A DNA stretch of 64,000 nt from Colwellia sp. Arc7-635 (GTDB taxonomy: Bacteria > Pseudomonadota > Gammaproteobacteria > Enterobacterales > Alteromonadaceae), in contig NZ_CP034660.1 in the NCBI RefSeq assembly GCF_003971255.1, positions 2,790,001-2,854,000 on the forward strand, written 5' to 3'. Made by a program: the position numbers and the translations under genes. Every line of letters begins with the position of its first letter. The first letter of the stretch is position 1. This document shows, one piece after another, positions 1 through 64,000 of the stretch. Below the pieces are notes generated by a model. That model was not told the origin of the DNA. It was given only the letters and a program-made list of their open reading frames with translations, and did no database searches.

Positions 1-128
1 ATATTGGTCAAGGATATTACTACGCTAAACCCATGCCCTATGAAGAATATCTTACATGGCTTACCCGGCTATCCAATGGACAAATTCCATCAAGCTTAGA
101 AGGTGAATTCATACCTGCCACTAAGTAA
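1..128 (+). CDS. C-terminal end of an EAL-domain protein (probable c-di-GMP phosphodiesterase), cut by window edge
   Basis: Only the last 41 codons are present, read in frame 3 and ending with TAA at 126-128. The tail contains GQGYYYAKPMPYEEYLTWL, the last beta-strand and helix of EAL domains (family pattern QG-x-x-x-(S/A)-KP-(L/M)-P-x-(E/D)-E-(F/Y)). EAL domains hydrolyse cyclic di-GMP to pGpG. The catalytic residues lie upstream of the window, so activity cannot be judged. The family call rests on this short motif alone. It is followed by 283 bases without a gene before the convergent ABC genes. Confidence 0.75.
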   Translation, partial: IGQGYYYAKPMPYEEYLTWLTRLSNGQIPSSLEGEFIPATK

Positions 129-411
129 TTTTATGCGACTTTCAGCGCTAGATTAACGGGCTATTGAATAAAGACATCTGGTATTTCATTAAGGTTTATT
201 CGCACATTTGAAATGCTGATTATTTCCTGTACCCTTTAGTTTTTTTACAAGTTGTAATAGATAGAAATACAGTAAATATTGGGCTAGTTTACACCCGTTA
301 TTTTAATGGTTTTACGTGAATATAAAATATTGAATTATATGAAGTAAGCGCTCAATTTGGTTTGAACGCTTATGTTTAGCTGGAGCACATCAATACTTTG
401 CTATATTTAAA

Positions 412-1311
412 CTAGAACAACTGATTTTCTAATGTCTTACCATTGATCAGTTGCGCATAAGACCAATTATTTTTTGCTAACATAGTCAATAACTCGAGTT
501 CAATATGACTATTCCTTTCCTCATTGCTTATGGTCAGTAGGTATTCCTTATCTTGTGTCATACTAGCTTGAGTAACACCTGATATTTTCAGTATTTCTGG
601 CATAAGTTCAACATAGTTTTGCTTCATTCTTAAAGTGATAAAGCGAGAAACGTCATTGTTACCAAGTGTTTTATGCTGTTTTAAGACACCATTTTCGAGA
701 TAAAGCACGCGATCGCATAAGCGTTCTAACTCACTCAAATCATGAGAGCTGAGTATAAAGTTTACCTCGCTCGCTTGCTCAGCAACAATAGCTCTTATTT
801 CCTTAGCATTGTTGGGATCAAGTCCTGCTGTCGCTTCATCTAACATAACAATTTCAGGACTTCCTAAAAGTGCCTGAGCTATCGTGGCTCGTTTTCTCAT
901 ACCATGTGATAGTTCACTTGGCTTACTATTAGCAGCATCGCTTAAAGCAACCATCTCGAGCACCCTGGCAGTATCTCTAGTAGCAAGCTTGCGGCTCATA
1001 CCTTGTAAGCGAGCATAAAAACTTAATTGGGTTGCAATAGAAAACCTAGGATCTAACTGTGCATCTTGCGGTAAGGCTGATAACCGTCCAAATAGTGCTG
1101 AACTACCAGGCGAGTGCCCTAAGATATTAATATCACCGATAGAAGGTTGGATATATCCGCACAGAAGACTAAATAAAGTAGTCTTTCCTGCGCCATTGGG
1201 ACCAACTAAAGCAACAGGTGCACCTTTTTCAAGTGTAAAGTTAACCTCACTTAATGCCGTATGATCGCCATAACGCTTAGTCAGCTGTTGCACATCAATA
1301 ATTAAACTCAT
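412..1311 (-). CDS. ABC transporter ATP-binding protein
   Basis: A 299-residue ATPase subunit of an ABC-2 type exporter. Visible motifs in order are Walker A GPNGAGKTT (about residues 37-45), Q-loop LPQD, signature LSHGMRKR, Walker B IVMLDEATAGLDP and the switch histidine in LSSHDLSELE. The roughly 80 residues after the nucleotide-binding domain are a C-terminal extension common in drug, lipid and NosF-like ATPases. The start codon overlaps the permease gene stop by four bases, so the two are translationally coupled, permease first. The substrate is not evident; no nos or other accessory genes adjoin it. Confidence 0.9.
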   Translation of the reverse strand: MSLIIDVQQLTKRYGDHTALSEVNFTLEKGAPVALVGPNGAGKTTLFSLLCGYIQPSIGDINILGHSPGSSALFGRLSALPQDAQLDPRFSIATQLSFYARLQGMSRKLATRDTARVLEMVALSDAANSKPSELSHGMRKRATIAQALLGSPEIVMLDEATAGLDPNNAKEIRAIVAEQASEVNFILSSHDLSELERLCDRVLYLENGVLKQHKTLGNNDVSRFITLRMKQNYVELMPEILKISGVTQASMTQDKEYLLTISNEERNSHIELELLTMLAKNNWSYAQLINGKTLENQLF

Positions 1312-2123
1312 AGTGACGCCCTCTTCATCAACAAGTGGCTTACAATAAGTAACATCACCGTTTGTACTAAAGGTAAAGTGTATTGACTAGCAACTGCCCC
1401 ACTTTGAGATAATATACTGCCAATTTGATCGCCAGGAAATAGCCAATTTAAATAAAAAGTCTGCCCAAATTGATAATTAATAAAAGCTAATACTAAAGGA
1501 CCTAAAGCAAAGATCAGCGTAGCAGTAACGATCGCCAATCGCGCCGAATTGACTAAAACATTAAGTAACGACATGAGTGCAATAAAAGGCATTACAACAA
1601 TAATTAGCTCTACAAATAATGTTGCTCCGATCTGAAAGCTAGGTAATAAAAGCGCTGAATCTCGGACACTGGCTAATAACATTGTAGCGACTGATGTCAT
1701 CAGTATTAATATCGCCATAATCAATAATTGCCCTAAAAAACGCCCTAATACTAACTCTGTACGAGTCGTGCGTAAGGTGATAAAGCGCAGTGTGCCGCGG
1801 TGTTTATCTGAGCAAATTTGATCACTACAAACTAATAGCGCAAAACTTGGAAAAAAATATACCGCTACAAGCCAGTAAATAGCATACTCAGCGACAGGCC
1901 AGTCTAATAAGGCTGACAATCCCAAAGCGCTGAACAACTGAGACGCCATACTCTCAGATGAGGGTGACGTGACAATAGCGGACGCTGAGCTCACAAAATA
2001 AAAGAGAATAATAAACCAGATAGTGGCAAACGCTAATAACGCCAACAGTCCGCGTTTATTATTAAATAAACGTACAATTTCAAAAGAAATTAAACACCAA
2101 ACTCGCGACAAACTTATATTCAC
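1308..2123 (-). CDS. ABC-2 type transporter permease
   Basis: A 271-residue integral membrane protein with about six hydrophobic segments, starting with a cytoplasmic N-terminus and a first helix near residues 25-50. The layout (N-terminal helix, large loop, then a five-helix block) is that of ABC-2/NosY-like permeases. It is the first gene of a two-gene leftward operon with the ATPase, overlapping it by four bases. It probably forms the membrane pore of an efflux or export system; the cargo is unknown. Confidence 0.85.
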   Translation of the reverse strand: MNISLSRVWCLISFEIVRLFNNKRGLLALLAFATIWFIILFYFVSSASAIVTSPSSESMASQLFSALGLSALLDWPVAEYAIYWLVAVYFFPSFALLVCSDQICSDKHRGTLRFITLRTTRTELVLGRFLGQLLIMAILILMTSVATMLLASVRDSALLLPSFQIGATLFVELIIVVMPFIALMSLLNVLVNSARLAIVTATLIFALGPLVLAFINYQFGQTFYLNWLFPGDQIGSILSQSGAVASQYTLPLVQTVMLLIVSHLLMKRASL

Positions 2124-2275
2124 ATTACACCTTATAATCGTTATTTTTTAACAGATTAAGTTTAAAAACCATAAAAAGCGAGCTAATTAATACAAACAGC
2201 ATTTTATTGTCGGTATTCTTTACAGGCATCAAATAAAAAAAACATAAGTCACTATAAAATAAAGATAAAAAATAA

Positions 2276-2291
2276 TGGCTCACTTCTTGCT
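2276..2291 (+). promoter_or_regulatory. Sigma-54 (RpoN) type promoter for the PEP-CTERM gene
   Basis: The sequence TGGCTCACTTCTTGCT matches the -24/-12 consensus TGGCACG-N4-TTGCW closely, with GG and GC correctly spaced. It lies 68 bases upstream of the ATG of the PEP-CTERM gene, giving an expected leader of about 55 bases. In PEP-CTERM/exosortase systems the PrsK/PrsR pair includes a sigma-54-dependent activator, so the match fits the neighbour. The activator site itself is not identified. Confidence 0.7.
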
Positions 2292-2358
2292 GCTTTCTAG
2301 ATTATATTCGCAGTAGATGTTATATTACATCTAATATAAGAGTTCAGGAGTACAGTTC

Positions 2359-3171
2359 ATGGGTTATTCACTAAAAGCGCTAAGTATAGTCGGACTATTA
2401 CTATTATCGGGATCTACATTAGCCAGTACTACGACAGCCGATTTTGGTGATGTTAATGATCCAAGATATAGTAGAATAAATCAGTTTAATATAAGTATAG
2501 ATGGCTTAGACATTAATGTTTCAGGCTGGTCAGATACCGCTAATTTATCAACAGATGTAGATAAAGATAGTGCTATAAGACGAGCTAAAGATCTTGATAA
2601 ATATCGTGGTGGTTGGGCACTAGAAAACTTCGACGAACCTTATAATTATTGTGATACTAATGGTCACTCAGCAGATAATTTCGGTACTTGTGGTTATAAA
2701 GACTATGATTTCTTTTTATTATCATTTTCTGAAGCAGTATCATTGGTCAATGCAACCTATAGTTGGGTAGCAGGAAATAATGTAGAGCAAAACCAAGTCA
2801 GTGTTGCCGCGCTTGAAAGCTCTATTTTTACTAATGGTAATGGCCTATACAACAATACTTGGGAAAACATAGCGAATAATCATACCATTCGCTCAGATTT
2901 CGCTCAAATAACGGATAACTCAACTTTAGGTTATTTATCAACGTTTAGCGGTAATACTGATGAAATTTACTCGACTCATTGGCTTATTGGTGCATTAAAC
3001 AATAACTTTGGTGGTTTAGCACAGTGGGAAGGTGATGACGGTATGAAACTTTCTGGAGTTTCTTTTAATAAAAGAAACCTTACACCAGCACAAGTACCAG
3101 AGCCTAGTTCAATAGCAATGCTTTTGATCGGATTAATTGCTTTGCTAAGTTTTAATCGCCGACGCGTATAA
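2359..3171 (+). CDS. PEP-CTERM sorting-domain surface protein
   Basis: A 270-residue exported protein. It has an N-terminal signal peptide (hydrophobic segment about residues 5-22, cleavage near LASTT) and a C-terminal PEP-CTERM tripartite signal: the motif VPEPSS (about residues 246-251), one transmembrane helix, then the basic tail NRRRV. An exosortase recognises this signal and anchors or releases the protein at the cell surface. The central domain is polar and rich in Asn, Asp and Trp, with a Cys pair (YCDTNGH, GTCGYKD). No enzymatic motif is seen. No exosortase gene is in the window. A sigma-54-like promoter lies upstream and a hairpin terminator downstream, so it is probably monocistronic. 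Confidence 0.88.
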   Translation: MGYSLKALSIVGLLLLSGSTLASTTTADFGDVNDPRYSRINQFNISIDGLDINVSGWSDTANLSTDVDKDSAIRRAKDLDKYRGGWALENFDEPYNYCDTNGHSADNFGTCGYKDYDFFLLSFSEAVSLVNATYSWVAGNNVEQNQVSVAALESSIFTNGNGLYNNTWENIANNHTIRSDFAQITDNSTLGYLSTFSGNTDEIYSTHWLIGALNNNFGGLAQWEGDDGMKLSGVSFNKRNLTPAQVPEPSSIAMLLIGLIALLSFNRRRV

Positions 3172-3182
3172 ACTTTTCAAAT

Positions 3183-3212
3183 AAAAAAAAGATGGCTTAG
3201 GCCATCTTTTTT
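3183..3212 (+). terminator. Rho-independent terminator after PEP-CTERM gene
   Basis: A run of A precedes the hairpin GATGGC-TTAG-GCCATC (3191-3206), which is followed by six T. It separates the PEP-CTERM gene from the TPR gene, so the two are probably separate transcripts. Confidence 0.85.
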
Positions 3213-3312
3213 CGTTTCTGCTGGTGTACTATGATCACATGCTCGAATTTTTCGATAAATTTATGCTAAAACACGATTCGATATTCACATAATTTTAAAA
3301 CGCAGAGGTTTT

Positions 3313-6117
3313 ATGCGCTATACCAGTCTAATGCTATTAACCATAGTAGCGCCCTTTTGTTCAGCTAGTAATGACTATGAAAAAGCCCACGACGCTTTTA
3401 ATGCTAGTAAAGTTGAAGAAGCTTATATTCACCTAAAAAATTCTTTAAAAAATAGTCCAAATGATCTGCCTAGTCAGTTATTAATGGCGAAAATATTATT
3501 ACAGCAACATCACTACAACGATAGTGCTAGTTTGTATCAAGAAGCTCTGAACAACGGTGCAGATATCAATTTGGTACTCAATGAATTTGCTAACGCATTA
3601 ATGCTATCTAAAGAATATGGTCAGGTTATTGCCTTAAACGATAGCGGTAAATTAAATAGCACCAACTATTTGCAATGGTTACTATTAGCAGCAAATGCCT
3701 ACAAAGCTTTAGATGATATAGAAAAGGCTAATTTATATTTACAGCAAGCTGAAGTGATCGCGCCAGATAACCTTAATGTATTACACTCGTTAGCCATTAA
3801 CCTTTTACAACAAACAAAATATACTGCAGCGAATAAAAAAATAACTCACGCGTTATCATTATATCCAGAAAATGCAAAAAACTGGTACTTACAAGGGCAG
3901 TTTTATATTACCCAACTGCAATATAAACAAGCACTTTTAGCTTTTGAGCAAGCTTATGAACTTGCCCCTTCAGACCCTTTCACTCAACGTGCGCTTGCTA
4001 ACATTTACACGAGTGAAAACCGTATTCCTGAAGCACTCACTCTCGTCAATTTAGTCCTGAAAGATAATCCCAATGATCCCTTCGCATTGTTACTAAAAAG
4101 TCGATTACTATCGAGTAACAACCAAGAAAAAGAATCTCGTTTAATTTTAGAAGACATAGCTAACCGGTTATCTTTACTGAGTGACGAGGACAAAAAAAGT
4201 AATTTATCATTATTATATGTTGCTAGCGTAAGCGCTTATGTAAAAGGTGATTTTGAACTCGCACAAACACAACTACAAACTTATCTTAAAGAAAAAGGTG
4301 ATGATTTATTTGCTATTAATTTATTAGTGTCAATTTATAGAAGCCAAGGACAGTGGTCAAAAGCACAAGCAACACTTGAAAATAATATTTTGTTAATTAA
4401 AGACGATTTGCAATTAACATTACAACTAGTGGAAATATATCTGCAAAATAATCAACTATTTAAAGCAGAGCAAATGTTGAGTAATTTGCCAATTCGTTTT
4501 CAAAGCACAGTTGACTATCTCAGTACTAAAGCACTTTTATTAAATCGTAACAGTCAGACAGCTCAAGCCCTTAGATTAATTGATGATTCTCTCCTTGAAA
4601 AAAAATCGCCAAAATTATTAATCACTAAAGCACTCATATTAAAGGAAAGTAACAATATTCCTGCAGCAATGAATATTGTTAATAACTTACTTATTTCAGA
4701 GCCAAATAATAGTGACTATTTAAAGTTAAAATCTGCCTTGCTTTTAGTGGATGATAAACGCTCAGAAGCATTAGCCGTTATTGAGAAAATTTTAACGCTA
4801 AAGCCTAATGATTATACAAGCCTTTTCAATAAAGCTTCTAGCCTTGCTGCTATGAACCAGCTCAATACCGCATTGGCTATTTCTAATGCGTTACAGCTTC
4901 GGACACCAGAAGCAAGCCAAATAATGATTTTACAAGCCAAGATCAACCGAGATTTAGGCAACACGGCCATCGCAATTGAAATACTCGACGAACTTGTCCG
5001 TAAAGAGAAAACCAACATCGCGGCATTAGAAGCGCTGTTATATATCCATATTGATCAAAAAAATAATATTGAGGCAATGAGTTTATTAGATCAACTCACT
5101 AAGTTAAGTTTTTTAAATCCTAAATATGTGCGCTTAAAGTCTCAAGTCTATCGTGCTTTAAATGATGATGATAATAGCAGAAAGCAAATTCAAATTTTAT
5201 CGAGCTTAGCAAAGTCATCAGAAGATTTTTATGTATTAGCTGAGCTTCAAGCAAACGCTAATATGTTAAGTGAGAGTAAGTTTAGTCTTGAAGAAGCCCT
5301 ATCAACCGCAAAAGCGGGATCAAACGATAAGCTTAGCATTGAAATTGCACTAGTTAATATAAATTTAAAGATGCAGAATTATGCGACAAGTGGTGAACTA
5401 TTAAAAACTATTGAACAGCAGTATCCAAATAGTAGCCTAGTAGCCTTACTTCATGGTCATTACTATCATATTCAGCAGCAATTTTTATCTGCTCAGCAGT
5501 ATTACCAAAAAGCATTAGTGCTCGATAAGGAAAACAGCCAAGCGTTAATAAAACTCTATCAATTAGCGCAGAATAATATAAAAAAAAATGAGTTCACTAA
5601 AACAGTTGTAGCACTTCTAAACGAATTTCCTGAAAATTATTTAGCTCGCAACTTACTCGCTGATAATTACTTGAATAATGGCGAACTGCTTGCGGCAAAA
5701 CCACATTATGAAAAACTTGCACAAGTTGAGTTTCTTAAAAACAGAGCGGCAATATTCAATAACTTAGCCAACATTATTCAAGGTGATGATTTAGAGCAAG
5801 CAAAAAGCTATGCCAAAAGAGCTGTAGAAATAAACCCAACATCTGCAGCTTTCTTAGATACTTACGGATGGGTGACAGCGCAACAAGGAGATTATGACTC
5901 AGCGTTAAACTTACTAAGAAATGCTTATGCTATGGACTCTAATAATCCTTCAATTAGCTATCATTTAGCGTTCACGCTGACCAAACTAAAGCGCAATCAA
6001 GAAGCGTTATCTACGGTTAAACAAAGCTTAAAAAATAGAGCCTCATTTAGTGAGTTAGAACAAGCTAAACAGCTACTTGAAAAGCTACTTGAGCTACAAA
6101 ACCAGTCATCAAGTTAG
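3313..6117 (+). CDS. prsT: PrsT-like TPR-repeat protein (PEP-CTERM system)
   Basis: A 934-residue protein with an N-terminal signal sequence (about residues 1-18) followed by some 20 tetratricopeptide repeats to the end. The repeats show the usual A/G-8, Y/L-11 and A-20 spacing, for example YKQALLAFEQAYELAPSDP. The N-terminal segment beginning YEKAHDAFNASKVEEAYIHL and the overall size match the PrsT family (PEP-CTERM system TPR-repeat protein), normally 850-950 residues. PrsT proteins are encoded with exosortase and exopolysaccharide genes and are thought to support export or assembly. Being next to a PEP-CTERM substrate supports the call, although no exosortase or eps genes are here. The lipobox expected in some PrsT proteins is not clear (APFC). 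The gene symbol is by family resemblance. Confidence 0.72.
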   Translation: MRYTSLMLLTIVAPFCSASNDYEKAHDAFNASKVEEAYIHLKNSLKNSPNDLPSQLLMAKILLQQHHYNDSASLYQEALNNGADINLVLNEFANALMLSKEYGQVIALNDSGKLNSTNYLQWLLLAANAYKALDDIEKANLYLQQAEVIAPDNLNVLHSLAINLLQQTKYTAANKKITHALSLYPENAKNWYLQGQFYITQLQYKQALLAFEQAYELAPSDPFTQRALANIYTSENRIPEALTLVNLVLKDNPNDPFALLLKSRLLSSNNQEKESRLILEDIANRLSLLSDEDKKSNLSLLYVASVSAYVKGDFELAQTQLQTYLKEKGDDLFAINLLVSIYRSQGQWSKAQATLENNILLIKDDLQLTLQLVEIYLQNNQLFKAEQMLSNLPIRFQSTVDYLSTKALLLNRNSQTAQALRLIDDSLLEKKSPKLLITKALILKESNNIPAAMNIVNNLLISEPNNSDYLKLKSALLLVDDKRSEALAVIEKILTLKPNDYTSLFNKASSLAAMNQLNTALAISNALQLRTPEASQIMILQAKINRDLGNTAIAIEILDELVRKEKTNIAALEALLYIHIDQKNNIEAMSLLDQLTKLSFLNPKYVRLKSQVYRALNDDDNSRKQIQILSSLAKSSEDFYVLAELQANANMLSESKFSLEEALSTAKAGSNDKLSIEIALVNINLKMQNYATSGELLKTIEQQYPNSSLVALLHGHYYHIQQQFLSAQQYYQKALVLDKENSQALIKLYQLAQNNIKKNEFTKTVVALLNEFPENYLARNLLADNYLNNGELLAAKPHYEKLAQVEFLKNRAAIFNNLANIIQGDDLEQAKSYAKRAVEINPTSAAFLDTYGWVTAQQGDYDSALNLLRNAYAMDSNNPSISYHLAFTLTKLKRNQEALSTVKQSLKNRASFSELEQAKQLLEKLLELQNQSSS

Positions 6118-6141
6118 TATTGATATCGTAAAAAACTCATA

Positions 6142-6177
6142 AAAAATGCCGTTCACTTAACATGAACGGCATTTTTA
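6142..6177. terminator. Bidirectional Rho-independent terminator
   Basis: A ten-base-pair stem (ATGCCGTTCA / TGAACGGCAT) is flanked by A on the left and T on the right. It lies between the convergent prsT-like gene and the leftward DUF748 operon and can serve both. Confidence 0.85.
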
Positions 6178-6372
6178 TATAGCGCTAAACTCGTCTAATT
6201 TTTTAGAATCTGATTGCCATGACCGGATAACCATGATCGGATGGCTACGTAAGCTTACCTCCAAATCCCTAGCTGTTAACTGCTCGAACTGATTATTACC
6301 AAGTACAACATTTTGATCTTCAATATAGGTTACCATCAATAGTACAGCAATTATCCGACGGTTAAATGACAA
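6175..6372 (-). CDS. Small hypothetical protein downstream of the DUF748 gene
   Basis: A 65-codon frame opening with TTG that overlaps the end of the DUF748 gene by 11 bases; an internal ATG at 6336 would give 53 residues. No family is recognised. The product has no signal peptide in the short form and a mixed, soluble composition (for example GNNQFEQLTARDLEVSLRSH). No clear Shine-Dalgarno sequence precedes either start, and the stop codon falls inside the terminator. It may be translated by coupling, or it may be a chance frame in the 3' untranslated region. Confidence 0.3.
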   Translation of the reverse strand: MSFNRRIIAVLLMVTYIEDQNVVLGNNQFEQLTARDLEVSLRSHPIMVIRSWQSDSKKLDEFSAI

Positions 6373-8794
6373 ATTTTATTCTAGATTTAGCTCCGTCTGA
6401 GGTATCGATTTGTGGCGTACAAAATAATAATCTAGAAGACGGTACTTTTAATTGATCAACCATATGTGCTTTAAAAATTTCAACTCTCTGCTGAGATATG
6501 GCTTTTAAACGCGCAATATTTTCAGGCTGCTGCACTTTTGATGTATCTGATAAGTCGATGTCACTAGCAGTCGCTATAGCGCAAAGTTTAACATTAACGC
6601 TACCTCTGTCTGCTAACATCACAGACATCTGGCGAGAAAACTCTAACTGCTCAGTATTTAATTCAACTTCACTAGCAAGGTAATTTAAATCATTTATTCT
6701 CAATTTTAATGCAAACTCACCCGCAGCCATGGCAATTTTCATAACACCAGCATAAGGTACAAATGTAGTCATGAGATAATCTTTTGCAGCTGACATCGTC
6801 GCCTGTTTAACCAATAAGGTGAGTAAACCTGAAAAGCCAAACGATGGAGAGCTGGTATCACCGCTCAGTGGCAACGACAACTCAACATTCCCATCTGAAT
6901 CCTTCAACATTCCTAAAGCAATATTGAATGGTACACTCGTTTGATCGGTTAACGTACCGGCTTCATGATCATCAGCAGCGGTAAACTCTATCCCTCTAAG
7001 TAATAAGTCAACATCACCATCAAGCATTGTGCCAGTTAAGCTAGCCTCAATGGTTAAATCGAGTTGACCACTCTCAATTTCGTATTTCAGTGCATCTTTG
7101 ATGTAACTAGAAACGCCAGGTAAACTCACTTCTTTGACAACCGCATTTACATTGAATTTTTGCTGCGTAGCAAAAGGTAATCCACGTCCCTTAATATCAA
7201 AGTTTGCATATTTATCGCTTTTTCCTTTCATAGCGAATAGCGCCTCTTGCTCGGGCTTGCTACTATCAATACCGGATAAAGATAAATGCTCAATACTAAC
7301 GTTGCGCTCATAATGTGGTGTGACACTGCTATCTTTAAAATCAATTTTTGCTTGGTCAAGCAAGGTAAAACTACCTAATTTAAAAACTAATTCAGCATTA
7401 TCATTTATAGCGTCACTGTTCGCCTTGTCAGCGTTGCTACTTTCTTCCTTGGCCTTGGTTATTTCTTCATTAGCCTTGCCCAATTGCTCTGGCTCCGCCA
7501 TGTTAATGTCTGTGTCGCTTTTAACATTAGCCAAGGTAACAAGTGTTGCTATGTTTTTATCTTTATCTAATAAGAGATGCGCAATCAATCCAGACAAAGT
7601 AATGTTGTCAATCGCGACCAGTTCAGGTTCATACTTAATGTTATTTAACACAAGTTCATTAAAAGATGCTAATGCTGGTATATCATCTGCTAGCGTTTTA
7701 GAGAACTCACTGTTCGCTATTCGAACACGCTCAACAGCTACTTTGGGGATCGCTTGTTTGTATGCTAAGGCAAAATTACTTACTTCTATATCAGCTATTT
7801 GTGCTAATAACTCACCTTTATTTATTGATTTAGCAGATATCCCTGAAACGCTATAGTTTAATACGGTATTAACACTTACAGGACTATCTGCAGGTAATAA
7901 AACAGCAACACGTTCAGCTTGCACTTTTTGTTCATCAACACCAATAGCAATGCCATCTTGTTCAATGTGAAAATCTTTCACTGCAAACAATAAATCATTT
8001 ACATCGAGAGCAATTTGTCCGTCTTCCATGGTGATGATTATTTTACTGGCATAACTGACATTACCATCGAGTGCAGACAGTGCCGGTGGTAAAAATGCAT
8101 TGGCAGGCGCTAATGCAATATTATCTGCATCAACATCCAGTTTTATTTGACCTTGTTGCTTCACCAAATTAGCATTTAAAGCGATTGCAATAGGTGCACC
8201 GTTTAAGTGGCTAACGACATTTAAATTAATGTCTTGTGTACTTTGCGATAATAAAATATTGTCTAATGTCACGCTATCCAATTGAATATTATGCTTTTGT
8301 GAAAAATGCATTAACGCTATATTCGCATCAGTTAAGGTCAACTGAGGAATGATAATTTCATAAGGGAAATTAGTCTCTGAAGGGGTAGTTTCCACTTCTT
8401 CAGAGGCTGCTTTTTCGCCCATTAATTCAAAGCCAGCAATATTAAGCGATGTGTCATTAATTGTGACTGGAATAAAGATGCCATTAACGCTAAATTCCGA
8501 CACATAAATCTTATCAAAAAGAAGTTGGTGTAACTTTAATTCGGCATCAAGACTTTGTAATTGAAGCGTTTTATTTTTAGCATCTGTCTTTATTTCTAAA
8601 TGACTAATCGTTAAATGCGCTGTGAATGGGTTATAACGAATACTTGATTCATCAGTCAATAAAAGCGGTTGCGGTAAACCATAAGTATTAATGACATAAC
8701 GAATAATAACAGGTGACATCAACCAAATAACAAAATAAAGCGCAATGAAGCTGATAACAATAATTTTACTAAGGCGTTTAAGATAACGACTCAT
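6362..8794 (-). CDS. DUF748 (AsmA-like) envelope protein
   Basis: An 810-residue protein with one N-terminal transmembrane helix (about residues 10-30) and a long periplasmic part. The start of that part, with RYVINTYGLPQPLLLTDESS followed by RYNPFTAHLTI, is typical of DUF748, a relative of the AsmA/TamB lipid-transfer family. An Ala/Glu/Lys-rich linker lies near residues 430-460. The C-terminus resembles the OmpA-like region often annotated at the end of DUF748 proteins. Family members are thought to act in envelope lipid homeostasis between the membranes. It is transcribed leftward alone or with the tiny frame downstream, and ends near a bidirectional terminator. Confidence 0.85.
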   Translation of the reverse strand: MSRYLKRLSKIIVISFIALYFVIWLMSPVIIRYVINTYGLPQPLLLTDESSIRYNPFTAHLTISHLEIKTDAKNKTLQLQSLDAELKLHQLLFDKIYVSEFSVNGIFIPVTINDTSLNIAGFELMGEKAASEEVETTPSETNFPYEIIIPQLTLTDANIALMHFSQKHNIQLDSVTLDNILLSQSTQDINLNVVSHLNGAPIAIALNANLVKQQGQIKLDVDADNIALAPANAFLPPALSALDGNVSYASKIIITMEDGQIALDVNDLLFAVKDFHIEQDGIAIGVDEQKVQAERVAVLLPADSPVSVNTVLNYSVSGISAKSINKGELLAQIADIEVSNFALAYKQAIPKVAVERVRIANSEFSKTLADDIPALASFNELVLNNIKYEPELVAIDNITLSGLIAHLLLDKDKNIATLVTLANVKSDTDINMAEPEQLGKANEEITKAKEESSNADKANSDAINDNAELVFKLGSFTLLDQAKIDFKDSSVTPHYERNVSIEHLSLSGIDSSKPEQEALFAMKGKSDKYANFDIKGRGLPFATQQKFNVNAVVKEVSLPGVSSYIKDALKYEIESGQLDLTIEASLTGTMLDGDVDLLLRGIEFTAADDHEAGTLTDQTSVPFNIALGMLKDSDGNVELSLPLSGDTSSPSFGFSGLLTLLVKQATMSAAKDYLMTTFVPYAGVMKIAMAAGEFALKLRINDLNYLASEVELNTEQLEFSRQMSVMLADRGSVNVKLCAIATASDIDLSDTSKVQQPENIARLKAISQQRVEIFKAHMVDQLKVPSSRLLFCTPQIDTSDGAKSRIKFVI

Positions 8795-8884
8795 TCTACA
8801 TTCCTATGAATTTACGATAAAAACAAGCCAAAAAGCAAAAGTAACCTGCATGCTGACTACATCAATTTATCGCAGTATAAAGAC

Positions 8885-8915
8885 AAAAAAGACCATCATA
8901 CTTATGTATGATGGC
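8885..8915 (-). terminator. Rho-independent terminator of the DUF2959 operon
   Basis: On the minus strand an 11-bp stem, GGCCATCATAC with GTATGATGGTC around loop ATAA, is followed by six T. It lies just past the stop of the DUF2959 gene. Confidence 0.85.
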
Positions 8916-8936
8916 CTGTACGAAAACTTTAAAAAG

Positions 8937-9608
8937 TTACTCTGGTTGCAACAAATCAATAAACTGTTGTGATTGTGCTATCGCTTTACTCATTTCAGCG
9001 ACTAGAGACTCAACATCACGTTTAATCGTTTTATACTCACCTTGCAATGCGCCAATAGCTTGAGCATTTAAATTATGTTTCAAGTATAAGCTATTGTCTT
9101 TCAAAGCTGATAAAACTGGCGTCATTTTATCTTTAGCTCGATGCATAGCTTTAATTAGACTTTGATAATTACCTTGAGTTTCTCTTAATTTTTGTTGGCT
9201 TTGTCGTTTCAGTGTTTGACTTGAATACTGCTGTATTTCTTCATTCCATTCATCAAACAATGCATCCGCTACGCCTTCAATTGCCGCAATACGAGACTCA
9301 ACCTCTGCCGCTGACGCCTTACTCGCTTCATATTGGTCATTAACTAATTCATATTGCGAAGCTAAATCACCACCATCATAATTTATAAGTTCAGATAGTT
9401 GCTCTAATGCAGATTTAAATTGCTCTTGCGCGTCTTGTTGAGCCGTTTGGGCATTTTCAACTCTATCGAGCATAATATCACGCTTATGTACGCCAACTTT
9501 TTCCATCGCCGAATAGTATGCAGACTGACACCCTGCAAGTAGAAAAATGGCAAGGAAACCGAGATATACTGCCGACGGTGTAATTTTTTGTGTTTTAACG
9601 TTTTTCAC
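8937..9608 (-). CDS. DUF2959 family lipoprotein
   Basis: A 223-residue protein with a GTG start that overlaps the stop of the upstream small membrane protein gene. The N-terminus carries a lipoprotein signal with lipobox LLAGC (Cys at about residue 27), followed by QSAYYSAMEKVGVHKRDIM, characteristic of DUF2959. The remainder is almost all alpha-helical and Glu/Gln/Ala-rich, consistent with coiled coil. It is expected to be anchored to the outer membrane or the inner-membrane periplasmic face. Its function is unknown in the family. It is co-transcribed with the gene at 9605-9835 and ends at a strong hairpin. Confidence 0.88.
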   Translation of the reverse strand: MKNVKTQKITPSAVYLGFLAIFLLAGCQSAYYSAMEKVGVHKRDIMLDRVENAQTAQQDAQEQFKSALEQLSELINYDGGDLASQYELVNDQYEASKASAAEVESRIAAIEGVADALFDEWNEEIQQYSSQTLKRQSQQKLRETQGNYQSLIKAMHRAKDKMTPVLSALKDNSLYLKHNLNAQAIGALQGEYKTIKRDVESLVAEMSKAIAQSQQFIDLLQPE

Positions 9609-9835
9609 GAGTCATACCTACTTGTGTAGCGAGCAGCATCGATGATTGCCCATAAGTGCGTAAGTAAAGCGAAAGCTATTGGAAAAATCAACCACGATAG
9701 TCCCCAAAAAATACTAGCAAAAACAAAGAATAAAATAGCTGGTAGTATGCGCCCTTGCACTAATTGCCCTAAACCGGGAATAAAAAAACTACATATTGCT
9801 GCTAAAACATTACCACCAGAACCTTGCTGTGCCAT
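9605..9835 (-). CDS. Small hydrophobic membrane protein
   Basis: A 76-residue protein, taking the ATG at 9833-9835; a longer frame would extend its N-terminus into the adjacent MITE repeat and is unlikely. It has a Gly-rich N-terminus, a motif IPGLGQLVQGR, and two hydrophobic helices (about residues 28-44 and 47-64), like the small IPGLGQ/TM2-type inner-membrane proteins. It is the first gene of an operon with the DUF2959 lipoprotein, overlapping it by four bases. No function is known. Confidence 0.7.
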   Translation of the reverse strand: MAQQGSGGNVLAAICSFFIPGLGQLVQGRILPAILFFVFASIFWGLSWLIFPIAFALLTHLWAIIDAARYTSRYDS

Positions 9836-9869
9836 AAAAATCTCCAAAATATGAATACGTGTTATAGAA

Positions 9870-10183
9870 TATACCCAAACCACTTGAAGATGCAATTTCA
9901 GAGCTAAGCTAGGAAATCAGGTCAAGGCGCAGCACGAAGACAATGGTTATTCCCTTATCAAGTGTTGCACAGCTTTTTTGTTCCAGACAAAAGCTAAGTA
10001 CATCCATCCATGTATGCAACGCGGAGCTGGTTTTCTAGCTTAGCTCCCCTCGGGCAAGCCGATAAAGGGTCATCTCCGGCGTTATTGATTTCGACAATGG
10101 AACAACCATTCTCTTCAATCAATGCCTTGGTGCTAACCCTTTATCGACTTGCACAATCCTGCATCTTCAGGTGGCTTGGGTAT
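9870..10183. repeat. MITE-like palindromic repeat, family 1, copy A (with internal insertion)
   Basis: The ends are an inverted repeat of about 25 bases (TATACCCAAACCACTTGAAG and its complement at the right end). The internal sequence matches the copy at 21355-21620 in inverted orientation. This copy is longer because about 50 bases around 9973-10024, including GTTCCAGACAAAAGCTAAG, have been inserted or replaced. No transposase is encoded. Short frames inside it are shadows of the repeat. Confidence 0.85.
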
Positions 10184-10508
10184 ATATCGATTTATTTTTA
10201 AAAGTATAGCATTACCCTTATTGCTAATCTGCAATTTTTAAGCTCATAAATTGTAAAAAAGTAAGTAGTAATCTTCAGATAGCAAAAAGCCAATCACACT
10301 GATTGGCTTTTCATTAATGGCTAAAAGTAACTTAATATTCTCTGCACAGACTTTAAAAATTTACTCTACCTACGCTCACTTAATGTGTCGCTTAAAAACA
10401 GAGCATTACTAACAAATTATATATCTAATGTTAAGCCATTCTTAAATAAAAAATGTACCATCAACTAGATTAACAAAATGTCAGCTTAATAAAGTCAGCA
10501 GCTATTAT
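10184..10508. other. Intergenic stretch without a gene
   Basis: About 325 bases between MITE copy A and the FadL-family pseudogene. It holds one clear hairpin (10284-10312) and otherwise AT-rich sequence in which no gene or RNA is recognised. Confidence 0.6.
10284..10312 (-). terminator. Hairpin terminator downstream of the FadL-family gene
   Basis: Stem AAAAGCCAATCA / TGATTGGCTTTT around loop CAC, flanked by A and T runs, about 200 bases past the stop of the leftward porin gene. Confidence 0.7.
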
Positions 10509-11824
10509 TTAAAAACTTTTATTATATTGTATAGCTAAAATCAAAGCGTTACCTTCTGAACTGAAGCTCCAATCTTTATTACCTACGACAGCATTTAATG
10601 TCTCTGGTAACTTTCCTAATAGTGCATCTTCTTCCGTAACAACAACACTATCACCATTAATATAAGAAATACCAAAATCAACACTATCATTGTTGCTTAG
10701 TTGATATGTTGCACCGGCGCTATACCATAATCGATCGCTATCAGGAATTGAGATAGAGCGATAATCTTCTGCCGCTGATTGATCAAATGCCACACCAATT
10801 CTTAATGCGAGTGCTTGATCAACCTGATAAGTTGCACCTAGAGCAAACCGATAGCTATCTTCAAAGTTTTCTTGCTTTTCAAAGGCTATACCATCATCGA
10901 TATAAGCTTCAAGCTTTTCAAAACTAGACCATTGAGTATGCATAATGCTGTAATGAGTTGACCATTGCTCAGTAAACTGATGAAAACCAGAGAACTCAGT
11001 GATTGCTGGCATATCTATAGTTAAGTTTGCTGCTTGCTCTGGGATTCCCACTCCTGAAAATTCACCATCAAAAGCTAATTCAACTTTACTGCGATACGTT
11101 AAAGAAAAGCGGTGGTTGCTATTAATTTCATAGACAATACCAGCATTCCAACCATAACCAAAGTCATCGCCAGCCATGTTAATAATTTCAGTAGTTCCTG
11201 GTACAGCACCAACAACTAATCCAGCACCAGGAATCGAAACACCATTTTCAAGCACAGTACCAGCATGTCGAATCAGTTCGGCTTCGCCATACACAACATT
11301 TATGCCTAAACCTAAACTAATCGCTTCATTAACGCGATATGAACCGCTGATATTAGCATTAACAGTTTTTAAATCAGTTTTTCCACCAATAGAACCCGCT
11401 GCATAGTCGTTATCATATTCGCTTTTAAGACCAAAGTTTGAATTAATGCCGACACCATAGGCAAACGTATCATTTACAGGGTTAATAAAGTAAATAGCTG
11501 GAATTATCGCTGTTGGCACCACACCTTTCTGCTCTAGTTGGCTAACATCATAATCAGCGCCAAGCATATCAGGGCTGAGATGCCTTCGATATCAACACCA
11601 GGATCTACATAAGTTGCAGCTATGGAAAGAGAAGCTTTGTCAAATAAAGCCATCGCTGCAGGGTTACGTGCTAAAACAGCTGCGTCGTCAGCAATTACAC
11701 CATCACCGGCAAAAGCACGGCCTAAACCAGAGGCACTAGTTTCATTAAGTTGAAAAGAAGCTGAATAGCTATTGAAAGTTGCTAATGTGATCGCTGCGGC
11801 TAATATAGATTTTTGTAAAGTCAT
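10509..11824 (-). pseudogene. FadL-family outer-membrane transport protein, interrupted by one frameshift
   Basis: Two overlapping leftward frames make one FadL/OmpP1/TodX-type barrel of about 438 residues. The first (11534-11824) gives the signal peptide and plug region, with FQLNETSASGLGRAFAGDG and DDAAVLARNPAAMALF, hallmarks of FadL proteins. The second (10509-11567) continues with the barrel strands and ends in the terminal Phe (QYNKSF) typical of outer-membrane barrels. The frames cross near 11575-11582, where gain of one base would restore continuity through ISxSPDMLGADYDVS. FadL proteins take up long-chain fatty acids or other hydrophobic compounds. Reading is otherwise intact over 1.3 kb, so this is either a recent inactivating mutation or a base-call error. 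Confidence 0.85.
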
Positions 11825-11982
11825 ACTAAATTATTCTCGGAAATTGAAGGAAATTAAAATTATTTATCCTAGTGATAAATATGTGGATAATACGTGAAAT
11901 AGTTAACACTTCCAGTTAAAAAATGTAACGGCATCACCATTAATATTACGTTATGTTAAGTTGTGATAGTAAATGGCTTAGT

Positions 11983-12145
11983 TATACCAATCTCAATAAA
12001 TTAGTGATCTATTTTTAGCGTGAATAAATGTTCAATAACAAGGCGCTTGATTGAGTAATAGCGAGCTATTGGGATTGAAAGCAACATAACTATTGGCCAT
12101 TTAGGCAATCTTCAAATGATCACTTAATTAATAGGCTTGGTATTA
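11983..12145. repeat. MITE-like palindromic repeat, family 2, divergent copy 1
   Basis: About 163 bases starting TATACCAATCTCAATAAATT and ending in an imperfect inverted copy (CTTGGTATTA). It shares the internal blocks AACAAGGCGCTTGATTGAGT and TATTGGGATTGAAAGCAAC with copies 2 and 3 but has more substitutions. It abuts copy 2 directly. Confidence 0.8.
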
Positions 12146-12308
12146 TACCAAATGTAATAAGTTATTGATCAATTTTAAGCGCGGATAAATTGTTCAAGAA
12201 CAAGGCGCTTGATAGAGTAATAGCGGGCTATTGGGATTGAAAGCAACGCAGTTATTGACGATTTAAACCGCCTTAAAAAGATCGATTGCTTATTTCAATT
12301 GGTATTAT
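12144..12308. repeat. MITE-like palindromic repeat, family 2, copy 2
   Basis: About 165 bases with ends TATACCAAATGTAATAAG and CAATTGGTATTA. It is nearly identical to the copy at 38018-38182. It is non-coding and sits in tandem with copy 1 between the FadL-family gene and the tRNA cluster. Confidence 0.85.
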
Positions 12309-12489
12309 ACCCGTTTCATAAATTGGGTGAACTACATGCAGATAAAGCAAGTAATAAAGTTTATAACGCCGTAGTTTTTAATTTTAGCTATTTAAAATGA
12401 AAACATAATAGGTTGATGGTTTTAGATATTTAATTATGGAAGATTAATTTTATGATGATTAATTATGAAATAATAAAATAAACTTGAGG

Positions 12490-12575
12490 TGGTACCCGGA
12501 GACGGACTTGAACCGTCACGCTCTATGAGCGAGGGATTTTAAATCCCTTGTGTCTACCAATTCCACCACCCGGGC
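12490..12575 (-). tRNA. tRNA-Leu(TAA), copy 3 of 3 in transcript order
   Basis: On the minus strand the 86-base gene starts GCCCGGGTGGTGGAATTGG and ends with encoded CCA. The anticodon loop TTTAAAA within stem AGGGA/TCCCT gives anticodon TAA. It has the long variable arm of a class II tRNA. It is the last gene of the leftward tRNA cluster and is identical to the other two Leu copies. Confidence 0.97.
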
Positions 12576-12637
12576 ATCGAGAAGCTATTTTATAGTAGAG
12601 ATTGGAACCCTACTTTGATAGTTAATACTATCGAATT

Positions 12638-12713
12638 TGGAGCGGCTAACGAGACTCGAACTCGTGACATTCACGTTGGCAACGTGATGCTCTACCAGCT
12701 GAGCTACAGCCGC
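12638..12713 (-). tRNA. tRNA-Gly(GCC)
   Basis: A 76-base gene with encoded CCA. The anticodon loop TTGCCAA inside stem TCACG/CGTGA gives GCC. It is one of four identical copies in the cluster. Confidence 0.97.
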
Positions 12714-12746
12714 TTCGTAGAACTTTTAATACATCTCTGACAATAG

Positions 12747-12832
12747 TGGTACCCGGAGACGGACTTGAACCGTCACGCTCTATGAGCGAGGGATTTTAAA
12801 TCCCTTGTGTCTACCAATTCCACCACCCGGGC
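12747..12832 (-). tRNA. tRNA-Leu(TAA)
   Basis: An 86-base copy identical to the other tRNA-Leu genes here, with anticodon TAA and CCA encoded. Confidence 0.97.
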
Positions 12833-12905
12833 ATCGAGAAGTACTTTTTATAGTAAATATTGATGATTTACTTTTTCTTTTACTTTGAAATAATGCTATC
12901 AAAGT

Positions 12906-12981
12906 TGGAGCGGCTAACGAGACTCGAACTCGTGACATTCACGTTGGCAACGTGATGCTCTACCAGCTGAGCTACAGCCGC
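12906..12981 (-). tRNA. tRNA-Gly(GCC)
   Basis: A 76-base copy identical to the other tRNA-Gly genes in the cluster, with anticodon GCC and CCA encoded. Confidence 0.97.
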
Positions 12982-13036
12982 TTCATGGTTTTCATTTAAA
13001 CTAATAAATTAGCTAAATTAATTTTCTTGTTAAAAT

Positions 13037-13112
13037 TGGAGCGGCTAACGAGACTCGAACTCGTGACATTCACGTTGGCAACGTGATGCTCTACCAGCTG
13101 AGCTACAGCCGC
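13037..13112 (-). tRNA. tRNA-Gly(GCC)
   Basis: A 76-base copy identical to its neighbours, with anticodon GCC and CCA encoded. Two Gly genes stand next to each other here, which suggests tandem duplication. Confidence 0.97.
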
Positions 13113-13175
13113 TTCATAATTTTAACTTTCCCTATACATGCGCCAACATGTATTCACTGCCTTACTGTAGATAAA

Positions 13176-13261
13176 TGGTACCCGGAGACGGACTTGAACC
13201 GTCACGCTCTATGAGCGAGGGATTTTAAATCCCTTGTGTCTACCAATTCCACCACCCGGGC
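13176..13261 (-). tRNA. tRNA-Leu(TAA)
   Basis: An 86-base copy following tRNA-Cys. The Gly-Cys-Leu order downstream of pgsA is the same as glyW-cysT-leuZ in Escherichia coli, so this is probably the ancestral Leu copy and the others are later duplications. Confidence 0.97.
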
Positions 13262-13265
13262 AATA

Positions 13266-13339
13266 TGGAGGCGGGTCCCGGAGTCGAACCGAGGTAAACG
13301 GATTTGCAATCCGCTGCATGGCCACTCTGCCAACCCGCC
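13266..13339 (-). tRNA. tRNA-Cys(GCA)
   Basis: A 74-base gene starting GGCGGGTTGGCAGAGTGG on the minus strand. The loop TTGCAAA gives anticodon GCA, and CCA is encoded. It is the only Cys tRNA in the window, placed between Gly and Leu as in enterobacteria. Confidence 0.97.
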
Positions 13340-13398
13340 CTTTTTCTTTACCCACTATCAGTAAGATAGTATTCCCTATTTTTTCTCACAAGAGAAAT

Positions 13399-13474
13399 TG
13401 GAGCGGCTAACGAGACTCGAACTCGTGACATTCACGTTGGCAACGTGATGCTCTACCAGCTGAGCTACAGCCGC
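13399..13474 (-). tRNA. tRNA-Gly(GCC), first gene of the cluster
   Basis: A 76-base copy with anticodon GCC and CCA encoded. It is the promoter-proximal gene of the leftward cluster, about 35 bases after a strong sigma-70-type promoter. Confidence 0.97.
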
Positions 13475-13507
13475 TTCATGTGTTGACTCCCTGCCAACTG
13501 GAAACGC

Positions 13508-13535
13508 ATTCTACATTGAAAAACTTATGAGTCAA
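13508..13535 (-). promoter_or_regulatory. Sigma-70 promoter of the tRNA cluster
   Basis: On the minus strand, TTGACT and TAGAAT are separated by 16 bases. The bases after the -10 (GCG) form a G+C-rich discriminator typical of stable RNA promoters under stringent control. It lies between the pgsA stop and the first tRNA-Gly. Confidence 0.75.
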
Positions 13536-13621
13536 CCCTTTAATATCAATTTATTTTCGACTGCTCAAAAAGCGACTGATATGGTGTTTTTTTAGCTAAA
13601 AACACCCTATTTGACAACAAA

Positions 13622-14200
13622 TTACTTAGTTAGCTCTGGCCAAGCCACTTTAAAATAGCTCACCATTGACCAAAAAGTCAGCACTGTAGCAAGCGCATAA
13701 AAACTATAAGCAGCAAACATTAATATTTCATGCGGAAATTTAAACAAAATTAATGGAATATCATAGGTCGGTGACCAAATTAATCCCATAATACCTAACA
13801 TTTGTGCCGCGGTTTTATATTTGCCCATTTGCGAAACGGCAATTTCGTCTCTTTTTCCACGTGAAGACATAAATTCACGTAAGGCACTAATAAAGATTTC
13901 ACGTGCAATCATTAATATGGCAGAAATTGAGATCCACCATACTTGCAGGTCTTGAATTAAGATGACTAATGCAGCCACTACCATCAACTTATCTGCAACG
14001 GGGTCAATAAATGCACCAAAGGCTGACGATTGATTGAGTTTACGTGCTAAATAGCCATCAAGCGCATCACTGATAGCCGCAAACCAAAAGACGGCAAAAG
14101 CGCCAAAATGGTTCCACGAGACGGGTAAATAAAACACCACGATAAAAACGGGGATTAAAATAATTCTAAATAAAGTAATTTGGTTGGGGATTGTCCACAT
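13622..14200 (-). CDS. pgsA: CDP-diacylglycerol-glycerol-3-phosphate 3-phosphatidyltransferase
   Basis: A 192-residue integral membrane enzyme making phosphatidylglycerol phosphate, the committed step to phosphatidylglycerol and cardiolipin. The CDP-alcohol phosphatidyltransferase signature is present: DALDGYLARK with GAFIDPVADK about 20 residues later (about residues 42-70), giving all the aspartates that bind metal and substrate. Several hydrophobic helices follow. It lies downstream of uvrC and upstream of the tRNA cluster, the conserved gammaproteobacterial order. Confidence 0.95.
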   Translation of the reverse strand: MWTIPNQITLFRIILIPVFIVVFYLPVSWNHFGAFAVFWFAAISDALDGYLARKLNQSSAFGAFIDPVADKLMVVAALVILIQDLQVWWISISAILMIAREIFISALREFMSSRGKRDEIAVSQMGKYKTAAQMLGIMGLIWSPTYDIPLILFKFPHEILMFAAYSFYALATVLTFWSMVSYFKVAWPELTK

Positions 14201-14285
14201 AATATGTCTAATATTCTTATCGTTATTTAATCAAGAGTAAATCGAGAGTAAGTCGAGCTGAAAGTCATTTTACACAGATCAGGTG

Positions 14286-16139
14286 CTAATTGTCATGCAA
14301 GGCGTCATAAATATTTTCTGCCAATAACTTACTTATACCGGGTACTTTTTCTAATGCTGCTCTATCAGCTTTTAAAACTTCTTGTAAACCGCCTAAATAC
14401 TGCAAAAGCGCTTGTCTCTTCTTAGCCCCGATTCCTGGAATAGTTTCTAATGTTGATTTTTTACTGGCCTTTTGTCGCTTTGCTCTATGTCCTGTAATAG
14501 CAAATCGATGCGACTCATCTCGTATGTGCTGCACTAAATGCAGTGCGGGTGATGTTGCTGGTAGAGATATTAATTGATGGCTACCTGCCAATATCAGGGT
14601 TTCAAGTCCAGGCTTTCTTGATTCGCCTTTTGCGACACCCACTAATAAAGGTGTTTTCACTTTATCGACACCGGCAAAAAACTCTTCGGCTTTTGACAGT
14701 TGTCCTTTACCGCCATCAATAAAAATAATGTCAGGCATTTTTTCTTCACTGGTAACTTTGCTATAACGCTTATCTAAAGCAAAAGCCATGGCGGCGTAAT
14801 CATCGCCCGGCGTTATACCATGGACGTTATAACGTCGATAATCACTCTTTAATGGCCCTTCTTGATTAAAAACCACATTTGACGCTACCGTTTGCTGCCC
14901 CATGGTGTGACTAATATCAAAACACTCGATTCGTGATATACCATTGGTGAGCTCAAACACCTCATTCAACGCAGAGAATCTCGCTTGCATAGATTCTTTA
15001 TGCGAGTTTCTTGTTGCTAGCGCATTTGCTGCGTTAGTACAGGCTAACTTTAAGTATTGTGCGCGTTCAGTGCGAACGTTATGAGATATTTTCACTTCAT
15101 GCTCAGCTTGTGCACGAATAACTTTAATAATGTCTTGTTGGCTTTCTATTGCCTGCGGAATAATAATTTCTTTTGGGATAGCCCCCGCATTGAGATCATT
15201 GCCAATATAATGCTGGCTAATAAAAGCTTCTATAATTTCTGCATCACTGGTATCAACCGGAACAGTAGGAAAATAGCTTTTACTGCCCAGTATTTTCTGC
15301 TCTCTGATAAATAATAGATGAATACAAGCTTGGGATTTATGGCGATGCAAGCCAATAACGTCCATTTCTGCGGTCGAGCCACTAACAAATTGTTGTTGCT
15401 GCACTTTTCTTAACGTCGCTATCTGGTCTCGATATTTAGCGGCATGTTCAAAATTTAAGGTTTTACTGGCATTTTCCATATTCTCAACTAAATGCTCAAT
15501 AACGGTCGAACTTTTGCCTTTGAGGAACAATTTAGCTAACTGAACTTGCTTTTGGTAATCTTCTGGCGATATTTTATCAACACAAGGTGCTGAGCATCGG
15601 CCCAACTGGTGCTGTAAACAAGGGCGACTGCGGGCACGATAATAGCTGTCTTCGCATTGTCTTAAAGGAAAAAGCTTTTGCATTAAGCGCAAACTCTCCC
15701 ACACAGCCCCTACCGTTGGATAAGGTCCAAAGTAATCACCTTTAATTTTTTTCCCACCACGATGCAAACCTAACTTAGGATGTTTATGACTTGTGATCAG
15801 TAAATAGGGATAGGATTTGTCATCACGCAATAAAATATTATATTTTGGCTGATACTTTTTAATATAATTATTTTCGAGAATTAGTGCTTCGCCTTCCGTG
15901 TGGGTAACAGTGACGTCAATGGCACAAATTTGTTTAACGAGTACACGGGTTTTATTACTACCGACATCTTTGCGAAAGTAACTCGATAGTCGGTTTTTTA
16001 GTTGTTTGGCTTTACCAACGTAAATAACCGTTTGGGCTATATCGTACATGCGATATACCCCAGCTTGCTCGGAAACAGCCGCTAAAAAGGCTTTATGATC
16101 GAAAGCTACTTCATCATTTGATAAGGGTTTTTCAGACAA
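14286..16139 (-). CDS. uvrC: Excinuclease ABC subunit C
   Basis: A 617-residue nuclease subunit of nucleotide excision repair, which makes both incisions around UvrB-marked damage. Seen in order are the N-terminal GIY-YIG domain (GVYRMYDIAQTVIYVGKAK, about residues 27-45), a Cys cluster with RPCLQHQLGRCSAPC, the UVR domain for UvrB binding (about residues 205-240), the RNase H-like C-terminal nuclease core (FDISHTMG, FIDGGKGQL), and two helix-hairpin-helix motifs at the end (ETIPGIGAKKR, KVPGISKLLA). It starts two bases after the uvrY stop and is in an operon with it. Confidence 0.97.
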   Translation of the reverse strand: MSEKPLSNDEVAFDHKAFLAAVSEQAGVYRMYDIAQTVIYVGKAKQLKNRLSSYFRKDVGSNKTRVLVKQICAIDVTVTHTEGEALILENNYIKKYQPKYNILLRDDKSYPYLLITSHKHPKLGLHRGGKKIKGDYFGPYPTVGAVWESLRLMQKLFPLRQCEDSYYRARSRPCLQHQLGRCSAPCVDKISPEDYQKQVQLAKLFLKGKSSTVIEHLVENMENASKTLNFEHAAKYRDQIATLRKVQQQQFVSGSTAEMDVIGLHRHKSQACIHLLFIREQKILGSKSYFPTVPVDTSDAEIIEAFISQHYIGNDLNAGAIPKEIIIPQAIESQQDIIKVIRAQAEHEVKISHNVRTERAQYLKLACTNAANALATRNSHKESMQARFSALNEVFELTNGISRIECFDISHTMGQQTVASNVVFNQEGPLKSDYRRYNVHGITPGDDYAAMAFALDKRYSKVTSEEKMPDIIFIDGGKGQLSKAEEFFAGVDKVKTPLLVGVAKGESRKPGLETLILAGSHQLISLPATSPALHLVQHIRDESHRFAITGHRAKRQKASKKSTLETIPGIGAKKRQALLQYLGGLQEVLKADRAALEKVPGISKLLAENIYDALHDN

Positions 16140-16141
16140 GG

Positions 16142-16786
16142 CTACAGAACTTCAGTTTTCAACATACCATGGCGAATAGCTAAATGGGTTAATTCAACAT
16201 CATTACCCACATTCAGTTTTTCAAACATACGGTAACGGTAGCTGTTGATAGTTTTTGTACTGAGCACTAATTGCTCTGAAATATCAGGTACTTTCTCACC
16301 GCGAGTGATCATTAACATGATCTGTAACTCACGTTCAGACAAACTACTAAAAGGGTTTTCATCTGCAGATTTAAACTGGCTCAACGCCATTTTTTGCGCT
16401 ATTTCTGGCGTTATATATCGTTGGCCACTATTAACAGCACGAATGGCATTAATCACTTCATCAGGGCCTGCACCTTTCGTGAGATAACCTGCTGCGCCAA
16501 TTTGCATCACTTTAGTCGGGATTGGATCCTCACAATACACCGTTAATACAATAACTTTTACATCAGGAGCATAGCGAATAATTTTCTTAGTAGCTTCTAG
16601 GCCACCAATACCTGGCATGTTCATACCCATAAGGACAACATTAGGCTCAATTTTACGACAAAACTGTACGGCTTCTTCCCCGGTTTTAGCTTCACCAATC
16701 ACCTTAAGTCCTTTTACTTCGTCTAGGATTTTTCGTATTCCAGTACGAACTAACTCATGGTCATCAACCAGCAAAACATTAATCAA
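16142..16786 (-). CDS. uvrY: UvrY/GacA-family response regulator with substituted phosphoacceptor (D54G)
   Basis: A 214-residue NarL/LuxR-type regulator: receiver domain (about residues 1-120) and helix-turn-helix (about 150-205, SSLSERELQIMLMITRG and STKTINSYRYRMFEKL). UvrY/GacA is normally phosphorylated by BarA/GacS and activates the small RNAs that titrate CsrA. The acidic pair D8-D9 and Lys of YLTKG are present. The phosphorylated Asp54 of VLMDMNMPG is replaced by Gly (codon GGT at 16625-16627; one base from GAT). It sits directly upstream of uvrC, as in E. coli. Unless the base is an error, phosphorelay signalling through this protein should be lost or altered. Confidence 0.93.
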   Translation of the reverse strand: MINVLLVDDHELVRTGIRKILDEVKGLKVIGEAKTGEEAVQFCRKIEPNVVLMGMNMPGIGGLEATKKIIRYAPDVKVIVLTVYCEDPIPTKVMQIGAAGYLTKGAGPDEVINAIRAVNSGQRYITPEIAQKMALSQFKSADENPFSSLSERELQIMLMITRGEKVPDISEQLVLSTKTINSYRYRMFEKLNVGNDVELTHLAIRHGMLKTEVL

Positions 16787-16917
16787 CGTGGGATTACCTT
16801 ATATTTGCTTTATAAAAAACAGTACATTTAAGACAAAAATAATATAGCTAATTGGACATTAACACAATCTAATTTATTCTTTTTATTTCAGCTACTCAAC
16901 CGCTAAACAAGCGTTAA

Positions 16918-17172
16918 CTATAGCTCATTTTTATTTAACCAACTATTTAACAAGCCAATTTGGCCATTCTTATAAGCGGCATATGTTAAGCGAACCGCAT
17001 TACTTAAAATAATACTGTCATTCCACTTTGTTTGCTCTGCAATCAATTCGTAGCATTTTTGTGCTTCTGGCGTAAGATAACCCCGCATTTCTTTTTTGCC
17101 ACTATCTTTTTGTCGAGCGCGATATCGTTTTTGCTTTTCAGCATTTGTTAATGCCTTCTTCTTTATATTCAT
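16918..17172 (-). CDS. Small basic protein, possible DNA-binding regulator
   Basis: An 84-residue protein, taking the ATG at 17170-17172 over an ATG two codons earlier. The N-terminal third is strongly basic (NIKKKALTNAEKQKRYRARQ), followed by a segment (MRGYLTPEAQKCYELIAEQT) that resembles the strand-helix start of ribbon-helix-helix proteins. No exact family is recognised. It stands alone, divergent from fabA and separated from uvrY by 130 bases. Confidence 0.6.
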   Translation of the reverse strand: MNIKKKALTNAEKQKRYRARQKDSGKKEMRGYLTPEAQKCYELIAEQTKWNDSIILSNAVRLTYAAYKNGQIGLLNSWLNKNEL

Positions 17173-17281
17173 CAACACTTTACCTAAAAGATTATTTAAA
17201 AGAGTTTTAACACATAATGGCTACGTACAACCAATACTTACAAATTCTTCAGTGTTTGTTAAGTGAAAACTGCATTTATTT

Positions 17282-17298
17282 AACTGTTCGGAGTTGTT
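17282..17298 (+). promoter_or_regulatory. FadR-type operator upstream of fabA
   Basis: AACTGTTCGGAGTTGTT differs from the E. coli fabA FadR site (AACTGATCGGACTTGTT, from memory) at two of 17 positions. FadR activates fabA when acyl-CoA is low. It directly precedes the FabR-like palindrome, the same pairing as in enterobacteria. Confidence 0.7.
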
Positions 17299-17299
17299 T

Positions 17300-17317
17300 A
17301 GCGTACAACTGTTCGCT
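17300..17317 (+). promoter_or_regulatory. FabR-type operator upstream of fabA
   Basis: AGCGTACAACTGTTCGCT is an 18-base near-perfect palindrome (AGCG-W-ACA-NN-TGT-W-CGCT). It fits the FabR operator known from fabA and fabB, where FabR represses unsaturated fatty acid synthesis. It lies about 40 bases upstream of the fabA ATG. Confidence 0.75.
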
Positions 17318-17358
17318 AAAGTAACGCTTTAAAATTCTCAATAGATGTAAGTGATCCC

Positions 17359-17874
17359 ATGGAACAACAAAATTCGTTCTCAAAAGAAGACTTAGTAAAA
17401 GCTGGTACTGGTGAAATGTTTGGTCCTGGTAATAGTCAATTACCTTCTGACAATATGTTAATGATGGATAGAATCGTTAGTGTTACCGAAGATGGTGGCG
17501 AACACGGCAAAGGAGAAATCATTGCCGAGTTAGATATTAGCCCTGATTTGTGGTTCTTCGATTGTCATTTTAAAGGTGATCCGGTTATGCCAGGTTGTCT
17601 TGGTTTAGATGCTATGTGGCAATTAACTGGCTTTTTCTTAGCATGGTCAGGCGGTCCAGGTCACGGACGTGCTTTGGGTGTTGGAGAAGTAAAGTTCACT
17701 GGACAAATATTGCCAACAGCAAAAAAAGTGACCTACAAAATCACTTTAAAGCGCGTAATTAAACGTAAGTTATTTATGGGTATTGCCGACGGTACTGTTT
17801 CTGTTGATGGTCGCGTAATTTACACCGCAAAAGATTTAAAGGTTGGTTTATTTACCGATACAACAAAATTCTAA
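17359..17874 (+). CDS. fabA: 3-hydroxydecanoyl-[ACP] dehydratase/isomerase
   Basis: A 171-residue cytosolic enzyme of full family length. It dehydrates 3-hydroxydecanoyl-ACP and isomerises trans-2- to cis-3-decenoyl-ACP, the branch point to unsaturated fatty acids. The active-site His is in [20 protein letters not shown] (about residue 71), with the catalytic Asp in GLDAMWQ (about residue 85). FadR-like and FabR-like sites upstream point to dual control as in E. coli. It is monocistronic, with a hairpin terminator shared with convergent gltX. Confidence 0.97.
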
Positions 17875-17903
17875 TCAATATTCACGAACGTTGTCCGTTT
17901 GAA

Positions 17904-18042
17904 ACATCCATGTGATCGCGACATTGCCTATATGGATGTAGGTACCTAGGTTATGTCTGGAACTGATAACCTGACCGTTCATCCTGAACATCGTCGCTTA
18001 TTCACATCCATGTGATCGCGACATACCGTTCATCCTGAACAT
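17904..18042. repeat. Nested short direct repeats between fabA and gltX
   Basis: A 21-base repeat beginning ACATCCATGTGATCGCGACA occurs at 17904-17924 and 18004-18024. An 18-base repeat, ACCGTTCATCCTGAACAT, occurs at 17974-17991 and 18025-18042. Part of the region between them (GTCTGGAAC with TGGATGTAGGTAC) matches, in reverse complement, the extra segment inside MITE copy A (9980-10015). This suggests a third dispersed repeat family. No coding potential is seen. Confidence 0.75.
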
Positions 18043-18043
18043 A

Positions 18044-18069
18044 AAAAGCCAGCAATTAAGCTGGCTTTT
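18044..18069. terminator. Bidirectional terminator between fabA and gltX
   Basis: A ten-base-pair stem, AAAAGCCAGC / GCTGGCTTTT, around loop AATTAA. Confidence 0.85.
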
Positions 18070-18097
18070 GTTTATCTGTATTCTGCGCTATTTAATA

Positions 18098-19510
18098 TTA
18101 GCTATTAGCAATGCGTGCTTCTACTACAACAATCGCTTGATCAATTCTAGCCAAAACTTTTTCTTGATCTAATAACGCTAACGTAATGTCTAATGATGGT
18201 GAATTACCACCACCCGTCGCAGCAACGCGCAATGGCATACCAACTTTACCCATGCCAACTTCAAGTTCAGTAGCCGTGTCATTAATAGCAGCATGAATAA
18301 GTTCAGGCGACCAATCACTTAAAGCAGCTAGTTTTTCTTTTACTAATAACAATGGCTCTTTAACCACTGGGCGCAAATGCTTTTTAACCGCGCTAGCATC
18401 AAGTTCAGTAAAGTCTTCATAAAAATAACGGCTAATTTGCGCCATTTCTTTTAAAGTTTTAACACGATCAGCTTGTACTTTAACTATTTCTTCTAGTGCT
18501 GGACCATTTTCAACATTGATGCCCTGCTCTGCCATATGCCATGCTAAGTGAGTAGCAACATAGGCAGGGTCTAACGTTTTCATGTAATGCTGATTAACCC
18601 AGATAAGTTTGTCGGTATTAAAGCCTGATGGTGCTCTATTACAGTCTTTAAGATCAAACAACTCAATCATCTCTTCACGAGAGAAAATCTCTTTATCACC
18701 ATGTGACCAGCCTAAACGCACTAAATAGTTAAGTAATGCTTCAGGTAAATAGCCGTCATCACGATATTGCATCACGCTCACTGCGCCATGGCGTTTCGAT
18801 AAACGCTTGCCGTCATCACCTAATATCATCGGAATATGAGCATATTCAGGTACAGTTGCCCCAAGTGCTTTTAAGATATTAATTTGCTTTGGTGTATTAC
18901 TAATATGATCATCACCGCGAACAACGTGTGATACCTTCATGTCCCAATCATCAACTACAACAGTAAGGTTGTATGTTGGTGTGCCATCTGAACGTGCAAT
19001 GATTAAATCATCCAGTTGCTCGTTACTAATAGTAATATCACCTTTAACCATGTCTTTAATAACAACATTGCCATCTAAAGGGTTTTTAAAACGAATAGCA
19101 TAAGGTTTGTCTGCTGGATAGTCTGTACGTTCACGCCATAAGCCGTTGTATTTTTCAATCTCACCTTTGGCTTTCGCCTCTTCACGCATTGCATCAACTT
19201 CTTCGCTGGTGCTATAACAACGGTAAGCGTTGCCTGACGCTAATAGCTGTTCGATGACTTCTTTGTAACGATCGAAACGCTGTGTTTGAAAATATGGACC
19301 ATGAGTCCAAGCCAAATTCAACCAATTCATACCGTCCATAATGGCATCAACTGATGCTTGTGTTGAACGTTCAAGATCGGTGTCTTCTATTCTAAGAATA
19401 AAGTCTCCGCCATTTTTTTGAGCATAAAGCCAACTATATAGCGCAGTACGAGCACCACCAACATGTAAGTATCCTGTCGGGCTAGGGGCAAATCGAGTTG
19501 TTAAAGTCAT
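18098..19510 (-). CDS. gltX: Glutamate-tRNA ligase
   Basis: A 470-residue class I aminoacyl-tRNA synthetase that charges tRNA-Glu. The HIGH-type motif is PTGYLHVGG (about residues 10-18) and the KMSKS-type motif is KRLSKRHG (about residues 237-244). The catalytic Rossmann core, the connective insertion ([12 protein letters not shown]) and the helical anticodon-binding C-terminus are all present. It is monocistronic and convergent with fabA. Confidence 0.97.
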
Positions 19511-19786
19511 AAAAGTCTCACGTTAGTAGCAAAATGAATCATACAAAGTACAACAATCACTTTACAAATGGTTGTTCGATAAAAATTGCCGACATTTTAA
19601 CAGGCAAAGTGAAGGAATTCATCCTTAGCGTGATAACAATCTTTTAAAAACACACATTGCACACTGCTCAGTTCTTTTATCAGATGAAAACCAAGCCAGA
19701 TAAGTTCATAAATCGGCCATCTCGGTGAAAATATCAGCAATCAAACTAAAATCATGAGAAAAGAGTAAAAAAGTTCATTGTTTTCA

Positions 19787-19814
19787 TTGACAGCTTTTAT
19801 GATCTCCCTATAAT
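19787..19814 (+). promoter_or_regulatory. Strong sigma-70 promoter of the tRNA-Val array
   Basis: Perfect TTGACA (19787-19792) and TATAAT (19809-19814) with a 16-base spacer are followed by a discriminator rich in C (ACGCCCCC). The first tRNA starts 16 bases after the -10. This is a classical stringent stable-RNA promoter. Confidence 0.9.
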
Positions 19815-19830
19815 ACGCCCCCACAGAGAT

Positions 19831-19906
19831 GGACGATTAGCTCAGTTGGGAGAGCACCGCCCTTACAAGGCGGGGGTCACTGGTTCAAGCCCAGTATCGT
19901 CCACCA
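19831..19906 (+). tRNA. tRNA-Val(TAC), copy 1
   Basis: A 76-base gene with CCA encoded. The anticodon loop CTTACAA between CCGCC and GGCGG gives TAC. It is the first of five apparently identical genes. Confidence 0.97.
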
Positions 19907-19940
19907 TCTCTTTGTTTATATTGAGAAATCAATGATAAAT

Positions 19941-20016
19941 GGACGATTAGCTCAGTTGGGAGAGCACCGCCCTTACAAGGCGGGGGTCACTGGTTCAAGC
20001 CCAGTATCGTCCACCA
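19941..20016 (+). tRNA. tRNA-Val(TAC), copy 2
   Basis: A 76-base copy identical to copy 1. The spacer to copy 1 is 34 bases. Confidence 0.97.
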
Positions 20017-20047
20017 CTTCTATACCATATAGAAGAAAAACCAAAAT

Positions 20048-20123
20048 GGACGATTAGCTCAGTTGGGAGAGCACCGCCCTTACAAGGCGGGGGTCACTGG
20101 TTCAAGCCCAGTATCGTCCACCA
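20048..20123 (+). tRNA. tRNA-Val(TAC), copy 3
   Basis: An identical 76-base copy. The spacers on both sides of copies 3-5 are near-identical (CTATGCCATATAGAAG), so these units arose by tandem duplication of about 107 bases. Confidence 0.97.
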
Positions 20124-20154
20124 TTTCTATGCCATATAGAAGCAAAACTAAAAT

Positions 20155-20230
20155 GGACGATTAGCTCAGTTGGGAGAGCACCGCCCTTACAAGGCGGGGG
20201 TCACTGGTTCAAGCCCAGTATCGTCCACCA
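20155..20230 (+). tRNA. tRNA-Val(TAC), copy 4
   Basis: An identical 76-base copy in the 107-base tandem array. Confidence 0.97.
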
Positions 20231-20261
20231 CTTCTATGCCATATAGAAGAAAAACTAAAAT

Positions 20262-20337
20262 GGACGATTAGCTCAGTTGGGAGAGCACCGCCCTTACAAG
20301 GCGGGGGTCACTGGTTCAAGCCCAGTATCGTCCACCA
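20262..20337 (+). tRNA. tRNA-Val(TAC), copy 5
   Basis: An identical 76-base copy, the last intact gene of the array. Downstream sequence repeats with a period of about 100-108 bases and carries two tRNA remnants. Confidence 0.97.
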
Positions 20338-20407
20338 TCTTAAAACTTCAGCATAATAATAAAACCTAAAACCTTAAAACAAAAGCACCTTCTGCTCTTT
20401 ACATCCC

Positions 20408-20445
20408 GCACCGTGTCATTGGTTCAAGCTCAGTATCGTCCACCA
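20408..20445 (+). pseudogene. tRNA-Val remnant 1
   Basis: The segment keeps part of the D-arm end (GCACCG) joined directly to the variable/T-arm and acceptor end through CCACCA. The anticodon arm has been lost and there are two further base changes. It cannot fold as a tRNA. Confidence 0.8.
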
Positions 20446-20508
20446 TCTTAAAATTTCAGCATAATAATAAAACCTTAAAACAAAAGCACCTTCTACTCTT
20501 TACATCCC

Positions 20509-20546
20509 GCACCGTGTCACTAGTTCAAGCCCAGTATCGTCCACCA
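20509..20546 (+). pseudogene. tRNA-Val remnant 2
   Basis: The same deletion structure as remnant 1 (GCACCG joined to TGTCAC) with a different substitution in the T-arm. With its AT-rich leader it forms a second roughly 101-base decayed repeat unit, so the deleted form was itself duplicated. Confidence 0.8.
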
Positions 20547-20775
20547 TCTTAAAAACTTCAGCATAATAATAAAACTTCAGAATTTTAAAAACTAAAACCT
20601 TAAAAGAAAGCAGCTTCTACTATTTAAATTTCACAGACATCATGACTTCAAGTCAAATATCACCTAGCAATGTTATCTTCATTAAACTGTCAATGATGAT
20701 CATTAACTACCACTGCTTCATCATATTGATATAAACAATCCATGACTTTTATTACAGCAGTTAATGATAGAAAAA

Positions 20776-21240
20776 TTATTCAATTGGCAGATAAACATCA
20801 GTGATCATATCACTATCTTCAACTCCTGGGCCGACATTAACGTAGTGAAAGAATATTGGAAATTTAGCTAATGTTTCACCACTTTTAGGTAACCATTTTT
20901 TATATAAATCTCTAGCTGTCGTCATATTTTCACGTGAGCCTAGATAACGAACTCTTGCACAACGTAAAGCCGGCATTATCTTAGTAACAACACCATGCTG
21001 ATTTGGCGCAACATCATCAAGAACAGAAACACATAAGTCTACACGATAGTCTGCTGGTGAGACTGTATTAGGATCGTTGTAATGAATGCCATAACTGCGA
21101 TGAATATCCGAAGGGGCAAGTTTGTTTTCTTTACGCCACTGCACAAGTCGCATGATAGATTCATTCTCAAGCGTCGAAGAGCCATGATGCTCATAAACAG
21201 AGATTTTTGTTTCAGGGAAATTGATAATTTCAACGTTCAT
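20776..21240 (-). CDS. GyrI-like (AraC effector-binding fold) small-molecule binding protein
   Basis: A 154-residue protein of the GyrI/SbmC-like family. It lacks the AraC helix-turn-helix and consists only of the effector-binding domain. Typical pieces are the opening strand ISVYEHHGSSTLENESIMRL, the central YGIHYNDPNTVSPADYRVDL, and the closing FFHYVNVGP. Members bind hydrophobic compounds or protect gyrase from inhibitors. There is no signal peptide. It stands alone, leftward, between the tRNA-Val remnants and MITE copy B. Confidence 0.8.
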   Translation of the reverse strand: MNVEIINFPETKISVYEHHGSSTLENESIMRLVQWRKENKLAPSDIHRSYGIHYNDPNTVSPADYRVDLCVSVLDDVAPNQHGVVTKIMPALRCARVRYLGSRENMTTARDLYKKWLPKSGETLAKFPIFFHYVNVGPGVEDSDMITDVYLPIE

Positions 21241-21354
21241 ATAAGTTTCTCATAAAATAAAACACTCTATTAGGCCAAATACTGTTTGTTATAGCTAGCC
21301 CTAGATTATTGCTAGTTTATAACTAAGCCGCCAACGATAGATGAAGCGCCACTA

Positions 21355-21620
21355 TATACCCAAGCCACTTGAAGATGCAGGATTCAGCAAGTCGAGAAAG
21401 GGTTAGCACCAAGGCATTGATTGAAGAGAATGGTTGTTCCATTATCGAAATCAATAACGCCGGAGATGACCCTTTATCGCCTTGCCCGAAGGGAGCTAAG
21501 CTAGAAAACCAGCTCCGCGTTGCAGCACTTGATAAGGGAATAACCATTGTCTTCGTGCTACGCCTTGACCTGATTTCCTAGCTTAGCTCTGAAACTGCAT
21601 CTTCAAGTGGTTTGGGTATA
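21355..21620. repeat. MITE-like palindromic repeat, family 1, copy B (full length)
   Basis: A 266-base element with near-perfect inverted ends (TATACCCAAGCCACTTGAAG and its complement). It is the inverse orientation of copy A at 9870-10183. Most of its length is self-complementary in the outer thirds, so it could fold into a long hairpin. It is non-coding. Confidence 0.88.
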
Positions 21621-21777
21621 TAATAGATAATACTAGCTACATTAGTTGCTAATACACTTGAATTAAACAGCAGCAACACTTGATCGAGATTAAAGTGATA
21701 TCAAACTACCACTGGTTAGCATTAATAGTCAGACATGCGTTACAATAGCACTTCTTATATAACAGCTAGGTTTATTG

Positions 21778-22305
21778 ATGAGCGAATATTTAGTATTAAC
21801 GGCGATGGGCCCAGATCGTACCGGCAGTGTCAGCGACTTAACTAAACTCGCTAGTGAGTGTGGTTGCAATATTCTTGACAGTAGAATGGCGGTATTTGGC
21901 TTAGAATTCACCTTGATCATGTTGCTTACTGGCACGAATAAAGCTATTCATCAATTAGAAAGTAAACTACCAGCAGTGGCGCATGAACTTGAACTGATCA
22001 CTATGATGAAAAGGACTTCAGGCTATCGCGAACAAGAATTTGTTCATCACTATCAAGCCGATTATGCTGGTATTGATCAACCCGGTGTTTTAAAAGCCGT
22101 GACCGCATTCTTTGCTACGCGCAATATCGATATTTCATCATTAAAGTCTGAAATTAATCAAAAAAATAACCATATGAGCGCATCAGTCTTAATTGCTTTG
22201 ATGGAAGAAACCAGTATTGAACAGCTTGAAAGTGATTTTGTGCAATTATGTGAACAGTTTAATGTTCAAGGTTGCATAAAAAAAACCGCCTCAAATTTAC
22301 TATAG
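21778..22305 (+). CDS. gcvR: Glycine cleavage system transcriptional repressor
   Basis: A 175-residue protein with two ACT domains (about residues 4-75 and 90-165), opening with MSEYLVLTAMGPDRTGSVSD. GcvR binds GcvA and blocks activation of the glycine cleavage operon; ACT domains bind amino acids. The ATG at 21778 is chosen over the TTG just before it. It is followed after 90 bases by bcp, the usual gammaproteobacterial order, and they are probably co-transcribed. Confidence 0.9.
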   Translation: MSEYLVLTAMGPDRTGSVSDLTKLASECGCNILDSRMAVFGLEFTLIMLLTGTNKAIHQLESKLPAVAHELELITMMKRTSGYREQEFVHHYQADYAGIDQPGVLKAVTAFFATRNIDISSLKSEINQKNNHMSASVLIALMEETSIEQLESDFVQLCEQFNVQGCIKKTASNLL

Positions 22306-22395
22306 AAAAACACATCAATGCTAGTATTGATGTATTTGGAAATGCCAAATAACATATTATACTAATGTTAAAATTGATAATAAGGAAAATAATAC

Positions 22396-22854
22396 ATGTT
22401 AGAAGTAGGTAAACCCGCACCAACATTCACTCTACAAGATCAAAACGACTCTCCAATATCTTTAGAAACATTTGCAGGTAAAAAAGTTCTTATCTATTTT
22501 TATCCAAGAGCTTCAACACCTGGTTGCACGGTACAAGCCTGTGCGTTAAGAGATACTAAAGCAGAGCTAGATGCACTAAACGTCGTTGTGTTAGGCATAA
22601 GCCCTGATACACCTAAAAAATTGACTAACTTTGTCAATAAGCAAGCGTTAAACTTCACATTGCTAGCCGATGAAGATCATGCAACTTGTGAAGCCTATAA
22701 TGTTTGGCAGTTAAAAAAATTCATGGGCCGTGAAAATATGGGTGTTGTGAGAACATCTTTTCTTATCGATGAAGAAGGTAAGCTAGAGCATATTTTTAAT
22801 AAGTTTAAAACAAAAGATCACCATGAAGTGGTTTTAGATTACTTACAAAAATAG
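22396..22854 (+). CDS. bcp: Thioredoxin-dependent thiol peroxidase (peroxiredoxin Q)
   Basis: A 152-residue peroxiredoxin of the BCP/PrxQ group that reduces hydrogen peroxide and lipid hydroperoxides with thioredoxin as donor. The active site is YPRASTPGCTVQACALRD, with the peroxidatic Cys (about residue 45) and the resolving Cys five residues later, the atypical 2-Cys arrangement. An AAGGAAAA ribosome site precedes the ATG. It is cytosolic and downstream of gcvR. Confidence 0.95.
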   Translation: MLEVGKPAPTFTLQDQNDSPISLETFAGKKVLIYFYPRASTPGCTVQACALRDTKAELDALNVVVLGISPDTPKKLTNFVNKQALNFTLLADEDHATCEAYNVWQLKKFMGRENMGVVRTSFLIDEEGKLEHIFNKFKTKDHHEVVLDYLQK

Positions 22855-23037
22855 CGTATGTAAATACTATTACTAGGGGAATATAAATTCATATTTCCCT
22901 GACAACTTAACACTCTCAGCTGACTAAAGCTATTGTCATAGTCAATAAAGCAAACATTCCCCCCAAACTTTTCAACTCATTTGCAAAATAAAAACTGTAT
23001 TTTATTGCTTCAGTATATTCGTCAATTTTAGGATAAA

Positions 23038-23072
23038 TAAAAAGGCCTAACGGTTGTCCATTAAGCCTTTTA
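23038..23072. terminator. Terminator between bcp and the nir operon
   Basis: An imperfect hairpin (AAAAGGCCTAACGG / CCATTAAGCCTTTT) has an A-rich left flank. It lies between the convergent bcp and nirN and is nearer nirN, so it probably ends the nir operon. Confidence 0.7.
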
Positions 23073-23111
23073 TATGTTTCAGCGTGTTAGCTGTATTAAA
23101 CTGAGCGACAA

Positions 23112-24773
23112 CTAGTGACTCGTGCCCTTTTCATAGTTTATCTTATTAAAAACGTTATATTTTCCTGAAGGCTTTTTCATTGGTAAACGTTTAATTTCTT
23201 CTAAAGTATTCGCGTTATAAACAATTAATGCGCCGTCATCATCCCAAATACTCAATAAAACATATTGGCCATCTTTGGTAAATTCAACATGAGCGGCGGT
23301 TTTACCGGGCACTGGTGTTAGCGTTTTAACAATTTCTAGCGTGCTTTTATTGATCACGTGCACTTTATCTTTATTTGGGCCAAAAAAGACATCAACCCAA
23401 GCATAAGGTGAATTACTGTGGCTGCGCATAAAAAAGCCAGGTCCTTGGGTTTCTATTTCTTTGATCACTTTCCAATGAGTCATATCAATAACAGAAACAC
23501 GCCCCTCCTTAATATTGGGTGAAGCAAATACAGTGTTACCTTGATACTGCCAAGTAATACCAGAGCCTAAATGCGGCATACCTGCCATATCAATAGTGGC
23601 TATTTTTTTCTTCGCATCAAGATTGATCACTTGACCATTATGGCTATCACGAGATGCACCAATTAAATTGACGTATTGTGGATCAAAAAAGAAGTCATCT
23701 AAATAGTCCTCTGTTTTAATCCGTCTGATTGGAAAATTGTCTTTCACTTGTGAATTTTCAATTTGTACACTATCACTGTCAAAAGTGTCGTCATGTGCTA
23801 AATCTTTATCAAGTATCACGCCCGCTTTATCGCTGTAAGGAATTTCCCATACTTCTTTTACATCTTTTAACGCCACAATAAAGCTATTTCTTGGGGGTGC
23901 GTTATAAACTGCACTGACACGTGAACTAACGCCATCACTGTCGATGGTTGGAATAGTTTTAATTGGCGATAAATCTTGTGTGTCGAGAATCACCACATTG
24001 TGCGGTAAATAATTCCCCACAATGGCGTATTTACCATCAGAAGAAACAGCGAGGTTACGTGTATTAATACCTGCACGCACTTCTGACACTATTTTCATAT
24101 TGTAAATGTCATACTTACTTATCCAACCATCGCGAGAAGCAAAATAGACATAACGACCGTCAGGTGAATACTTTGGGCCGCCATGTAAAGCAAAACGAGT
24201 TTTAAAACGCGTTATTGGTTCAAATGTATCGCCATTAAGAAGTGTTGCTGAATGGTCACCAAGTTCAACAACAATAAACAAATTCATTAAGTCAGCATCA
24301 AAGAGCGGTTTATTTCCTAATTTACTTTGATCAAAATGTTGAATGTTTGTCGCTTTGATATCCGCCATTGTCCACCGTGGTTGGGTTTTCGGCGGCGTAT
24401 AAATATAATCAACTAATGACTGTGTCTGCTCGGCAGATAGTTGCTGATTAAACGCCGGCATCTGGGTTGCAGCGCGCCCTTGTTGGATAACATCAACAGC
24501 TTTATTTTTTCGAAGTCTGGAAAGGTTTTCAGGAAACAGTGCCGGCCCCATAGCGCCCATACGTCCAACACCATGGCAGCTTTGGCAATGTTCTTGATAT
24601 AGCGCTTGGGCATCGTCTACAGCGTTAATTTTGATGGCTGTTGTTGGCTCTGCTACACCTGCAATTTTATTCGCTTGTGCAGTGGCACTAAAAATAAATA
24701 ACAGTATAGAAGAAAATAATGCATTTTTTATTACCTGCACTAATGGCGTTTGTATCCCGATATTATTCTTCAT
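23112..24773 (-). CDS. nirN: NirN: c-type cytochrome with d1-type heme-binding propeller
   Basis: A 553-residue periplasmic protein: signal peptide (about residues 1-34), cytochrome c domain with heme motif CQSCH (about residues 63-67) and Met ligand region TQMPAF, then an eight-bladed d1 propeller. NirN oxidises dihydro-heme d1 in the last step of cofactor synthesis and hands heme d1 to NirS. It is called NirN rather than NirS because the propeller shows MPHLGSGITW and has DDFFFDPQYV where NirS carries its catalytic His (LHDGGWD). It is the last gene of the nirCFDLGHJEN operon, as in Pseudomonas. Confidence 0.85.
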   Translation of the reverse strand: MKNNIGIQTPLVQVIKNALFSSILLFIFSATAQANKIAGVAEPTTAIKINAVDDAQALYQEHCQSCHGVGRMGAMGPALFPENLSRLRKNKAVDVIQQGRAATQMPAFNQQLSAEQTQSLVDYIYTPPKTQPRWTMADIKATNIQHFDQSKLGNKPLFDADLMNLFIVVELGDHSATLLNGDTFEPITRFKTRFALHGGPKYSPDGRYVYFASRDGWISKYDIYNMKIVSEVRAGINTRNLAVSSDGKYAIVGNYLPHNVVILDTQDLSPIKTIPTIDSDGVSSRVSAVYNAPPRNSFIVALKDVKEVWEIPYSDKAGVILDKDLAHDDTFDSDSVQIENSQVKDNFPIRRIKTEDYLDDFFFDPQYVNLIGASRDSHNGQVINLDAKKKIATIDMAGMPHLGSGITWQYQGNTVFASPNIKEGRVSVIDMTHWKVIKEIETQGPGFFMRSHSNSPYAWVDVFFGPNKDKVHVINKSTLEIVKTLTPVPGKTAAHVEFTKDGQYVLLSIWDDDGALIVYNANTLEEIKRLPMKKPSGKYNVFNKINYEKGTSH

Positions 24774-24827
24774 AATGGTTTCACATTTTGTCAGTAAATT
24801 TACCTAGAGACTTTTCGCTGGCTACTA

Positions 24828-25709
24828 CTAGCCTACTTTTTCAGTTAATTGCATTTGCGTTTGGTAATGCTTAGCGTCTAAAAATCCAGGTTTAGCCAAA
24901 GCCGTATCAGTTAATTGATTAACAACATCACCAATGACAATTAACGTTGGCGGTGTAATTTTATGTTTGACCACTAAGTCAGCAAGTGAAGATAATGTAC
25001 CGCGAAATATTTGCTGATCCGGCTGCGTACCTTTACGAATGAGCGCTGCTGGGGTATTAGCATCACGACCGTGCTTTATTAATTGCTCAGTGATACTCGG
25101 TAAGGTATTGATCCCCATATAAAATACCACGGTTTGCGAACCGCAACTTAAACTCTGCCATGGTAAATTAAGTTGACCATCGTTTTGCATATGACCGGTA
25201 ATAAAGGTACAACCCTGTGCAACCCCTCTGTGGGTTAATGGAATACCTGCATAGGTTGTACAACCCGATGCTGCAGTGATGCCAGGACAGACATGACAAC
25301 TAATGCCGTTTTGTAATAAAAATTCAGCTTCTTCCCCACCGCGACCGAATATAAATGGGTCGCCACCTTTGAGGCGTAATACTTTTCGCCCTTGTTGTGC
25401 ATATTGCACTAACAATTCATTAATTTTACCTTGTGGCACACAATGCTTTGCTTGTTCTTTACCAACATAAAAACGCTCGCAGCCTTCAGGTAAAAGCGCC
25501 ATAATTTCATCACTCACTAAGCGATCATAAATAGCCACATCCGCTTGCTCGATAAAGCGCAAAGCTCGAATGGTTAATAATTCTGCGTCGCCTGGGCCTG
25601 AGCCAACAAGTGCGACTTCACCTGGCTGTAAAGTTGATTTTCTGTTGATGTTATTCAAGACATTGGTACTTAATTGATGTTCATTCGATAGCTGTGTCAT
25701 GTTGTACAT
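24828..25709 (-). CDS. nirE: Uroporphyrinogen-III C-methyltransferase (heme d1 pathway)
   Basis: A 293-residue SUMT enzyme that methylates uroporphyrinogen III twice to precorrin-2, the first committed step toward heme d1. The tetrapyrrole methylase motifs are VALVGSGPGDAELLTIRA (about residues 33-50), YVGKEQAKHCVPQ, LRLKGGDPFIFGRGGEE and GITAASG. Being in an operon between nirJ and nirN points to NirE rather than the CobA/CysG of siroheme synthesis. Confidence 0.92.
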   Translation of the reverse strand: MYNMTQLSNEHQLSTNVLNNINRKSTLQPGEVALVGSGPGDAELLTIRALRFIEQADVAIYDRLVSDEIMALLPEGCERFYVGKEQAKHCVPQGKINELLVQYAQQGRKVLRLKGGDPFIFGRGGEEAEFLLQNGISCHVCPGITAASGCTTYAGIPLTHRGVAQGCTFITGHMQNDGQLNLPWQSLSCGSQTVVFYMGINTLPSITEQLIKHGRDANTPAALIRKGTQPDQQIFRGTLSSLADLVVKHKITPPTLIVIGDVVNQLTDTALAKPGFLDAKHYQTQMQLTEKVG

Positions 25710-25825
25710 TACCTTATTGGCCCTTATTCGATTATAGAATAAAAAAAGCTAATTTTATAAATTATATTTTGCTAAGTTAGTGTTAATTAACCTAAGTTTT
25801 TTATCTGGCTTTTTCTATCTCGCTA

Positions 25826-27022
25826 TTACACCGAAACAAAAGGGATTTCTTCGGGCACTATTACACGACTTTCAACGCCTATTTCACTATCTGTTAAGTA
25901 ACAACCCGGATCCTCAGCCCAAACATCGCCAGATTGTGCAAATGCTCGTGTGCGTGTATTACCACCACAAATATTGAGGTATTGGCATTGGCTACAACGA
26001 CCTTTAACCGGACGTGGTTGTTGTCTGAAACCTAACATTAAAGGGTCTTGGGTATTTTTCCACACATCAGAAAACTTTTCAGTTTTAACGTTACCAATAG
26101 GATGCCCCCACCAATAAGTATCCGGATGTATGGTGCCGGTGTTATCTATATTGGCGACATTAACGCCACTAGAGTTACCACCCCAATTAATTAGTCTTTG
26201 CTTTAAATTAGCGATTCTTTCAGGGTACTTTTCACCAAACTCTCGTTCAACCCATTGTAATAAGAACGGGCCATCTGCATCATTATTACCGGTGACAAAA
26301 TCAGTTTCTATACCTTGTTCAATATGTGACCAAGCACGTTCGTAAAGCATTATCATGGCGTCTTTTGTCATTTTAAACATCGCATCACTTTCTGCGCTGC
26401 GCTTACCGCGACCGGAATAATTCAGATGAGATAAATAAAATTTATCAACTTTCTTCTCTTCCATGAGATCGAGTACTTTAGGTAAATCTTCAAAATTGTC
26501 ACGTGTTAAACACAAACGCATACCAATCTTAATTCCTGCGGCTTTACATAAATCAATTGCTTTCATTGATTCTTGAAAGCAACCTTCTTGGCGACGAAAT
26601 TCATCATGAAAGTCTTCTAAACCATCAATACTTATACCGACATATTGATAGTCAGCCGCTTTAATTTTTTCAATATTATCTTCGGTAATCAACGTACCAT
26701 TGGTCGACAGCGCAACATAAAAACCTTTGGCTTTAGCGTAAGCGGTAATTTCATAAATATCAGGGCGTAATAATGGCTCGCCACCCGAAAAAATCAACAC
26801 CGGTACATTAGCCACTTTCAAATCGTCTATTGTTGCTTTTACTTGCTCTGTTGAGAGTTCATCATTAAATTCCATATCAAGCGATGATGAATAGCAATGT
26901 TTACAACGTAAATTACAACGTCGTATTAAATTCCATATAACTACTGGCCCGGGCATTTTATGGGCTTTTTTAGCGGGTGAATTATCGTGAAATGTTTTTA
27001 ATAGCTGTGAAATTCTAAACAT
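25826..27022 (-). CDS. nirJ: Radical SAM heme d1 synthase component NirJ
   Basis: A 398-residue radical SAM enzyme. The iron-sulfur motif CNLRCKHC (about residues 36-43), the SAM-binding GGEP and a C-terminal SPASM-like cysteine cluster (CSQCQYLNICGG) are all seen. NirJ removes the propionate side chains of 12,18-didecarboxysiroheme, giving the dioxo precursor of heme d1. It lies between nirH and nirE in the operon. Confidence 0.95.
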   Translation of the reverse strand: MFRISQLLKTFHDNSPAKKAHKMPGPVVIWNLIRRCNLRCKHCYSSSLDMEFNDELSTEQVKATIDDLKVANVPVLIFSGGEPLLRPDIYEITAYAKAKGFYVALSTNGTLITEDNIEKIKAADYQYVGISIDGLEDFHDEFRRQEGCFQESMKAIDLCKAAGIKIGMRLCLTRDNFEDLPKVLDLMEEKKVDKFYLSHLNYSGRGKRSAESDAMFKMTKDAMIMLYERAWSHIEQGIETDFVTGNNDADGPFLLQWVEREFGEKYPERIANLKQRLINWGGNSSGVNVANIDNTGTIHPDTYWWGHPIGNVKTEKFSDVWKNTQDPLMLGFRQQPRPVKGRCSQCQYLNICGGNTRTRAFAQSGDVWAEDPGCYLTDSEIGVESRVIVPEEIPFVSV

Positions 27023-27088
27023 CAGCTTTATCCTTAGTAAGATTTAGTTTCGTCTATCTAACAATGCAATTTAAATGCTTTAATTAAG

Positions 27089-27634
27089 CTAGCGTTTCAA
27101 TCGCAAGCCTGTTTTTTTCAATATCTCTGTACTAGTCAACATATCATTAGTTTGAAACGTACCCCCATGATCTGGGTCATCATTTCTCACCTGCAAAACA
27201 TTAATGAGTAAATCTTTGATTTGGGTTCGGTATTGTTGAACTTCGTGCTCTGTTTTTCCATGCACCATAGCAAACAAATTATAATTCCAACGAGGCAAGT
27301 GTCTTGGTCTTAAATAGCAATGACTAACAAAAGGCAATTGCCCAATGGCTTTGCCATATTCACTTACTGAGCTATCTTCAACATCCCAAACCGTCATGCC
27401 ATTAAAGCGATAACCTAACTTATAGTGATTAGGCACGGCGGCAATCCGGCGAATAATGCCACGCTCTTTCAAATCAAGTGTCATTGCTAAAACATCAGCC
27501 ACTGATATCTCTAGTTGCTCGGCAATAACTTGATAAGGTTGGGCAACAATAGGTAATCCAGATTGAGTTAATAGCACATACTGGCGCTCTAAAGGCGATA
27601 ATACTTTATTAGGCTGGCAGGTATAATTGGACAT
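27089..27634 (-). CDS. nirH: Siroheme decarboxylase subunit NirH
   Basis: A 181-residue Lrp/AsnC-fold protein. It has an N-terminal helix-turn-helix-like part and a ligand-binding domain with RRIAAVPNHYKLGYRFNGM and the YLRPRHLPRWNYNLFAM segment shared with NirL. Members of this family (NirDLGH, AhbAB) are not regulators but decarboxylate siroheme. It overlaps nirG by 26 bases, indicating tight coupling. Confidence 0.88.
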   Translation of the reverse strand: MSNYTCQPNKVLSPLERQYVLLTQSGLPIVAQPYQVIAEQLEISVADVLAMTLDLKERGIIRRIAAVPNHYKLGYRFNGMTVWDVEDSSVSEYGKAIGQLPFVSHCYLRPRHLPRWNYNLFAMVHGKTEHEVQQYRTQIKDLLINVLQVRNDDPDHGGTFQTNDMLTSTEILKKTGLRLKR

Positions 27635-28094
27635 AGAATTCTTCTAATTTTGGCGTATTTAGTACCGGTAGAGCGGTTGTTTTCTCAATGCTACTGATCA
27701 CTTGGTTAACTTCAGCTTCAGACTCAGCACCGACAACAAACCACATGTTAAAATCATGCGTTCTGCGATAATTGTGCGCGACTTCATCAAAGCTATTGAC
27801 TTGCGCCGCGACCTCCTCGAACCTGTTTTCAGGTACCGCTAGCGCAGCTAATGTAAAAGCACCACCTAAACATACGGCGTCAAACATTGGGCCAAACCGT
27901 GTTAATACTCTACTGGTCATTAAATGGTTTAGGCGTTCAAGCACTTCGTCTTCACTGCTATTTAATTGCTCGGCAATAGCTAAAAATGGCCGTTCTGCAA
28001 CCGGTAAACCTCGTTGTAATAAATTAATTAACTGCTTATCTAATTCACTCAACTCAGCTAATTCAGTCGTTGATTGTCGCGATGATTTATCCAT
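27609..28094 (-). CDS. nirG: Siroheme decarboxylase subunit NirG
   Basis: A 161-residue Lrp-fold protein of the AhbA/NirD/NirG type. The signature TRFGPMFDAVCLGGAFTLAA (about residues 67-86) is followed by VAHNYRRTHDFNMWFV, which contains the conserved His/Arg patch. It pairs with NirH as a decarboxylase subunit. Nothing is known to bind DNA. Confidence 0.88.
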   Translation of the reverse strand: MDKSSRQSTTELAELSELDKQLINLLQRGLPVAERPFLAIAEQLNSSEDEVLERLNHLMTSRVLTRFGPMFDAVCLGGAFTLAALAVPENRFEEVAAQVNSFDEVAHNYRRTHDFNMWFVVGAESEAEVNQVISSIEKTTALPVLNTPKLEEFYVQLYLPA

Positions 28095-28709
28095 TTATAT
28101 GCCCTGCTTTGTGTAACGTGCACCCTGCTGCTTATAAGCTTTAAAACTAAATAAAATATCTTTTTCGACATAACTTAAAGAAAATTTCTTCACCATCGCA
28201 TCTATTTGCGCGGTAACAATTTCTCTATCGGTGCCGTGTATCATGCAAAATAAATTGTATGGCCAATCGGGCAAACGTCGTGGACGGCGATAGCACAATG
28301 ACACTTCCGAACAACTAGAAAGCTGCGCTGCGACATCATCAACTTGCTCATCAGCAATATTCCATACCACCATAGCATTAGCTTTAAAGCCTAACTTTCG
28401 GTGTTTAACCACCAATCCAAAACGCTTTATTAAACTGTCTTCTTGCCAGAGTTGTATTTGCGCTAATACTTGAGCCTCTGTTGTATTGAGCGCTTGAGCT
28501 ATCAATAAATAAGGCTGTGCGGCATGCGGCAAACCTTTTTCCAAAATAGCCCGTAATTCCTGTTGTTGACTGAGAGACAATGCGTCCTTTTCTCTGTTTA
28601 CAGCTATGTTCGACTTGGCAGTCGAAAAAATGCCTGTTGAATCGTTTTCAGTAACGCTTCGCTCTTGCTCTAATTGATGAAGGTGCTGTGCACTTGATAA
28701 CTGGCTCAT
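28095..28709 (-). CDS. nirL: Siroheme decarboxylase subunit NirL
   Basis: A 204-residue protein of the AhbB/NirH/NirL type, starting at the ATG at 28707-28709, which comes one base after the nirD stop; a longer upstream frame would overlap nirD. The N-terminal 50 residues are an unusual polar extension. The core has KRFGLVVKHRKLGFKANAMV and CYRRPRRLPDWPYNLFCM. It is probably the partner of NirD. Confidence 0.88.
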   Translation of the reverse strand: MSQLSSAQHLHQLEQERSVTENDSTGIFSTAKSNIAVNREKDALSLSQQQELRAILEKGLPHAAQPYLLIAQALNTTEAQVLAQIQLWQEDSLIKRFGLVVKHRKLGFKANAMVVWNIADEQVDDVAAQLSSCSEVSLCYRRPRRLPDWPYNLFCMIHGTDREIVTAQIDAMVKKFSLSYVEKDILFSFKAYKQQGARYTKQGI

Positions 28710-28710
28710 A

Positions 28711-29193
28711 TTAATGTCGACTCTGTTGTGCAACTGCAAAGTTAATATTAAAAGCCAAATCAATGTGATAAGACTCTTCCATGGGTAATATCAATACCGG
28801 ATAATTGGTTAGCTTTTCGATTTCCTCTAGTACCTCAGCCAACGCTTTGTCATTATTTGCGGTCGCTACAAACCAGAGGTTATAACGATGCTCACGGCCA
28901 TAATTATGGTTAACTTGTTCAAACTGATTTACTATTTCAGCAACACTGTCCAGCTCACTTTCTGGCACAGCAATAGCAGCTAAAGTGCTTGCACCTGCTT
29001 TTTGGTGATTAAAAACAGCGCCAATACGTGATAAAAACCCATTTTCATCTAGCACTTGTATCTCACGAAGAACAATATCTTCGGTACTATTAAATTGCTC
29101 GGCGAGTGCTTTGTAAGGTCGAGAGCAAAGTGGAAAACCTTTTTGATATTGATTAATAATATCTTGCTGCAACTGTGTCAGTAAAAACGTCAT
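28711..29193 (-). CDS. nirD: Siroheme decarboxylase subunit NirD
   Basis: A 160-residue AhbA/NirD/NirG-type protein, with YQKGFPLCSRPYKALAEQFN near the start and SRIGAVFNHQKAGASTLAA followed by VNHNYGREHRYNLWFVA. It decarboxylates siroheme to 12,18-didecarboxysiroheme together with the sister subunits. It is three bases downstream of nirF. Confidence 0.88.
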   Translation of the reverse strand: MTFLLTQLQQDIINQYQKGFPLCSRPYKALAEQFNSTEDIVLREIQVLDENGFLSRIGAVFNHQKAGASTLAAIAVPESELDSVAEIVNQFEQVNHNYGREHRYNLWFVATANNDKALAEVLEEIEKLTNYPVLILPMEESYHIDLAFNINFAVAQQSRH

Positions 29194-29195
29194 AG

Positions 29196-30440
29196 CTACA
29201 GTCCTATTTGATGTGCGCGATTGGTAAAGAAAATACCACTGGGACTTTTCACCGATAGCTTATCTATCAGGGTTTGAGTCGCCGTGTCATAAACGTGCAC
29301 TTCATTACTATCGCGAACTGAAATCCAAACATTTTCACCACGTGGAGTGAACTCCATATGTAAAACTGCTGGCCCAGGCGTTAATGTTTTGACCAACTCG
29401 AAGGTTTCAGTATTGAAAACTTGAATCGTATTATTGTCTGGGAAAGCAAAGTTAACCCATATTTGGCGATTATCTGGTTGTGCCATAACAAAAATAGGCT
29501 GACTGTGTGCCGGAATTTCAGCAACTTGTAGCCAGGTTTTAGTATCAACCACCAGCACACTATGTTTGCCTACGGCAGGTAAAAAAGCATAATCTCCAGC
29601 CATTGCCCAACCTTCTAGATGAGGCATTTTATAAACCGGTAGTTTTTTATCACCTTTACCGTAGTTAGCTAAAATACGACGCACGCCTTTTTCGATATGC
29701 CACAAATCGAGTAAAGCTAAACCGTCTTCACCAAAAAAACCAGCGATATAGTAACGACCATCGGGGCTAATTAAACCGTCGTAAGGTGCTAAACCGATAT
29801 TTTCAAATTTAGTTAACTGCATCTCAGCTTGAGAAAAATCAGCAATCCATATCTCGTTACTATCAAACAAACTGAACACAAACTTTTGTCCTGGGGCATC
29901 GACTAAACCGACCACTTTTGAACGTACTGGCGTGCCGTCTTCATTTCTAGGCTTTGCACTGAGTACCGAACTGTCGATAGTAGCCACTAATGCTAATGTG
30001 TCACTGTTAAATACTTTGACGCCACCTGGGGTGTAATTCGATACGGCGATAAGCTTGCCATCTTGGCTGATAGCACCACCAATACTATTACCTGACTGAA
30101 TAATACGTTTTGCTATTTTATCTTTTAGCATATCAATTTTTGTCAGTCCGCCATCTCGTGCGAACACATAAGCAAAGCGTTGATCTCGAGAATACACAAT
30201 TGACGCATGAGATAAGTCGCCTAAGCCATCAATCTCACTCAACATACTGTTACTACTATGATTAACAATTTGTACTTGAGAGGTTGCTCTTTCGATAATC
30301 ACCCCAAGATCGCCAGTCGCTCGTAACGTTACCGCGACAACTTCTCGGTCCTGTGATTTTTCATGTGTTAATGATTGTGTACATGCACTGGTCAGTAGCA
30401 TTAAAAACAATACCGTTGTTGCGCTATTAAGCTTAATCAT
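29196..30440 (-). CDS. nirF: NirF: periplasmic heme d1 maturation lipoprotein
   Basis: A 414-residue protein with a lipoprotein signal (lipobox LLTSAC, Cys at about residue 20) followed by an eight-bladed propeller resembling the d1 domain of NirS/NirN but without a cytochrome c domain. The start LRATGDLGVIIERATSQVQ and the MPHLEGWAMA segment are typical of NirF. NirF is needed for late heme d1 assembly in the periplasm. The start overlaps nirC by eight bases. Confidence 0.9.
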   Translation of the reverse strand: MIKLNSATTVLFLMLLTSACTQSLTHEKSQDREVVAVTLRATGDLGVIIERATSQVQIVNHSSNSMLSEIDGLGDLSHASIVYSRDQRFAYVFARDGGLTKIDMLKDKIAKRIIQSGNSIGGAISQDGKLIAVSNYTPGGVKVFNSDTLALVATIDSSVLSAKPRNEDGTPVRSKVVGLVDAPGQKFVFSLFDSNEIWIADFSQAEMQLTKFENIGLAPYDGLISPDGRYYIAGFFGEDGLALLDLWHIEKGVRRILANYGKGDKKLPVYKMPHLEGWAMAGDYAFLPAVGKHSVLVVDTKTWLQVAEIPAHSQPIFVMAQPDNRQIWVNFAFPDNNTIQVFNTETFELVKTLTPGPAVLHMEFTPRGENVWISVRDSNEVHVYDTATQTLIDKLSVKSPSGIFFTNRAHQIGL

Positions 30441-30777
30441 GAGTTTCTAGCCCTTGTTGTAATTGTTGACTGATCCACAACGCTTCATTTTCAGTCAAAA
30501 TTGACTCAAATGGCGGCATTGCCGTTCCCGGACGACCAAACAAAATGATGTTTTTTATCGTACTTTCGGATAATTTATTCATAGTTTTAGGCAGTAATGT
30601 TGGGCCTAAGCCACCTTTTAAGGTCATACCATGGCAGGATCCACAGTCTTGTTTTACCATATGGATAAGTTGGGATTTTTTTTCTGTGCTCAATTCAGCG
30701 GCCATTACATCGAGGTTAATACTGAACAACACGCAAGCTGTTAGTAATGCACTTACGCCTTTTATCGTGACTTTCAT
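30433..30777 (-). CDS. nirC: NirC: small periplasmic c-type cytochrome
   Basis: A 114-residue protein with a signal peptide (about residues 1-26) and one c-type heme motif CGSCH (about residues 45-49). A Met ligand is likely in GTAMPPF. NirC is an electron carrier for cytochrome cd1 systems, possibly for NirN or NirS. It is the first gene of the operon, about 60 bases downstream of an FNR-type box. Confidence 0.9.
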   Translation of the reverse strand: MKVTIKGVSALLTACVLFSINLDVMAAELSTEKKSQLIHMVKQDCGSCHGMTLKGGLGPTLLPKTMNKLSESTIKNIILFGRPGTAMPPFESILTENEALWISQQLQQGLETHD

Positions 30778-30838
30778 TTTTTGCCCTCATCCACAGCTAA
30801 ATTGCCGGCTAATATTGGCATAGACGTAATAATTTACT

Positions 30839-30852
30839 TTGATTTAAATCAC
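30839..30852 (-). promoter_or_regulatory. FNR/DNR-type operator of the nir operon
   Basis: TTGAT-TTAA-ATCAC matches the consensus TTGAT-N4-ATCAA at nine of ten positions. An AATATT element 30811-30816 is placed so that the start point would be about 41.5 bases from the box centre, the class II activation geometry. Anaerobic or nitric-oxide-responsive activation is inferred. Confidence 0.8.
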
Positions 30853-31350
30853 ATTAAACTAATTTTTGAAAGTTCTAGAACAACGAATGGGCATATCGCT
30901 AAGTTATAAGTGAACAGCTAACAATACATACCTTCAACCTTAAGGTTTATGATTGAGTTGCACGCAAGAAAGAAGCTCTTGCTTGATGCTTAGTCGCTGT
31001 TAACGAAGCGCGTAATGCTAGAATATATTACCGAGTGAAAGTAAGTTATTGATGGTTACAGTAACGGTGGTGTAGCGGCTATGTACTAGGTATTTGGTAT
31101 TTGGTATTTGGGCATTAAAGCACTTCATATCAAGTTGTTTAATTACTACCATGAATATGAAGCAGAACAAGAAGTAATAGCTTAAAACCACAACTACCAC
31201 TAAAAACAACGCATCTGAAACAAGTTTTTTTGAATTATCAGAAAAACGTTTATAGCGATTTATAAACGTTTAATTAACGGAGAACTAAATAATGAGGTAC
31301 GTTCGAGCAATAGGGTTTATAAAGAAGTAACACTTTATAAACCCACAAAT
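30853..31350. other. Intergenic stretch without a recognised gene
   Basis: About 500 bases between the nir promoter and the AI-2E family transporter gene. A triplet of GGTATTT-like repeats stands at about 31088-31108. A 63-codon leftward frame (31018-31209) with a Val/Phe-rich start has no ribosome site and is not supported. A 12-bp hairpin (GGGTTTATAAAG, 31313-31344) without a T run may end the transporter transcript. Confidence 0.5.
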
Positions 31351-32418
31351 TTATTTTACAACTTCATGCTGAGTCGTTGTTGACCAAGCATTAAGCACAG
31401 CCTTAACAAGTGTCGCTAATGGAATAGCAAAAAATACCCCCCAAAAACCCCACAAGCCGCCAAATAATATCACCGCAATAATAATAGTGACTGGATGTAA
31501 GTTAACCGCTTCAGAAAAAAGTAAAGGCACTAGTAAATTACCATCTAATGCTTGGATGATACCGTACGCTAGCATGACGTAGCCAAATTGCGCACTAGTG
31601 CCAAATTGAAATAAAGCGACCAGTAACACCGGCAATGTGACGATTGTCGCCCCGACATACGGTACTAAAACAGACAAGCCCACTAATACACCAAGTAAAA
31701 CAGGATAATTAAGTCCTAAGGCGATAAATGCAATGGTTGAAGCTGTGCCTATAATAATAATTTCAATCAATTTACCACGAATATAATTCATGATCTGTTG
31801 ATTCATTTCACTACCAACTTGTTTTGCCATTCGTCGATCGTTAGGTAAAAATTGGCGTAAGCTGTCAAACAGAAAGCGCTTATCTTTAAGAAAGAAAAAC
31901 ACCATCAAAGGCACTAAAATGAGGTAAATTAGTAATGCTACAACATTCGAAATAGAGTTAAGTGACGCTTTCAAAGCCACCTGCCCCCACTCAATTAACT
32001 TATCGTTAACTAAAGTAATCACATTACCGATTTGCTCTGCACTCACTAAATGAGGATACTGCTCTGGCAACGCAAGTAAGTAGGTATGTCCTTGCCCAAC
32101 CATTTGCGGCACTTCTTGTAATAAGTTACTACTTTGTTGCCAAATAACTGGCATTAAACCCAAGATACCGATTAACGATAGACCAACAAAGGCAGACACA
32201 ACCGTGACGACAGCTAAGGTGCGAGATATTCCAATCTGCGAGAGTTTATTAACCGGAAGGTCTAACAAAAATGCAATAGCAACGGCAACAAATACCGGCA
32301 TTAATAAGCTACTGAAAAAATAAACAAACAAAAAAGTACAAATTAAAATAACTAATAAAGTTACCGCACTTGGATCTGAAAAATTTCTTTTGTACCAATC
32401 GCTAAATAGAGAAACCAT
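31351..32418 (-). CDS. AI-2E family (PerM-like) membrane transporter
   Basis: A 355-residue inner-membrane protein with about eight transmembrane helices. The hydrophobic pair at residues 20-55, the long soluble insert (about 90-150) and the late motifs YVGATIVTLP and GGLWGFWGVFFAIPLATL are typical of AI-2E/PerM proteins. Known members export small molecules or act as sodium/proton antiporters; the substrate is not predictable. It is six bases downstream of the TusA-like gene and so in the same operon. Confidence 0.88.
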   Translation of the reverse strand: MVSLFSDWYKRNFSDPSAVTLLVILICTFLFVYFFSSLLMPVFVAVAIAFLLDLPVNKLSQIGISRTLAVVTVVSAFVGLSLIGILGLMPVIWQQSSNLLQEVPQMVGQGHTYLLALPEQYPHLVSAEQIGNVITLVNDKLIEWGQVALKASLNSISNVVALLIYLILVPLMVFFFLKDKRFLFDSLRQFLPNDRRMAKQVGSEMNQQIMNYIRGKLIEIIIIGTASTIAFIALGLNYPVLLGVLVGLSVLVPYVGATIVTLPVLLVALFQFGTSAQFGYVMLAYGIIQALDGNLLVPLLFSEAVNLHPVTIIIAVILFGGLWGFWGVFFAIPLATLVKAVLNAWSTTTQHEVVK

Positions 32419-32424
32419 AATATT

Positions 32425-32649
32425 TTACTTTTCCATTCTTATCGTTAATTCAACAATATGTTCATTAACTTTACGTTGTTCAAAATAAAACCCTTGTTTG
32501 ATTAACAATTTAGGAATATCTTTTTTAGAACCATTATCGCAAATGCGTATCAAACAACTATCGAAGGGCGTTAACTTTCGTAGTAACAAGCGTAAATTAA
32601 CCAAAGGAACAGGACATTTATCTTGTGTGGCGTCGTATTCATATATCAT
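32425..32649 (-). CDS. TusA-like sulfurtransferase family protein
   Basis: A 74-residue protein with start taken at MIYEYDATQDKCPVPLVNLR (ATG at 32649); the four-codon longer form is less likely. The Cys-Pro motif KCPVPL near residue 11 is the conserved persulfide-carrying site of TusA/SirA proteins. It is single-domain and cytosolic. Its location before a PerM-like gene is common in related marine bacteria. The sulfur acceptor is unknown. Confidence 0.85.
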   Translation of the reverse strand: MIYEYDATQDKCPVPLVNLRLLLRKLTPFDSCLIRICDNGSKKDIPKLLIKQGFYFEQRKVNEHIVELTIRMEK

Positions 32650-32759
32650 AAATAAAAACATGCTCAGTGCTTTCGTTTAATTATCTTATTTGCGACAATT
32701 GATTACAATGATATTTATACATTCTTTTGATGTATTTTTTAATAGTGCAAAGAGGTTAA

Positions 32760-33389
32760 ATGAACGAGCTTTCCGATAATCCAAACCTTAGAGAAATCAA
32801 CGCCTACAAGAAAAAGATAAATTGGGGAGATATTCCTACTATTTATCATTTAGCGATGAGCTCAATTAGTGATCTCGATGGTATTTTAACCCATGGTTTT
32901 GATAGCGCATTTAAACAATTGCTCGATCAACATAATTGGAATCTCGATGCATTAAATGATGATGCGATTTCTGTTGATAAAATCAAACTGAACAATAAAC
33001 CCAAAATATCGCTTTATCATAATATAAGTGAACAAAACTACGAATTGCATTGCTACCCAATGATTAATGATGAACGTGTGCTTCAAGCTCAACTTAACAA
33101 TCCTCTTTGTTCTTTTATAAAATGGACCCCTGAGACTATGCAAATGCTGTTTAGATTAAATGCTCTGATTCCATTTATTGTCTATACCTTGCGCCAAGGT
33201 GACAAAGCCGATTACGCGCTTATTCGTTACGCAAACCAACGTGTTGACGAATTGATTCAATTATTAGGGGAATCTTTTGATATTATTGGTATCAAAGGCT
33301 ATTCAATCGCTGAATTTTGTAAAGAAGTTTATCGAAAGCATTTACAACCTACTGATGGTGATGAAAAACCAGACAACATGGAAACTTAA
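32760..33389 (+). CDS. Conserved hypothetical protein upstream of bepA
   Basis: A 209-residue soluble protein with no signal peptide or membrane helix. Distinct parts are an N-terminal NLREINAYKKKINWGDIP, a middle region with two Cys (HCYPMINDE, NPLCSFIKW) and a helical C-terminus (RYANQRVDELIQLLGES). I do not recognise a family. It starts divergently from the TusA-like gene and ends three bases before the bepA start, so the two are likely co-translated. Confidence 0.7.
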   Translation: MNELSDNPNLREINAYKKKINWGDIPTIYHLAMSSISDLDGILTHGFDSAFKQLLDQHNWNLDALNDDAISVDKIKLNNKPKISLYHNISEQNYELHCYPMINDERVLQAQLNNPLCSFIKWTPETMQMLFRLNALIPFIVYTLRQGDKADYALIRYANQRVDELIQLLGESFDIIGIKGYSIAEFCKEVYRKHLQPTDGDEKPDNMET

Positions 33390-33391
33390 CT

Positions 33392-34849
33392 TTGTTTAAA
33401 CTAAAGCCGATTATCATTGCATTTGCCCTAGCCACCTCAGTATCAAGTCAAGTATTGGCCGCAAATACAGAAACTAATAAAAATAAACTCCCTGAGATAG
33501 GCTCAGCAGGTGTTACTGCTTTATCAATCGAAAAAGAGCGTCAGATTGGTGGTGAGATGATGCGCCAAATTAGAGCTACACAACCAATATTAAATGACCC
33601 TGTGTTAACTGAGTATATTAATGACTTAGGTAATCGCATGGTACGTAACGCTAAAGATGTAAATTATAGCTTTGAATTTTTTGTCATTCGCAATCAAGAA
33701 TTGAATGCTTTTGCCTTTTTTGGCGGGCATATTGCTATTCATAGTGGTCTGATCACCACGGCTAACACAGAGAGTGAGCTTGCTTCCGTTGTTGCTCACG
33801 AAATATCGCATGTTACTCAACGTCATTTGGCTAGAAGGCTCGAGTCACAAAGTCGATCGCAATCATTGAGTACTGCCGGCATGATTTCTGGTATTTTACT
33901 GACCCTAATTAATCCAAGTGTTGGCTTAGCGGCCATAAGCACCTCAATCGCTGTTTCTCAACAAGCAAGTATCAACTATACCCGGGGTAACGAACAAGAA
34001 GCTGACCGTGTTGGTATTGCTTTACTGGCTAACAGCGGCTTTAATCCCCAAGGTGCACCTGACTTTTTCTCCATACTGGCTGAGAAATATCGTTATACAT
34101 CGAAGCCACCGGCCATGTTATTAACGCATCCTTTACCAGAATCACGTATTTCTGATGCCAGAATAAGAGCACATAACTTTTCACCTCGACCATTAATGCC
34201 AAGTTTACAATTTGAATTAGCTAAAGCACGCATAATGGCGCGATATGAAGGAAATCCAGCCGATAACATTATTAACTTTCAACAAAGTTTAGATAAAAAA
34301 CGTTACGCCGTTGAAGCTGCAACCCAATACGGCCTTGCTCTATCTCATTATGAAGCTAAAAATTATCAAACCGCTATCAAGCAACTTGAATCGCTGATGC
34401 ATGATGACAAGAAAAACTTATTTTATGCTGATGCATTAGCCGATGCCTATATTGCCATCAAAGATTTTGACAAAGCAATAGCAATGCTCAGTGAACTAAA
34501 TCTATTAATGCCGAATAATCAAGTGGTAACCTTAAACTACGCCAATGTATTAGGTGAAGCTAAGCAATACAACAAAGCTGAAGTGCTACTGCAAGATTTT
34601 TTAGCCATCAGCCCTAAAAACTTTATTGCCAATGATCTGTTGACTGATATTTATAGGAAACAAGATAAAACAGCGCTTATGCATGCAACTCAAGCCGAAG
34701 TCTATGCCTTATTAGGCGCTTATCCTAAAGCCGTTGATGAATTGCAAACAGGCTATAACTTTGTTGAAGATAACCCATTATTAAAGAAAAGAATGAAAGG
34801 TCGCATATTGCAGCTACAAGAACAGCAAGAAAAGCTTAAGCGTCTATAG
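33392..34849 (+). CDS. bepA: Periplasmic M48 metalloprotease/chaperone BepA
   Basis: A 485-residue protein with a TTG start immediately after the preceding stop; this start gives a complete signal peptide (LKPIIIAFALATSVSSQVLA). The zinc site HEISH (about residues 133-137) with the later Glu in NEQEADRVG defines the M48 protease domain, followed by TPR repeats (about residues 280-480). BepA promotes LptD maturation and degrades stalled BAM substrates in the periplasm. Confidence 0.93.
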   Translation: MFKLKPIIIAFALATSVSSQVLAANTETNKNKLPEIGSAGVTALSIEKERQIGGEMMRQIRATQPILNDPVLTEYINDLGNRMVRNAKDVNYSFEFFVIRNQELNAFAFFGGHIAIHSGLITTANTESELASVVAHEISHVTQRHLARRLESQSRSQSLSTAGMISGILLTLINPSVGLAAISTSIAVSQQASINYTRGNEQEADRVGIALLANSGFNPQGAPDFFSILAEKYRYTSKPPAMLLTHPLPESRISDARIRAHNFSPRPLMPSLQFELAKARIMARYEGNPADNIINFQQSLDKKRYAVEAATQYGLALSHYEAKNYQTAIKQLESLMHDDKKNLFYADALADAYIAIKDFDKAIAMLSELNLLMPNNQVVTLNYANVLGEAKQYNKAEVLLQDFLAISPKNFIANDLLTDIYRKQDKTALMHATQAEVYALLGAYPKAVDELQTGYNFVEDNPLLKKRMKGRILQLQEQQEKLKRL

Positions 34850-34908
34850 AAAATCAGTTAAAATAACGCCATAAGCAAGAACTCATTTTTATTACTCAAG
34901 AGAAAAAT

Positions 34909-35259
34909 ATGTTAACGATTTATCACAATCCTCGTTGTTCGAAAAGCCGACAAACCTTAGCGCTGATCGAAGAAAAAAATCAGGATGTCACCATTGTAGA
35001 ATATTTAAAATCCCCATTAAATATTGTAGAAATTGAACAACTGCTCTCGTTATTGAACGTAGCTCCTCTGGATATGATGCGAACTAAGGAAGCTGAATTT
35101 AAAGAACAAAACTTAGCGAATGCTGATGACACTGCGCTAATTTCTGCGATGGCCGCAACGCCGAAACTGATTGAGCGCCCAATTGTCACCGACGGTACTC
35201 ATGCCATTATTGGCAGACCGCCAGAGAACGTGCTTGCTCTTATAAACTCAGCTGATTAA
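34909..35259 (+). CDS. arsC: ArsC-family arsenate reductase (glutaredoxin type)
   Basis: A 116-residue thioredoxin-fold protein. The active Cys is in YHNPRCSKSRQTLALIEE (about residue 10), and the substrate-binding arginines are in MMRTKE, ERPIVTDG and IGRPPENV. It reduces arsenate to arsenite with glutaredoxin. No ars operon surrounds it; in this position after bepA the gene is a widespread housekeeping paralogue. Confidence 0.9.
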   Translation: MLTIYHNPRCSKSRQTLALIEEKNQDVTIVEYLKSPLNIVEIEQLLSLLNVAPLDMMRTKEAEFKEQNLANADDTALISAMAATPKLIERPIVTDGTHAIIGRPPENVLALINSAD

Positions 35260-35290
35260 CCGAAACGATAACTAAGATGATTAACTTAAC

Positions 35291-35683
35291 ATGATAAAAG
35301 AACCGCGATTTTCCACAACCACACTTAAACGAATAACTTTGTTTGGCTATTTTTCATTACTTTTTTATATGCCAATCTGGCTAATTTTTGTTAGTGATGA
35401 TACTGCTCTTTCAATACCTTTAACTATTGTAATGTTTATCCTACCTTTACTATTTCCATTAAAAGGACTCGTACAGGGCAATCCTTATACCTATGCTTGG
35501 TCAAACTTTATTGTGATGATTTATTTTCTGCATAGCTTAACAACATTATGGGTTTCAGCAGATGAAAAACTCTGGGCTTTAGGTGAGTTATTTTTTGCTA
35601 GCGTTATGTTTATTGCTGGTAGTTATTATGCAAAATACCGTGGCCAAGAATTAGGTTTAAGTATTCGTAAAAAGAAAGAGTAA
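35291..35683 (+). CDS. DUF2069 membrane protein
   Basis: A 130-residue inner-membrane protein with four hydrophobic segments. The segment VQGNPYTYAWSNFIVMIYFL is characteristic of DUF2069. The C-terminus is basic (IRKKKE). It follows arsC by 31 bases in what looks like a bepA-arsC-DUF2069 unit, an order seen in related gammaproteobacteria. Function is unknown. Confidence 0.85.
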   Translation: MIKEPRFSTTTLKRITLFGYFSLLFYMPIWLIFVSDDTALSIPLTIVMFILPLLFPLKGLVQGNPYTYAWSNFIVMIYFLHSLTTLWVSADEKLWALGELFFASVMFIAGSYYAKYRGQELGLSIRKKKE

Positions 35684-36034
35684 TACCGTTATTTTTCAGT
35701 AATCACTGTCTTTAACAACGCGATTTTTCTGTCGTTTCCTAGCACTTAACAAAGGTTTTCAGCAATTGTGAGTGCTAGTGCTTATTTACTATTTATGTTT
35801 ATTCTGCTTTGATTAATACAGCATACTGCCACACCACAATACTCGAACACCTCTGAGCAATACCTATTGAAATAATAAATCATAGCAACTTAAATAATAT
35901 AACGTTGCAGAGTAAAACAGACCTGTCATAGGTTAATAACTAACTTTACCTCAACATAATTATGTACTTTATTATGAACTTAGTTTAGTTTTAACCGGTC
36001 TGTTAATGTATAACGTAATTAAATAGAGGTGCTA
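35684..36034. other. Intergenic stretch without a gene
   Basis: About 350 AT-rich bases before the metalloprotease-like lipoprotein gene. An AGAGGT ribosome site is at 36025-36030. No RNA gene, repeat or convincing operator is seen. Confidence 0.5.
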
Positions 36035-38020
36035 ATGAATAATTTTCGAACGAAAAAAAAAGGACTTTTAAGCTCGGTTATTGTACTCACCACGGCATTG
36101 CAAGCCTGTGGTGGCAGCTCTGACAGTTCAAGTTCAAATGAGATTGGTTATACTCCTATAGTTACTGAAACAGGAATAATCGCCTTTGATGATGCCACTA
36201 AAACAGCTCAACCAGTCGATCTATTTCTTTATTATCCTGACGACACGCTTAGCAATATAAATTGGGAACAAACTGCAGGTGATGACGTAGTTTTCCATGC
36301 TAACCGCTCTAAAGGTATCGCTTTTACACCTCCAGCTTCAGGAGAGTATGATTTTCAAGTTAGCTTTAACCGCAATGGTGTCAGTGAAACGTTAACACAT
36401 ACTGTTGTTGTATCTGACGAAAGCAGTCAAATATCAGCAAGATTAGGTCAAGCTACATTAGAAGGAAGCAATGTATCGCTAAGTGCTCACATAGAAAATT
36501 CAGCGATAACAAGCGATAGCATTCAATGGCAACAAGTATCCGGCCCTAGCGTAACATTTAGTGAAGCGACATCAGGAAAATCAGCTGTTTTTTTCACCGC
36601 TCCAGCTGTAAGCGCTGATAGTTTACTAGAATTTACACTAAGCGCATCAGATGGATCAACACGCCATCAAGATAGCGTCGCTATATTAATTGAAAACGCT
36701 CCTGATATTGCAAGCAACGACAACATCGCATATAACACGAGATTAGCAACTGTATTTCCATTCAATGCTAATTCTCCTTATGCTGACGTGATCACTCAGT
36801 GTGTGTACAGTAATAGTATTGATTTTCGTAAAACCTGTCGATTTAATGAATTACCGTTAATCGCCCAAGACAGTGTCTCACCTACCGTTAACGACATTAT
36901 GAACCATGTTGTGGTTTCTCATCAGTGGATGGGAGAAAGATTTAAAGAGTTTTTAGAAAATAATGATCCGCACGATGATTTTAAAAATTTACTACGTGCG
37001 ACCACCGCTATTGTTATTTCATCTGATGTACGCCCTTCATATTATTGGTCTGTTACCGGTGCTATACATCTAGATCCTAGTGATCTTTGGTTAACACCTG
37101 AAGAAAGAGACACCATCAGCCAACTGCCTGATTATCGTGCCTCATTTGGTGATGCATTAAACTTTGTTATGCCTTGGCGTTATGTAATAAACAACAGTTA
37201 TGCGAGCTTTTCATATCCTAGTAATATGCGTATCACCCGTGATCCCGCTGATGCGGTCTATACGTTTGCTGCTTTGATGTATCATGAGCTAGCACATGCC
37301 AATGATTACTTCCCGCAAAGCGAATGGGCCAGCATCAATAAAAACGATCGTGTGCTCGATAATGCCAACCAACGACGAGAAGATGGTATCCCTTCAGATA
37401 AATTAAGTATCGCGCTGCCATTACATGGCGATGAAATGTATCGTCTAGCACAGGTACGATTTCAAGGTGAAACAGCAACAGAAACTGAGAAAAGTTATAG
37501 CCCAAGTGATGTCACTGGCTTTTTTAGTCCTGAACACTCGCCGCACTTTTATAACTACTCAAGCAAACGAGAGGATTATGCAATGTTGTTCGACGCTATT
37601 ATGATGAAGGCACGTTACAACGTAGACCGAGATATTGCCGTAACCAGTAAAGCAAGTACCTCAGCAGAATATGTCGTTACTTGGGGACAGCGTGGACGCA
37701 TAGGTGACGAAAACATTAAACCAAGAGTAGATTACGTTACGAGTCGAATTTTACCTGAGTTTACCGAAGCAAGTGACATTATAGACAATTTAGTGACGCC
37801 AATAGCAATGCAGCCAGGGAGAACTTGGGCAGAAAATTTAGCGATTACCCCAACAATTAATAAAATAAATAACGTGACAGATAAAGTTGATACTTTCTCA
37901 TCAGATAGCTTTTTGTTGGATAATGTCAGATATCAAAAAATCAACGTTAATGGCCAAATGTTTTTTGAAAAACCATTACCGCCCTCTAAACAAAAAAAAT
38001 TGTTTTATTTAGACTTCTAA
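36035..38020 (+). CDS. Secreted lipoprotein with Ig/PKD-like domains and a HExxH metalloprotease-like domain
   Basis: A 661-residue protein from the ATG at 36035. Residues 1-25 are a lipoprotein signal with lipobox LQAC followed by GGSSDSSSS. Two beta-rich Ig/PKD-like modules follow, the second with WQQVSGPSVTF and SLLEFTLSASDGS. The C-terminal two thirds contain MYHELAHANDYFP, a HExxH zinc-protease signature, inside a helical domain (about residues 230-620). The third metal ligand is not obvious. The match to a named peptidase family is not clear to me, so activity is inferred from the motif alone. It ends directly in a family-2 MITE, which shares its stop codon. Confidence 0.75.
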   Translation: MNNFRTKKKGLLSSVIVLTTALQACGGSSDSSSSNEIGYTPIVTETGIIAFDDATKTAQPVDLFLYYPDDTLSNINWEQTAGDDVVFHANRSKGIAFTPPASGEYDFQVSFNRNGVSETLTHTVVVSDESSQISARLGQATLEGSNVSLSAHIENSAITSDSIQWQQVSGPSVTFSEATSGKSAVFFTAPAVSADSLLEFTLSASDGSTRHQDSVAILIENAPDIASNDNIAYNTRLATVFPFNANSPYADVITQCVYSNSIDFRKTCRFNELPLIAQDSVSPTVNDIMNHVVVSHQWMGERFKEFLENNDPHDDFKNLLRATTAIVISSDVRPSYYWSVTGAIHLDPSDLWLTPEERDTISQLPDYRASFGDALNFVMPWRYVINNSYASFSYPSNMRITRDPADAVYTFAALMYHELAHANDYFPQSEWASINKNDRVLDNANQRREDGIPSDKLSIALPLHGDEMYRLAQVRFQGETATETEKSYSPSDVTGFFSPEHSPHFYNYSSKREDYAMLFDAIMMKARYNVDRDIAVTSKASTSAEYVVTWGQRGRIGDENIKPRVDYVTSRILPEFTEASDIIDNLVTPIAMQPGRTWAENLAITPTINKINNVTDKVDTFSSDSFLLDNVRYQKINVNGQMFFEKPLPPSKQKKLFYLDF

Positions 38021-38182
38021 TACCAAATGTAATAAGTTCTTGATCAATTTTAAGCACGGATAAGTTGTTCAAGAACAAGGCGCTTGATTGAGTAATAGCC
38101 GGCGTGTGTGATTGAAAGCAACGCAGTTATTGATGATTTAAACCGCCTTAAAAAGATCGATTGTTTATTTCAATTGGTATAA
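38018..38182. repeat. MITE-like palindromic repeat, family 2, copy 3
   Basis: About 165 bases, nearly identical to 12144-12308. The left end TAATACCAAATG includes the TAA stop of the preceding lipoprotein gene, so insertion may have changed that protein's C-terminus. Non-coding. Confidence 0.88.
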
Positions 38183-38276
38183 CATTGGTAGGTAGAAATA
38201 GCGTATGACTAAGCTGAAATAAAGTTCAACTTAGTCATGTTCTCTTTTAACTTAAGTTAAGTCTAGTTATCTTAAG

Positions 38277-38987
38277 TTAAAAAAGAACATCTTTAATGAA
38301 GGGAATCGTTATACGACGCTGTTCACGTATTGAAGCTTGATCAAGTTGCTCTAAAGCGGCAAGTAAACTGGTCATATCGCGCGATAAACGATTAATTAAG
38401 AAACTTGCTACATCATCACTTATAAATAAACCACGCTGCTGAGCCCGGTATTGCAAAGCAAACGACTTTTCTTTATCTGTTAACGGTTTTAATTGCTCGG
38501 TTAGCCCCCAACTTAACCTCGATACTAAATCGGGTAAACTAATATTTAATTGTGCAGCGCTTTGATCACCAGTAATAATTAAGCACTTATTCTGCTCAAC
38601 CATACGGTTATACAAATCAAAAACAGCTTGTTGCCACTGCTTATTACAGGCAATTAATTGGATATCATCAAGACAAACTAAATCAATGTTTTCCAAACCA
38701 TCGAGCACATCGACTGAAAGTTGAGTCAGTTCAGAAAAAGATAAACACAACGATGTAACGCCCAACTTATCTGCATAAGTACAACTAGCATGTAATAAAT
38801 GGCTTTTTCCAACACCACTTAAGCCAAATAAATATAAGCTGTGTACTTTTTTATGTTCGTCAACAATGTGATCAAGAAAATGAGTTACTTGCTTTACCAC
38901 CATTTGATTACTTTCACTTTGAAAACTTGCAAAGGTTTCATCATCTGGTAATTGGACCGAGAGCGTTAATTGAGACACTTTCTTCAC
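38277..38987 (-). CDS. hda: DnaA regulatory inactivator Hda
   Basis: A 236-residue AAA+ protein related to the DnaA ATPase domain but without the DNA-binding domain. Near the N-terminus QLTLSVQLPDDETF contains the clamp-binding motif region. Walker A is GLSGVGKSHLLH (about residues 54-65) and Walker B is LVCLDDIQL. With the sliding clamp, Hda stimulates ATP hydrolysis by DnaA and prevents re-initiation. It overlaps the DUF2066 gene by four bases. Confidence 0.93.
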   Translation of the reverse strand: MKKVSQLTLSVQLPDDETFASFQSESNQMVVKQVTHFLDHIVDEHKKVHSLYLFGLSGVGKSHLLHASCTYADKLGVTSLCLSFSELTQLSVDVLDGLENIDLVCLDDIQLIACNKQWQQAVFDLYNRMVEQNKCLIITGDQSAAQLNISLPDLVSRLSWGLTEQLKPLTDKEKSFALQYRAQQRGLFISDDVASFLINRLSRDMTSLLAALEQLDQASIREQRRITIPFIKDVLF

Positions 38988-40078
38988 TTTTTACCCCAAT
39001 AAAAAATCGGTACTTGCTCTATACCAGCAGGAGCAGCTAAAGGGTCAATATAGCGGTTCAGTTGTTCACTTAATTTTAGTGAGGCAAAAAGCGATTGTTT
39101 TGAACCAATTAATGACAATTTAAAACGTCGATTAGTGCCCTGGACACTGACTAATTGTACGGACTGCACGGCCGATAATTCACTAAGAAATTCAGATACC
39201 GCAATCAATTCTTCCAATGACCCGATATTAGCAATATCAATTTGAAACTCATTATTATTGGTCGTTGATAACGCGTACTGCTGATAAATAATATCGGTTA
39301 TATCTGACAAAGCATTAATCAGCAGTTCATCGACGTTATCGCCAGTATATTGCTCGCTAAACACTTGGGTATGCTCGCGTTGTGCATCAGTCATTAAACT
39401 CCAATCAACCACTAAGCTCTTTGTTTGGCAAGTTGGACAGTTTTCAGTATCACTTTGAGCAGCGAGTAAGCTTGAGTTTGACACTCGAACCACTACAACA
39501 GCTTCAGCCATATAACGCACAGACGCTTGAGCAACCGGCTGTGAAAACCGCCCCCAGACATCGGTTAACGTCAAGGCAGTTAAATCAGTTAAGTCCATTA
39601 TCGGCATAACTAACGGCAAGCCACGTAATAAAGAAAAATCATTAATGATATTTGGTAACAAAGAATTAGAGGTTGAAGAAATGATTTTGCGTTCAAAACC
39701 GTCTTCTTCAATTAGCCACACCATCACTTGTGGTCTTAATCGCCCCCAAATGGCTAAATCACTGGCTTTAAAAAGATCGTTGATTTTGCTTTCATCAAAG
39801 AAAACATCTAATGATATTTGATTAGCATGACGAATATATTGATATTTCGTCACATAATTATTGTAGTTCTTTATCGCTTGGCTAATTAATGGATGTTCAA
39901 TTTCCTTGCCCCCAACTTTCATCAACACAGCACGTAAAGCGTTTTTAAGCGCTTGATTGCGATCGTTCGTCGATTGCGAAGCAACAGCCACTTTTGCGCT
40001 GTATAAGTTTTCGACCTCAATAGCGTTAATATTGAGCGGCAGAACTAAAAATAAGAATATCAGACAATTTCTGAACAT
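38984..40078 (-). CDS. DUF2066 family exported protein
   Basis: A 364-residue protein with an N-terminal signal sequence (about residues 1-19) and the opening segment VASQSTNDRNQALKNALRAV followed by LMKVGGKE, which is diagnostic for DUF2066. It is periplasmic; function is unknown. It is co-transcribed with hda and divergent from purM, a conserved arrangement in Alteromonadales. Confidence 0.88.
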   Translation of the reverse strand: MFRNCLIFLFLVLPLNINAIEVENLYSAKVAVASQSTNDRNQALKNALRAVLMKVGGKEIEHPLISQAIKNYNNYVTKYQYIRHANQISLDVFFDESKINDLFKASDLAIWGRLRPQVMVWLIEEDGFERKIISSTSNSLLPNIINDFSLLRGLPLVMPIMDLTDLTALTLTDVWGRFSQPVAQASVRYMAEAVVVVRVSNSSLLAAQSDTENCPTCQTKSLVVDWSLMTDAQREHTQVFSEQYTGDNVDELLINALSDITDIIYQQYALSTTNNNEFQIDIANIGSLEELIAVSEFLSELSAVQSVQLVSVQGTNRRFKLSLIGSKQSLFASLKLSEQLNRYIDPLAAPAGIEQVPIFYWGKK

Positions 40079-40246
40079 ATTAGAGTATTAACAAGTGTTT
40101 CATAATGAAGATCTTATCATAATGTTGCAGATTTTTATCACATATAAAAAATAATTTATTTTAAAGATTTTAAGTCCGTCTTTCCACTGGTAGAATGTGC
40201 GCCTTTATCGTACAAGTAAACTAACTACATAATTGAGGTTTCCCCC

Positions 40247-41293
40247 GTGAGCGAAGAAAAACAGTCTTTAAGTTATAAAGATGCTGGCGTTGATATAGAT
40301 GCAGGTAATGCCCTAGTTGAAAATATTAAAGGTGCGGTAAAACGCACTACTCGTCCAGAAGTTATGGGGGGTCTAGGTGGTTTTGGCTCTATCTGCCAAC
40401 TTCCTACGGGTTATAAAGAGCCTGTGCTAGTTGCTGGCACTGATGGCGTAGGCACAAAATTACGCTTAGCCATTGACTTACAAAAGCACGATACCGTTGG
40501 TATCGATTTAGTCGCTATGTGTGTAAATGACCTTATTGTACAAGGTGCTGAGCCACTATTTTTTCTAGATTACTACGCAACAGCAAAACTTGATGTTGAT
40601 GTAGCATCTGCCGTTGTTTCAGGTATCGCTGATGGTTGTGTGCTTTCAGGTTGTGCTTTAGTTGGTGGTGAAACCGCAGAAATGCCAGGTATGTACCACA
40701 AAGGCGATTACGATATTGCTGGTTTCTGTGTCGGTGTTGCTGAAAAATCTCGTGTTATTGACGGTACAAAAGTTGCTGCTGGCGACCAACTTATTGCTTT
40801 AGCTTCATCGGGTGCACATTCAAACGGTTTCTCTTTAATTCGTAAAGTATTGGAAGTTAATAAAACAGATACTAATGAGTTATTAAACGGTAAATCTATT
40901 GGCGACCATTTAATCGAACCAACTAAAATATATGTTAAATCAGTGTTAGAGCTGCTTAAGCAAGTTGATGTTCATGCCTTATCGCATATTACTGGTGGCG
41001 GATTTTGGGAAAATATTCCTCGCGTTTTACCAGAAAGTGCTCAAGCCATTGTTGATGGTGATAGCTGGGAATGGCCAGTAATATTTAACTGGTTACAGGA
41101 AAAGGGTAATATTACGACACATGAAATGTACCGTACCTTTAACTGTGGCGTTGGTATGATTATCGTTGTACCCGCTGACGCTGTCGCCCAAAGTATCGAA
41201 ATACTTACGGCACAAGGTGAAAACGCTTGGCATATTGGTGCCATTGCAGATATGCAAGCAGGCCAAGAACAAGTTATTATCAACAAAGGGTAA
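40247..41293 (+). CDS. purM: Phosphoribosylformylglycinamidine cyclo-ligase
   Basis: A 348-residue enzyme making aminoimidazole ribonucleotide in purine synthesis. The start is GTG after an AATTGAGGTTT leader. Characteristic motifs are [37 protein letters not shown] (nucleotide binding), [11 protein letters not shown] and [13 protein letters not shown]. It is followed by purN after six bases. Confidence 0.97.
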
Positions 41294-41299
41294 TTATTG

Positions 41300-41944
41300 A
41301 TGCGAAGCCGAATTGTAGTACTAATTTCCGGCGGCGGCACAAACTTACAGGCAATAATTGATGCCAGTAAGCAAGATAACTACAGTGGCGATGTCGTCGC
41401 TGTAGTATCTAATAAAGCTGACGTTTATGGATTAACTCGGGCACAAGATGCTGCAATAGCAACATCTGTGCTTTCACATAAAGATTTCGAAACACGCGAA
41501 GCATACGATAGTGCGTTGATCAATGAAATTAACAGTCATCAGCCTGACTTGGTGGTTTTAGCCGGTTTTATGCGTATTTTAACGCCAAAATTTGTACAAA
41601 CATACCAAGGTCGCTTAATTAACATTCACCCTTCTTTATTACCTAAATACCAAGGTTTGCATACGCATCAAAGAGCAATTGATGCTGGTGATACTGAGCA
41701 TGGTGTTAGTGTTCATTTTGTTACTGAAGAACTTGATGGTGGACCGGTAATTTTACAAGCTAAAGTACCTGTTTTCCCAGAAGATAATGCTGACGACTTA
41801 GCTCAACGTGTTCATCAACAAGAGCATCGAATTTATCCGATGGTTGTTAACTGGTGTTGTACTCAACGAGTGACTATGGTTGAAGATAACGCGTTATTTG
41901 ATGGTGTAATTCTGCCAATTTCAGGATATGCTAGCGAAGACTAG
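41300..41944 (+). CDS. purN: Phosphoribosylglycinamide formyltransferase
   Basis: A 214-residue folate-dependent enzyme that formylates GAR. The ATG at 41300 is used rather than the TTG just before. Motifs are VLISGGGTNLQAIID near the start, LAGFMRILTP and NIHPSLLPKYQG with the catalytic Asn/His, and the Asp in the ELDGGPVI region. It is in an operon with purM. Confidence 0.97.
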   Translation: MRSRIVVLISGGGTNLQAIIDASKQDNYSGDVVAVVSNKADVYGLTRAQDAAIATSVLSHKDFETREAYDSALINEINSHQPDLVVLAGFMRILTPKFVQTYQGRLINIHPSLLPKYQGLHTHQRAIDAGDTEHGVSVHFVTEELDGGPVILQAKVPVFPEDNADDLAQRVHQQEHRIYPMVVNWCCTQRVTMVEDNALFDGVILPISGYASED

Positions 41945-41969
41945 TATTTACCTTTGAGAATTTATTATT

Positions 41970-42734
41970 ATGTTGAAATCATTAGCTTATGTCCCTTTTC
42001 TTCTATCTGGTTTAACGTTTGATGTAATAGCTGCAGATAAAGAAAATAGTGTAATGATTCCAGCATTTAATGCCAAATATACTATCTTACGCAAATCGAA
42101 AGCTGTTGGTGAGGCAACTCGTCAATTAACTTATTTAGCAAATGGCTTTGCACAATACAGTTATCGTACTGACATTGAATGGCTTATTTTCTCAGACACT
42201 CGTTATGAAAACTCCGTTGTTAAACTTGAAGGCAATAAAGTCACACCGACAAGTTATGAATACAAGCGCGAAGGTACAGGCTCCGATAAGTATTATAAAT
42301 GGCGTTACCACACCACAAAAAATATCGCCGTTGATGAGAAAAAAAACAAAACAAAAACAGTTAACTTTCCTGAAAATATTCAAGACCCATTAAGTTATCA
42401 TCTACAACATCGTTTAAATTTAATGAGTAACCCCGAGCAAACGCAATTTATTTATCCTGTTATTAAAACATCTGGAAAAATTAAAGATTATGTTTACCAG
42501 TATGATGGTGAAGAAGAACTGATGTTGCCTTATGGTTTAGTTAAAACCATAAGATTAAAACGCGAAATTGTTGAAAAAGAACGTATCACTTATGCTTGGT
42601 TTGCCCCCGAATTAGATTACTTATTAGTCAAGCTATATCAAATTAAAGAAGGAGTTGAGCAATTTGAAGCGCAATTAAACTCGGTTGCACCAATTAATAC
42701 AACTGATGTTACGGACAAAGTTGTTAGCCCATAG
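41970..42734 (+). CDS. DUF3108 exported protein
   Basis: A 254-residue protein with a signal peptide (about residues 1-21, cleavage near VIAADK) and a single beta-rich domain of the DUF3108 family, with motifs NAKYTILRKSKAVGEATRQL and SYEYKREGTGSDKYYKW. It is expected in the periplasm or at the outer membrane. It follows purN by 25 bases, the usual location in this group, without any known functional link. Confidence 0.88.
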   Translation: MLKSLAYVPFLLSGLTFDVIAADKENSVMIPAFNAKYTILRKSKAVGEATRQLTYLANGFAQYSYRTDIEWLIFSDTRYENSVVKLEGNKVTPTSYEYKREGTGSDKYYKWRYHTTKNIAVDEKKNKTKTVNFPENIQDPLSYHLQHRLNLMSNPEQTQFIYPVIKTSGKIKDYVYQYDGEEELMLPYGLVKTIRLKREIVEKERITYAWFAPELDYLLVKLYQIKEGVEQFEAQLNSVAPINTTDVTDKVVSP

Positions 42735-42839
42735 TTATTAATTAAGTGAACATTCACCTAATCAATAACCTTTCGGTAATACATTCCTACTATCTTAATA
42801 ACTAAAGTACAGCTACTCAAATGTTGTTAGTAAAGTGCT

Positions 42840-43628
42840 TTAATTACTTAGCTTATTTTGACAAATCAATTGCCCTTTACTGAATAACAAACCTTCTCCA
42901 GCTTGCATTTTTTGCCATGTTTCATCGTCTGTTAAGGGCTGAGTCGCAATCACAGTAACGATGTCATTTTCAGTGGTTTCTTGATCGAAATTCACCACCA
43001 TTTCTGCATCAATTAAACTCGCTTTTCCAAACGGGGAACGTCGAGTAAGCCAATGTAAATTATTAGCGCAATAAACTAATAGAAAGTCACCATCGGTGAG
43101 TAATAAATTAAACACACCTAACTTATTAATTTGCTGGCACAATTCCATTACATAATGAAAAAGAACTTCTGACTCGGGAACATGGTCATCAAATCTATGT
43201 AAAAGCTGCTCCAAAATCCAACAAAAGGCATGTTCACTATCTGTTTCTCCAACAGGTAAATGATACTTTACCGGCAATTGGTTTTTAAAGTCAGCTAATT
43301 GGCCATTATGAGCGTATGTCCAGTTTTTTCCCCACATAGGACGAATAAAAGGATGGGTATTTACCAAAGAAACTTCACCAGAATTCGCTTGTCGTATATG
43401 ACAAACCACGGTTTCACTCTTTATAGGATAATCAGTGACTAATTGCGCAATAGGTGATTGCGCACTTGGCAATGGATCTTTAAAGCTTCGACAGCCCTTG
43501 CCCTCATAGAAAGTAATGCCCCAACCATCTTTATGCGGTCCCGTATTACCACCGCGTTGCATTAAACCACTAAAACTAAAACAAATATCCGTGGGTACGT
43601 TAGCACTCATCGCCATTAGCTCACACAT
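42840..43628 (-). CDS. yafJ: Class II glutamine amidotransferase (YafJ-like)
   Basis: A 262-residue N-terminal-nucleophile amidotransferase. The start is set at the Met before Cys (MCELMAMSANVPTDICFSF), because that Cys must become the N-terminal nucleophile; the longer frame with 23 extra hydrophobic residues is not credible. Other conserved parts are GPHKDGWGITFYEGKG, HIRQANSGEVSL, YAHNGQL and DSEHAFCW. E. coli YafJ is closely similar in these segments. Substrate is unknown. It is convergent with the DUF3108 gene. Confidence 0.9.
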   Translation of the reverse strand: MCELMAMSANVPTDICFSFSGLMQRGGNTGPHKDGWGITFYEGKGCRSFKDPLPSAQSPIAQLVTDYPIKSETVVCHIRQANSGEVSLVNTHPFIRPMWGKNWTYAHNGQLADFKNQLPVKYHLPVGETDSEHAFCWILEQLLHRFDDHVPESEVLFHYVMELCQQINKLGVFNLLLTDGDFLLVYCANNLHWLTRRSPFGKASLIDAEMVVNFDQETTENDIVTVIATQPLTDDETWQKMQAGEGLLFSKGQLICQNKLSN

Positions 43629-43773
43629 AAAAAACACTACCCATATAAAAATTGAAAACGCTGAGATCAAAAATAAATTCGATATCAGATGAGTCATAAA
43701 TAATAAAAAACACCATCATACTAATATGTTTAATTAGCGGCACTATTTTTTACTCTGAATAAAGAGAAAATCA

Positions 43774-43833
43774 CGCCTTGACCTGAATTCCTAGCTTAGC
43801 GCTGAAACTACATCTTGAAGCGGAACGGGTATA
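43774..43833. repeat. Relic of MITE family 1
   Basis: Sixty bases match the right end of copy B (CGCCTTGACCTGAATTCCTA through to GGGTATA) with several substitutions. The other end is absent. Confidence 0.75.
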
Positions 43834-44198
43834 ATACTTTAATATCGAATTAGATTAATCCATGCTAGATTCGATAGCGAATAGTTTAAGCCTAATAGAA
43901 TAAATCTGTACTGCTATTGCGTTGTTTTTATTATCTTCGATTAAGATGGTATAGGATTTTACTTTGTTATGGTTATCAACTGACATTGTTTCTATACTTA
44001 ACATAAGCTTTACGTGGATGAGTGGCGCAATAATTCATGTAAGCGCGAATGACTGAACAAATACCGACAAAATAAAGGACCATTTAAACAACGATATCAA
44101 TAATAAGACGAGGAACTATCGAAAGAACGGTTTTTCGGGAGCATACCAACAATAAATAATTTGAAATTATCAACAAGACGAATTAAGCTTAAGCAATT

Positions 44199-44215
44199 AA
44201 TCTGGTCTGACCTCC
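44199..44215 (+). promoter_or_regulatory. FadR-type operator upstream of fadE
   Basis: AATCTGGTCTGACCTCC contains the full FadR core TGGTCNGACC (44203-44212). It lies 40 bases upstream of the fadE start. FadR would repress the gene until long-chain acyl-CoA is present. Confidence 0.75.
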
Positions 44216-44254
44216 AGTAACTTTGACATCAAATATCAACATTAAGGAAAAGAT

Positions 44255-46672
44255 GTGGACTACTTAACTTGGATACTCATTGCTATCGCATTGTGTGGGT
44301 TTATGGCGTATTCGCGCGCTTCACTCGCAACATTTACCGTAGCATTTGCCCTACTTATGATCTTGGGAACATTTTTCCAAGTGATATCTTTCTTCAGCTG
44401 GTTACTTTTTGCCATTATCGCCATACCGCTCAATATTTCAGATATTCGTAAACAATATATCTCGAATCCATTGCTCACGATGTTCAGAGGCATCATGCCT
44501 GAAATGTCTAGAACAGAACAAGAAGCTATTGACGCAGGTACTACCTGGTTTGAAGCTGAATTGTTTCGTGGTACGCCCGATTGGAAAAAGCTACATAATT
44601 ACCCTAAACCAAGATTAAGCGCTGAAGAACAGGCTTTCTTGGATGGTCCGGTAGAAGAAGTTTGTCGTATGACTGACGATTGGCAAACCACGCATGAGCT
44701 TGCTGATTTAACACCTGAAGTATGGCAATACCTGAAAGACAATAAGTTTTTTGCCATGATTATTAAAAAGCAATACGGTGGTCTCGAATTTTGTGCTTAT
44801 GCTCAATCTCGCGTCTTACAAAAACTGTCTAGTATTAGTGCCGTTTTATCATCAACTGTTGGTGTGCCTAATTCACTCGGCCCGGGCGAGCTATTACAAC
44901 ATTATGGCACAAAAGAGCAACAAGACTATTACCTGCCGCGTCTAGTTAAAGGCGACGAGATCCCTTGTTTCGCATTAACAAGCCCTGAAGCAGGTTCAGA
45001 CGCTGGTTCTATTCCTGATTACGGCATTGTGTGTCGTGGTGAGTTTAATGGTGAAGAAGTACTAGGTATGCGTTTAACGTGGGATAAACGCTACATTACG
45101 TTAGCACCCGTTGCTACTGTACTAGGCCTAGCATTTAAATTACAAGATCCAGACCATTTATTGGGTGAAGAAGAAAATTTAGGTATTACCTGTGCATTAA
45201 TTCCAACAGATATTGAAGGTGTTATTGCTGGTCGTCGTCATTTTCCACTAAATGTACCTTTTCAAAATGGTCCAACCCAAGGTAATGATGTTTTCGTACC
45301 ATTAAGCTTTATTATTGGTGGTCCAGAAATGGCAGGACAAGGCTGGCGTATGCTGGTTGAATGTTTGTCTGTAGGTCGTGCGATCACATTACCTTCAAAC
45401 AGCGCTGGTGGTATAAAATCACTAGCATTGGCTACGGGTGCATACAGCCGTATTCGTCGCCAATTTAAAATTTCTATTGGTAAAATGGAAGGCGTTGAAG
45501 AAGCATTAGCAAGAATTGGCGGTAATGCCTATTTAATGGATGCCGTAACAACAATGTCGACCGGTGCTATTGATATGGGCGAGAAGCCAAGTGTTATTTC
45601 TGCTATTGCTAAATATCACTTAACCGAGAAAATGCGTAATTGTGTTTCTGATGCGATGGACATTCACGGTGGTAAAGGCATATGTATGGGGCCTAATAAC
45701 TACCTTGCTCGTAGTTACCAAGGTGCTCCTGTTGCTATTACCGTTGAAGGTGCAAATATTTTAACGCGTAGTATGATTATTTACGGTCAAGGCGCTATTC
45801 GTTGTCATCCGTATGTACTTGCTGAGCTATCAGCGGCAAATAATGAAGATCAACAAAAAGCGTTACATGACTTTGACCATGCCTTATTTGGTCATATTGG
45901 TTTTGCTGTTAGTAATATTTGTCGTAGTGTTTGGTTCTCTTTCACCGGTAGTTACGCGTTAAGCGCACCTTATAATGATGAAACTAGACGTTATTACCAA
46001 TTAATGACCCGCTTTAGTTCAAACTTAGCCATGCTTTCAGATATTGCTATGCTAACGCTAGGTGGTGATTTAAAACGTAAAGAACGTATTTCAGCACGAC
46101 TAGGTGATATTTTAAGTTATTTATATTTAGCTTCTGCAACCCTTAAACGTTATAACGATGAAGGTCGTCAAAGCGCAGATTTACCTTTGGTACAATGGGC
46201 ATTAGAAGATAGCTTATATAATATTCAACAGGCGATTAATGAACTTATTAACAACTTTCCTAACCGTATCGTTGCAGCAGCTTTAAGAGTTATTATTTTG
46301 CCATTGGGTTGTTGGTTGCAAAAGCCATCAGACAAAACGGATCATAAAGTGGCGGCATTATTACAATATCATAATGAAACTCGTTCACGCTTAGGCCAAG
46401 GCCAATATCTGACGCGCGAACCTGGAAACCTTTTAGGACAATTAGAGCAAACTCTTGAAGATATTATTGCTTGTGAGCCAATTTTTGACAAAATTTGTCG
46501 AGAGCTTGGTCAACGCTTACCTTTTTACCAACTTGATTTGGTTGCTCAAAAAGGGCTTGAAGCCAATATTATCAGCGAAGAAGAAGCCGCACTATTGACG
46601 AAAACTGAAATTGCACGAAAAGCAACAATTGACGTTGATGACTTTGACTCTGATTACTTAAAGGCGAGTTAG
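44255..46672 (+). CDS. fadE: Membrane-associated acyl-CoA dehydrogenase FadE
   Basis: An 805-residue enzyme of the long FadE type that catalyses the first oxidation of fatty acid beta-oxidation. A GTG start follows AAGGAAAAGAT. Two N-terminal hydrophobic segments (about residues 3-60) are followed by the acyl-CoA dehydrogenase core ([15 protein letters not shown], about residue 240 onward; [18 protein letters not shown]) and the catalytic Glu in [12 protein letters not shown] (about residue 500). A C-terminal domain of about 280 residues is specific to FadE. A FadR-like box precedes it and a strong terminator follows. Confidence 0.95.
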
Positions 46673-46713
46673 GTTAAGTAGCTGACAATATTTTCAGAAT
46701 ACAATGCTCAAGA

Positions 46714-46748
46714 AGCCATTACTGTTTGTAACAGTAATGGCTTTTTTA
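46714..46748 (+). terminator. Rho-independent terminator after fadE
   Basis: A 13-bp perfect stem, AGCCATTACTGTT / AACAGTAATGGCT, around loop TGT is followed by six T. Confidence 0.92.
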
Positions 46749-47175
46749 TACACCAGCCTTAATCAGATGTTAATAAGTTATTAATAACTCACCCTGTCCC
46801 CCTTACACCTGTTAGCAGATTTTGTTAATATGCCTTCGATATAGAATTGTAACTAAACTGTAACTACTAAATTTTATCTAATATCTAACTGAGCATTTGA
46901 TAATCAACGTCTCATGTCTATGTTGAATTAATGGCTTACACAGCGCTATGAGAATAATAGTGGGCTATTTATCGATGTGTTAACACTAAGACTGGGATAC
47001 AAGGAAATATTGAGCAAATACTGCTTACCCAAAATTCGGGTTATTTAGTAAACTAATACAACAATCATTGTCACAACTAAGCAAAGCTTAGAAGTAAACG
47101 TAACTATAATGATATAAAAACCGACATAATGACCACTAACGACAAATTCGTGGTACTAACGAGTAAATAGAATAG
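46749..47175. other. Intergenic stretch without a gene
   Basis: About 430 AT-rich bases between the fadE terminator and the TetR-type regulator gene. No RNA gene, repeat or clear operator palindrome is recognised. Confidence 0.5.
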
Positions 47176-47847
47176 ATGTTAGAAGATATTAAACAAATGC
47201 CAATCAAACGACGCACTAAAGGTGAGAAAACCAAGCAACTGATCTTAGAATCAGCCATTTCAATTCTTGCTGAGCAAGGCATTAAAGGTACTACTCATCG
47301 TGCTGTCGCGTCGCATGCAGATATTCAACTTTCTTTGACAACCTACTATTTCAAAGATATTCACGCTTTAGTACAGCAAGCTTTTCAATTGAATTCCGAG
47401 CACATCACACAAGTAACACCTTTGTTATGGCAGCCAATTTTAAGTCTGATGGCACAATACAGTAAAGTAGCATTACGTCGAGTTGGCTTACGGATAGAAC
47501 TACGAGATACATTAACCGATTTATTTTTGAATTTCATTGCATTAAATACCGCGACTTACCGTAAGCAACTTATTGTAGAACAACAGTTATTTAATGAAAT
47601 CCAAGTTGCACCGGCATTACGAGACATGGCAGCACATCACTATGCAGCCCAACTTGAGCCATGCCAACATTTATGCCAGTATTTTAGCCGAAGCAAAGCC
47701 GTTGCTAACGCACAAATACTGCTTTCATTACTAAAACAGATACAGTATCGCCAATTATTATCTGATACTGCGGTGATAAAACAGCAAGATATCCGCGTTA
47801 TGATTCAACAAACCATGACACTTATACTTGACATAAAACCATCGTAG
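47176..47847 (+). CDS. TetR-family transcriptional regulator
   Basis: A 223-residue protein with a TetR helix-turn-helix near the N-terminus (KTKQLILESAISILAEQGIK then TTHRAVASHADIQLSLTTYY, about residues 20-60) and a helical ligand-binding domain. Translation probably starts at the first ATG or at the internal MPIKRRTKGEK. It lies 81 bases upstream of, and in the same direction as, an aldehyde dehydrogenase and an aldo-keto reductase, so it may control carbonyl detoxification. Ligand unknown. Confidence 0.85.
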   Translation: MLEDIKQMPIKRRTKGEKTKQLILESAISILAEQGIKGTTHRAVASHADIQLSLTTYYFKDIHALVQQAFQLNSEHITQVTPLLWQPILSLMAQYSKVALRRVGLRIELRDTLTDLFLNFIALNTATYRKQLIVEQQLFNEIQVAPALRDMAAHHYAAQLEPCQHLCQYFSRSKAVANAQILLSLLKQIQYRQLLSDTAVIKQQDIRVMIQQTMTLILDIKPS

Positions 47848-47928
47848 CAATTCGACTAAAGCTTTGTACTCCTAAAGAAAATCAGTTAAATTGAGTCATC
47901 GGACCATATAATTTAATCAGGAATACTT

Positions 47929-49296
47929 GTGGATTTTAGTGAACAACTAGCGCAGCACCAGAAATTTTTTGCTACCAATGTTACCCGTGATTTGACTTGG
48001 CGCAAGCATCAGCTTCAGCAGATCAAACGTTTAGTGATAGAGAACGAAGCGCTTTTTCTCGATGCGCTTTTCACTGATTTAGGTAAACCTGCGCAGGAAG
48101 CATGGATCACAGAAGTCTCTTATGTTTCTGGTGATGTTGACCACGTTTGTAAGCGTCTCAATCGCTGGGCTAAAAAGCGCTCAGTTACCACGCCTATTGT
48201 TGCACAACCTGGACGTTCTTATATTCAACCTGAGCCTCAAGGTACGGTTCTTATTATTGGTGCATGGAATTATCCTATGCAGTTGATATTAGCTCCTTTA
48301 GTGGCTGTGATAGCCGCAGGTAATTGTGCAATTGTTAAACCTTCTGAACTTGCACCAGCAACCTCAACCTTATTAGCAAACTTGATCCCTAAATACTTAG
48401 ATAATAGTGCCGTCAGTGTTGTTGAAGGTGCCGTAGAGGCAACAACTGCCCTACTTTCTTTAGCCTTTGATCATATTATGTATACTGGTAATGGCCAGGT
48501 TGGCCGAATTGTGATGACTGCTGCGGCAAAACATTTAACGCCAGTAACGTTAGAGCTAGGCGGCAAAAGTCCTGTTTATGTTGATGAAAGTGCTGACCTT
48601 ACTATTACAGCTCAAAGAATTGCTTGGGGGAAGTGGATGAATGCTGGACAAACTTGCATTGCTCCAGATTATATTATCACCTCCAAAAAAATGATTGCTC
48701 CTTTGGTCGTCGCGCTTAAAAAGCAAATTACCAATATGTTTGGTAAAAACCCAAAAGAAAGTAAAAGCTATGGCCGAATAATTAATACCCGTCATGCTGA
48801 ACGTATTAGTCGATATCTAACAGATCTAGACATTGAAGTAGGCGGTGAATTTGACATCGATGATCGTTATATTGCACCAACCATCGTGCTCAATCCGCCT
48901 ATTGATAGTGCATTAATGACCGATGAAATATTCGGCGCCATTCTTCCTATCATTGCCATTGAAGACTTTGATACGGTAAAAGCTTTTGTTAAAGCGCGTG
49001 ATAAACCTTTATCTGCTTATATTTTTAGTAAAAACAAAGAACAATGCCAAACTTGGGTAAATGAAATAAGCGCCGGCAGCCAATGTATTAATGATGTAAT
49101 TATGTTTAACGCTGTGCCCGAATTACCCTTTGGCGGAGTTGGCGCTAGTGGAATGGGACAATATAGTGGTCAAGCCGGCTTTGATAATTTTAGTCATTTA
49201 AAATCTGTACTTGTTCGACCCTTTATCAAAGATTTACCGGTTAGGTTTGCCCCTTACAGTAAAATTAAATTTAAGTTTCTTCGTTGGATCCGCTGA
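47929..49296 (+). CDS. Aldehyde dehydrogenase, class 3/coniferyl aldehyde dehydrogenase-like
   Basis: A 455-residue NAD(P)-dependent aldehyde dehydrogenase with a GTG start. The class 3 layout is complete: PQGTVLIIGAWNYPMQLILA (about residues 103-122), the catalytic Glu in TLELGGKSPVYVDE, the catalytic Cys in NAGQTCIAPDYI (about residue 242), and LPFGGVGASGMG near the end. The C-terminal hydrophobic/basic tail could associate with membrane. The exact aldehyde is not predictable; long-chain or aromatic aldehydes are typical. Confidence 0.92.
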   Translation: MDFSEQLAQHQKFFATNVTRDLTWRKHQLQQIKRLVIENEALFLDALFTDLGKPAQEAWITEVSYVSGDVDHVCKRLNRWAKKRSVTTPIVAQPGRSYIQPEPQGTVLIIGAWNYPMQLILAPLVAVIAAGNCAIVKPSELAPATSTLLANLIPKYLDNSAVSVVEGAVEATTALLSLAFDHIMYTGNGQVGRIVMTAAAKHLTPVTLELGGKSPVYVDESADLTITAQRIAWGKWMNAGQTCIAPDYIITSKKMIAPLVVALKKQITNMFGKNPKESKSYGRIINTRHAERISRYLTDLDIEVGGEFDIDDRYIAPTIVLNPPIDSALMTDEIFGAILPIIAIEDFDTVKAFVKARDKPLSAYIFSKNKEQCQTWVNEISAGSQCINDVIMFNAVPELPFGGVGASGMGQYSGQAGFDNFSHLKSVLVRPFIKDLPVRFAPYSKIKFKFLRWIR

Positions 49297-49358
49297 TTCG
49301 CGTGAAACAATCGTTATTGAATAAGTGCCATTAACATAATGGTATTGAGGTTAGTATC

Positions 49359-50411
49359 ATGAAGTATGTTCAACTAGGTAGCAGTTCACTAAAGGTATCA
49401 CGTGTTTGTTTAGGCAGCATGACTTGGGGATTACAAAATAATCAAGCTGACGCTGATGCACAGCTCAATTATGCCCAAATGCAGGGAGTTAACTTTGTCG
49501 ATACTGCTGAAATGTATGCGGTACCTCCCTCGGCGAAAACTTATGGTAAAACCGAAGCAATCATTGGTCATTGGCTTAATGGAGATCCATCTCGTCGGCA
49601 GAATATCGTTTTAGCTTCAAAAATTGCAGGTCCTGGTTTTTCGTATATTCGTGATGGTAGTAATATATCTGGTGCAAGTGTTATTGCTGCCGTTGAAACA
49701 TCTTTAAAGCGCCTACAAACTGACTATATTGATCTTTATCAGCTACATTGGCCTAATCGCCAATCACCACATTTTGGACAACATCAACCAAATGGCATTA
49801 ACTATAGCCAAGTGAACAGCGCACAACAAACTGAAGAAATGCTGGATATTTTACAAGGCTTAGCGCATTGTGTGAAAGCTGGGAAAATTCGTTATTGTGG
49901 TCTTTCTGATGACACCCCTTGGGGCATTAATCAGTATCTACGCTTAAGTGCTGAACATAACTTACCGCGTATGGTATCAATTCAAAACGAATTTAGTTTG
50001 TTACACACCAAAGATTGGCCATATTTAATTGAAAATTGTGTTCATGAAGACATCGCCTATTTACCTTGGTCGCCATTGGCTACAGGGTCGTTGACAGGTA
50101 AATACTTAAATGGACAACGCCCTAAAGGTAGTCGTTGGACCTTAATGCAACGGCATGGGCTTTTCAGAGATACCGTACATGCTGACGCTGCAATTCGTGC
50201 TTATATCAACATTGCTGATAAATACAATATCTCACCAGCCCATTTAGCCTTGGCATGGTGTGAGCAAGTTAATGGTGTCACTTCAACAATTATTGGCGCA
50301 ACAACCATACAACAGTTAACAGAAAATATTAACGCTTTTAAAGCACCATTACCTAAGCAAGCACTTGACGATATAAACCAAGTATTGGCGCAATATCCGG
50401 CACCGTTCTAA
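49359..50411 (+). CDS. Aldo/keto reductase, Tas-like
   Basis: A 350-residue NADPH-dependent oxidoreductase with the (beta/alpha)8 catalytic tetrad visible: Asp in NFVDTAEMYAVPP, Tyr in the same segment, Lys in LASKIAGPG and His in LYQLHWPNR. Length and the AEMYAVPPSAKTYGKTEAII segment match the Tas group. It is 62 bases after the aldehyde dehydrogenase, so the pair and the TetR gene form a probable carbonyl-metabolism operon. Confidence 0.92.
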   Translation: MKYVQLGSSSLKVSRVCLGSMTWGLQNNQADADAQLNYAQMQGVNFVDTAEMYAVPPSAKTYGKTEAIIGHWLNGDPSRRQNIVLASKIAGPGFSYIRDGSNISGASVIAAVETSLKRLQTDYIDLYQLHWPNRQSPHFGQHQPNGINYSQVNSAQQTEEMLDILQGLAHCVKAGKIRYCGLSDDTPWGINQYLRLSAEHNLPRMVSIQNEFSLLHTKDWPYLIENCVHEDIAYLPWSPLATGSLTGKYLNGQRPKGSRWTLMQRHGLFRDTVHADAAIRAYINIADKYNISPAHLALAWCEQVNGVTSTIIGATTIQQLTENINAFKAPLPKQALDDINQVLAQYPAPF

Positions 50412-50654
50412 TCAATAAACCATGGGACAATAAAGCGTAGAACAATAAAAAATAAATATAGCGCTGCCTTCAATATATTAACCATGAAGTATCGCTATAT
50501 TTATCTGAACTATTTACAACTGAGTCATGAATTCTGTTATTCAAAAATAAAGCAGTAATAAACCACTAATAAGCCCGTATGAAAGTAACTTTCTCATCAA
50601 GTAAAACTGCCCTTTATAAAAATTTAGACTATAGCCAAATTGCCTGCCTTATAT

Positions 50655-51011
50655 TTAGTATACATACACCATATTCGCTGTAGGATATGGGCCTCCTGCC
50701 ATTGAAGGAGTACAAGCGCCATCTAACCAAAATGCAATTTTACGGTTATTTGCATGCGCCAGCATCACCGAGGCATATAATTCAGCAAAATTATCGCGTA
50801 CCGCTGAAATGGCAACACCTGAAGCTTCGTTTGTGCCATTACAATTAGCGTGATCAATAAATTTAATGCCACTAGGTGCCGAAATAACAATTCTTTGCGA
50901 ATCTATTTTATAGAAATAAATATCCTGCTTACCTGAGTTATTTCCAGCAAAACAAATTACGCTGACGAAAGTCAGCAAACTAAACGACAACATTTTAGCT
51001 ATTTTTACCAT
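50655..51011 (-). CDS. Small secreted protein of unknown function
   Basis: A 118-residue protein with a clear signal peptide (about residues 1-22, cleavage after CFA) and a small mature domain containing two Cys (ANCNGTNEA and DGACTPS) likely to form a disulfide. The middle helix FAELYASVMLAHANNRKIAFW is well defined. An AGGA ribosome site precedes the ATG. Similar small secreted proteins occur in marine bacteria, but no function is known to me. It lies just downstream of the polysaccharide lyase-like gene in the same direction. Confidence 0.75.
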   Translation of the reverse strand: MVKIAKMLSFSLLTFVSVICFAGNNSGKQDIYFYKIDSQRIVISAPSGIKFIDHANCNGTNEASGVAISAVRDNFAELYASVMLAHANNRKIAFWLDGACTPSMAGGPYPTANMVYVY

Positions 51012-51097
51012 CTTGTGTTTCCTATTATTTTTATTTTTATTTTTATTTTTGTCATTACATATAAGTAAGTAGCGTTAGCTAATAAAATTAACTAACG

Positions 51098-52237
51098 CTA
51101 CCTTGGCGCCACATAATCAAAGCCATTATCGTCATCACCAGACCAAAGCCGCAAAGGACCTAAATACTTAGTCATATAACGGTCTTTTTCTGCAATAACT
51201 CCAATAACGTTTACTCTTTCATGACGGTAAACACCAAGACGAATTTCTGGAGAAGCAATAGCCGGTATATAATCAGACGGATAGCTATACATAGTAGCGC
51301 CATTAAAGTCCCATTCAGGAATATCGTTAATACTATAATTCGTCACTTCATTATTGTTATGTTCGTATATCCAGATGCGAAACCGACCACTCGAGTTTTG
51401 CGAATATTTCATCTGTACAACAAAGTCATACCATTTATTTTCTGCTATTGGCAGGCTCGTTATGTGTGTATGGTCTTGCGGCACTTGCCAGTTTAGTGTT
51501 GTGCCTACTCTCGCATTAAACTGATAACGTAATGTGCCATCAACTGGCGTTGTGGTAATACCAACGGCAGGGCCACCTTTATTGACATCCGCATCCACAA
51601 GTTGTTCTATTTCAGTTGCGCTAAAGCCGGCTTCAGCAAGCGTTTGCTCATTGGGTTGATTTCTAAATTGAAATACCGTGGTAATTTTTTCTCTATCTAA
51701 ATCGCTGTATAATTCAGACCAACCTAACCACAACGTGTCCCCTTCTGATACTTTCATATCCTGTAACGTAGTGCGAATATGTATTTCAGCACGTGTCATA
51801 CCCGAAGTTGAAGCTCCTGTTTGGCCGAAATCGGTATAAAGTCGAACACTTTTACTATTTGGCTCTCGCGGTGTTATTGTTGAATCACCAAACTCAATTT
51901 CAACACCGTAATGTTCACCGTTTGGTCCCGCAAAACCAGGATCAGTTTCACTGTAAGGCTTAACTAAAGGAATCGGCATGCCTTGTGTACCAGGATAGCG
52001 ATCACTTACACCCCAATTTTCTGTAACAGGTCTATTCCAGTTTTTATTTAATTGATCAACTTTATTACTTACTGTGTTTGTCCACAAATACTCACGCTGA
52101 TTATCGATATTAAGATCTCTCGCTTTAGCCATGAGTAAATAGCCTTCAACAACAGTTAAATTAAATGCCATTACAGTCAATGGATAAGTCGATAAGAATA
52201 TTACGACAATACTTACAGCTCGGAGTTTACTTCTCAT
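51098..52237 (-). CDS. Secreted polysaccharide lyase (heparin lyase I-like fold)
   Basis: A 379-residue protein from the ATG at 52237; an ATG four codons upstream is possible. A signal peptide covers about residues 1-22. The C-terminal 250 residues resemble the heparin lyase I/PL20-type jelly roll, with TRAEIHI, GDTLWLGWSELYSD, WYDFVVQMKYSQNSSGRFRIWI and a late Tyr-rich LGVYRHERVN. Such enzymes cleave uronic acid-containing polysaccharides by elimination. Substrate cannot be read from the sequence. No other polysaccharide genes are adjacent. Confidence 0.72.
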   Translation of the reverse strand: MRSKLRAVSIVVIFLSTYPLTVMAFNLTVVEGYLLMAKARDLNIDNQREYLWTNTVSNKVDQLNKNWNRPVTENWGVSDRYPGTQGMPIPLVKPYSETDPGFAGPNGEHYGVEIEFGDSTITPREPNSKSVRLYTDFGQTGASTSGMTRAEIHIRTTLQDMKVSEGDTLWLGWSELYSDLDREKITTVFQFRNQPNEQTLAEAGFSATEIEQLVDADVNKGGPAVGITTTPVDGTLRYQFNARVGTTLNWQVPQDHTHITSLPIAENKWYDFVVQMKYSQNSSGRFRIWIYEHNNNEVTNYSINDIPEWDFNGATMYSYPSDYIPAIASPEIRLGVYRHERVNVIGVIAEKDRYMTKYLGPLRLWSGDDDNGFDYVAPR

Positions 52238-52434
52238 TATAATATCCATTTTTACAGCAATAGAAAAATATTAAAATATCGACCACACATGTTCTTTTTA
52301 GTTACGTTTTTATTATTTTATCTTCAACAATCATTACCAATTTAGCCATTCAATTTATCTAAAGAGCAAATTGCTATCATCTAAGTATTCGAACTAAAGA
52401 AAAATTGAAGGCAAGATTAACTCACCTAAAACAA

Positions 52435-52467
52435 AAAAACCGCATTTCAATTAGAAATGCGGTTTTT
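52435..52467 (-). terminator. Terminator of the acyl-CoA dehydrogenase gene
   Basis: Stem AAAAACCGCATTTC / GAAATGCGGTTTTT around AATTA, 45 bases past the stop of the leftward gene. On the minus strand it ends with a T run. Confidence 0.9.
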
Positions 52468-52511
52468 AATATTTACCAGCTAGTTTTTACTAGCTAACTA
52501 AAACGATAATA

Positions 52512-54332
52512 TTACAAGAAAGATAATAACTCTTCATCTAACTGCATTAGCGTTTTAGGATCAGCCATCATAGTTACCGCTAATGATTTAGTACGTGGTA
52601 ACAATCTTTCGAAATAAAATTCAGCCGTTTTAATTTTTGCACGGTAGAAATCTCTATTTTCAACATCTGTCGCTAGTTTTTCATAAGCGGCTTGTGCCAT
52701 TTGTGCCCAGAAGTAAGCCATAACGATATAACCTGAGTACATCAAGAAGTCGACTGAAGCAGAACCAACTACATCACGATCTTTCTTAGCTTTAAGTCCT
52801 AAACGAATAGTGTATTGTTGCCATTTCGCTACCGTGGTGCTTAAAGGCCAGATGAATTTATTCATTTGACGTCTGTGAGGATTGCTCGACAACATACTTT
52901 TGTCTTTACAGAAAATAAGTACTTCTTTGGCAAAAGCATTTAGCAATTTACCACGTGACATTAGAACTTTACGTCCCAATAAATCAAGTGCTTGAATGCC
53001 TGTAGTACCTTCATAAAGTGTTGAAATACGAGTATCACGAACAATTTGCTCCATGCCCCATTCTTTAATAAAACCATGGCCACCAAAAATTTGTAAACCG
53101 TGGTTAGCACTTTCAGAGCCTAGCTCTGTTAAAAATGCTTTAAGAATCGGTGTGATAAAACCTAAACGGTTATCCGCTTTTTTACGTTCTTCTTCGCTTT
53201 TAGCATTTTCAATTTCATCAACAATTTTTGCCGTGTAATAAATCATTGCACGACCGCCTTCGCTAATGGCTTTTTGCGTCATCAACATTTTACGGACATC
53301 AGGATGACAAATAATCGGGTCAGCCACTTTATCAGGGTGTTTAGTACCTGAAAGCGAACGCATAGATAAACGCTCTTTTGCGTAAATCAATGAGTTTTGG
53401 TAAGCCAATTCTGCAGCACATACACCTTGCAGTGCTGTACCTACACGGGCCGTATTCATAAAGGTGAACATACATTCTAAACCTTTATTTTCTGGGCCAA
53501 TCAATACACCTTTAGCATTATCAAAATTAAGTACCGCAGTTGAAGAACCTTTGATACCCATTTTATGTTCGATAGAGCCACACGAAACATGATTGAACTC
53601 ACCAATAGTACCTTGTTCATCTGTTTGCATTTTAGGGACGATAAACAGTGAAATACCTTTAGTACCGGCAGGTGCGCCTGGCAATCGTGCTAATACAATA
53701 TGAATAATATTATCAGTTAAGTCATGCTCACCAGCAGAGATAAAGATTTTGGTACCAGTAACATTATAAGTACCGTCGCCATTTGGCTCAGCTTTAGTTT
53801 TTACTTGACCTAAATCTGTACCACATTGCGGTTCAGTTAAGCACATGGTACCTGTCCATGAACCTTCAATAAGACGCGTTAAGTACAGCTCTTTTTGCTC
53901 ATCAGTACCGTGAGTATGAATAGTATTCATTGCGCCATGGCTTAGTCCTGGGTACATCGCCCAAGACCAGTTAGCAGTGCCCATCATTTCAGACATTACC
54001 ATACCCAATGATGCAGGAAGACCTTGTCCGCCATGCGCAACGGCATGCGGTAAACTTGGCCAGCCACCTTCGACAAATTTTTCATAAGCCGCTTTAAAGC
54101 CTTTTGGTGTTGTAACGACACCATTGTCAAAGGTACAACCTTCTTCATCACCGCTTTGGTTAAGAGGTAGCAGTTCATTTTCACTGAATTTTGCACACTC
54201 TTCCATAATGGCATCAACCAAATCAGGCGTCGCTTCTTCAAATTCAGGATGCTTTTGGTAATGTCCGTAATAATCAAATACATCTTCGAATAAAAATTTG
54301 ATGTCTGCTATCGGCGCTTTATAACTTAGCAT
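52512..54332 (-). CDS. Acyl-CoA dehydrogenase with C-terminal extension
   Basis: A 606-residue FAD enzyme of the three-domain dehydrogenase family with the extra C-terminal domain found in proteobacterial long-chain members. The FAD/substrate motifs are MCLTEPQCGTDLGQV (about residues 157-171) and GTKIFISAGEHDLT; the catalytic Glu is in LYEGTTGIQALDLLGRK (about residue 428). It is distinct from the longer FadE in the same window. A FadR-like box stands upstream, suggesting co-regulation with beta-oxidation. Confidence 0.93.
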   Translation of the reverse strand: MLSYKAPIADIKFLFEDVFDYYGHYQKHPEFEEATPDLVDAIMEECAKFSENELLPLNQSGDEEGCTFDNGVVTTPKGFKAAYEKFVEGGWPSLPHAVAHGGQGLPASLGMVMSEMMGTANWSWAMYPGLSHGAMNTIHTHGTDEQKELYLTRLIEGSWTGTMCLTEPQCGTDLGQVKTKAEPNGDGTYNVTGTKIFISAGEHDLTDNIIHIVLARLPGAPAGTKGISLFIVPKMQTDEQGTIGEFNHVSCGSIEHKMGIKGSSTAVLNFDNAKGVLIGPENKGLECMFTFMNTARVGTALQGVCAAELAYQNSLIYAKERLSMRSLSGTKHPDKVADPIICHPDVRKMLMTQKAISEGGRAMIYYTAKIVDEIENAKSEEERKKADNRLGFITPILKAFLTELGSESANHGLQIFGGHGFIKEWGMEQIVRDTRISTLYEGTTGIQALDLLGRKVLMSRGKLLNAFAKEVLIFCKDKSMLSSNPHRRQMNKFIWPLSTTVAKWQQYTIRLGLKAKKDRDVVGSASVDFLMYSGYIVMAYFWAQMAQAAYEKLATDVENRDFYRAKIKTAEFYFERLLPRTKSLAVTMMADPKTLMQLDEELLSFL

Positions 54333-54410
54333 GGCTAACTCCTAACACTTTTAATAATAATTTAATTTTTTGCATTTCTGCATAAGTACCATCGAGTATA
54401 CACAGATCCA

Positions 54411-54428
54411 AACACTGGTCCAACCACT
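54411..54428 (-). promoter_or_regulatory. FadR-type operator upstream of the second acyl-CoA dehydrogenase
   Basis: AACACTGGTCCAACCACT contains TGGTCCAACC, one mismatch from the FadR core TGGTCNGACC. It lies about 80 bases upstream of the leftward gene's start. Confidence 0.6.
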
Positions 54429-54613
54429 ATTTGAGATATCGATATAATTTAGTGTAAAACAATAAATAATCACATTAAAAACAGAGTATTAGAATGAAAG
54501 GACGAAATAGAAAACAAATGGGATGGTTAGCTTTAGAATAAAAAAGCTTTAATAACCAATCTTAAAATATAAAGTTTATTATTAAAAATCAAAAAGATAA
54601 AATGAGAAGGACA

Positions 54614-55033
54614 TTAGAGTAATGCCCATACCTGCTTTAAGCCAATAATATGGACTAGCGCCACAATTAAACAAATGCTTGAGCTCCAAAGCCAAAACTC
54701 TGCCGTTCTGCCAAGGGGATTACTCACCAAGAAAAAACCCGCGATACCTCTAAGCAAATAAATAGCACTAATGATAACTAATATAATACGTGCAAAGGGT
54801 AATTGACTGATCGCACCTGCCGCTGAAAAAGCATAAAGCGCCCAAACAGCTAATACAAAAGTAATGCTCAAGGTGATAACAGTTGCTTGTATACGTCCTT
54901 GCTCCGCCATTATTGCCATTTGCTCACCAGCGCCTAAAAATCGATACCAAGACGCACCAAAGTAAATACACCCTAAGTGTAAAATAGCCGCTACAGTGCT
55001 CAATAAACCCGCGATAATTAACATTGCATTCAT
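54614..55033 (-). CDS. Small four-helix membrane protein
   Basis: A 139-residue hydrophobic protein with four predicted transmembrane segments (about residues 4-24, 50-70, 80-100 and 115-135). The first loop carries HLGCIYFGASWYRFLGAGEQ. I recognise no named family with certainty; the layout is like small DoxX-type membrane proteins. Monocistronic. Confidence 0.7.
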   Translation of the reverse strand: MNAMLIIAGLLSTVAAILHLGCIYFGASWYRFLGAGEQMAIMAEQGRIQATVITLSITFVLAVWALYAFSAAGAISQLPFARIILVIISAIYLLRGIAGFFLVSNPLGRTAEFWLWSSSICLIVALVHIIGLKQVWALL

Positions 55034-55289
55034 GGTTAATCCTTTACTTTCACTATGTATTCAATCTATCAAACACTATTTTTACAGCATCGTTATTCAG
55101 CAAAAAATCACAAACAGCCAAGTGACTAACTAGATAGAAATTATTAGGCTGCTTGAATTGGTTATTAGCCCTGCGGCCAAGGATGTTACGATTAAAAAAC
55201 AGCCTTTATTAAATTAATTATGATTAAGGCTTAAGCAAATATAAGACATGGTCATTGGTTACAATCGAAACGGCGATTAACCAACTCAC

Positions 55290-55817
55290 TTAGTCTTCCA
55301 CCAACCAATCAAGGTAACAGCCCATAAACATCTGCCAAAAATGCTGACAAGCAGAAGCTTCGATTAATTGCTCTTGTAAGCGTGCTAAGGCATCTTCATC
55401 TGTAACCGTGTTCTCATCGGGGAAAAATTGCGCTTGGCTTTGCTGACCATGATTAAATAATAACGTCATGCAATTAACATAAGCTGGTAAAGTACTTGCC
55501 ACTTGCTCTATTTCCCAACCGTTATCACCTAAAAAACCAGTATAAACAGGTAATTCTGGCTGGCTATTATCAACAAAGTACGGGTCGCCTAACTCTGTAT
55601 CACGCGCAAAAACTTGCCATGATGGCTGCCACTGTCCTGGCTCTGTATTTGTTGTAACAATGCCAGCTACAATTTGCTCTGCGTCACTGGCGCCAAAGCC
55701 AAGTTGCGCAGCAGTTAATTCGCTTTCTGAAACCACACTTTTAAAGCCTTGGGGACCAAAAAAAACTTCATTATTGTTTAAAGCACTCAAGGTACTTATT
55801 ATTTTGCTTGCTGTCAT
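55290..55817 (-). CDS. SMI1/KNR4-like domain protein
   Basis: A 175-residue cytosolic protein. The start MTASKIISTLSAL at 55817 is preceded by AGGTAGAT and is preferred to an ATG ten codons earlier. The central segment WQPSWQVFARDTELGDPYFV with a following acidic strand is typical of SMI1/KNR4 (SUKH-type) domains, which often act as immunity proteins against contact-dependent toxins but also occur alone. No toxin gene is adjacent, so an immunity role is not supported here. Confidence 0.6.
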   Translation of the reverse strand: MTASKIISTLSALNNNEVFFGPQGFKSVVSESELTAAQLGFGASDAEQIVAGIVTTNTEPGQWQPSWQVFARDTELGDPYFVDNSQPELPVYTGFLGDNGWEIEQVASTLPAYVNCMTLLFNHGQQSQAQFFPDENTVTDEDALARLQEQLIEASACQHFWQMFMGCYLDWLVED

Positions 55818-56125
55818 ATCTACCTGATGAATATATAAGATGATCAAAAATAAGACTTATCGCGTTCTAGGTCATATTTTACGGTGTTAAATAATTAACT
55901 AATATTATGACACATCGAAGGGTATTTTAAGAAATAGACACTCGTGCTATCCAAAAAAAATAGTAAAAATAACGATTATTAGTCATAGATATCAACTGCC
56001 ATAAGAAAAATCTTCGATAGAGAGAGAAGTATTTCACTAAAGCACTACAGGTATGACATATATCTCGCCATTTGGCATAGGTTTTGCTTTTCGTTTTACA
56101 TGTCAATTTTTTGAAAAAATATAAA
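55818..56125. other. Intergenic stretch without a gene
   Basis: About 308 AT-rich bases between divergent genes. A leftward 72-codon frame (55927-56145) overlaps the rightward gene and has no ribosome site. No other signal is seen. Confidence 0.5.
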
Positions 56126-56869
56126 ATGATTAACAACTTAAACACCTATAGCTCACTGGCTAACTTAACTTCGACCTCGGCTTTATCATCAGGCGTAACG
56201 GGTACATCAGATGTTGATAGCATCATAGCTGAATATAAAGAAAGTACCGAAAAATCGGTTGCGGTTGATAACAATCAAAATAGTTTATATTTATCAAATA
56301 GAGCCCAAAAAATAAATGCTATTAGTAAAGAGTTCTTTAGCGGTGACAGTTTAGATTTTAGTGATGTTGAATCATTAAAAGAGCGGGTTTATCAACTTGG
56401 CTTAATTTCGAAAGATGAATACACTAAACTCACAAAAGACTCATCAACTGCCGATGTATCATCAGCAGGTAATGAAAATTCGGTCGCCGGTTTAACTGAC
56501 TTTATGGGAGATTTAATCACTCGTTTGCAAACCGATGACAATGAGGATAATGCGGAAGAGATAACTGACTCAGAAAATGAAGCGAGAAGCGAAAGCTTAG
56601 CCACCTTAATCGCCACTTTAGAATCAGCAAAAACTATCATCACCAATGTAGAAGATGCAAAGCGTGAACCTGATTTTAAGGCTACGCTACAAGCAACCAT
56701 AGCAACACTCAAAAGTACGATAGAAGATCCTGCGTTTGATAAAATACCACTAGATGATAAGGTCGGCCTGAGTAAGGTTTATCAAACCTTAGAAATAGTT
56801 GATCAATTATCTCCCCAACGTCTTAATAACGAAAAAATCAATAAGTACATCGACTTATCATTTAGATAA
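56126..56869 (+). CDS. Hypothetical protein with helical, acidic middle region
   Basis: A 247-residue protein from the ATG at 56126; the longer frame adds 14 residues with no better start. It begins with a Ser/Thr/Asn-rich segment, then helical stretches (for example YLSNRAQKINAISKEFFSGD) and a strongly acidic stretch near residue 145 (DDNEDNAEEITDSENEAR). No signal peptide or membrane segment. I recognise no family. The composition, with a disordered low-complexity start and a coiled helical rest, suggests a structural or secreted-effector-like role, but this is not shown. Confidence 0.65.
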   Translation: MINNLNTYSSLANLTSTSALSSGVTGTSDVDSIIAEYKESTEKSVAVDNNQNSLYLSNRAQKINAISKEFFSGDSLDFSDVESLKERVYQLGLISKDEYTKLTKDSSTADVSSAGNENSVAGLTDFMGDLITRLQTDDNEDNAEEITDSENEARSESLATLIATLESAKTIITNVEDAKREPDFKATLQATIATLKSTIEDPAFDKIPLDDKVGLSKVYQTLEIVDQLSPQRLNNEKINKYIDLSFR

Positions 56870-57043
56870 AACGGTAATGGTCTTGTCAATGTTTGTTATT
56901 TCTATTCACTTTCAGACGGCCTAATTAAGGTGTACTTCTAAACTTAGTGGCAGTAAGCAGTCATACAACATGCTCCGTTAAAATAAACCTCAATAAAGTG
57001 CATACCTACGTGGTGAGGGTCACACTCGTTATTACGACATACA

Positions 57044-57481
57044 TTAATCAATCGCGTTATTAAGGGTTAAGGGCTGCAAAGCTTTGACTTTTTTCTGCTC
57101 CTCGATTGATAGTGCTCCATAAAGCCGAGGATAAGGCCAACCATAGCCCCAACGAAACTTCGTTGGTAAATACGCAGTACCTCCGACACTAACACCGGTC
57201 ATCATCAACGCTGCAATTTCAGGTTGCCCAACATCAGTGACACATATCTTTAACGCCTGATCAGAGGCTACTTTTTGCTGATAAGTACCACCCTGCCAGT
57301 ATTCATAATCATGCTGAATGCAACAATTTAACCATAGCTCTTTTTGTTTAATCGTCCCATCGGGAAACATACTACAACCATCACTAATAAAAGGGGTTAA
57401 TGTATTTCTATCGAACAAACTAAAGTTAAAAAACCAGAGAGTAATACAGATGACTATCATTGAAAACAGTAGTTTTTTCAT
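57044..57481 (-). CDS. Phospholipase A2-like protein
   Basis: A 145-residue protein with a signal or anchor segment (about residues 1-21). The motif LNCCIQHDYEYWQGGTYQQK (about residues 51-70) matches the prokaryotic phospholipase A2 catalytic helix, with the Cys pair and the His-Asp dyad; an upstream DGCSMFPDG loop could bind calcium. The downstream Trp/Tyr/Pro-rich end is WGYGWPYPRLYG. Related small bacterial proteins have this CC-x-x-HD arrangement. Activity and secretion are inferred. Single gene, leftward. Confidence 0.72.
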   Translation of the reverse strand: MKKLLFSMIVICITLWFFNFSLFDRNTLTPFISDGCSMFPDGTIKQKELWLNCCIQHDYEYWQGGTYQQKVASDQALKICVTDVGQPEIAALMMTGVSVGGTAYLPTKFRWGYGWPYPRLYGALSIEEQKKVKALQPLTLNNAID

Positions 57482-57664
57482 AGGAATATCGCTTGCAGTT
57501 TCAGTTTTTCAATCGGTTTTTTCAAATAGTGAATTAACTAAGGTTCATTTTAACTAAAACATACAACACAGGCTCATGACAATAATGAATCATCAGTGAA
57601 TAACACCAAGCAACAAAAGCTTATCCATTGATATTTCAAGATAAAAACAACAATGCAATAGAAG

Positions 57665-57892
57665 CTACACCTGCTGGGATTTAAGGTGCACGAGCAATAT
57701 TGGCGTTAAATTTTCAAGTAGAATGATAACCTCATCAGTTGAACGATTTAATAAGTGCCAACCATCAGTACTCATCACTTCAATTAACGTAATATCTAGC
57801 GGTAAAGGCGCTATTTTTTTATTGCACCACAAGCCTGACACTCGAAAAATCCCTAAGTCGGTATCAATACGACTGATAGTAAAATTTTTCAC
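57665..57892 (-). CDS. Small hypothetical protein
   Basis: A 75-residue protein with beta-strand-rich sequence, containing one Cys (GLWCNKKIAPLPLD) and a hydrophobic C-terminal half. There is no signal peptide or recognised family. An AGGT-type ribosome site precedes the ATG. Coding potential is moderate; the surrounding region holds small unrelated genes. Confidence 0.5.
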   Translation of the reverse strand: MKNFTISRIDTDLGIFRVSGLWCNKKIAPLPLDITLIEVMSTDGWHLLNRSTDEVIILLENLTPILLVHLKSQQV

Positions 57893-58071
57893 CTATAACC
57901 TCTTATTAATACCCACTAACAAAACACAACAGTAAATACGATTCACTAATGGGCAAATACTTTACTTAAATTTTTATAGCTTTAGATAAATATGGCTTAT
58001 GAGCACCTTGACACGAAACAAAGCCTGCTCATTGAAATCACACATATTACTCGCTAATGATATTTAACACT

Positions 58072-58518
58072 TTAAAGAGCTGATAATTTAAGTCGAAGCA
58101 GCTCAACACGTTCTCTATTAACATTGAGATCAGAATAACCAACTCTAGAGCCTGAGCGAATATGTATGATTGTATCTTTGGCTTCTGTATCAGGAAAATA
58201 AAACTCTACATCATCGACAAAGCCAAACACTTTAGAGGTAAATTCAGCTCTAACATAGTTAGGCTCTGTCACCGTAATCTTTGTGTTTTCTAATTCAGTA
58301 ACAATTTTGACAATATCTTTTTCTATTTCATTTCGCTTACCTACGATGACAATAGGTTCGATAAACTTCTCACTACCTGTTGCGAAACTATTAACACAAT
58401 TCGGCTTATCCGGACATTGCGTCAATTGACCATTACTAATACCTAAGCTAGGTGCATTTGCTGAACACCCCGTTAATAATATCAAACTAGTGAAAGCAAC
58501 TTGAGTTAGTTTATTCAT
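58072..58518 (-). CDS. DUF1499 lipoprotein
   Basis: A 148-residue protein with a lipoprotein signal (lipobox LLTGC, Cys at about residue 18) followed by the DUF1499 domain: LTQCPDKPNCVNSFATG near the start and VDDVEFYFPDTEAKDTIIHIRSGSRVGYSDLNVNRERV near the end, read here in pieces (FVDDVEFYFPD; HIRSGSRVGYSD; NVNRERVELLR). Function is unknown; members are envelope proteins. Confidence 0.88.
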   Translation of the reverse strand: MNKLTQVAFTSLILLTGCSANAPSLGISNGQLTQCPDKPNCVNSFATGSEKFIEPIVIVGKRNEIEKDIVKIVTELENTKITVTEPNYVRAEFTSKVFGFVDDVEFYFPDTEAKDTIIHIRSGSRVGYSDLNVNRERVELLRLKLSAL

Positions 58519-58897
58519 TGTACATTTTCCTTAAATTAAGAGTTCCATCAAAGAGTGGTAATCGTGTTAAAAATCGCACGCTAATAGGGCTTATTATTTC
58601 TAATACTCTAACTGCATTGATTTTTTTTGACAATATAAACGTTAATAGTTTTACCAAAAAGTCGACGGAGGATACATTGAGAGCATACATTGCAAGCATA
58701 CATTGCCACCCATAATAATAATAAATAAAAATAACTTCTTAATGGAAATATATTCAGTGAGTTTAAACATTCATTTACTGAATTATACTGCTTCTACTTG
58801 ATTATTTGTCCTAGGTATTTACAAATCACTAAATTTTAGATGTGTTAAGCCCATAGCTGCTAGGCAAACATTATATTGCGCGGGTTAGGAAATTGAC
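58519..58897. other. Intergenic stretch left of the transposase
   Basis: About 379 bases without a supported gene. It contains a short repeated AGCATACATTG pattern (58680-58702). No attC site is recognised here, so the integron array appears to end at the transposase. Confidence 0.5.
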
Positions 58898-59878
58898 TTA
58901 TGCGCTATTCAAACATACTTTAGCATTCGCTAGGCCATGTGTTCTTTTTAAACCTATATGCTCGCTAAACTCACATAAATGCTCTGCTGTGCCTACCGCA
59001 CCGGTGAATATACCTTCAAAGTCGGTCGTGAGCTTTAACCAACTTTCATTACTTATGTGTAGTCTTCTCAGTATGTTTGTCGTTGCAGGGTTAATAGCAC
59101 CGCGTTTATCATCTCTAAGTATACGACCCGTTTCATCAACAAGTGTTAAATAATCTCGTAAGCTAAACTGTATACCTTTCGTTTTACTTTCATGCTCATT
59201 GCCGATAAAAGGCAACAATGTGGTGGGTTGTGTACCTTTTATGGCGGCTTTAATGCGTAATTGAATGCTGGTGAAGTTTGATTGCTCCGGTGTCGGTGCA
59301 ATAGCCGCGCGAACAGGATTTAAATCAACATAGGCCATACAGGACAATAAAGCTCCTTCATCAAGGAGGGCTTGTGATTTAAAGCGCCCTTCCCAAAAAT
59401 GTCCTGTGCATTTGTCTTCTTGGTTTGCTTGTCGCGCGATAGGCTCGTTCAGGGCTCGCATAAACCAGCTGATATCAATTAGCCGTTGTTTATAAATCTC
59501 TACGGTGCTTTCAACCATGTCGAGTTGAAACTTATCAAGTAGCTGTTTATTTGTGTATTGTTGAGTAAGTATCGTACCCTTAAATAATCGATGCCAGCGT
59601 GTTAGTACATCTTCAGTTGTCCAACCTTTCACTTGCTCACTATCGACATGTAATACCAGGTGTAAATGATTATGCATAACCGCATGGGCGCAAATATCAA
59701 TAGCAAACACCTGCGCTAATTGAAATATACGCTGTTCAATCCATTTACGTCGATGTTCAAAACTAACGCCGGTCTCTTTGTCTACACCACATAAAAAAGC
59801 CTTTCGTACCGTGCGGCTACAAATATGATAATACGGTGTATCTGATAAACTGATTTGTTGTGAACGAGGTTTAGCCAT
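58898..59878 (-). mobile_element. RAYT-type (Y1, HUH) transposase gene
   Basis: A 326-residue protein, start taken at MAKPRSQQISLSDTPYYHIC (ATG at 59878). It belongs to the Y1_Tnp/IS200-like group: HUH motif in MHNHLHLVLHV (about residues 73-83), the catalytic Tyr region near residue 180 (SCMAYVDLNPVRAA), and the typical opening HICSRTVRKAFLCG. These REP-associated tyrosine transposases act on single-stranded hairpins. The upstream flank is duplicated in tandem and reaches into the last integron attC site, so it marks the end of the cassette array. Confidence 0.88.
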
Positions 59879-60100
59879 GACAGTCACCAAATGCAATGGA
59901 GGTAAAATAAGCTTAGTTTATTGAGCGAAATATAGACAAGTTATTGTGGGTGGCCTGATAAGTTCTGATGTATCCGATAAACTGATTTGTTGTGAACGAG
60001 GTTTAGCCATGACAGTCACCAAATGCAATGGAGGTAAAATAAGCTTAGTTTATTGAGCGAAATATAGACAAGTTATTATGGGTGGCCTGATAAGTTAAAA
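59837..60100. repeat. 132-bp tandem duplication including the 5' end of the transposase gene
   Basis: Bases 59837-59968 and 59969-60100 are near-identical (for example TGTATCTGATAAACTG and TGTATCCGATAAACTG, and both carry AATGCAATGGAGGTAAAATA). Each unit includes the transposase start region and its leader. The second unit ends at the remnant of the last attC. Confidence 0.9.
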
Positions 60101-60159
60101 TGTGTAGCGGAGCGGAACTAGCCAACTGTTATTTGTCCCGCTTGAATAGTTTGTTATGT
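60098..60159 (-). repeat. Truncated integron attC site (cassette 6)
   Basis: The inner half of an attC is intact, with GCCAACTGTTATTTGTCC and the core-type TTGTTATGT (60152-60159), matching the other attC sites. The outer half with TAACGCC is replaced by the transposase flank repeat. Confidence 0.75.
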
Positions 60160-60176
60160 TTACAATACTGCCAAAC

Positions 60177-60413
60177 TTAACCGGCAATATATATAACCCA
60201 ACCAACAATTAAAGTGATTGCGCTAATGAAAACCAGCTTATTAATTACCTTATGTTTTTTTGAGTAGCCAAACATTAAAATACACCAACCAATTATTGTG
60301 CTGAAACCTAATGGTAAATTTGAGTAGTTAAGAGCTAAAGTTCCTAAGCTAACACCCAATAAAAGTGAAAACAAAACGATGATTGAATTAATTTGATTGG
60401 TACTCAAATCCAT
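60177..60413 (-). CDS. Integron cassette 6: small membrane protein
   Basis: A 78-residue protein with three hydrophobic segments (about residues 8-26, 33-49 and 58-76), a short Lys-rich loop (YSKKHKVINK) between the second and third, and no other feature. No family is recognised. It lies in cassette 6 between attC5 and the truncated attC6, in the same leftward orientation as all other cassette genes. It is the most distal cassette from attI. Confidence 0.7.
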   Translation of the reverse strand: MDLSTNQINSIIVLFSLLLGVSLGTLALNYSNLPLGFSTIIGWCILMFGYSKKHKVINKLVFISAITLIVGWVIYIAG

Positions 60414-60441
60414 TTATTAATGCTCAATTCCAATGTAAACA

Positions 60442-60535
60442 TAACGCCCAATTAACAGGCTAAAAATAGTTGGTTAAAATGGCGACGCAGGAGCAAAAAC
60501 CAACTGTTTTTTGTCCTTGTTTAATTTCTTGTTAT
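60442..60535 (-). repeat. Integron attC site (cassette 5)
   Basis: From TAACGCC at the left to TTGTTA at the right (+ strand). The inner arms AGTTGG and CCAACT are complementary, as in VCR-like attC hairpins. About 93 bases. Confidence 0.9.
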
Positions 60536-60538
60536 GTT

Positions 60539-61084
60539 TTACTTGAACGGTGAATTTTGGCATTTATCTAGATGTAATTCACTTAGCTTTTTCATTTTTT
60601 TATCAAGCTCTTCCCATAGTGGATTTACTTCATAAGTATTACACTGAAAACGATAATAATTAGGACTAAAGTCCTCTCTTAGCATCGGCTGTATAACCAA
60701 ACTTGGGCTAAGTAAGGATTTATCACTTTTATCTGTTACGGCATCTTCTTTAACTTCCTGCAAAGTAATTTCAAAGGACACTCTTTCTTCATCGTGGCAC
60801 TTATTTGAACTACTATTTCTAGAATACTCAGGATTCAAAACGATTAATTTATTTATAATTATTTCAATTTCGTTATGAAGCTCTTGATTAACTTTTTGAC
60901 TGCAAGGGACATTTTGAAAAAATTGGCCATTTGAAATTACCAATTTTTTATTTGAGTCTAACCAGAGCATTGTATTGAACCCCCAACTACTCCAATTTTT
61001 ATAATGTAACACCCATGGTTCACTCTCGCTCCCAAATGAACTAAAGGGCAATATGATTAGAAATAATAATATATGAGGCTTCAT
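60539..61084 (-). CDS. Integron cassette 5: secreted protein of unknown function
   Basis: A 181-residue protein with a signal peptide (about residues 1-17, cleavage near SSFGSES). The mature part is polar with a short Trp-rich start (YKNWSSWGFNTMLWLDSNK) and three Cys (VPCSQ, NKCHDEE, FQCNT) that could pair. A good ribosome site (AAGGAGTGTAATG) precedes the start. No family recognised. It is the gene of the cassette ending in attC 60442-60535. Confidence 0.75.
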   Translation of the reverse strand: MKPHILLFLIILPFSSFGSESEPWVLHYKNWSSWGFNTMLWLDSNKKLVISNGQFFQNVPCSQKVNQELHNEIEIIINKLIVLNPEYSRNSSSNKCHDEERVSFEITLQEVKEDAVTDKSDKSLLSPSLVIQPMLREDFSPNYYRFQCNTYEVNPLWEELDKKMKKLSELHLDKCQNSPFK

Positions 61085-61102
61085 TACACTCCTTGTAAAA
61101 CA

Positions 61103-61196
61103 TAACGCCCTAAATAACAGGCAAAAAATTGTTTGCTAAAATGTTGAGGAACGAAAACAGCAAACTGTTTTTTGTCCTTGTTTATTAGCTTGTTAT
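61103..61196 (-). repeat. Integron attC site (cassette 4)
   Basis: TAACGCC at 61103 to TTGTTA at 61195. The inner arms are GTTTGCT and AGCAAAC. It lies immediately downstream of the cassette 4 gene. Confidence 0.9.
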
Positions 61197-61630
61197 ATGG
61201 CATTTGCACGAGAATCGCAATATTGTTTTAAAATACCAAGATAAAACTCATTGCTTTTCGTACTAATAACCGTTGCCATAAAACTTGGATTATGTGGTTT
61301 ACGAAAATGCGCAGTGAACTTAGCCTCTTGTTCATCTGTGTCAGCAAAATACCGTTCTATTATTTCAAGGCCGCATTCGAGCTTAATTATTTTATTTATC
61401 TCGCCAACCTCTACATGCTTTGCATTAAAAAATTTAGGTAATGACCTTTCGTAACTAAACAAGTTATTGCTACCGACCTTAAAGATAAAACCAAAATCAC
61501 CAATTGGCATAATAGAAGTATTGGTCGGTATTTTTATAGTTCCATCAAAGAAACTAAATTCAGTACCTTTGGATTCATTTGAATGGCTCAAGAAACTTGT
61601 TAATACAATTAAAGCTAGAATTAATCTCAT
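61193..61630 (-). CDS. Integron cassette 4: secreted protein of unknown function
   Basis: A 145-residue protein from the ATG at 61628-61630. The open frame runs 12 codons further up but these are encoded by the neighbouring attC core, so the inner Met is chosen; it opens a signal peptide (MRLILALIVLTSFLSHS). The mature part (GTEFSFFDGTIKIPTNTSIM) has two Cys near the middle and end (LECGLEII, QYCDSRANA). The stop overlaps the attC. No family recognised. Confidence 0.75.
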   Translation of the reverse strand: MRLILALIVLTSFLSHSNESKGTEFSFFDGTIKIPTNTSIMPIGDFGFIFKVGSNNLFSYERSLPKFFNAKHVEVGEINKIIKLECGLEIIERYFADTDEQEAKFTAHFRKPHNPSFMATVISTKSNEFYLGILKQYCDSRANAI

Positions 61631-61645
61631 AGTCCCGATGCCATA

Positions 61646-61741
61646 TAACGCCGTTTTAAGCGGCAAATTGCTGTTGGCTAAAATAAGTGAGGCACGAACA
61701 AAAAGCCAACTGTAATTTGTCCGACTTGAAAACCCTTGTTA
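61646..61741 (-). repeat. Integron attC site (cassette 3)
   Basis: TAACGCC at 61646 to TTGTTA at 61741. The inner arms are TTGGCT and AGCCAA. About 96 bases. Confidence 0.9.
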
Positions 61742-62089
61742 GGTATTCTTAGCACGCTTTCTTGCAGGCTTTTGAAATACCGATTTTGGTACTACTACAG
61801 GTTTTGGTTTATCAATGGTTTCCACTACTTTAAATGGATTACCAAAATCTGGTTTAAATTTATAACCACTTTCGAATAATGGACGAAGCTTTTCCCAAGC
61901 TTTTATATCGTTTAGCTTCGGTGCCTTAAATGCTGAACCAGTTTCAAAAGTTTTTCCTTGGCATTGAGGGCAAACTACTTCGTATTCTACTTCCGTCCAT
62001 GCACCTGTGCTAGATTGATCGTACTTATGCTTTTTGAATACTTTCCTACAATCTAGACATGCAAACTTTGCAGTAATACTCGACTTCAT
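61739..62089 (-). CDS. Integron cassette 3: zinc-ribbon protein
   Basis: A 116-residue cytosolic protein. Two Cys pairs, FACLDCRKVF (about residues 9-13) and VVCPQCQGKT (about residues 38-43), form a probable four-Cys zinc ribbon. The C-terminus is basic and Pro/Lys-rich (IDKPKPVVVPKSVFQK, ending RKRAKNT), fitting nucleic-acid contact. The start is 12 bases inside the cassette and the stop is in the attC core. Function is unknown. Confidence 0.78.
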   Translation of the reverse strand: MKSSITAKFACLDCRKVFKKHKYDQSSTGAWTEVEYEVVCPQCQGKTFETGSAFKAPKLNDIKAWEKLRPLFESGYKFKPDFGNPFKVVETIDKPKPVVVPKSVFQKPARKRAKNT

Positions 62090-62099
62090 CCTGAATACC

Positions 62100-62187
62100 T
62101 AACGCTTTGCTAAGGGGCAAATAATACGTTTGCTATAATGCGCGAAGCGCAGCAAACTGTTATTTGTCCGTTTGAGCAACTTGTTAT
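62100..62187 (-). repeat. Integron attC site (cassette 2)
   Basis: TAACGCT at 62100 to TTGTTA at 62186. The inner arms are GTTTGCT and AGCAAAC. At about 88 bases it is the shortest of the set. Confidence 0.9.
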
Positions 62188-62415
62188 ATGCAACGGTGGT
62201 TGTAGCCAAACACTGCACGAAATTAAGTCACCCGTAATAATAAAACCTGACCGTGAACTTTTACGCTACACACGCAAGGTTGAACAAAATTAATAGCGTT
62301 GCCACCTTTAAAAAAGGTAAAAGAGGCAATGCTTATTAAAGCTGAGACAAACTAGTTTTAGCGAAAAACTACGAACTAGAAAGTACTTTATTTAAAGCTA
62401 ATTTTTAATAGCATA
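62188..62415 (-). other. Integron cassette 2: no convincing gene
   Basis: About 228 bases between two attC sites. The longest leftward frame (about 62223-62351, 42 codons with no ATG, GTG or TTG start; part reads KGGNAINFVQPCVC) has a weak case. It may be a non-coding cassette, carry a promoter or small RNA, or hold a decayed gene. Confidence 0.6.
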
Positions 62416-62511
62416 TAACGCCTCGTTAAGAGGCAAATAATATGTTGGATAAAATAAGCGACGCAGGAGCAAAAGCCAACTGTTATTTGTCCTGCTTGAA
62501 CGACTTGTTAT
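62416..62511 (-). repeat. Integron attC site (cassette 1)
   Basis: TAACGCC at 62416 to TTGTTA at 62510. The inner arms are GTTGG and CCAAC. It is about 96 bases and closest to attI. Confidence 0.9.
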
Positions 62512-62533
62512 AAGTAATTATTAAGGAACAGTT

Positions 62534-62677
62534 ATGGATATTATTTTAATGCTTCTACTTCTTCCGTTTGCGACTGCGGGTTTAGCGTTTTACTTAGGGT
62601 GGGTTTTACATAAAAATCGTATAACGCCATACCTGCAAGAGTTAGAAGAAAAGCTAATAGAGCGCCAACAATCATGA
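62534..62677 (+). CDS. Possible 47-residue membrane peptide antisense to the cassette 1 gene
   Basis: A frame with a good ribosome site (AAGGAACAGTTATGG) encodes one hydrophobic helix (MDIILMLLLLPFATAGLAFY) and a charged tail (LQELEEKLIERQQS). It runs against the 3' half of the cassette 1 gene, and both strands encode a membrane segment there. It may be a chance frame; the ribosome site and charge pattern make it worth listing. Confidence 0.3.
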   Translation: MDIILMLLLLPFATAGLAFYLGWVLHKNRITPYLQELEEKLIERQQS

Positions 62678-62879
62678 TTTTCCATCCTTCATTATTGTTG
62701 GCTCGTGGCTTTTTTATAGCTACAAATAATTTAGTTACCTGCGGAGTGATTGGATCGTCTCGTTCTTCAATGGCGGTACCTGTGTTGGTTATTTCAGCAT
62801 TATCTATTGTCGCGGTAGAATTTTTCGGTAGCGAAATACCTGTGTTACATTTATCTATTTTTACATTTGTGATTTTCAA
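62541..62879 (-). CDS. Integron cassette 1: membrane-anchored protein with beta-helix-like N-terminus
   Basis: A 112-residue protein with a TTG start. A strong ribosome site (AGGAG, 62888-62892 on the complement) sits eight bases before it and decides the start. Residues 1-45 show NTGI/ATIDNAEITNTGTAI-type repeats like right-handed beta-helix rungs. A transmembrane helix lies at about residues 69-90 (IMIVGALLAFLLTLAGMALY), followed by a short polar tail. As the attI-proximal cassette it should be the most strongly expressed from Pc. No family is recognised. Confidence 0.72.
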   Translation of the reverse strand: MKITNVKIDKCNTGISLPKNSTATIDNAEITNTGTAIEERDDPITPQVTKLFVAIKKPRANNNEGWKIMIVGALLAFLLTLAGMALYDFYVKPTLSKTLNPQSQTEEVEALK

Positions 62880-62906
62880 TAGGGTAACTCCTATGCGTGA
62901 GATTAC

Positions 62907-62913
62907 TTATAAC
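62907..62913 (-). other. Integron attI core (cassette 1 junction)
   Basis: The core site TTATAAC on the plus strand (GTTATAA on the cassette-sense strand) marks the attI junction. It lies 28 bases upstream of the cassette 1 start. The exact extent of attI cannot be read from sequence alone. Confidence 0.6.
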
Positions 62914-62983
62914 AGTTTATTAGACGGAAAATTTCCGCCTTTCCACAAGCGAAATGTCCATCTAATGAATATTTATTCAAATC

Positions 62984-63012
62984 AATATACATAACTTAAT
63001 ATTATTATTCAA
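62984..63012 (-). promoter_or_regulatory. Probable cassette promoter Pc
   Basis: On the minus strand, TTGAAT (63007-63012) and TATATT (62984-62989) are separated by 17 bases and point into the cassettes from between attI and intI. This is the expected location and direction of Pc. Confidence 0.6.
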
Positions 63013-63041
63013 TACGTTATTGTTAAGCGCTGAATAATGAG

Positions 63042-63076
63042 TTGTAGAAAGGCAGATTTAATCTGCCTTTCTACAA
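63042..63076. other. Perfect 16-bp hairpin between attI and intI
   Basis: The two 16-base arms (63042-63057 and 63061-63076, starting TTGTAGAAAGGCAGAT) are perfectly complementary around loop TTA. No T run follows on either strand, so it is not a standard terminator. It sits between the Pc and intI signals. Confidence 0.8.
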
Positions 63077-63098
63077 AAAAGCGGGAAACATGACTGCA

Positions 63099-63114
63099 CT
63101 GTACAAACAAACAG
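63099..63114 (+). promoter_or_regulatory. LexA (SOS) box of the integrase gene
   Basis: CTGT-N8-ACAG (CTGTACAAACAAACAG), extended by A and TA at the edges, is a perfect match to the gammaproteobacterial LexA core. It lies 29 bases before the intI ATG. Repression by LexA and induction by DNA damage is the known rule for such integrases. Confidence 0.9.
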
Positions 63115-63142
63115 TACCCATTTAAATTATTAAGGAAGAATA

Positions 63143-64000
63143 ATGAAATCAGAATTTCTCTCGCATATTAAAGAAACAATGTGGGCCAGACGCTATGCTA
63201 AACGTACGATTGAGTCTTATTTATATTGGATTAAAGCTTACATAATTTTCATTGGCAAAGTTCATCCTAAAGACTGCCATGATAAAGAGGTTGAAAGATT
63301 TTTAAGTTACCTTTCTAATAATCTAAATCTTGCGCCAAAATCTCAAGCATTAGCATTAAACTCTGTTAACTATTTGTATAAATATATTTTAGTTAAACCA
63401 CTTAGTCTTGATTTGCGCTTTAATAAATCTAGAGTGAACCCAAAACTACCGTCAGTACTAACTGCACCAGAAGTAAAAGCACTTTTATCGGCTATAAGTA
63501 TAAACCACCTTTTACTTTGCCAATTAATGTATGGCAGTGGCTTAAGATTAATGGAGGCTGTGCGCTTAAGAGTACAAGATATAAATTTTGACTATCATTG
63601 TATCGAAGTATGGAACGGCAAAGGTGGTAAACACAGAACGGTTACCCTCGCAACTGAACTAACTACAGCACTTATAGAGCAAATATCATTGGTTAGGTCT
63701 TATTATGTATTAGATATGAGGAATGATAATTATTCTGGCGTATATTTGCCTTTTGCTTTAGCGAGAAAATACCCGAGTGCTGCTAAAACATTTAATTGGC
63801 ATTATTTATTCCCATCAAATCGATTATCTTTAGATCCTGAGGTCAATAAATTAAGACGCCATCATATAAACGAAACGGCAATTCAAAAAGCTATAAAGAG
63901 AGCATCTAAAAAATCAGGTATAGATAAAAACATAACTTGTCATACTTTACGACACTCATTTGCAACACATTTACTTCAAAGAGGTGCCGACATTCGGACG
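63143..64000 (+). CDS. intI: Integron integrase IntI, cut by the window edge
   Basis: The first 286 codons of a tyrosine recombinase (usual length about 320). AAGGAAGAATA precedes the ATG. The N-terminal SAM-like domain is followed by the catalytic part: Arg135 in YGSGLRLMEAVRLRVQDI, the Lys of GKGGKHR and HTLRHS with His267 and Arg270. The IntI-specific insertion is present between the boxes (ARKYPSAAKTFNWHYLFPS), which separates it from XerC/XerD. The last His and the Tyr lie beyond position 64000. It inserts and excises cassettes at attI/attC. LexA controlled. Confidence 0.95.
   Translation, partial: MKSEFLSHIKETMWARRYAKRTIESYLYWIKAYIIFIGKVHPKDCHDKEVERFLSYLSNNLNLAPKSQALALNSVNYLYKYILVKPLSLDLRFNKSRVNPKLPSVLTAPEVKALLSAISINHLLLCQLMYGSGLRLMEAVRLRVQDINFDYHCIEVWNGKGGKHRTVTLATELTTALIEQISLVRSYYVLDMRNDNYSGVYLPFALARKYPSAAKTFNWHYLFPSNRLSLDPEVNKLRRHHINETAIQKAIKRASKKSGIDKNITCHTLRHSFATHLLQRGADIRT

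Follow-up and report, generated by a model that had tools for sequence, protein, structure and literature searches.

A short chromosomal integron of Colwellia sp. Arc7-635 and the attI-type heads that may be served by its integrase

The textbook integron has one attI site, and only the few cassettes adjoining this site are expressed. In the chromosome of Colwellia sp. Arc7-635 a single integron integrase gene was found beside a short row of cassettes, and most of the cassettes lie elsewhere. How are these dispersed cassettes related to the one integrase? We address this question from the window, a stretch of 64,000 nucleotides (NZ_CP034660.1, positions 2,790,001 to 2,854,000). Its right end had been predicted to hold a sedentary chromosomal integron, in its proximal part and with six cassettes of unknown function.

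The integrase gene and its array

The features are given below from the integrase gene leftwards.

63143..64108, plus strand: integrase gene intI, TAA stop included (window part 63143..64000)
63099..63114, plus strand: LexA-like box CTGT-N8-ACAG before intI; single match in the window, 0.65 expected by chance
63042..63076, no strand: 17-bp inverted repeat without mismatches, located between intI and attI; type A heads conserve it
62910..62922, minus strand: attI core TAATAAACTGTTA, with the GTT junction to cassette 1 (motif match)
62541..62879, minus strand: cassette 1 ORF, 112 aa with TTG as start codon, one membrane segment, weak beta-helix match
62412..62514, minus strand: attC 1, 113 bits, covariation (the covariance model was built from attC 1-5, and the scores of these five are by construction)
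62190..62417, minus strand: cassette 2
62096..62190, minus strand: attC 2, 90.0 bits
61739..62089, minus strand: cassette 3 ORF, 116 aa, with CxxC pairs; locus L209 encodes the same protein
61642..61745, minus strand: attC 3, 103.8 bits
61193..61630, minus strand: cassette 4 ORF, 145 aa from an inner ATG, signal-like start
61099..61199, minus strand: attC 4, 103.9 bits
60539..61084, minus strand: cassette 5 ORF, 181 aa, signal-like start
60438..60538, minus strand: attC 5, 108.5 bits
60177..60413, minus strand: cassette 6 ORF, 78 aa, membrane segments
60097..60160, minus strand: attC 6, truncated within the apical loop so that the left half remains (alignment; 16.9 bits, E 0.12 over 60061-60160)
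58705..60096, minus strand: RAYT-like/REP element at which the array ends (gene at 58901-59881; tandem duplication of 132 bp at 59837-60100)

The intI gene was found to be intact, with its stop just past the window edge (positions 7143-8108 of locus L006). In a profile search the 321-residue protein scored 448 bits against TIGR02249 (cut-off 265), and residues 1-320 align to the solved IntI4 (2A3V) at 425 bits. By eye, the catalytic positions R...K...H-x-x-R...H...Y are kept. Beyond 64,000, where a further search had been proposed with the original prediction, lie the end of intI and five tRNA-Asp genes, and the covariance model found no attC beyond intI in L006; the array lies to the left of the gene.

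The predicted attI junction was recovered next to intI, and the window attI region aligns with seven other intI-linked regions and with the head of locus L218. Taken alone, the LexA-like pattern in the window is weak evidence; when attI regions of relatives are aligned, its position is the same. A promoter scan near intI returned 4 promoter-like sites, where shuffles gave 1.8, and we place no weight on it.

The five full attC sites and the broken sixth were also as predicted. Independently of the model scores, attC 1-5 were found to share one common 27-pair structure in which 97.0% of 134 cells pair, and nine pairs are changed on both sides among the five sites. None of 500 shuffles reached the pairing or the covariation value. 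A search with Rfam returned two chance-level matches and nothing attC-like. The model built from the window sites also detects attC elsewhere in the genome.

One correction to the prediction is that cassette 2 has no ORF of at least 50 aa on the cassette strand; the folding of this cassette alone is not significant (z -0.85). When the cassette ORFs were compared with Pfam, NCBIfam, PADLOC and PHROGs, nothing was found above a curated cut-off or otherwise convincing, and cassette 5, the one cassette searched against sequences of solved structures, gave no hits other than those at E 0.33-0.88. The earlier descriptions of the cassette products as secreted, membrane and zinc-ribbon proteins are plausible readings of the sequences. 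The suggestion that the array stores defence, toxin and adaptive genes drew no support from the window cassettes, since 0/6 cassette ORFs matched PADLOC at E up to 1.

The region is a complete, short sedentary chromosomal integron. It comprises intI with a LexA-like box in front, an attI site and a row of six cassettes, and the sixth cassette has lost half of its attC to the RAYT-like/REP element. Rather than being the start of a longer array, the row is whole and stops at 60,096, where it abuts this element. A TIGR02249 IntI, an attI, an attC array and a LexA-like box before intI are shared with the Vibrio-type sedentary chromosomal integron (IntI4, 2A3V). In contrast to that system, the array here is short and most cassettes are in 17 other clusters with their own attI-type heads.

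Clusters and heads across the chromosome

Using the covariance model, 91 attC matches of at least 38 bits were found in 18 clusters, 86 of them in the 17 clusters outside the window array. Sixteen of these 17 have at least two attC and no intI nearby, and the one at 936 kb has a single match at this threshold. Six isolated matches below 38 bits (at 744, 805, 2332, 2711, 3706 and 4693 kb) lack an exact core; upstream of two of them, L207 and L219, lies a word that resembles the core with two mismatches, and these were left out of the head count. With the E-value limit set at 1e-60, which in relatives still recovered IntI of 37% identity, the IntI protein search found a single integron integrase in the genome. 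The 17 clusters resemble CALINs (clusters of attC sites lacking an integron integrase) in having attC without intI, but differ in that an attI-type head stands at the start of each, in most cases together with a LexA-like box.

All 18 clusters begin with such a head, and 20 heads of six types were counted. They were identified by similarity among the heads and by profile matches at the array start in the correct orientation, several with scores that are at chance level on their own (4.4 bits for L220, for example). The attI motif TAATAARYTGTTA has 18 matches genome-wide, 15 of which are heads (reversed control, 5); the five heads without a core-motif match (L212, L213, L214, L215 and L217) are based on similarity. 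Orphan heads, which stand at array starts without intI, are related in core and upstream region to intI-linked attI. For types A and B the relation extends over 180-272 bp, and type B heads resemble intI-linked attI of other Colwellia at 83-94% over 237-272 bp. Type E heads are tied to intI-linked attI through L280, where the accompanying IntI is just 40-46% identical, and for types C, D and F the link is limited to the core and short matches.

The LexA-like box, with at most one mismatch, is present in 13/20 heads, the window included (12/19 orphan heads), compared with 8% of 4,000 random 300-mers from the same loci. Its spacing is 191-197 bp in 12 of the 13 and 174 bp in one. Within the cluster loci, the IntI search gave one match at E 0.94 and two short N-terminal remnants, both at orphan heads: codons 1-44 in L218 and codons 2-28 in L215.

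Cassette copies were observed behind orphan cores. A 432-bp cassette stands behind the type B core of L209 and, 100% identical, as the second cassette of L222, both copies being bounded exactly by GTT...GCGTTA. A 521-bp cassette has one copy within L215 and another, 98.8% identical, behind the type D core of L223. In all, 2 of the 18 occupied orphan heads have such copies, none of them of type E. On recombination by IntI such copies bear indirectly.

The IntI of a relative (G009) is 95% identical to that of the window, and its intI-bearing array holds relatives of the first cassettes of L210 (79%) and L215 (84%). Outside this integron, heads were found at 3/5 of the G009 clusters, with a variant at a fourth (L260) and none at L259.

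Mobile elements in the arrays

Zones close to attC make up 3.0-3.8% of the genome for the counts that follow. Within 2 kb of attC lie 11/11 IS110-type copies, with the R' end at the junction in 8/8 of one kind and the R'' end in 3/3 of the other. These match the IS1111-attC insertion sequences of Tetu and Holmes (2008) and Post and Hall (2009), which PMC12444791 and PMC11187229 cite. Nothing new is claimed for them.

Four of six IS3-type copies are likewise within 2 kb of attC. The insertion point of this element behind attC is constant, between GCGTTAN and the following 4 bp. It is like the IS3 family in orfA and orfB, in its similar ends and in the 4-bp target duplication of part of the copies, and differs by its fixed insertion behind attC; judged by the 4-bp duplication, the subgroup is presumably IS407-like. 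No description of this insertion was found in the open papers that were searched. The element would add a further transposon family that lands on attC, across Colwellia and Vibrio attC types.

Gene 58901-59881 stays below the RAYT cut-offs (NF047646, 38.1 of 80 bits; Y1_Tnp, 17.4 of 23 bits), and REP-like repeats are present around it. Ten of 15 RAYT-like loci are within 3 kb of attC, and this enrichment in arrays stands. Apical loops of attC mark the end of the window copy and of a single fragment at 672 kb (L206), but the remaining copies inspected sit outside arrays, inside cassettes or inside IS3 copies. The proposal of an attC-targeting transposon was dropped because about two apical-loop cases are expected by chance, a figure that assumes that attC makes up about a fifth of array DNA by our own estimate.

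Relation of the orphan heads to the integrase

Judging from the sequences, the chromosome probably contains a distributed integron whose orphan heads are served in trans by the window IntI. The six head types would be leftovers of several integron lineages that lost intI, some of them copied afterwards, and the window array is the only platform found in the chromosome that still has an integrase. This single IntI, probably SOS-induced, would most likely act in trans, both at the orphan attI and at the attC sites that follow them, and one cassette pool would thereby be spread over many docking sites. CALINs are said to be mobilisable in trans (PMC12444791, PMC11389934). The insertions at orphan heads would then have been made by the present IntI, and even heads of the distant type E may be substrates. 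An intI that was lost recently could also have made the cassette copies, and homologous recombination may have spread some cassettes.

It appears rather unlikely that the other clusters are merely decayed remains of old integrons, filled while their own integrases were present and with nothing acting on them now. The intI remnants at L215 and L218 and the match of heads to intI-linked attI of other lineages fit such decay, and CALINs are described as degraded integrons in PMC9024848 and PMC11389934. Sequence common to two L209 heads and one L210 head reaches beyond the head, and therefore some copies were made after intI loss. However, the 100% identical cassette at an orphan head asks for recent activity in a genome where one intI was found, and 14 orphan heads retain an exact attI core. 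Transport of integron blocks about the chromosome by RAYT-like or IS elements would account for the closeness of these elements to attC and for the left end common to type D heads, type E heads and L210, but we regard it as very improbable. No common right end was found, and a two-ended transposon carrying head and array was rejected. The IS110 and IS3 copies are at fixed attC places, as insertions into arrays. Dispersal by RAYT was also abandoned, since G009 has several clusters and a RAYT search of it with the E-value limit at 1e-20 gave no match. Still less credible, and already disfavoured, is the scattering of single cassettes, in which IntI would insert each one into an ordinary attG-type site of the chromosome and no attI would take part. 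Such insertion has been reported for E. coli (Loot 2024, cited by PMC12444791 and PMC12901181), but an attI-type head stands in front of 18/18 clusters, and the head and array of L214 are missing together from the matching place in G009.

A stronger form of the distributed reading is one in which a single SOS-controlled integrase serves about twenty attI sites of several lineages, each with a promoter-region remnant and a short row of cassettes, with many cassettes first at once. We put this forward tentatively, as possible though somewhat short of probable. The distributed reading offers a testable reason for the persistence of CALINs and points to a search for attI that the usual integron tool omits; according to PMC9024848, this tool does not seek attI outside class 1. 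If one integrase feeds twenty attI sites, the genome could hold many cassettes in the first position, and clusters that are filed as the ruins of integrons would be working parts.

The window integron

Features referred to in this section (window numbering; positions above 64,000 lie past the window end):
58705-60096, - strand: RAYT-like/REP element ending the array, with a 132-bp tandem duplication
62190-62417, - strand: cassette 2
62534-62677, + strand: 47-aa ORF antisense to the cassette 1 ORF
63143 to 108 bases beyond the window end, + strand: intI
64429-65010 (8429-9010 of L006, the intI region): five tandem tRNA-Asp genes behind intI

The intI gene was found to be full, as originally predicted, and is not broken past the window end. 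Its product scored 448 bits against TIGR02249 in a profile search, and the alignment to the solved IntI4 (2A3V) spans residues 1-320. Searching the chromosome with the IntI protein returned one integron integrase at E up to 1e-60. A Pfam integrase search returned five places, of which the four besides intI sit in open frames of 396-422 codons; no XerC or XerD was listed by length, and thus this search may be lossy. In G009, a relative with an IntI 95% identical to that of the window, sequence matching the tRNA-Asp region likewise lies behind intI.

The window cassettes, which are read from the - strand, lie to the left of intI. Their five complete attC sites were used to build a covariance model, in which 97.0% of 134 cells are paired and nine pairs are changed on both sides. 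None of 500 shuffles was as high in either respect, and shifting the partner by 1-3 columns lowered the pairing to 34-49%. The attC structure is supported by this covariation. The five complete sites score 90-113 bits, high by construction because the model was built from them, and the broken attC 6 scores 16.9 bits (E 0.12).

The array had been taken for the proximal part of a longer one. It terminates inside the window, at 60,096, where the left half of attC 6 abuts the RAYT-like/REP element; the other half was not found beyond the element by eye or with half-site profiles. The G009 array, in an integron located next to matching tRNA-Asp sequence, has 28 array-strand matches at E up to 0.1 (counted manually, and including weak ones) versus the five complete sites of the window. 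RAYT-like genes, which are many-copy and carry REP-type repeats, occur at 58901-59881 and at 14 further loci of the genome; 10 of the 15 have an attC no more than 3 kb away, and 7 of these 10 are oriented as the array.

The absence of a recognized family among the cassette products was upheld. The five cassette proteins (112, 116, 145, 181, and 78 aa) and the antisense ORF, six in all, reached no curated cutoff in Pfam or NCBIfam and had no PADLOC match at E up to 1; the best PHROGs match had an E of 0.033. The 112-aa protein has a subthreshold beta-helix match (21.3 bits, cutoff 25.9), and cluster L209 encodes a protein identical to that of cassette 3. The antisense ORF encodes one membrane segment and has AAGGA ahead of its ATG. 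Cassette 2 has no ORF of at least 50 aa on the cassette strand. Stretches of loci L065, L066, and L064 share 70-85% identity with its DNA, which is also partially like L019/L074 and contains a hairpin (TTGCC...GGCAA) that is apparently compensated in L064. Cassette 2 is perhaps an RNA cassette.

attC clusters and heads across the chromosome

The attC model gave at least 100 matches in the chromosome at E up to 1, with opposite-strand shadows counted; 150 of 1,349 first-look candidates were scored, and further weak sites may therefore exist. The 91 matches of at least 38 bits fall into 18 clusters (31 loci fetched).

An attI-to-intI profile was made from eight intI-linked regions, including one by a degraded intI and another (G005) whose match reportedly contains a stop, together with the L218 head. 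It matched most cluster starts in the right orientation, with L208 at 183 bits and distant types down to chance level; the window and L218 score high by construction. Weak matches were backed by head-to-head similarity, which also added L212, L214, and L221. The total is 20 heads, or attI-type sites at array starts, over 18 clusters.

Heads by type (L-numbers are clusters of this chromosome)
Type A: window, L218, L208
Type B: L209 (two), L210, L211
Type C: L215, L217
Type D: L205, L206, L222, L223
Type E: L212, L214, L216 (two, one with no attC behind), L220, L221
Type F: L213

The core TAATAARYTGTTA occurs 18 times genome-wide, 15 of them at heads (reversed control pattern, 5), and the core is a variant in the other five of the 20 heads. 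In 13 of the 20, a LexA-like box (one mismatch or none) is found 174-197 bp ahead of the core; random sampling of the same loci (4,000 stretches of 300 bases) gave a background of 8%. The box is absent from all six type E heads and from L222. Five G009 clusters outside its integron were inspected: two have type A heads (L255, 180 bits; L257, 193 bits), L258 has one of type E, L260 has a variant core, and no head was found at L259. A left end near CTTTGTGCGCATTG is common to type D and E heads and L210 (L205, L206, L210, L216, L221, L223, and L258); the inner parts differ.

Cassette copies were sought by an all-versus-all comparison of the arrays. A 432-bp cassette, 100% identical between copies, lies directly after an orphan type B core (a head without its own intI) in L209 and after an attC in L222; in both, the identical stretch runs from GTT to GCGTTA. 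A 521-bp stretch (98.8%) follows the orphan type D core of L223 and recurs within L215. The intI-bearing G009 array holds relatives of cassettes from L212 (85%), L216 (95%), and L208 (97%), and of the cassette in first position in L210 (79%) and in L215 (84%). One further G009 cassette matches L224 (81%), where no attC was found. The L214 head and array are jointly missing at the matching place in G009, where 163 bp separate the aligned flanks; the terminator-like hairpin of this interval lies to the right of the L214 insert in the Colwellia sp. Arc7-635 genome. Within the 400 kb examined, no empty site was found for any other cluster.

Transposons at attC sites

Each of the 11 IS110-type transposase matches is found no more than 2 kb from an attC, a zone that makes up 3.0% of the genome, and the copies occupy two fixed attC junctions (8/8 and 3/3), as do known IS1111-attC elements. 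Among six rve-domain matches, four are identical IS3-family copies in clusters; for the other two, the distance to an attC is 42 and 104 kb.

IS3-family elements at a fixed place behind attC, in cassette direction
This chromosome: L209, L215, L217, L218, L210 (fragment)
Relative: L241
Plasmids, behind VCR-like sites: L246, L248, L250 (Vibrio); L247 (Pseudoalteromonas)

The four copies and the L210 fragment are all located behind an attC at GCGTTAN followed by 4 bases; two copies have a matching 4-bp duplication, and two are without. The L209/L216 pair (512 bp, 99.6%) reveals the empty site of an IS3 insertion. Of seven copies considered in relatives, one (L241) is behind a model-confirmed attC, three (L238, L239, and L240) follow a GCGTTA box at equal spacing without attC-model support, two (L236 and L237) are located elsewhere, and L243 is cut by a contig end. 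Nineteen plasmid records have a match; in four of the five inspected, the copy is behind a VCR-like site (by eye) with 4-bp duplications, and that of L249 is not. In the open literature searched, no IS3-family element was found to be linked with attC; the IS3 copy that is reported from the V. cholerae integron is placed within a cassette gene (PMC11023631).

Origin of the heads

CALINs, clusters of attC sites lacking an integron integrase, are said to be degraded integrons and to be mobilizable in trans (PMC9024848, PMC12444791, PMC11389934), and attI outside class 1 is called poorly described and not detected (PMC9024848). In the open literature searched, no matching title or abstract was found to describe orphan or multiple attI, many of the matches being off topic, and one paper mentions integron, attC, and Colwellia together.

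The type B heads are 83-94% identical over 237-272 bp to the attI of other Colwellia (G003, G008, G014, and G001, the last being C. aestuarii), which adjoin an intact or nearly intact intI; in three of the four genomes the match extends about 19 bases into that gene. Remnants of intI were found at L218 (codons 1-44, E 0.001) and L215 (codons 2-28, E 2.7e-5). Type E, for which about three candidates per genome were scored, was found in 33 of 196 Colwelliaceae genomes and 14 of 52 genera, and type D matches were found in 10 of the 196, Arc7-635 included in both counts. Of the 30 type E loci retrieved, 20 yielded an attC match (E up to 0.05), in every case with at least one downstream on the same strand. 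At one of the 30, L280, the type E core lies by an intact intI and a LexA-like box, and this intI is 40-46% identical to the window IntI or its relatives. At L262 and L263, the first gene behind the type E head encodes a tyrosine recombinase 27-29% identical to IntI, and at L273 a tyrosine recombinase fragment is ahead of the head.

On these grounds, the heads of this chromosome are best read as attI platforms from several integron lineages, with types C, D, and F so assigned by core and short matches.
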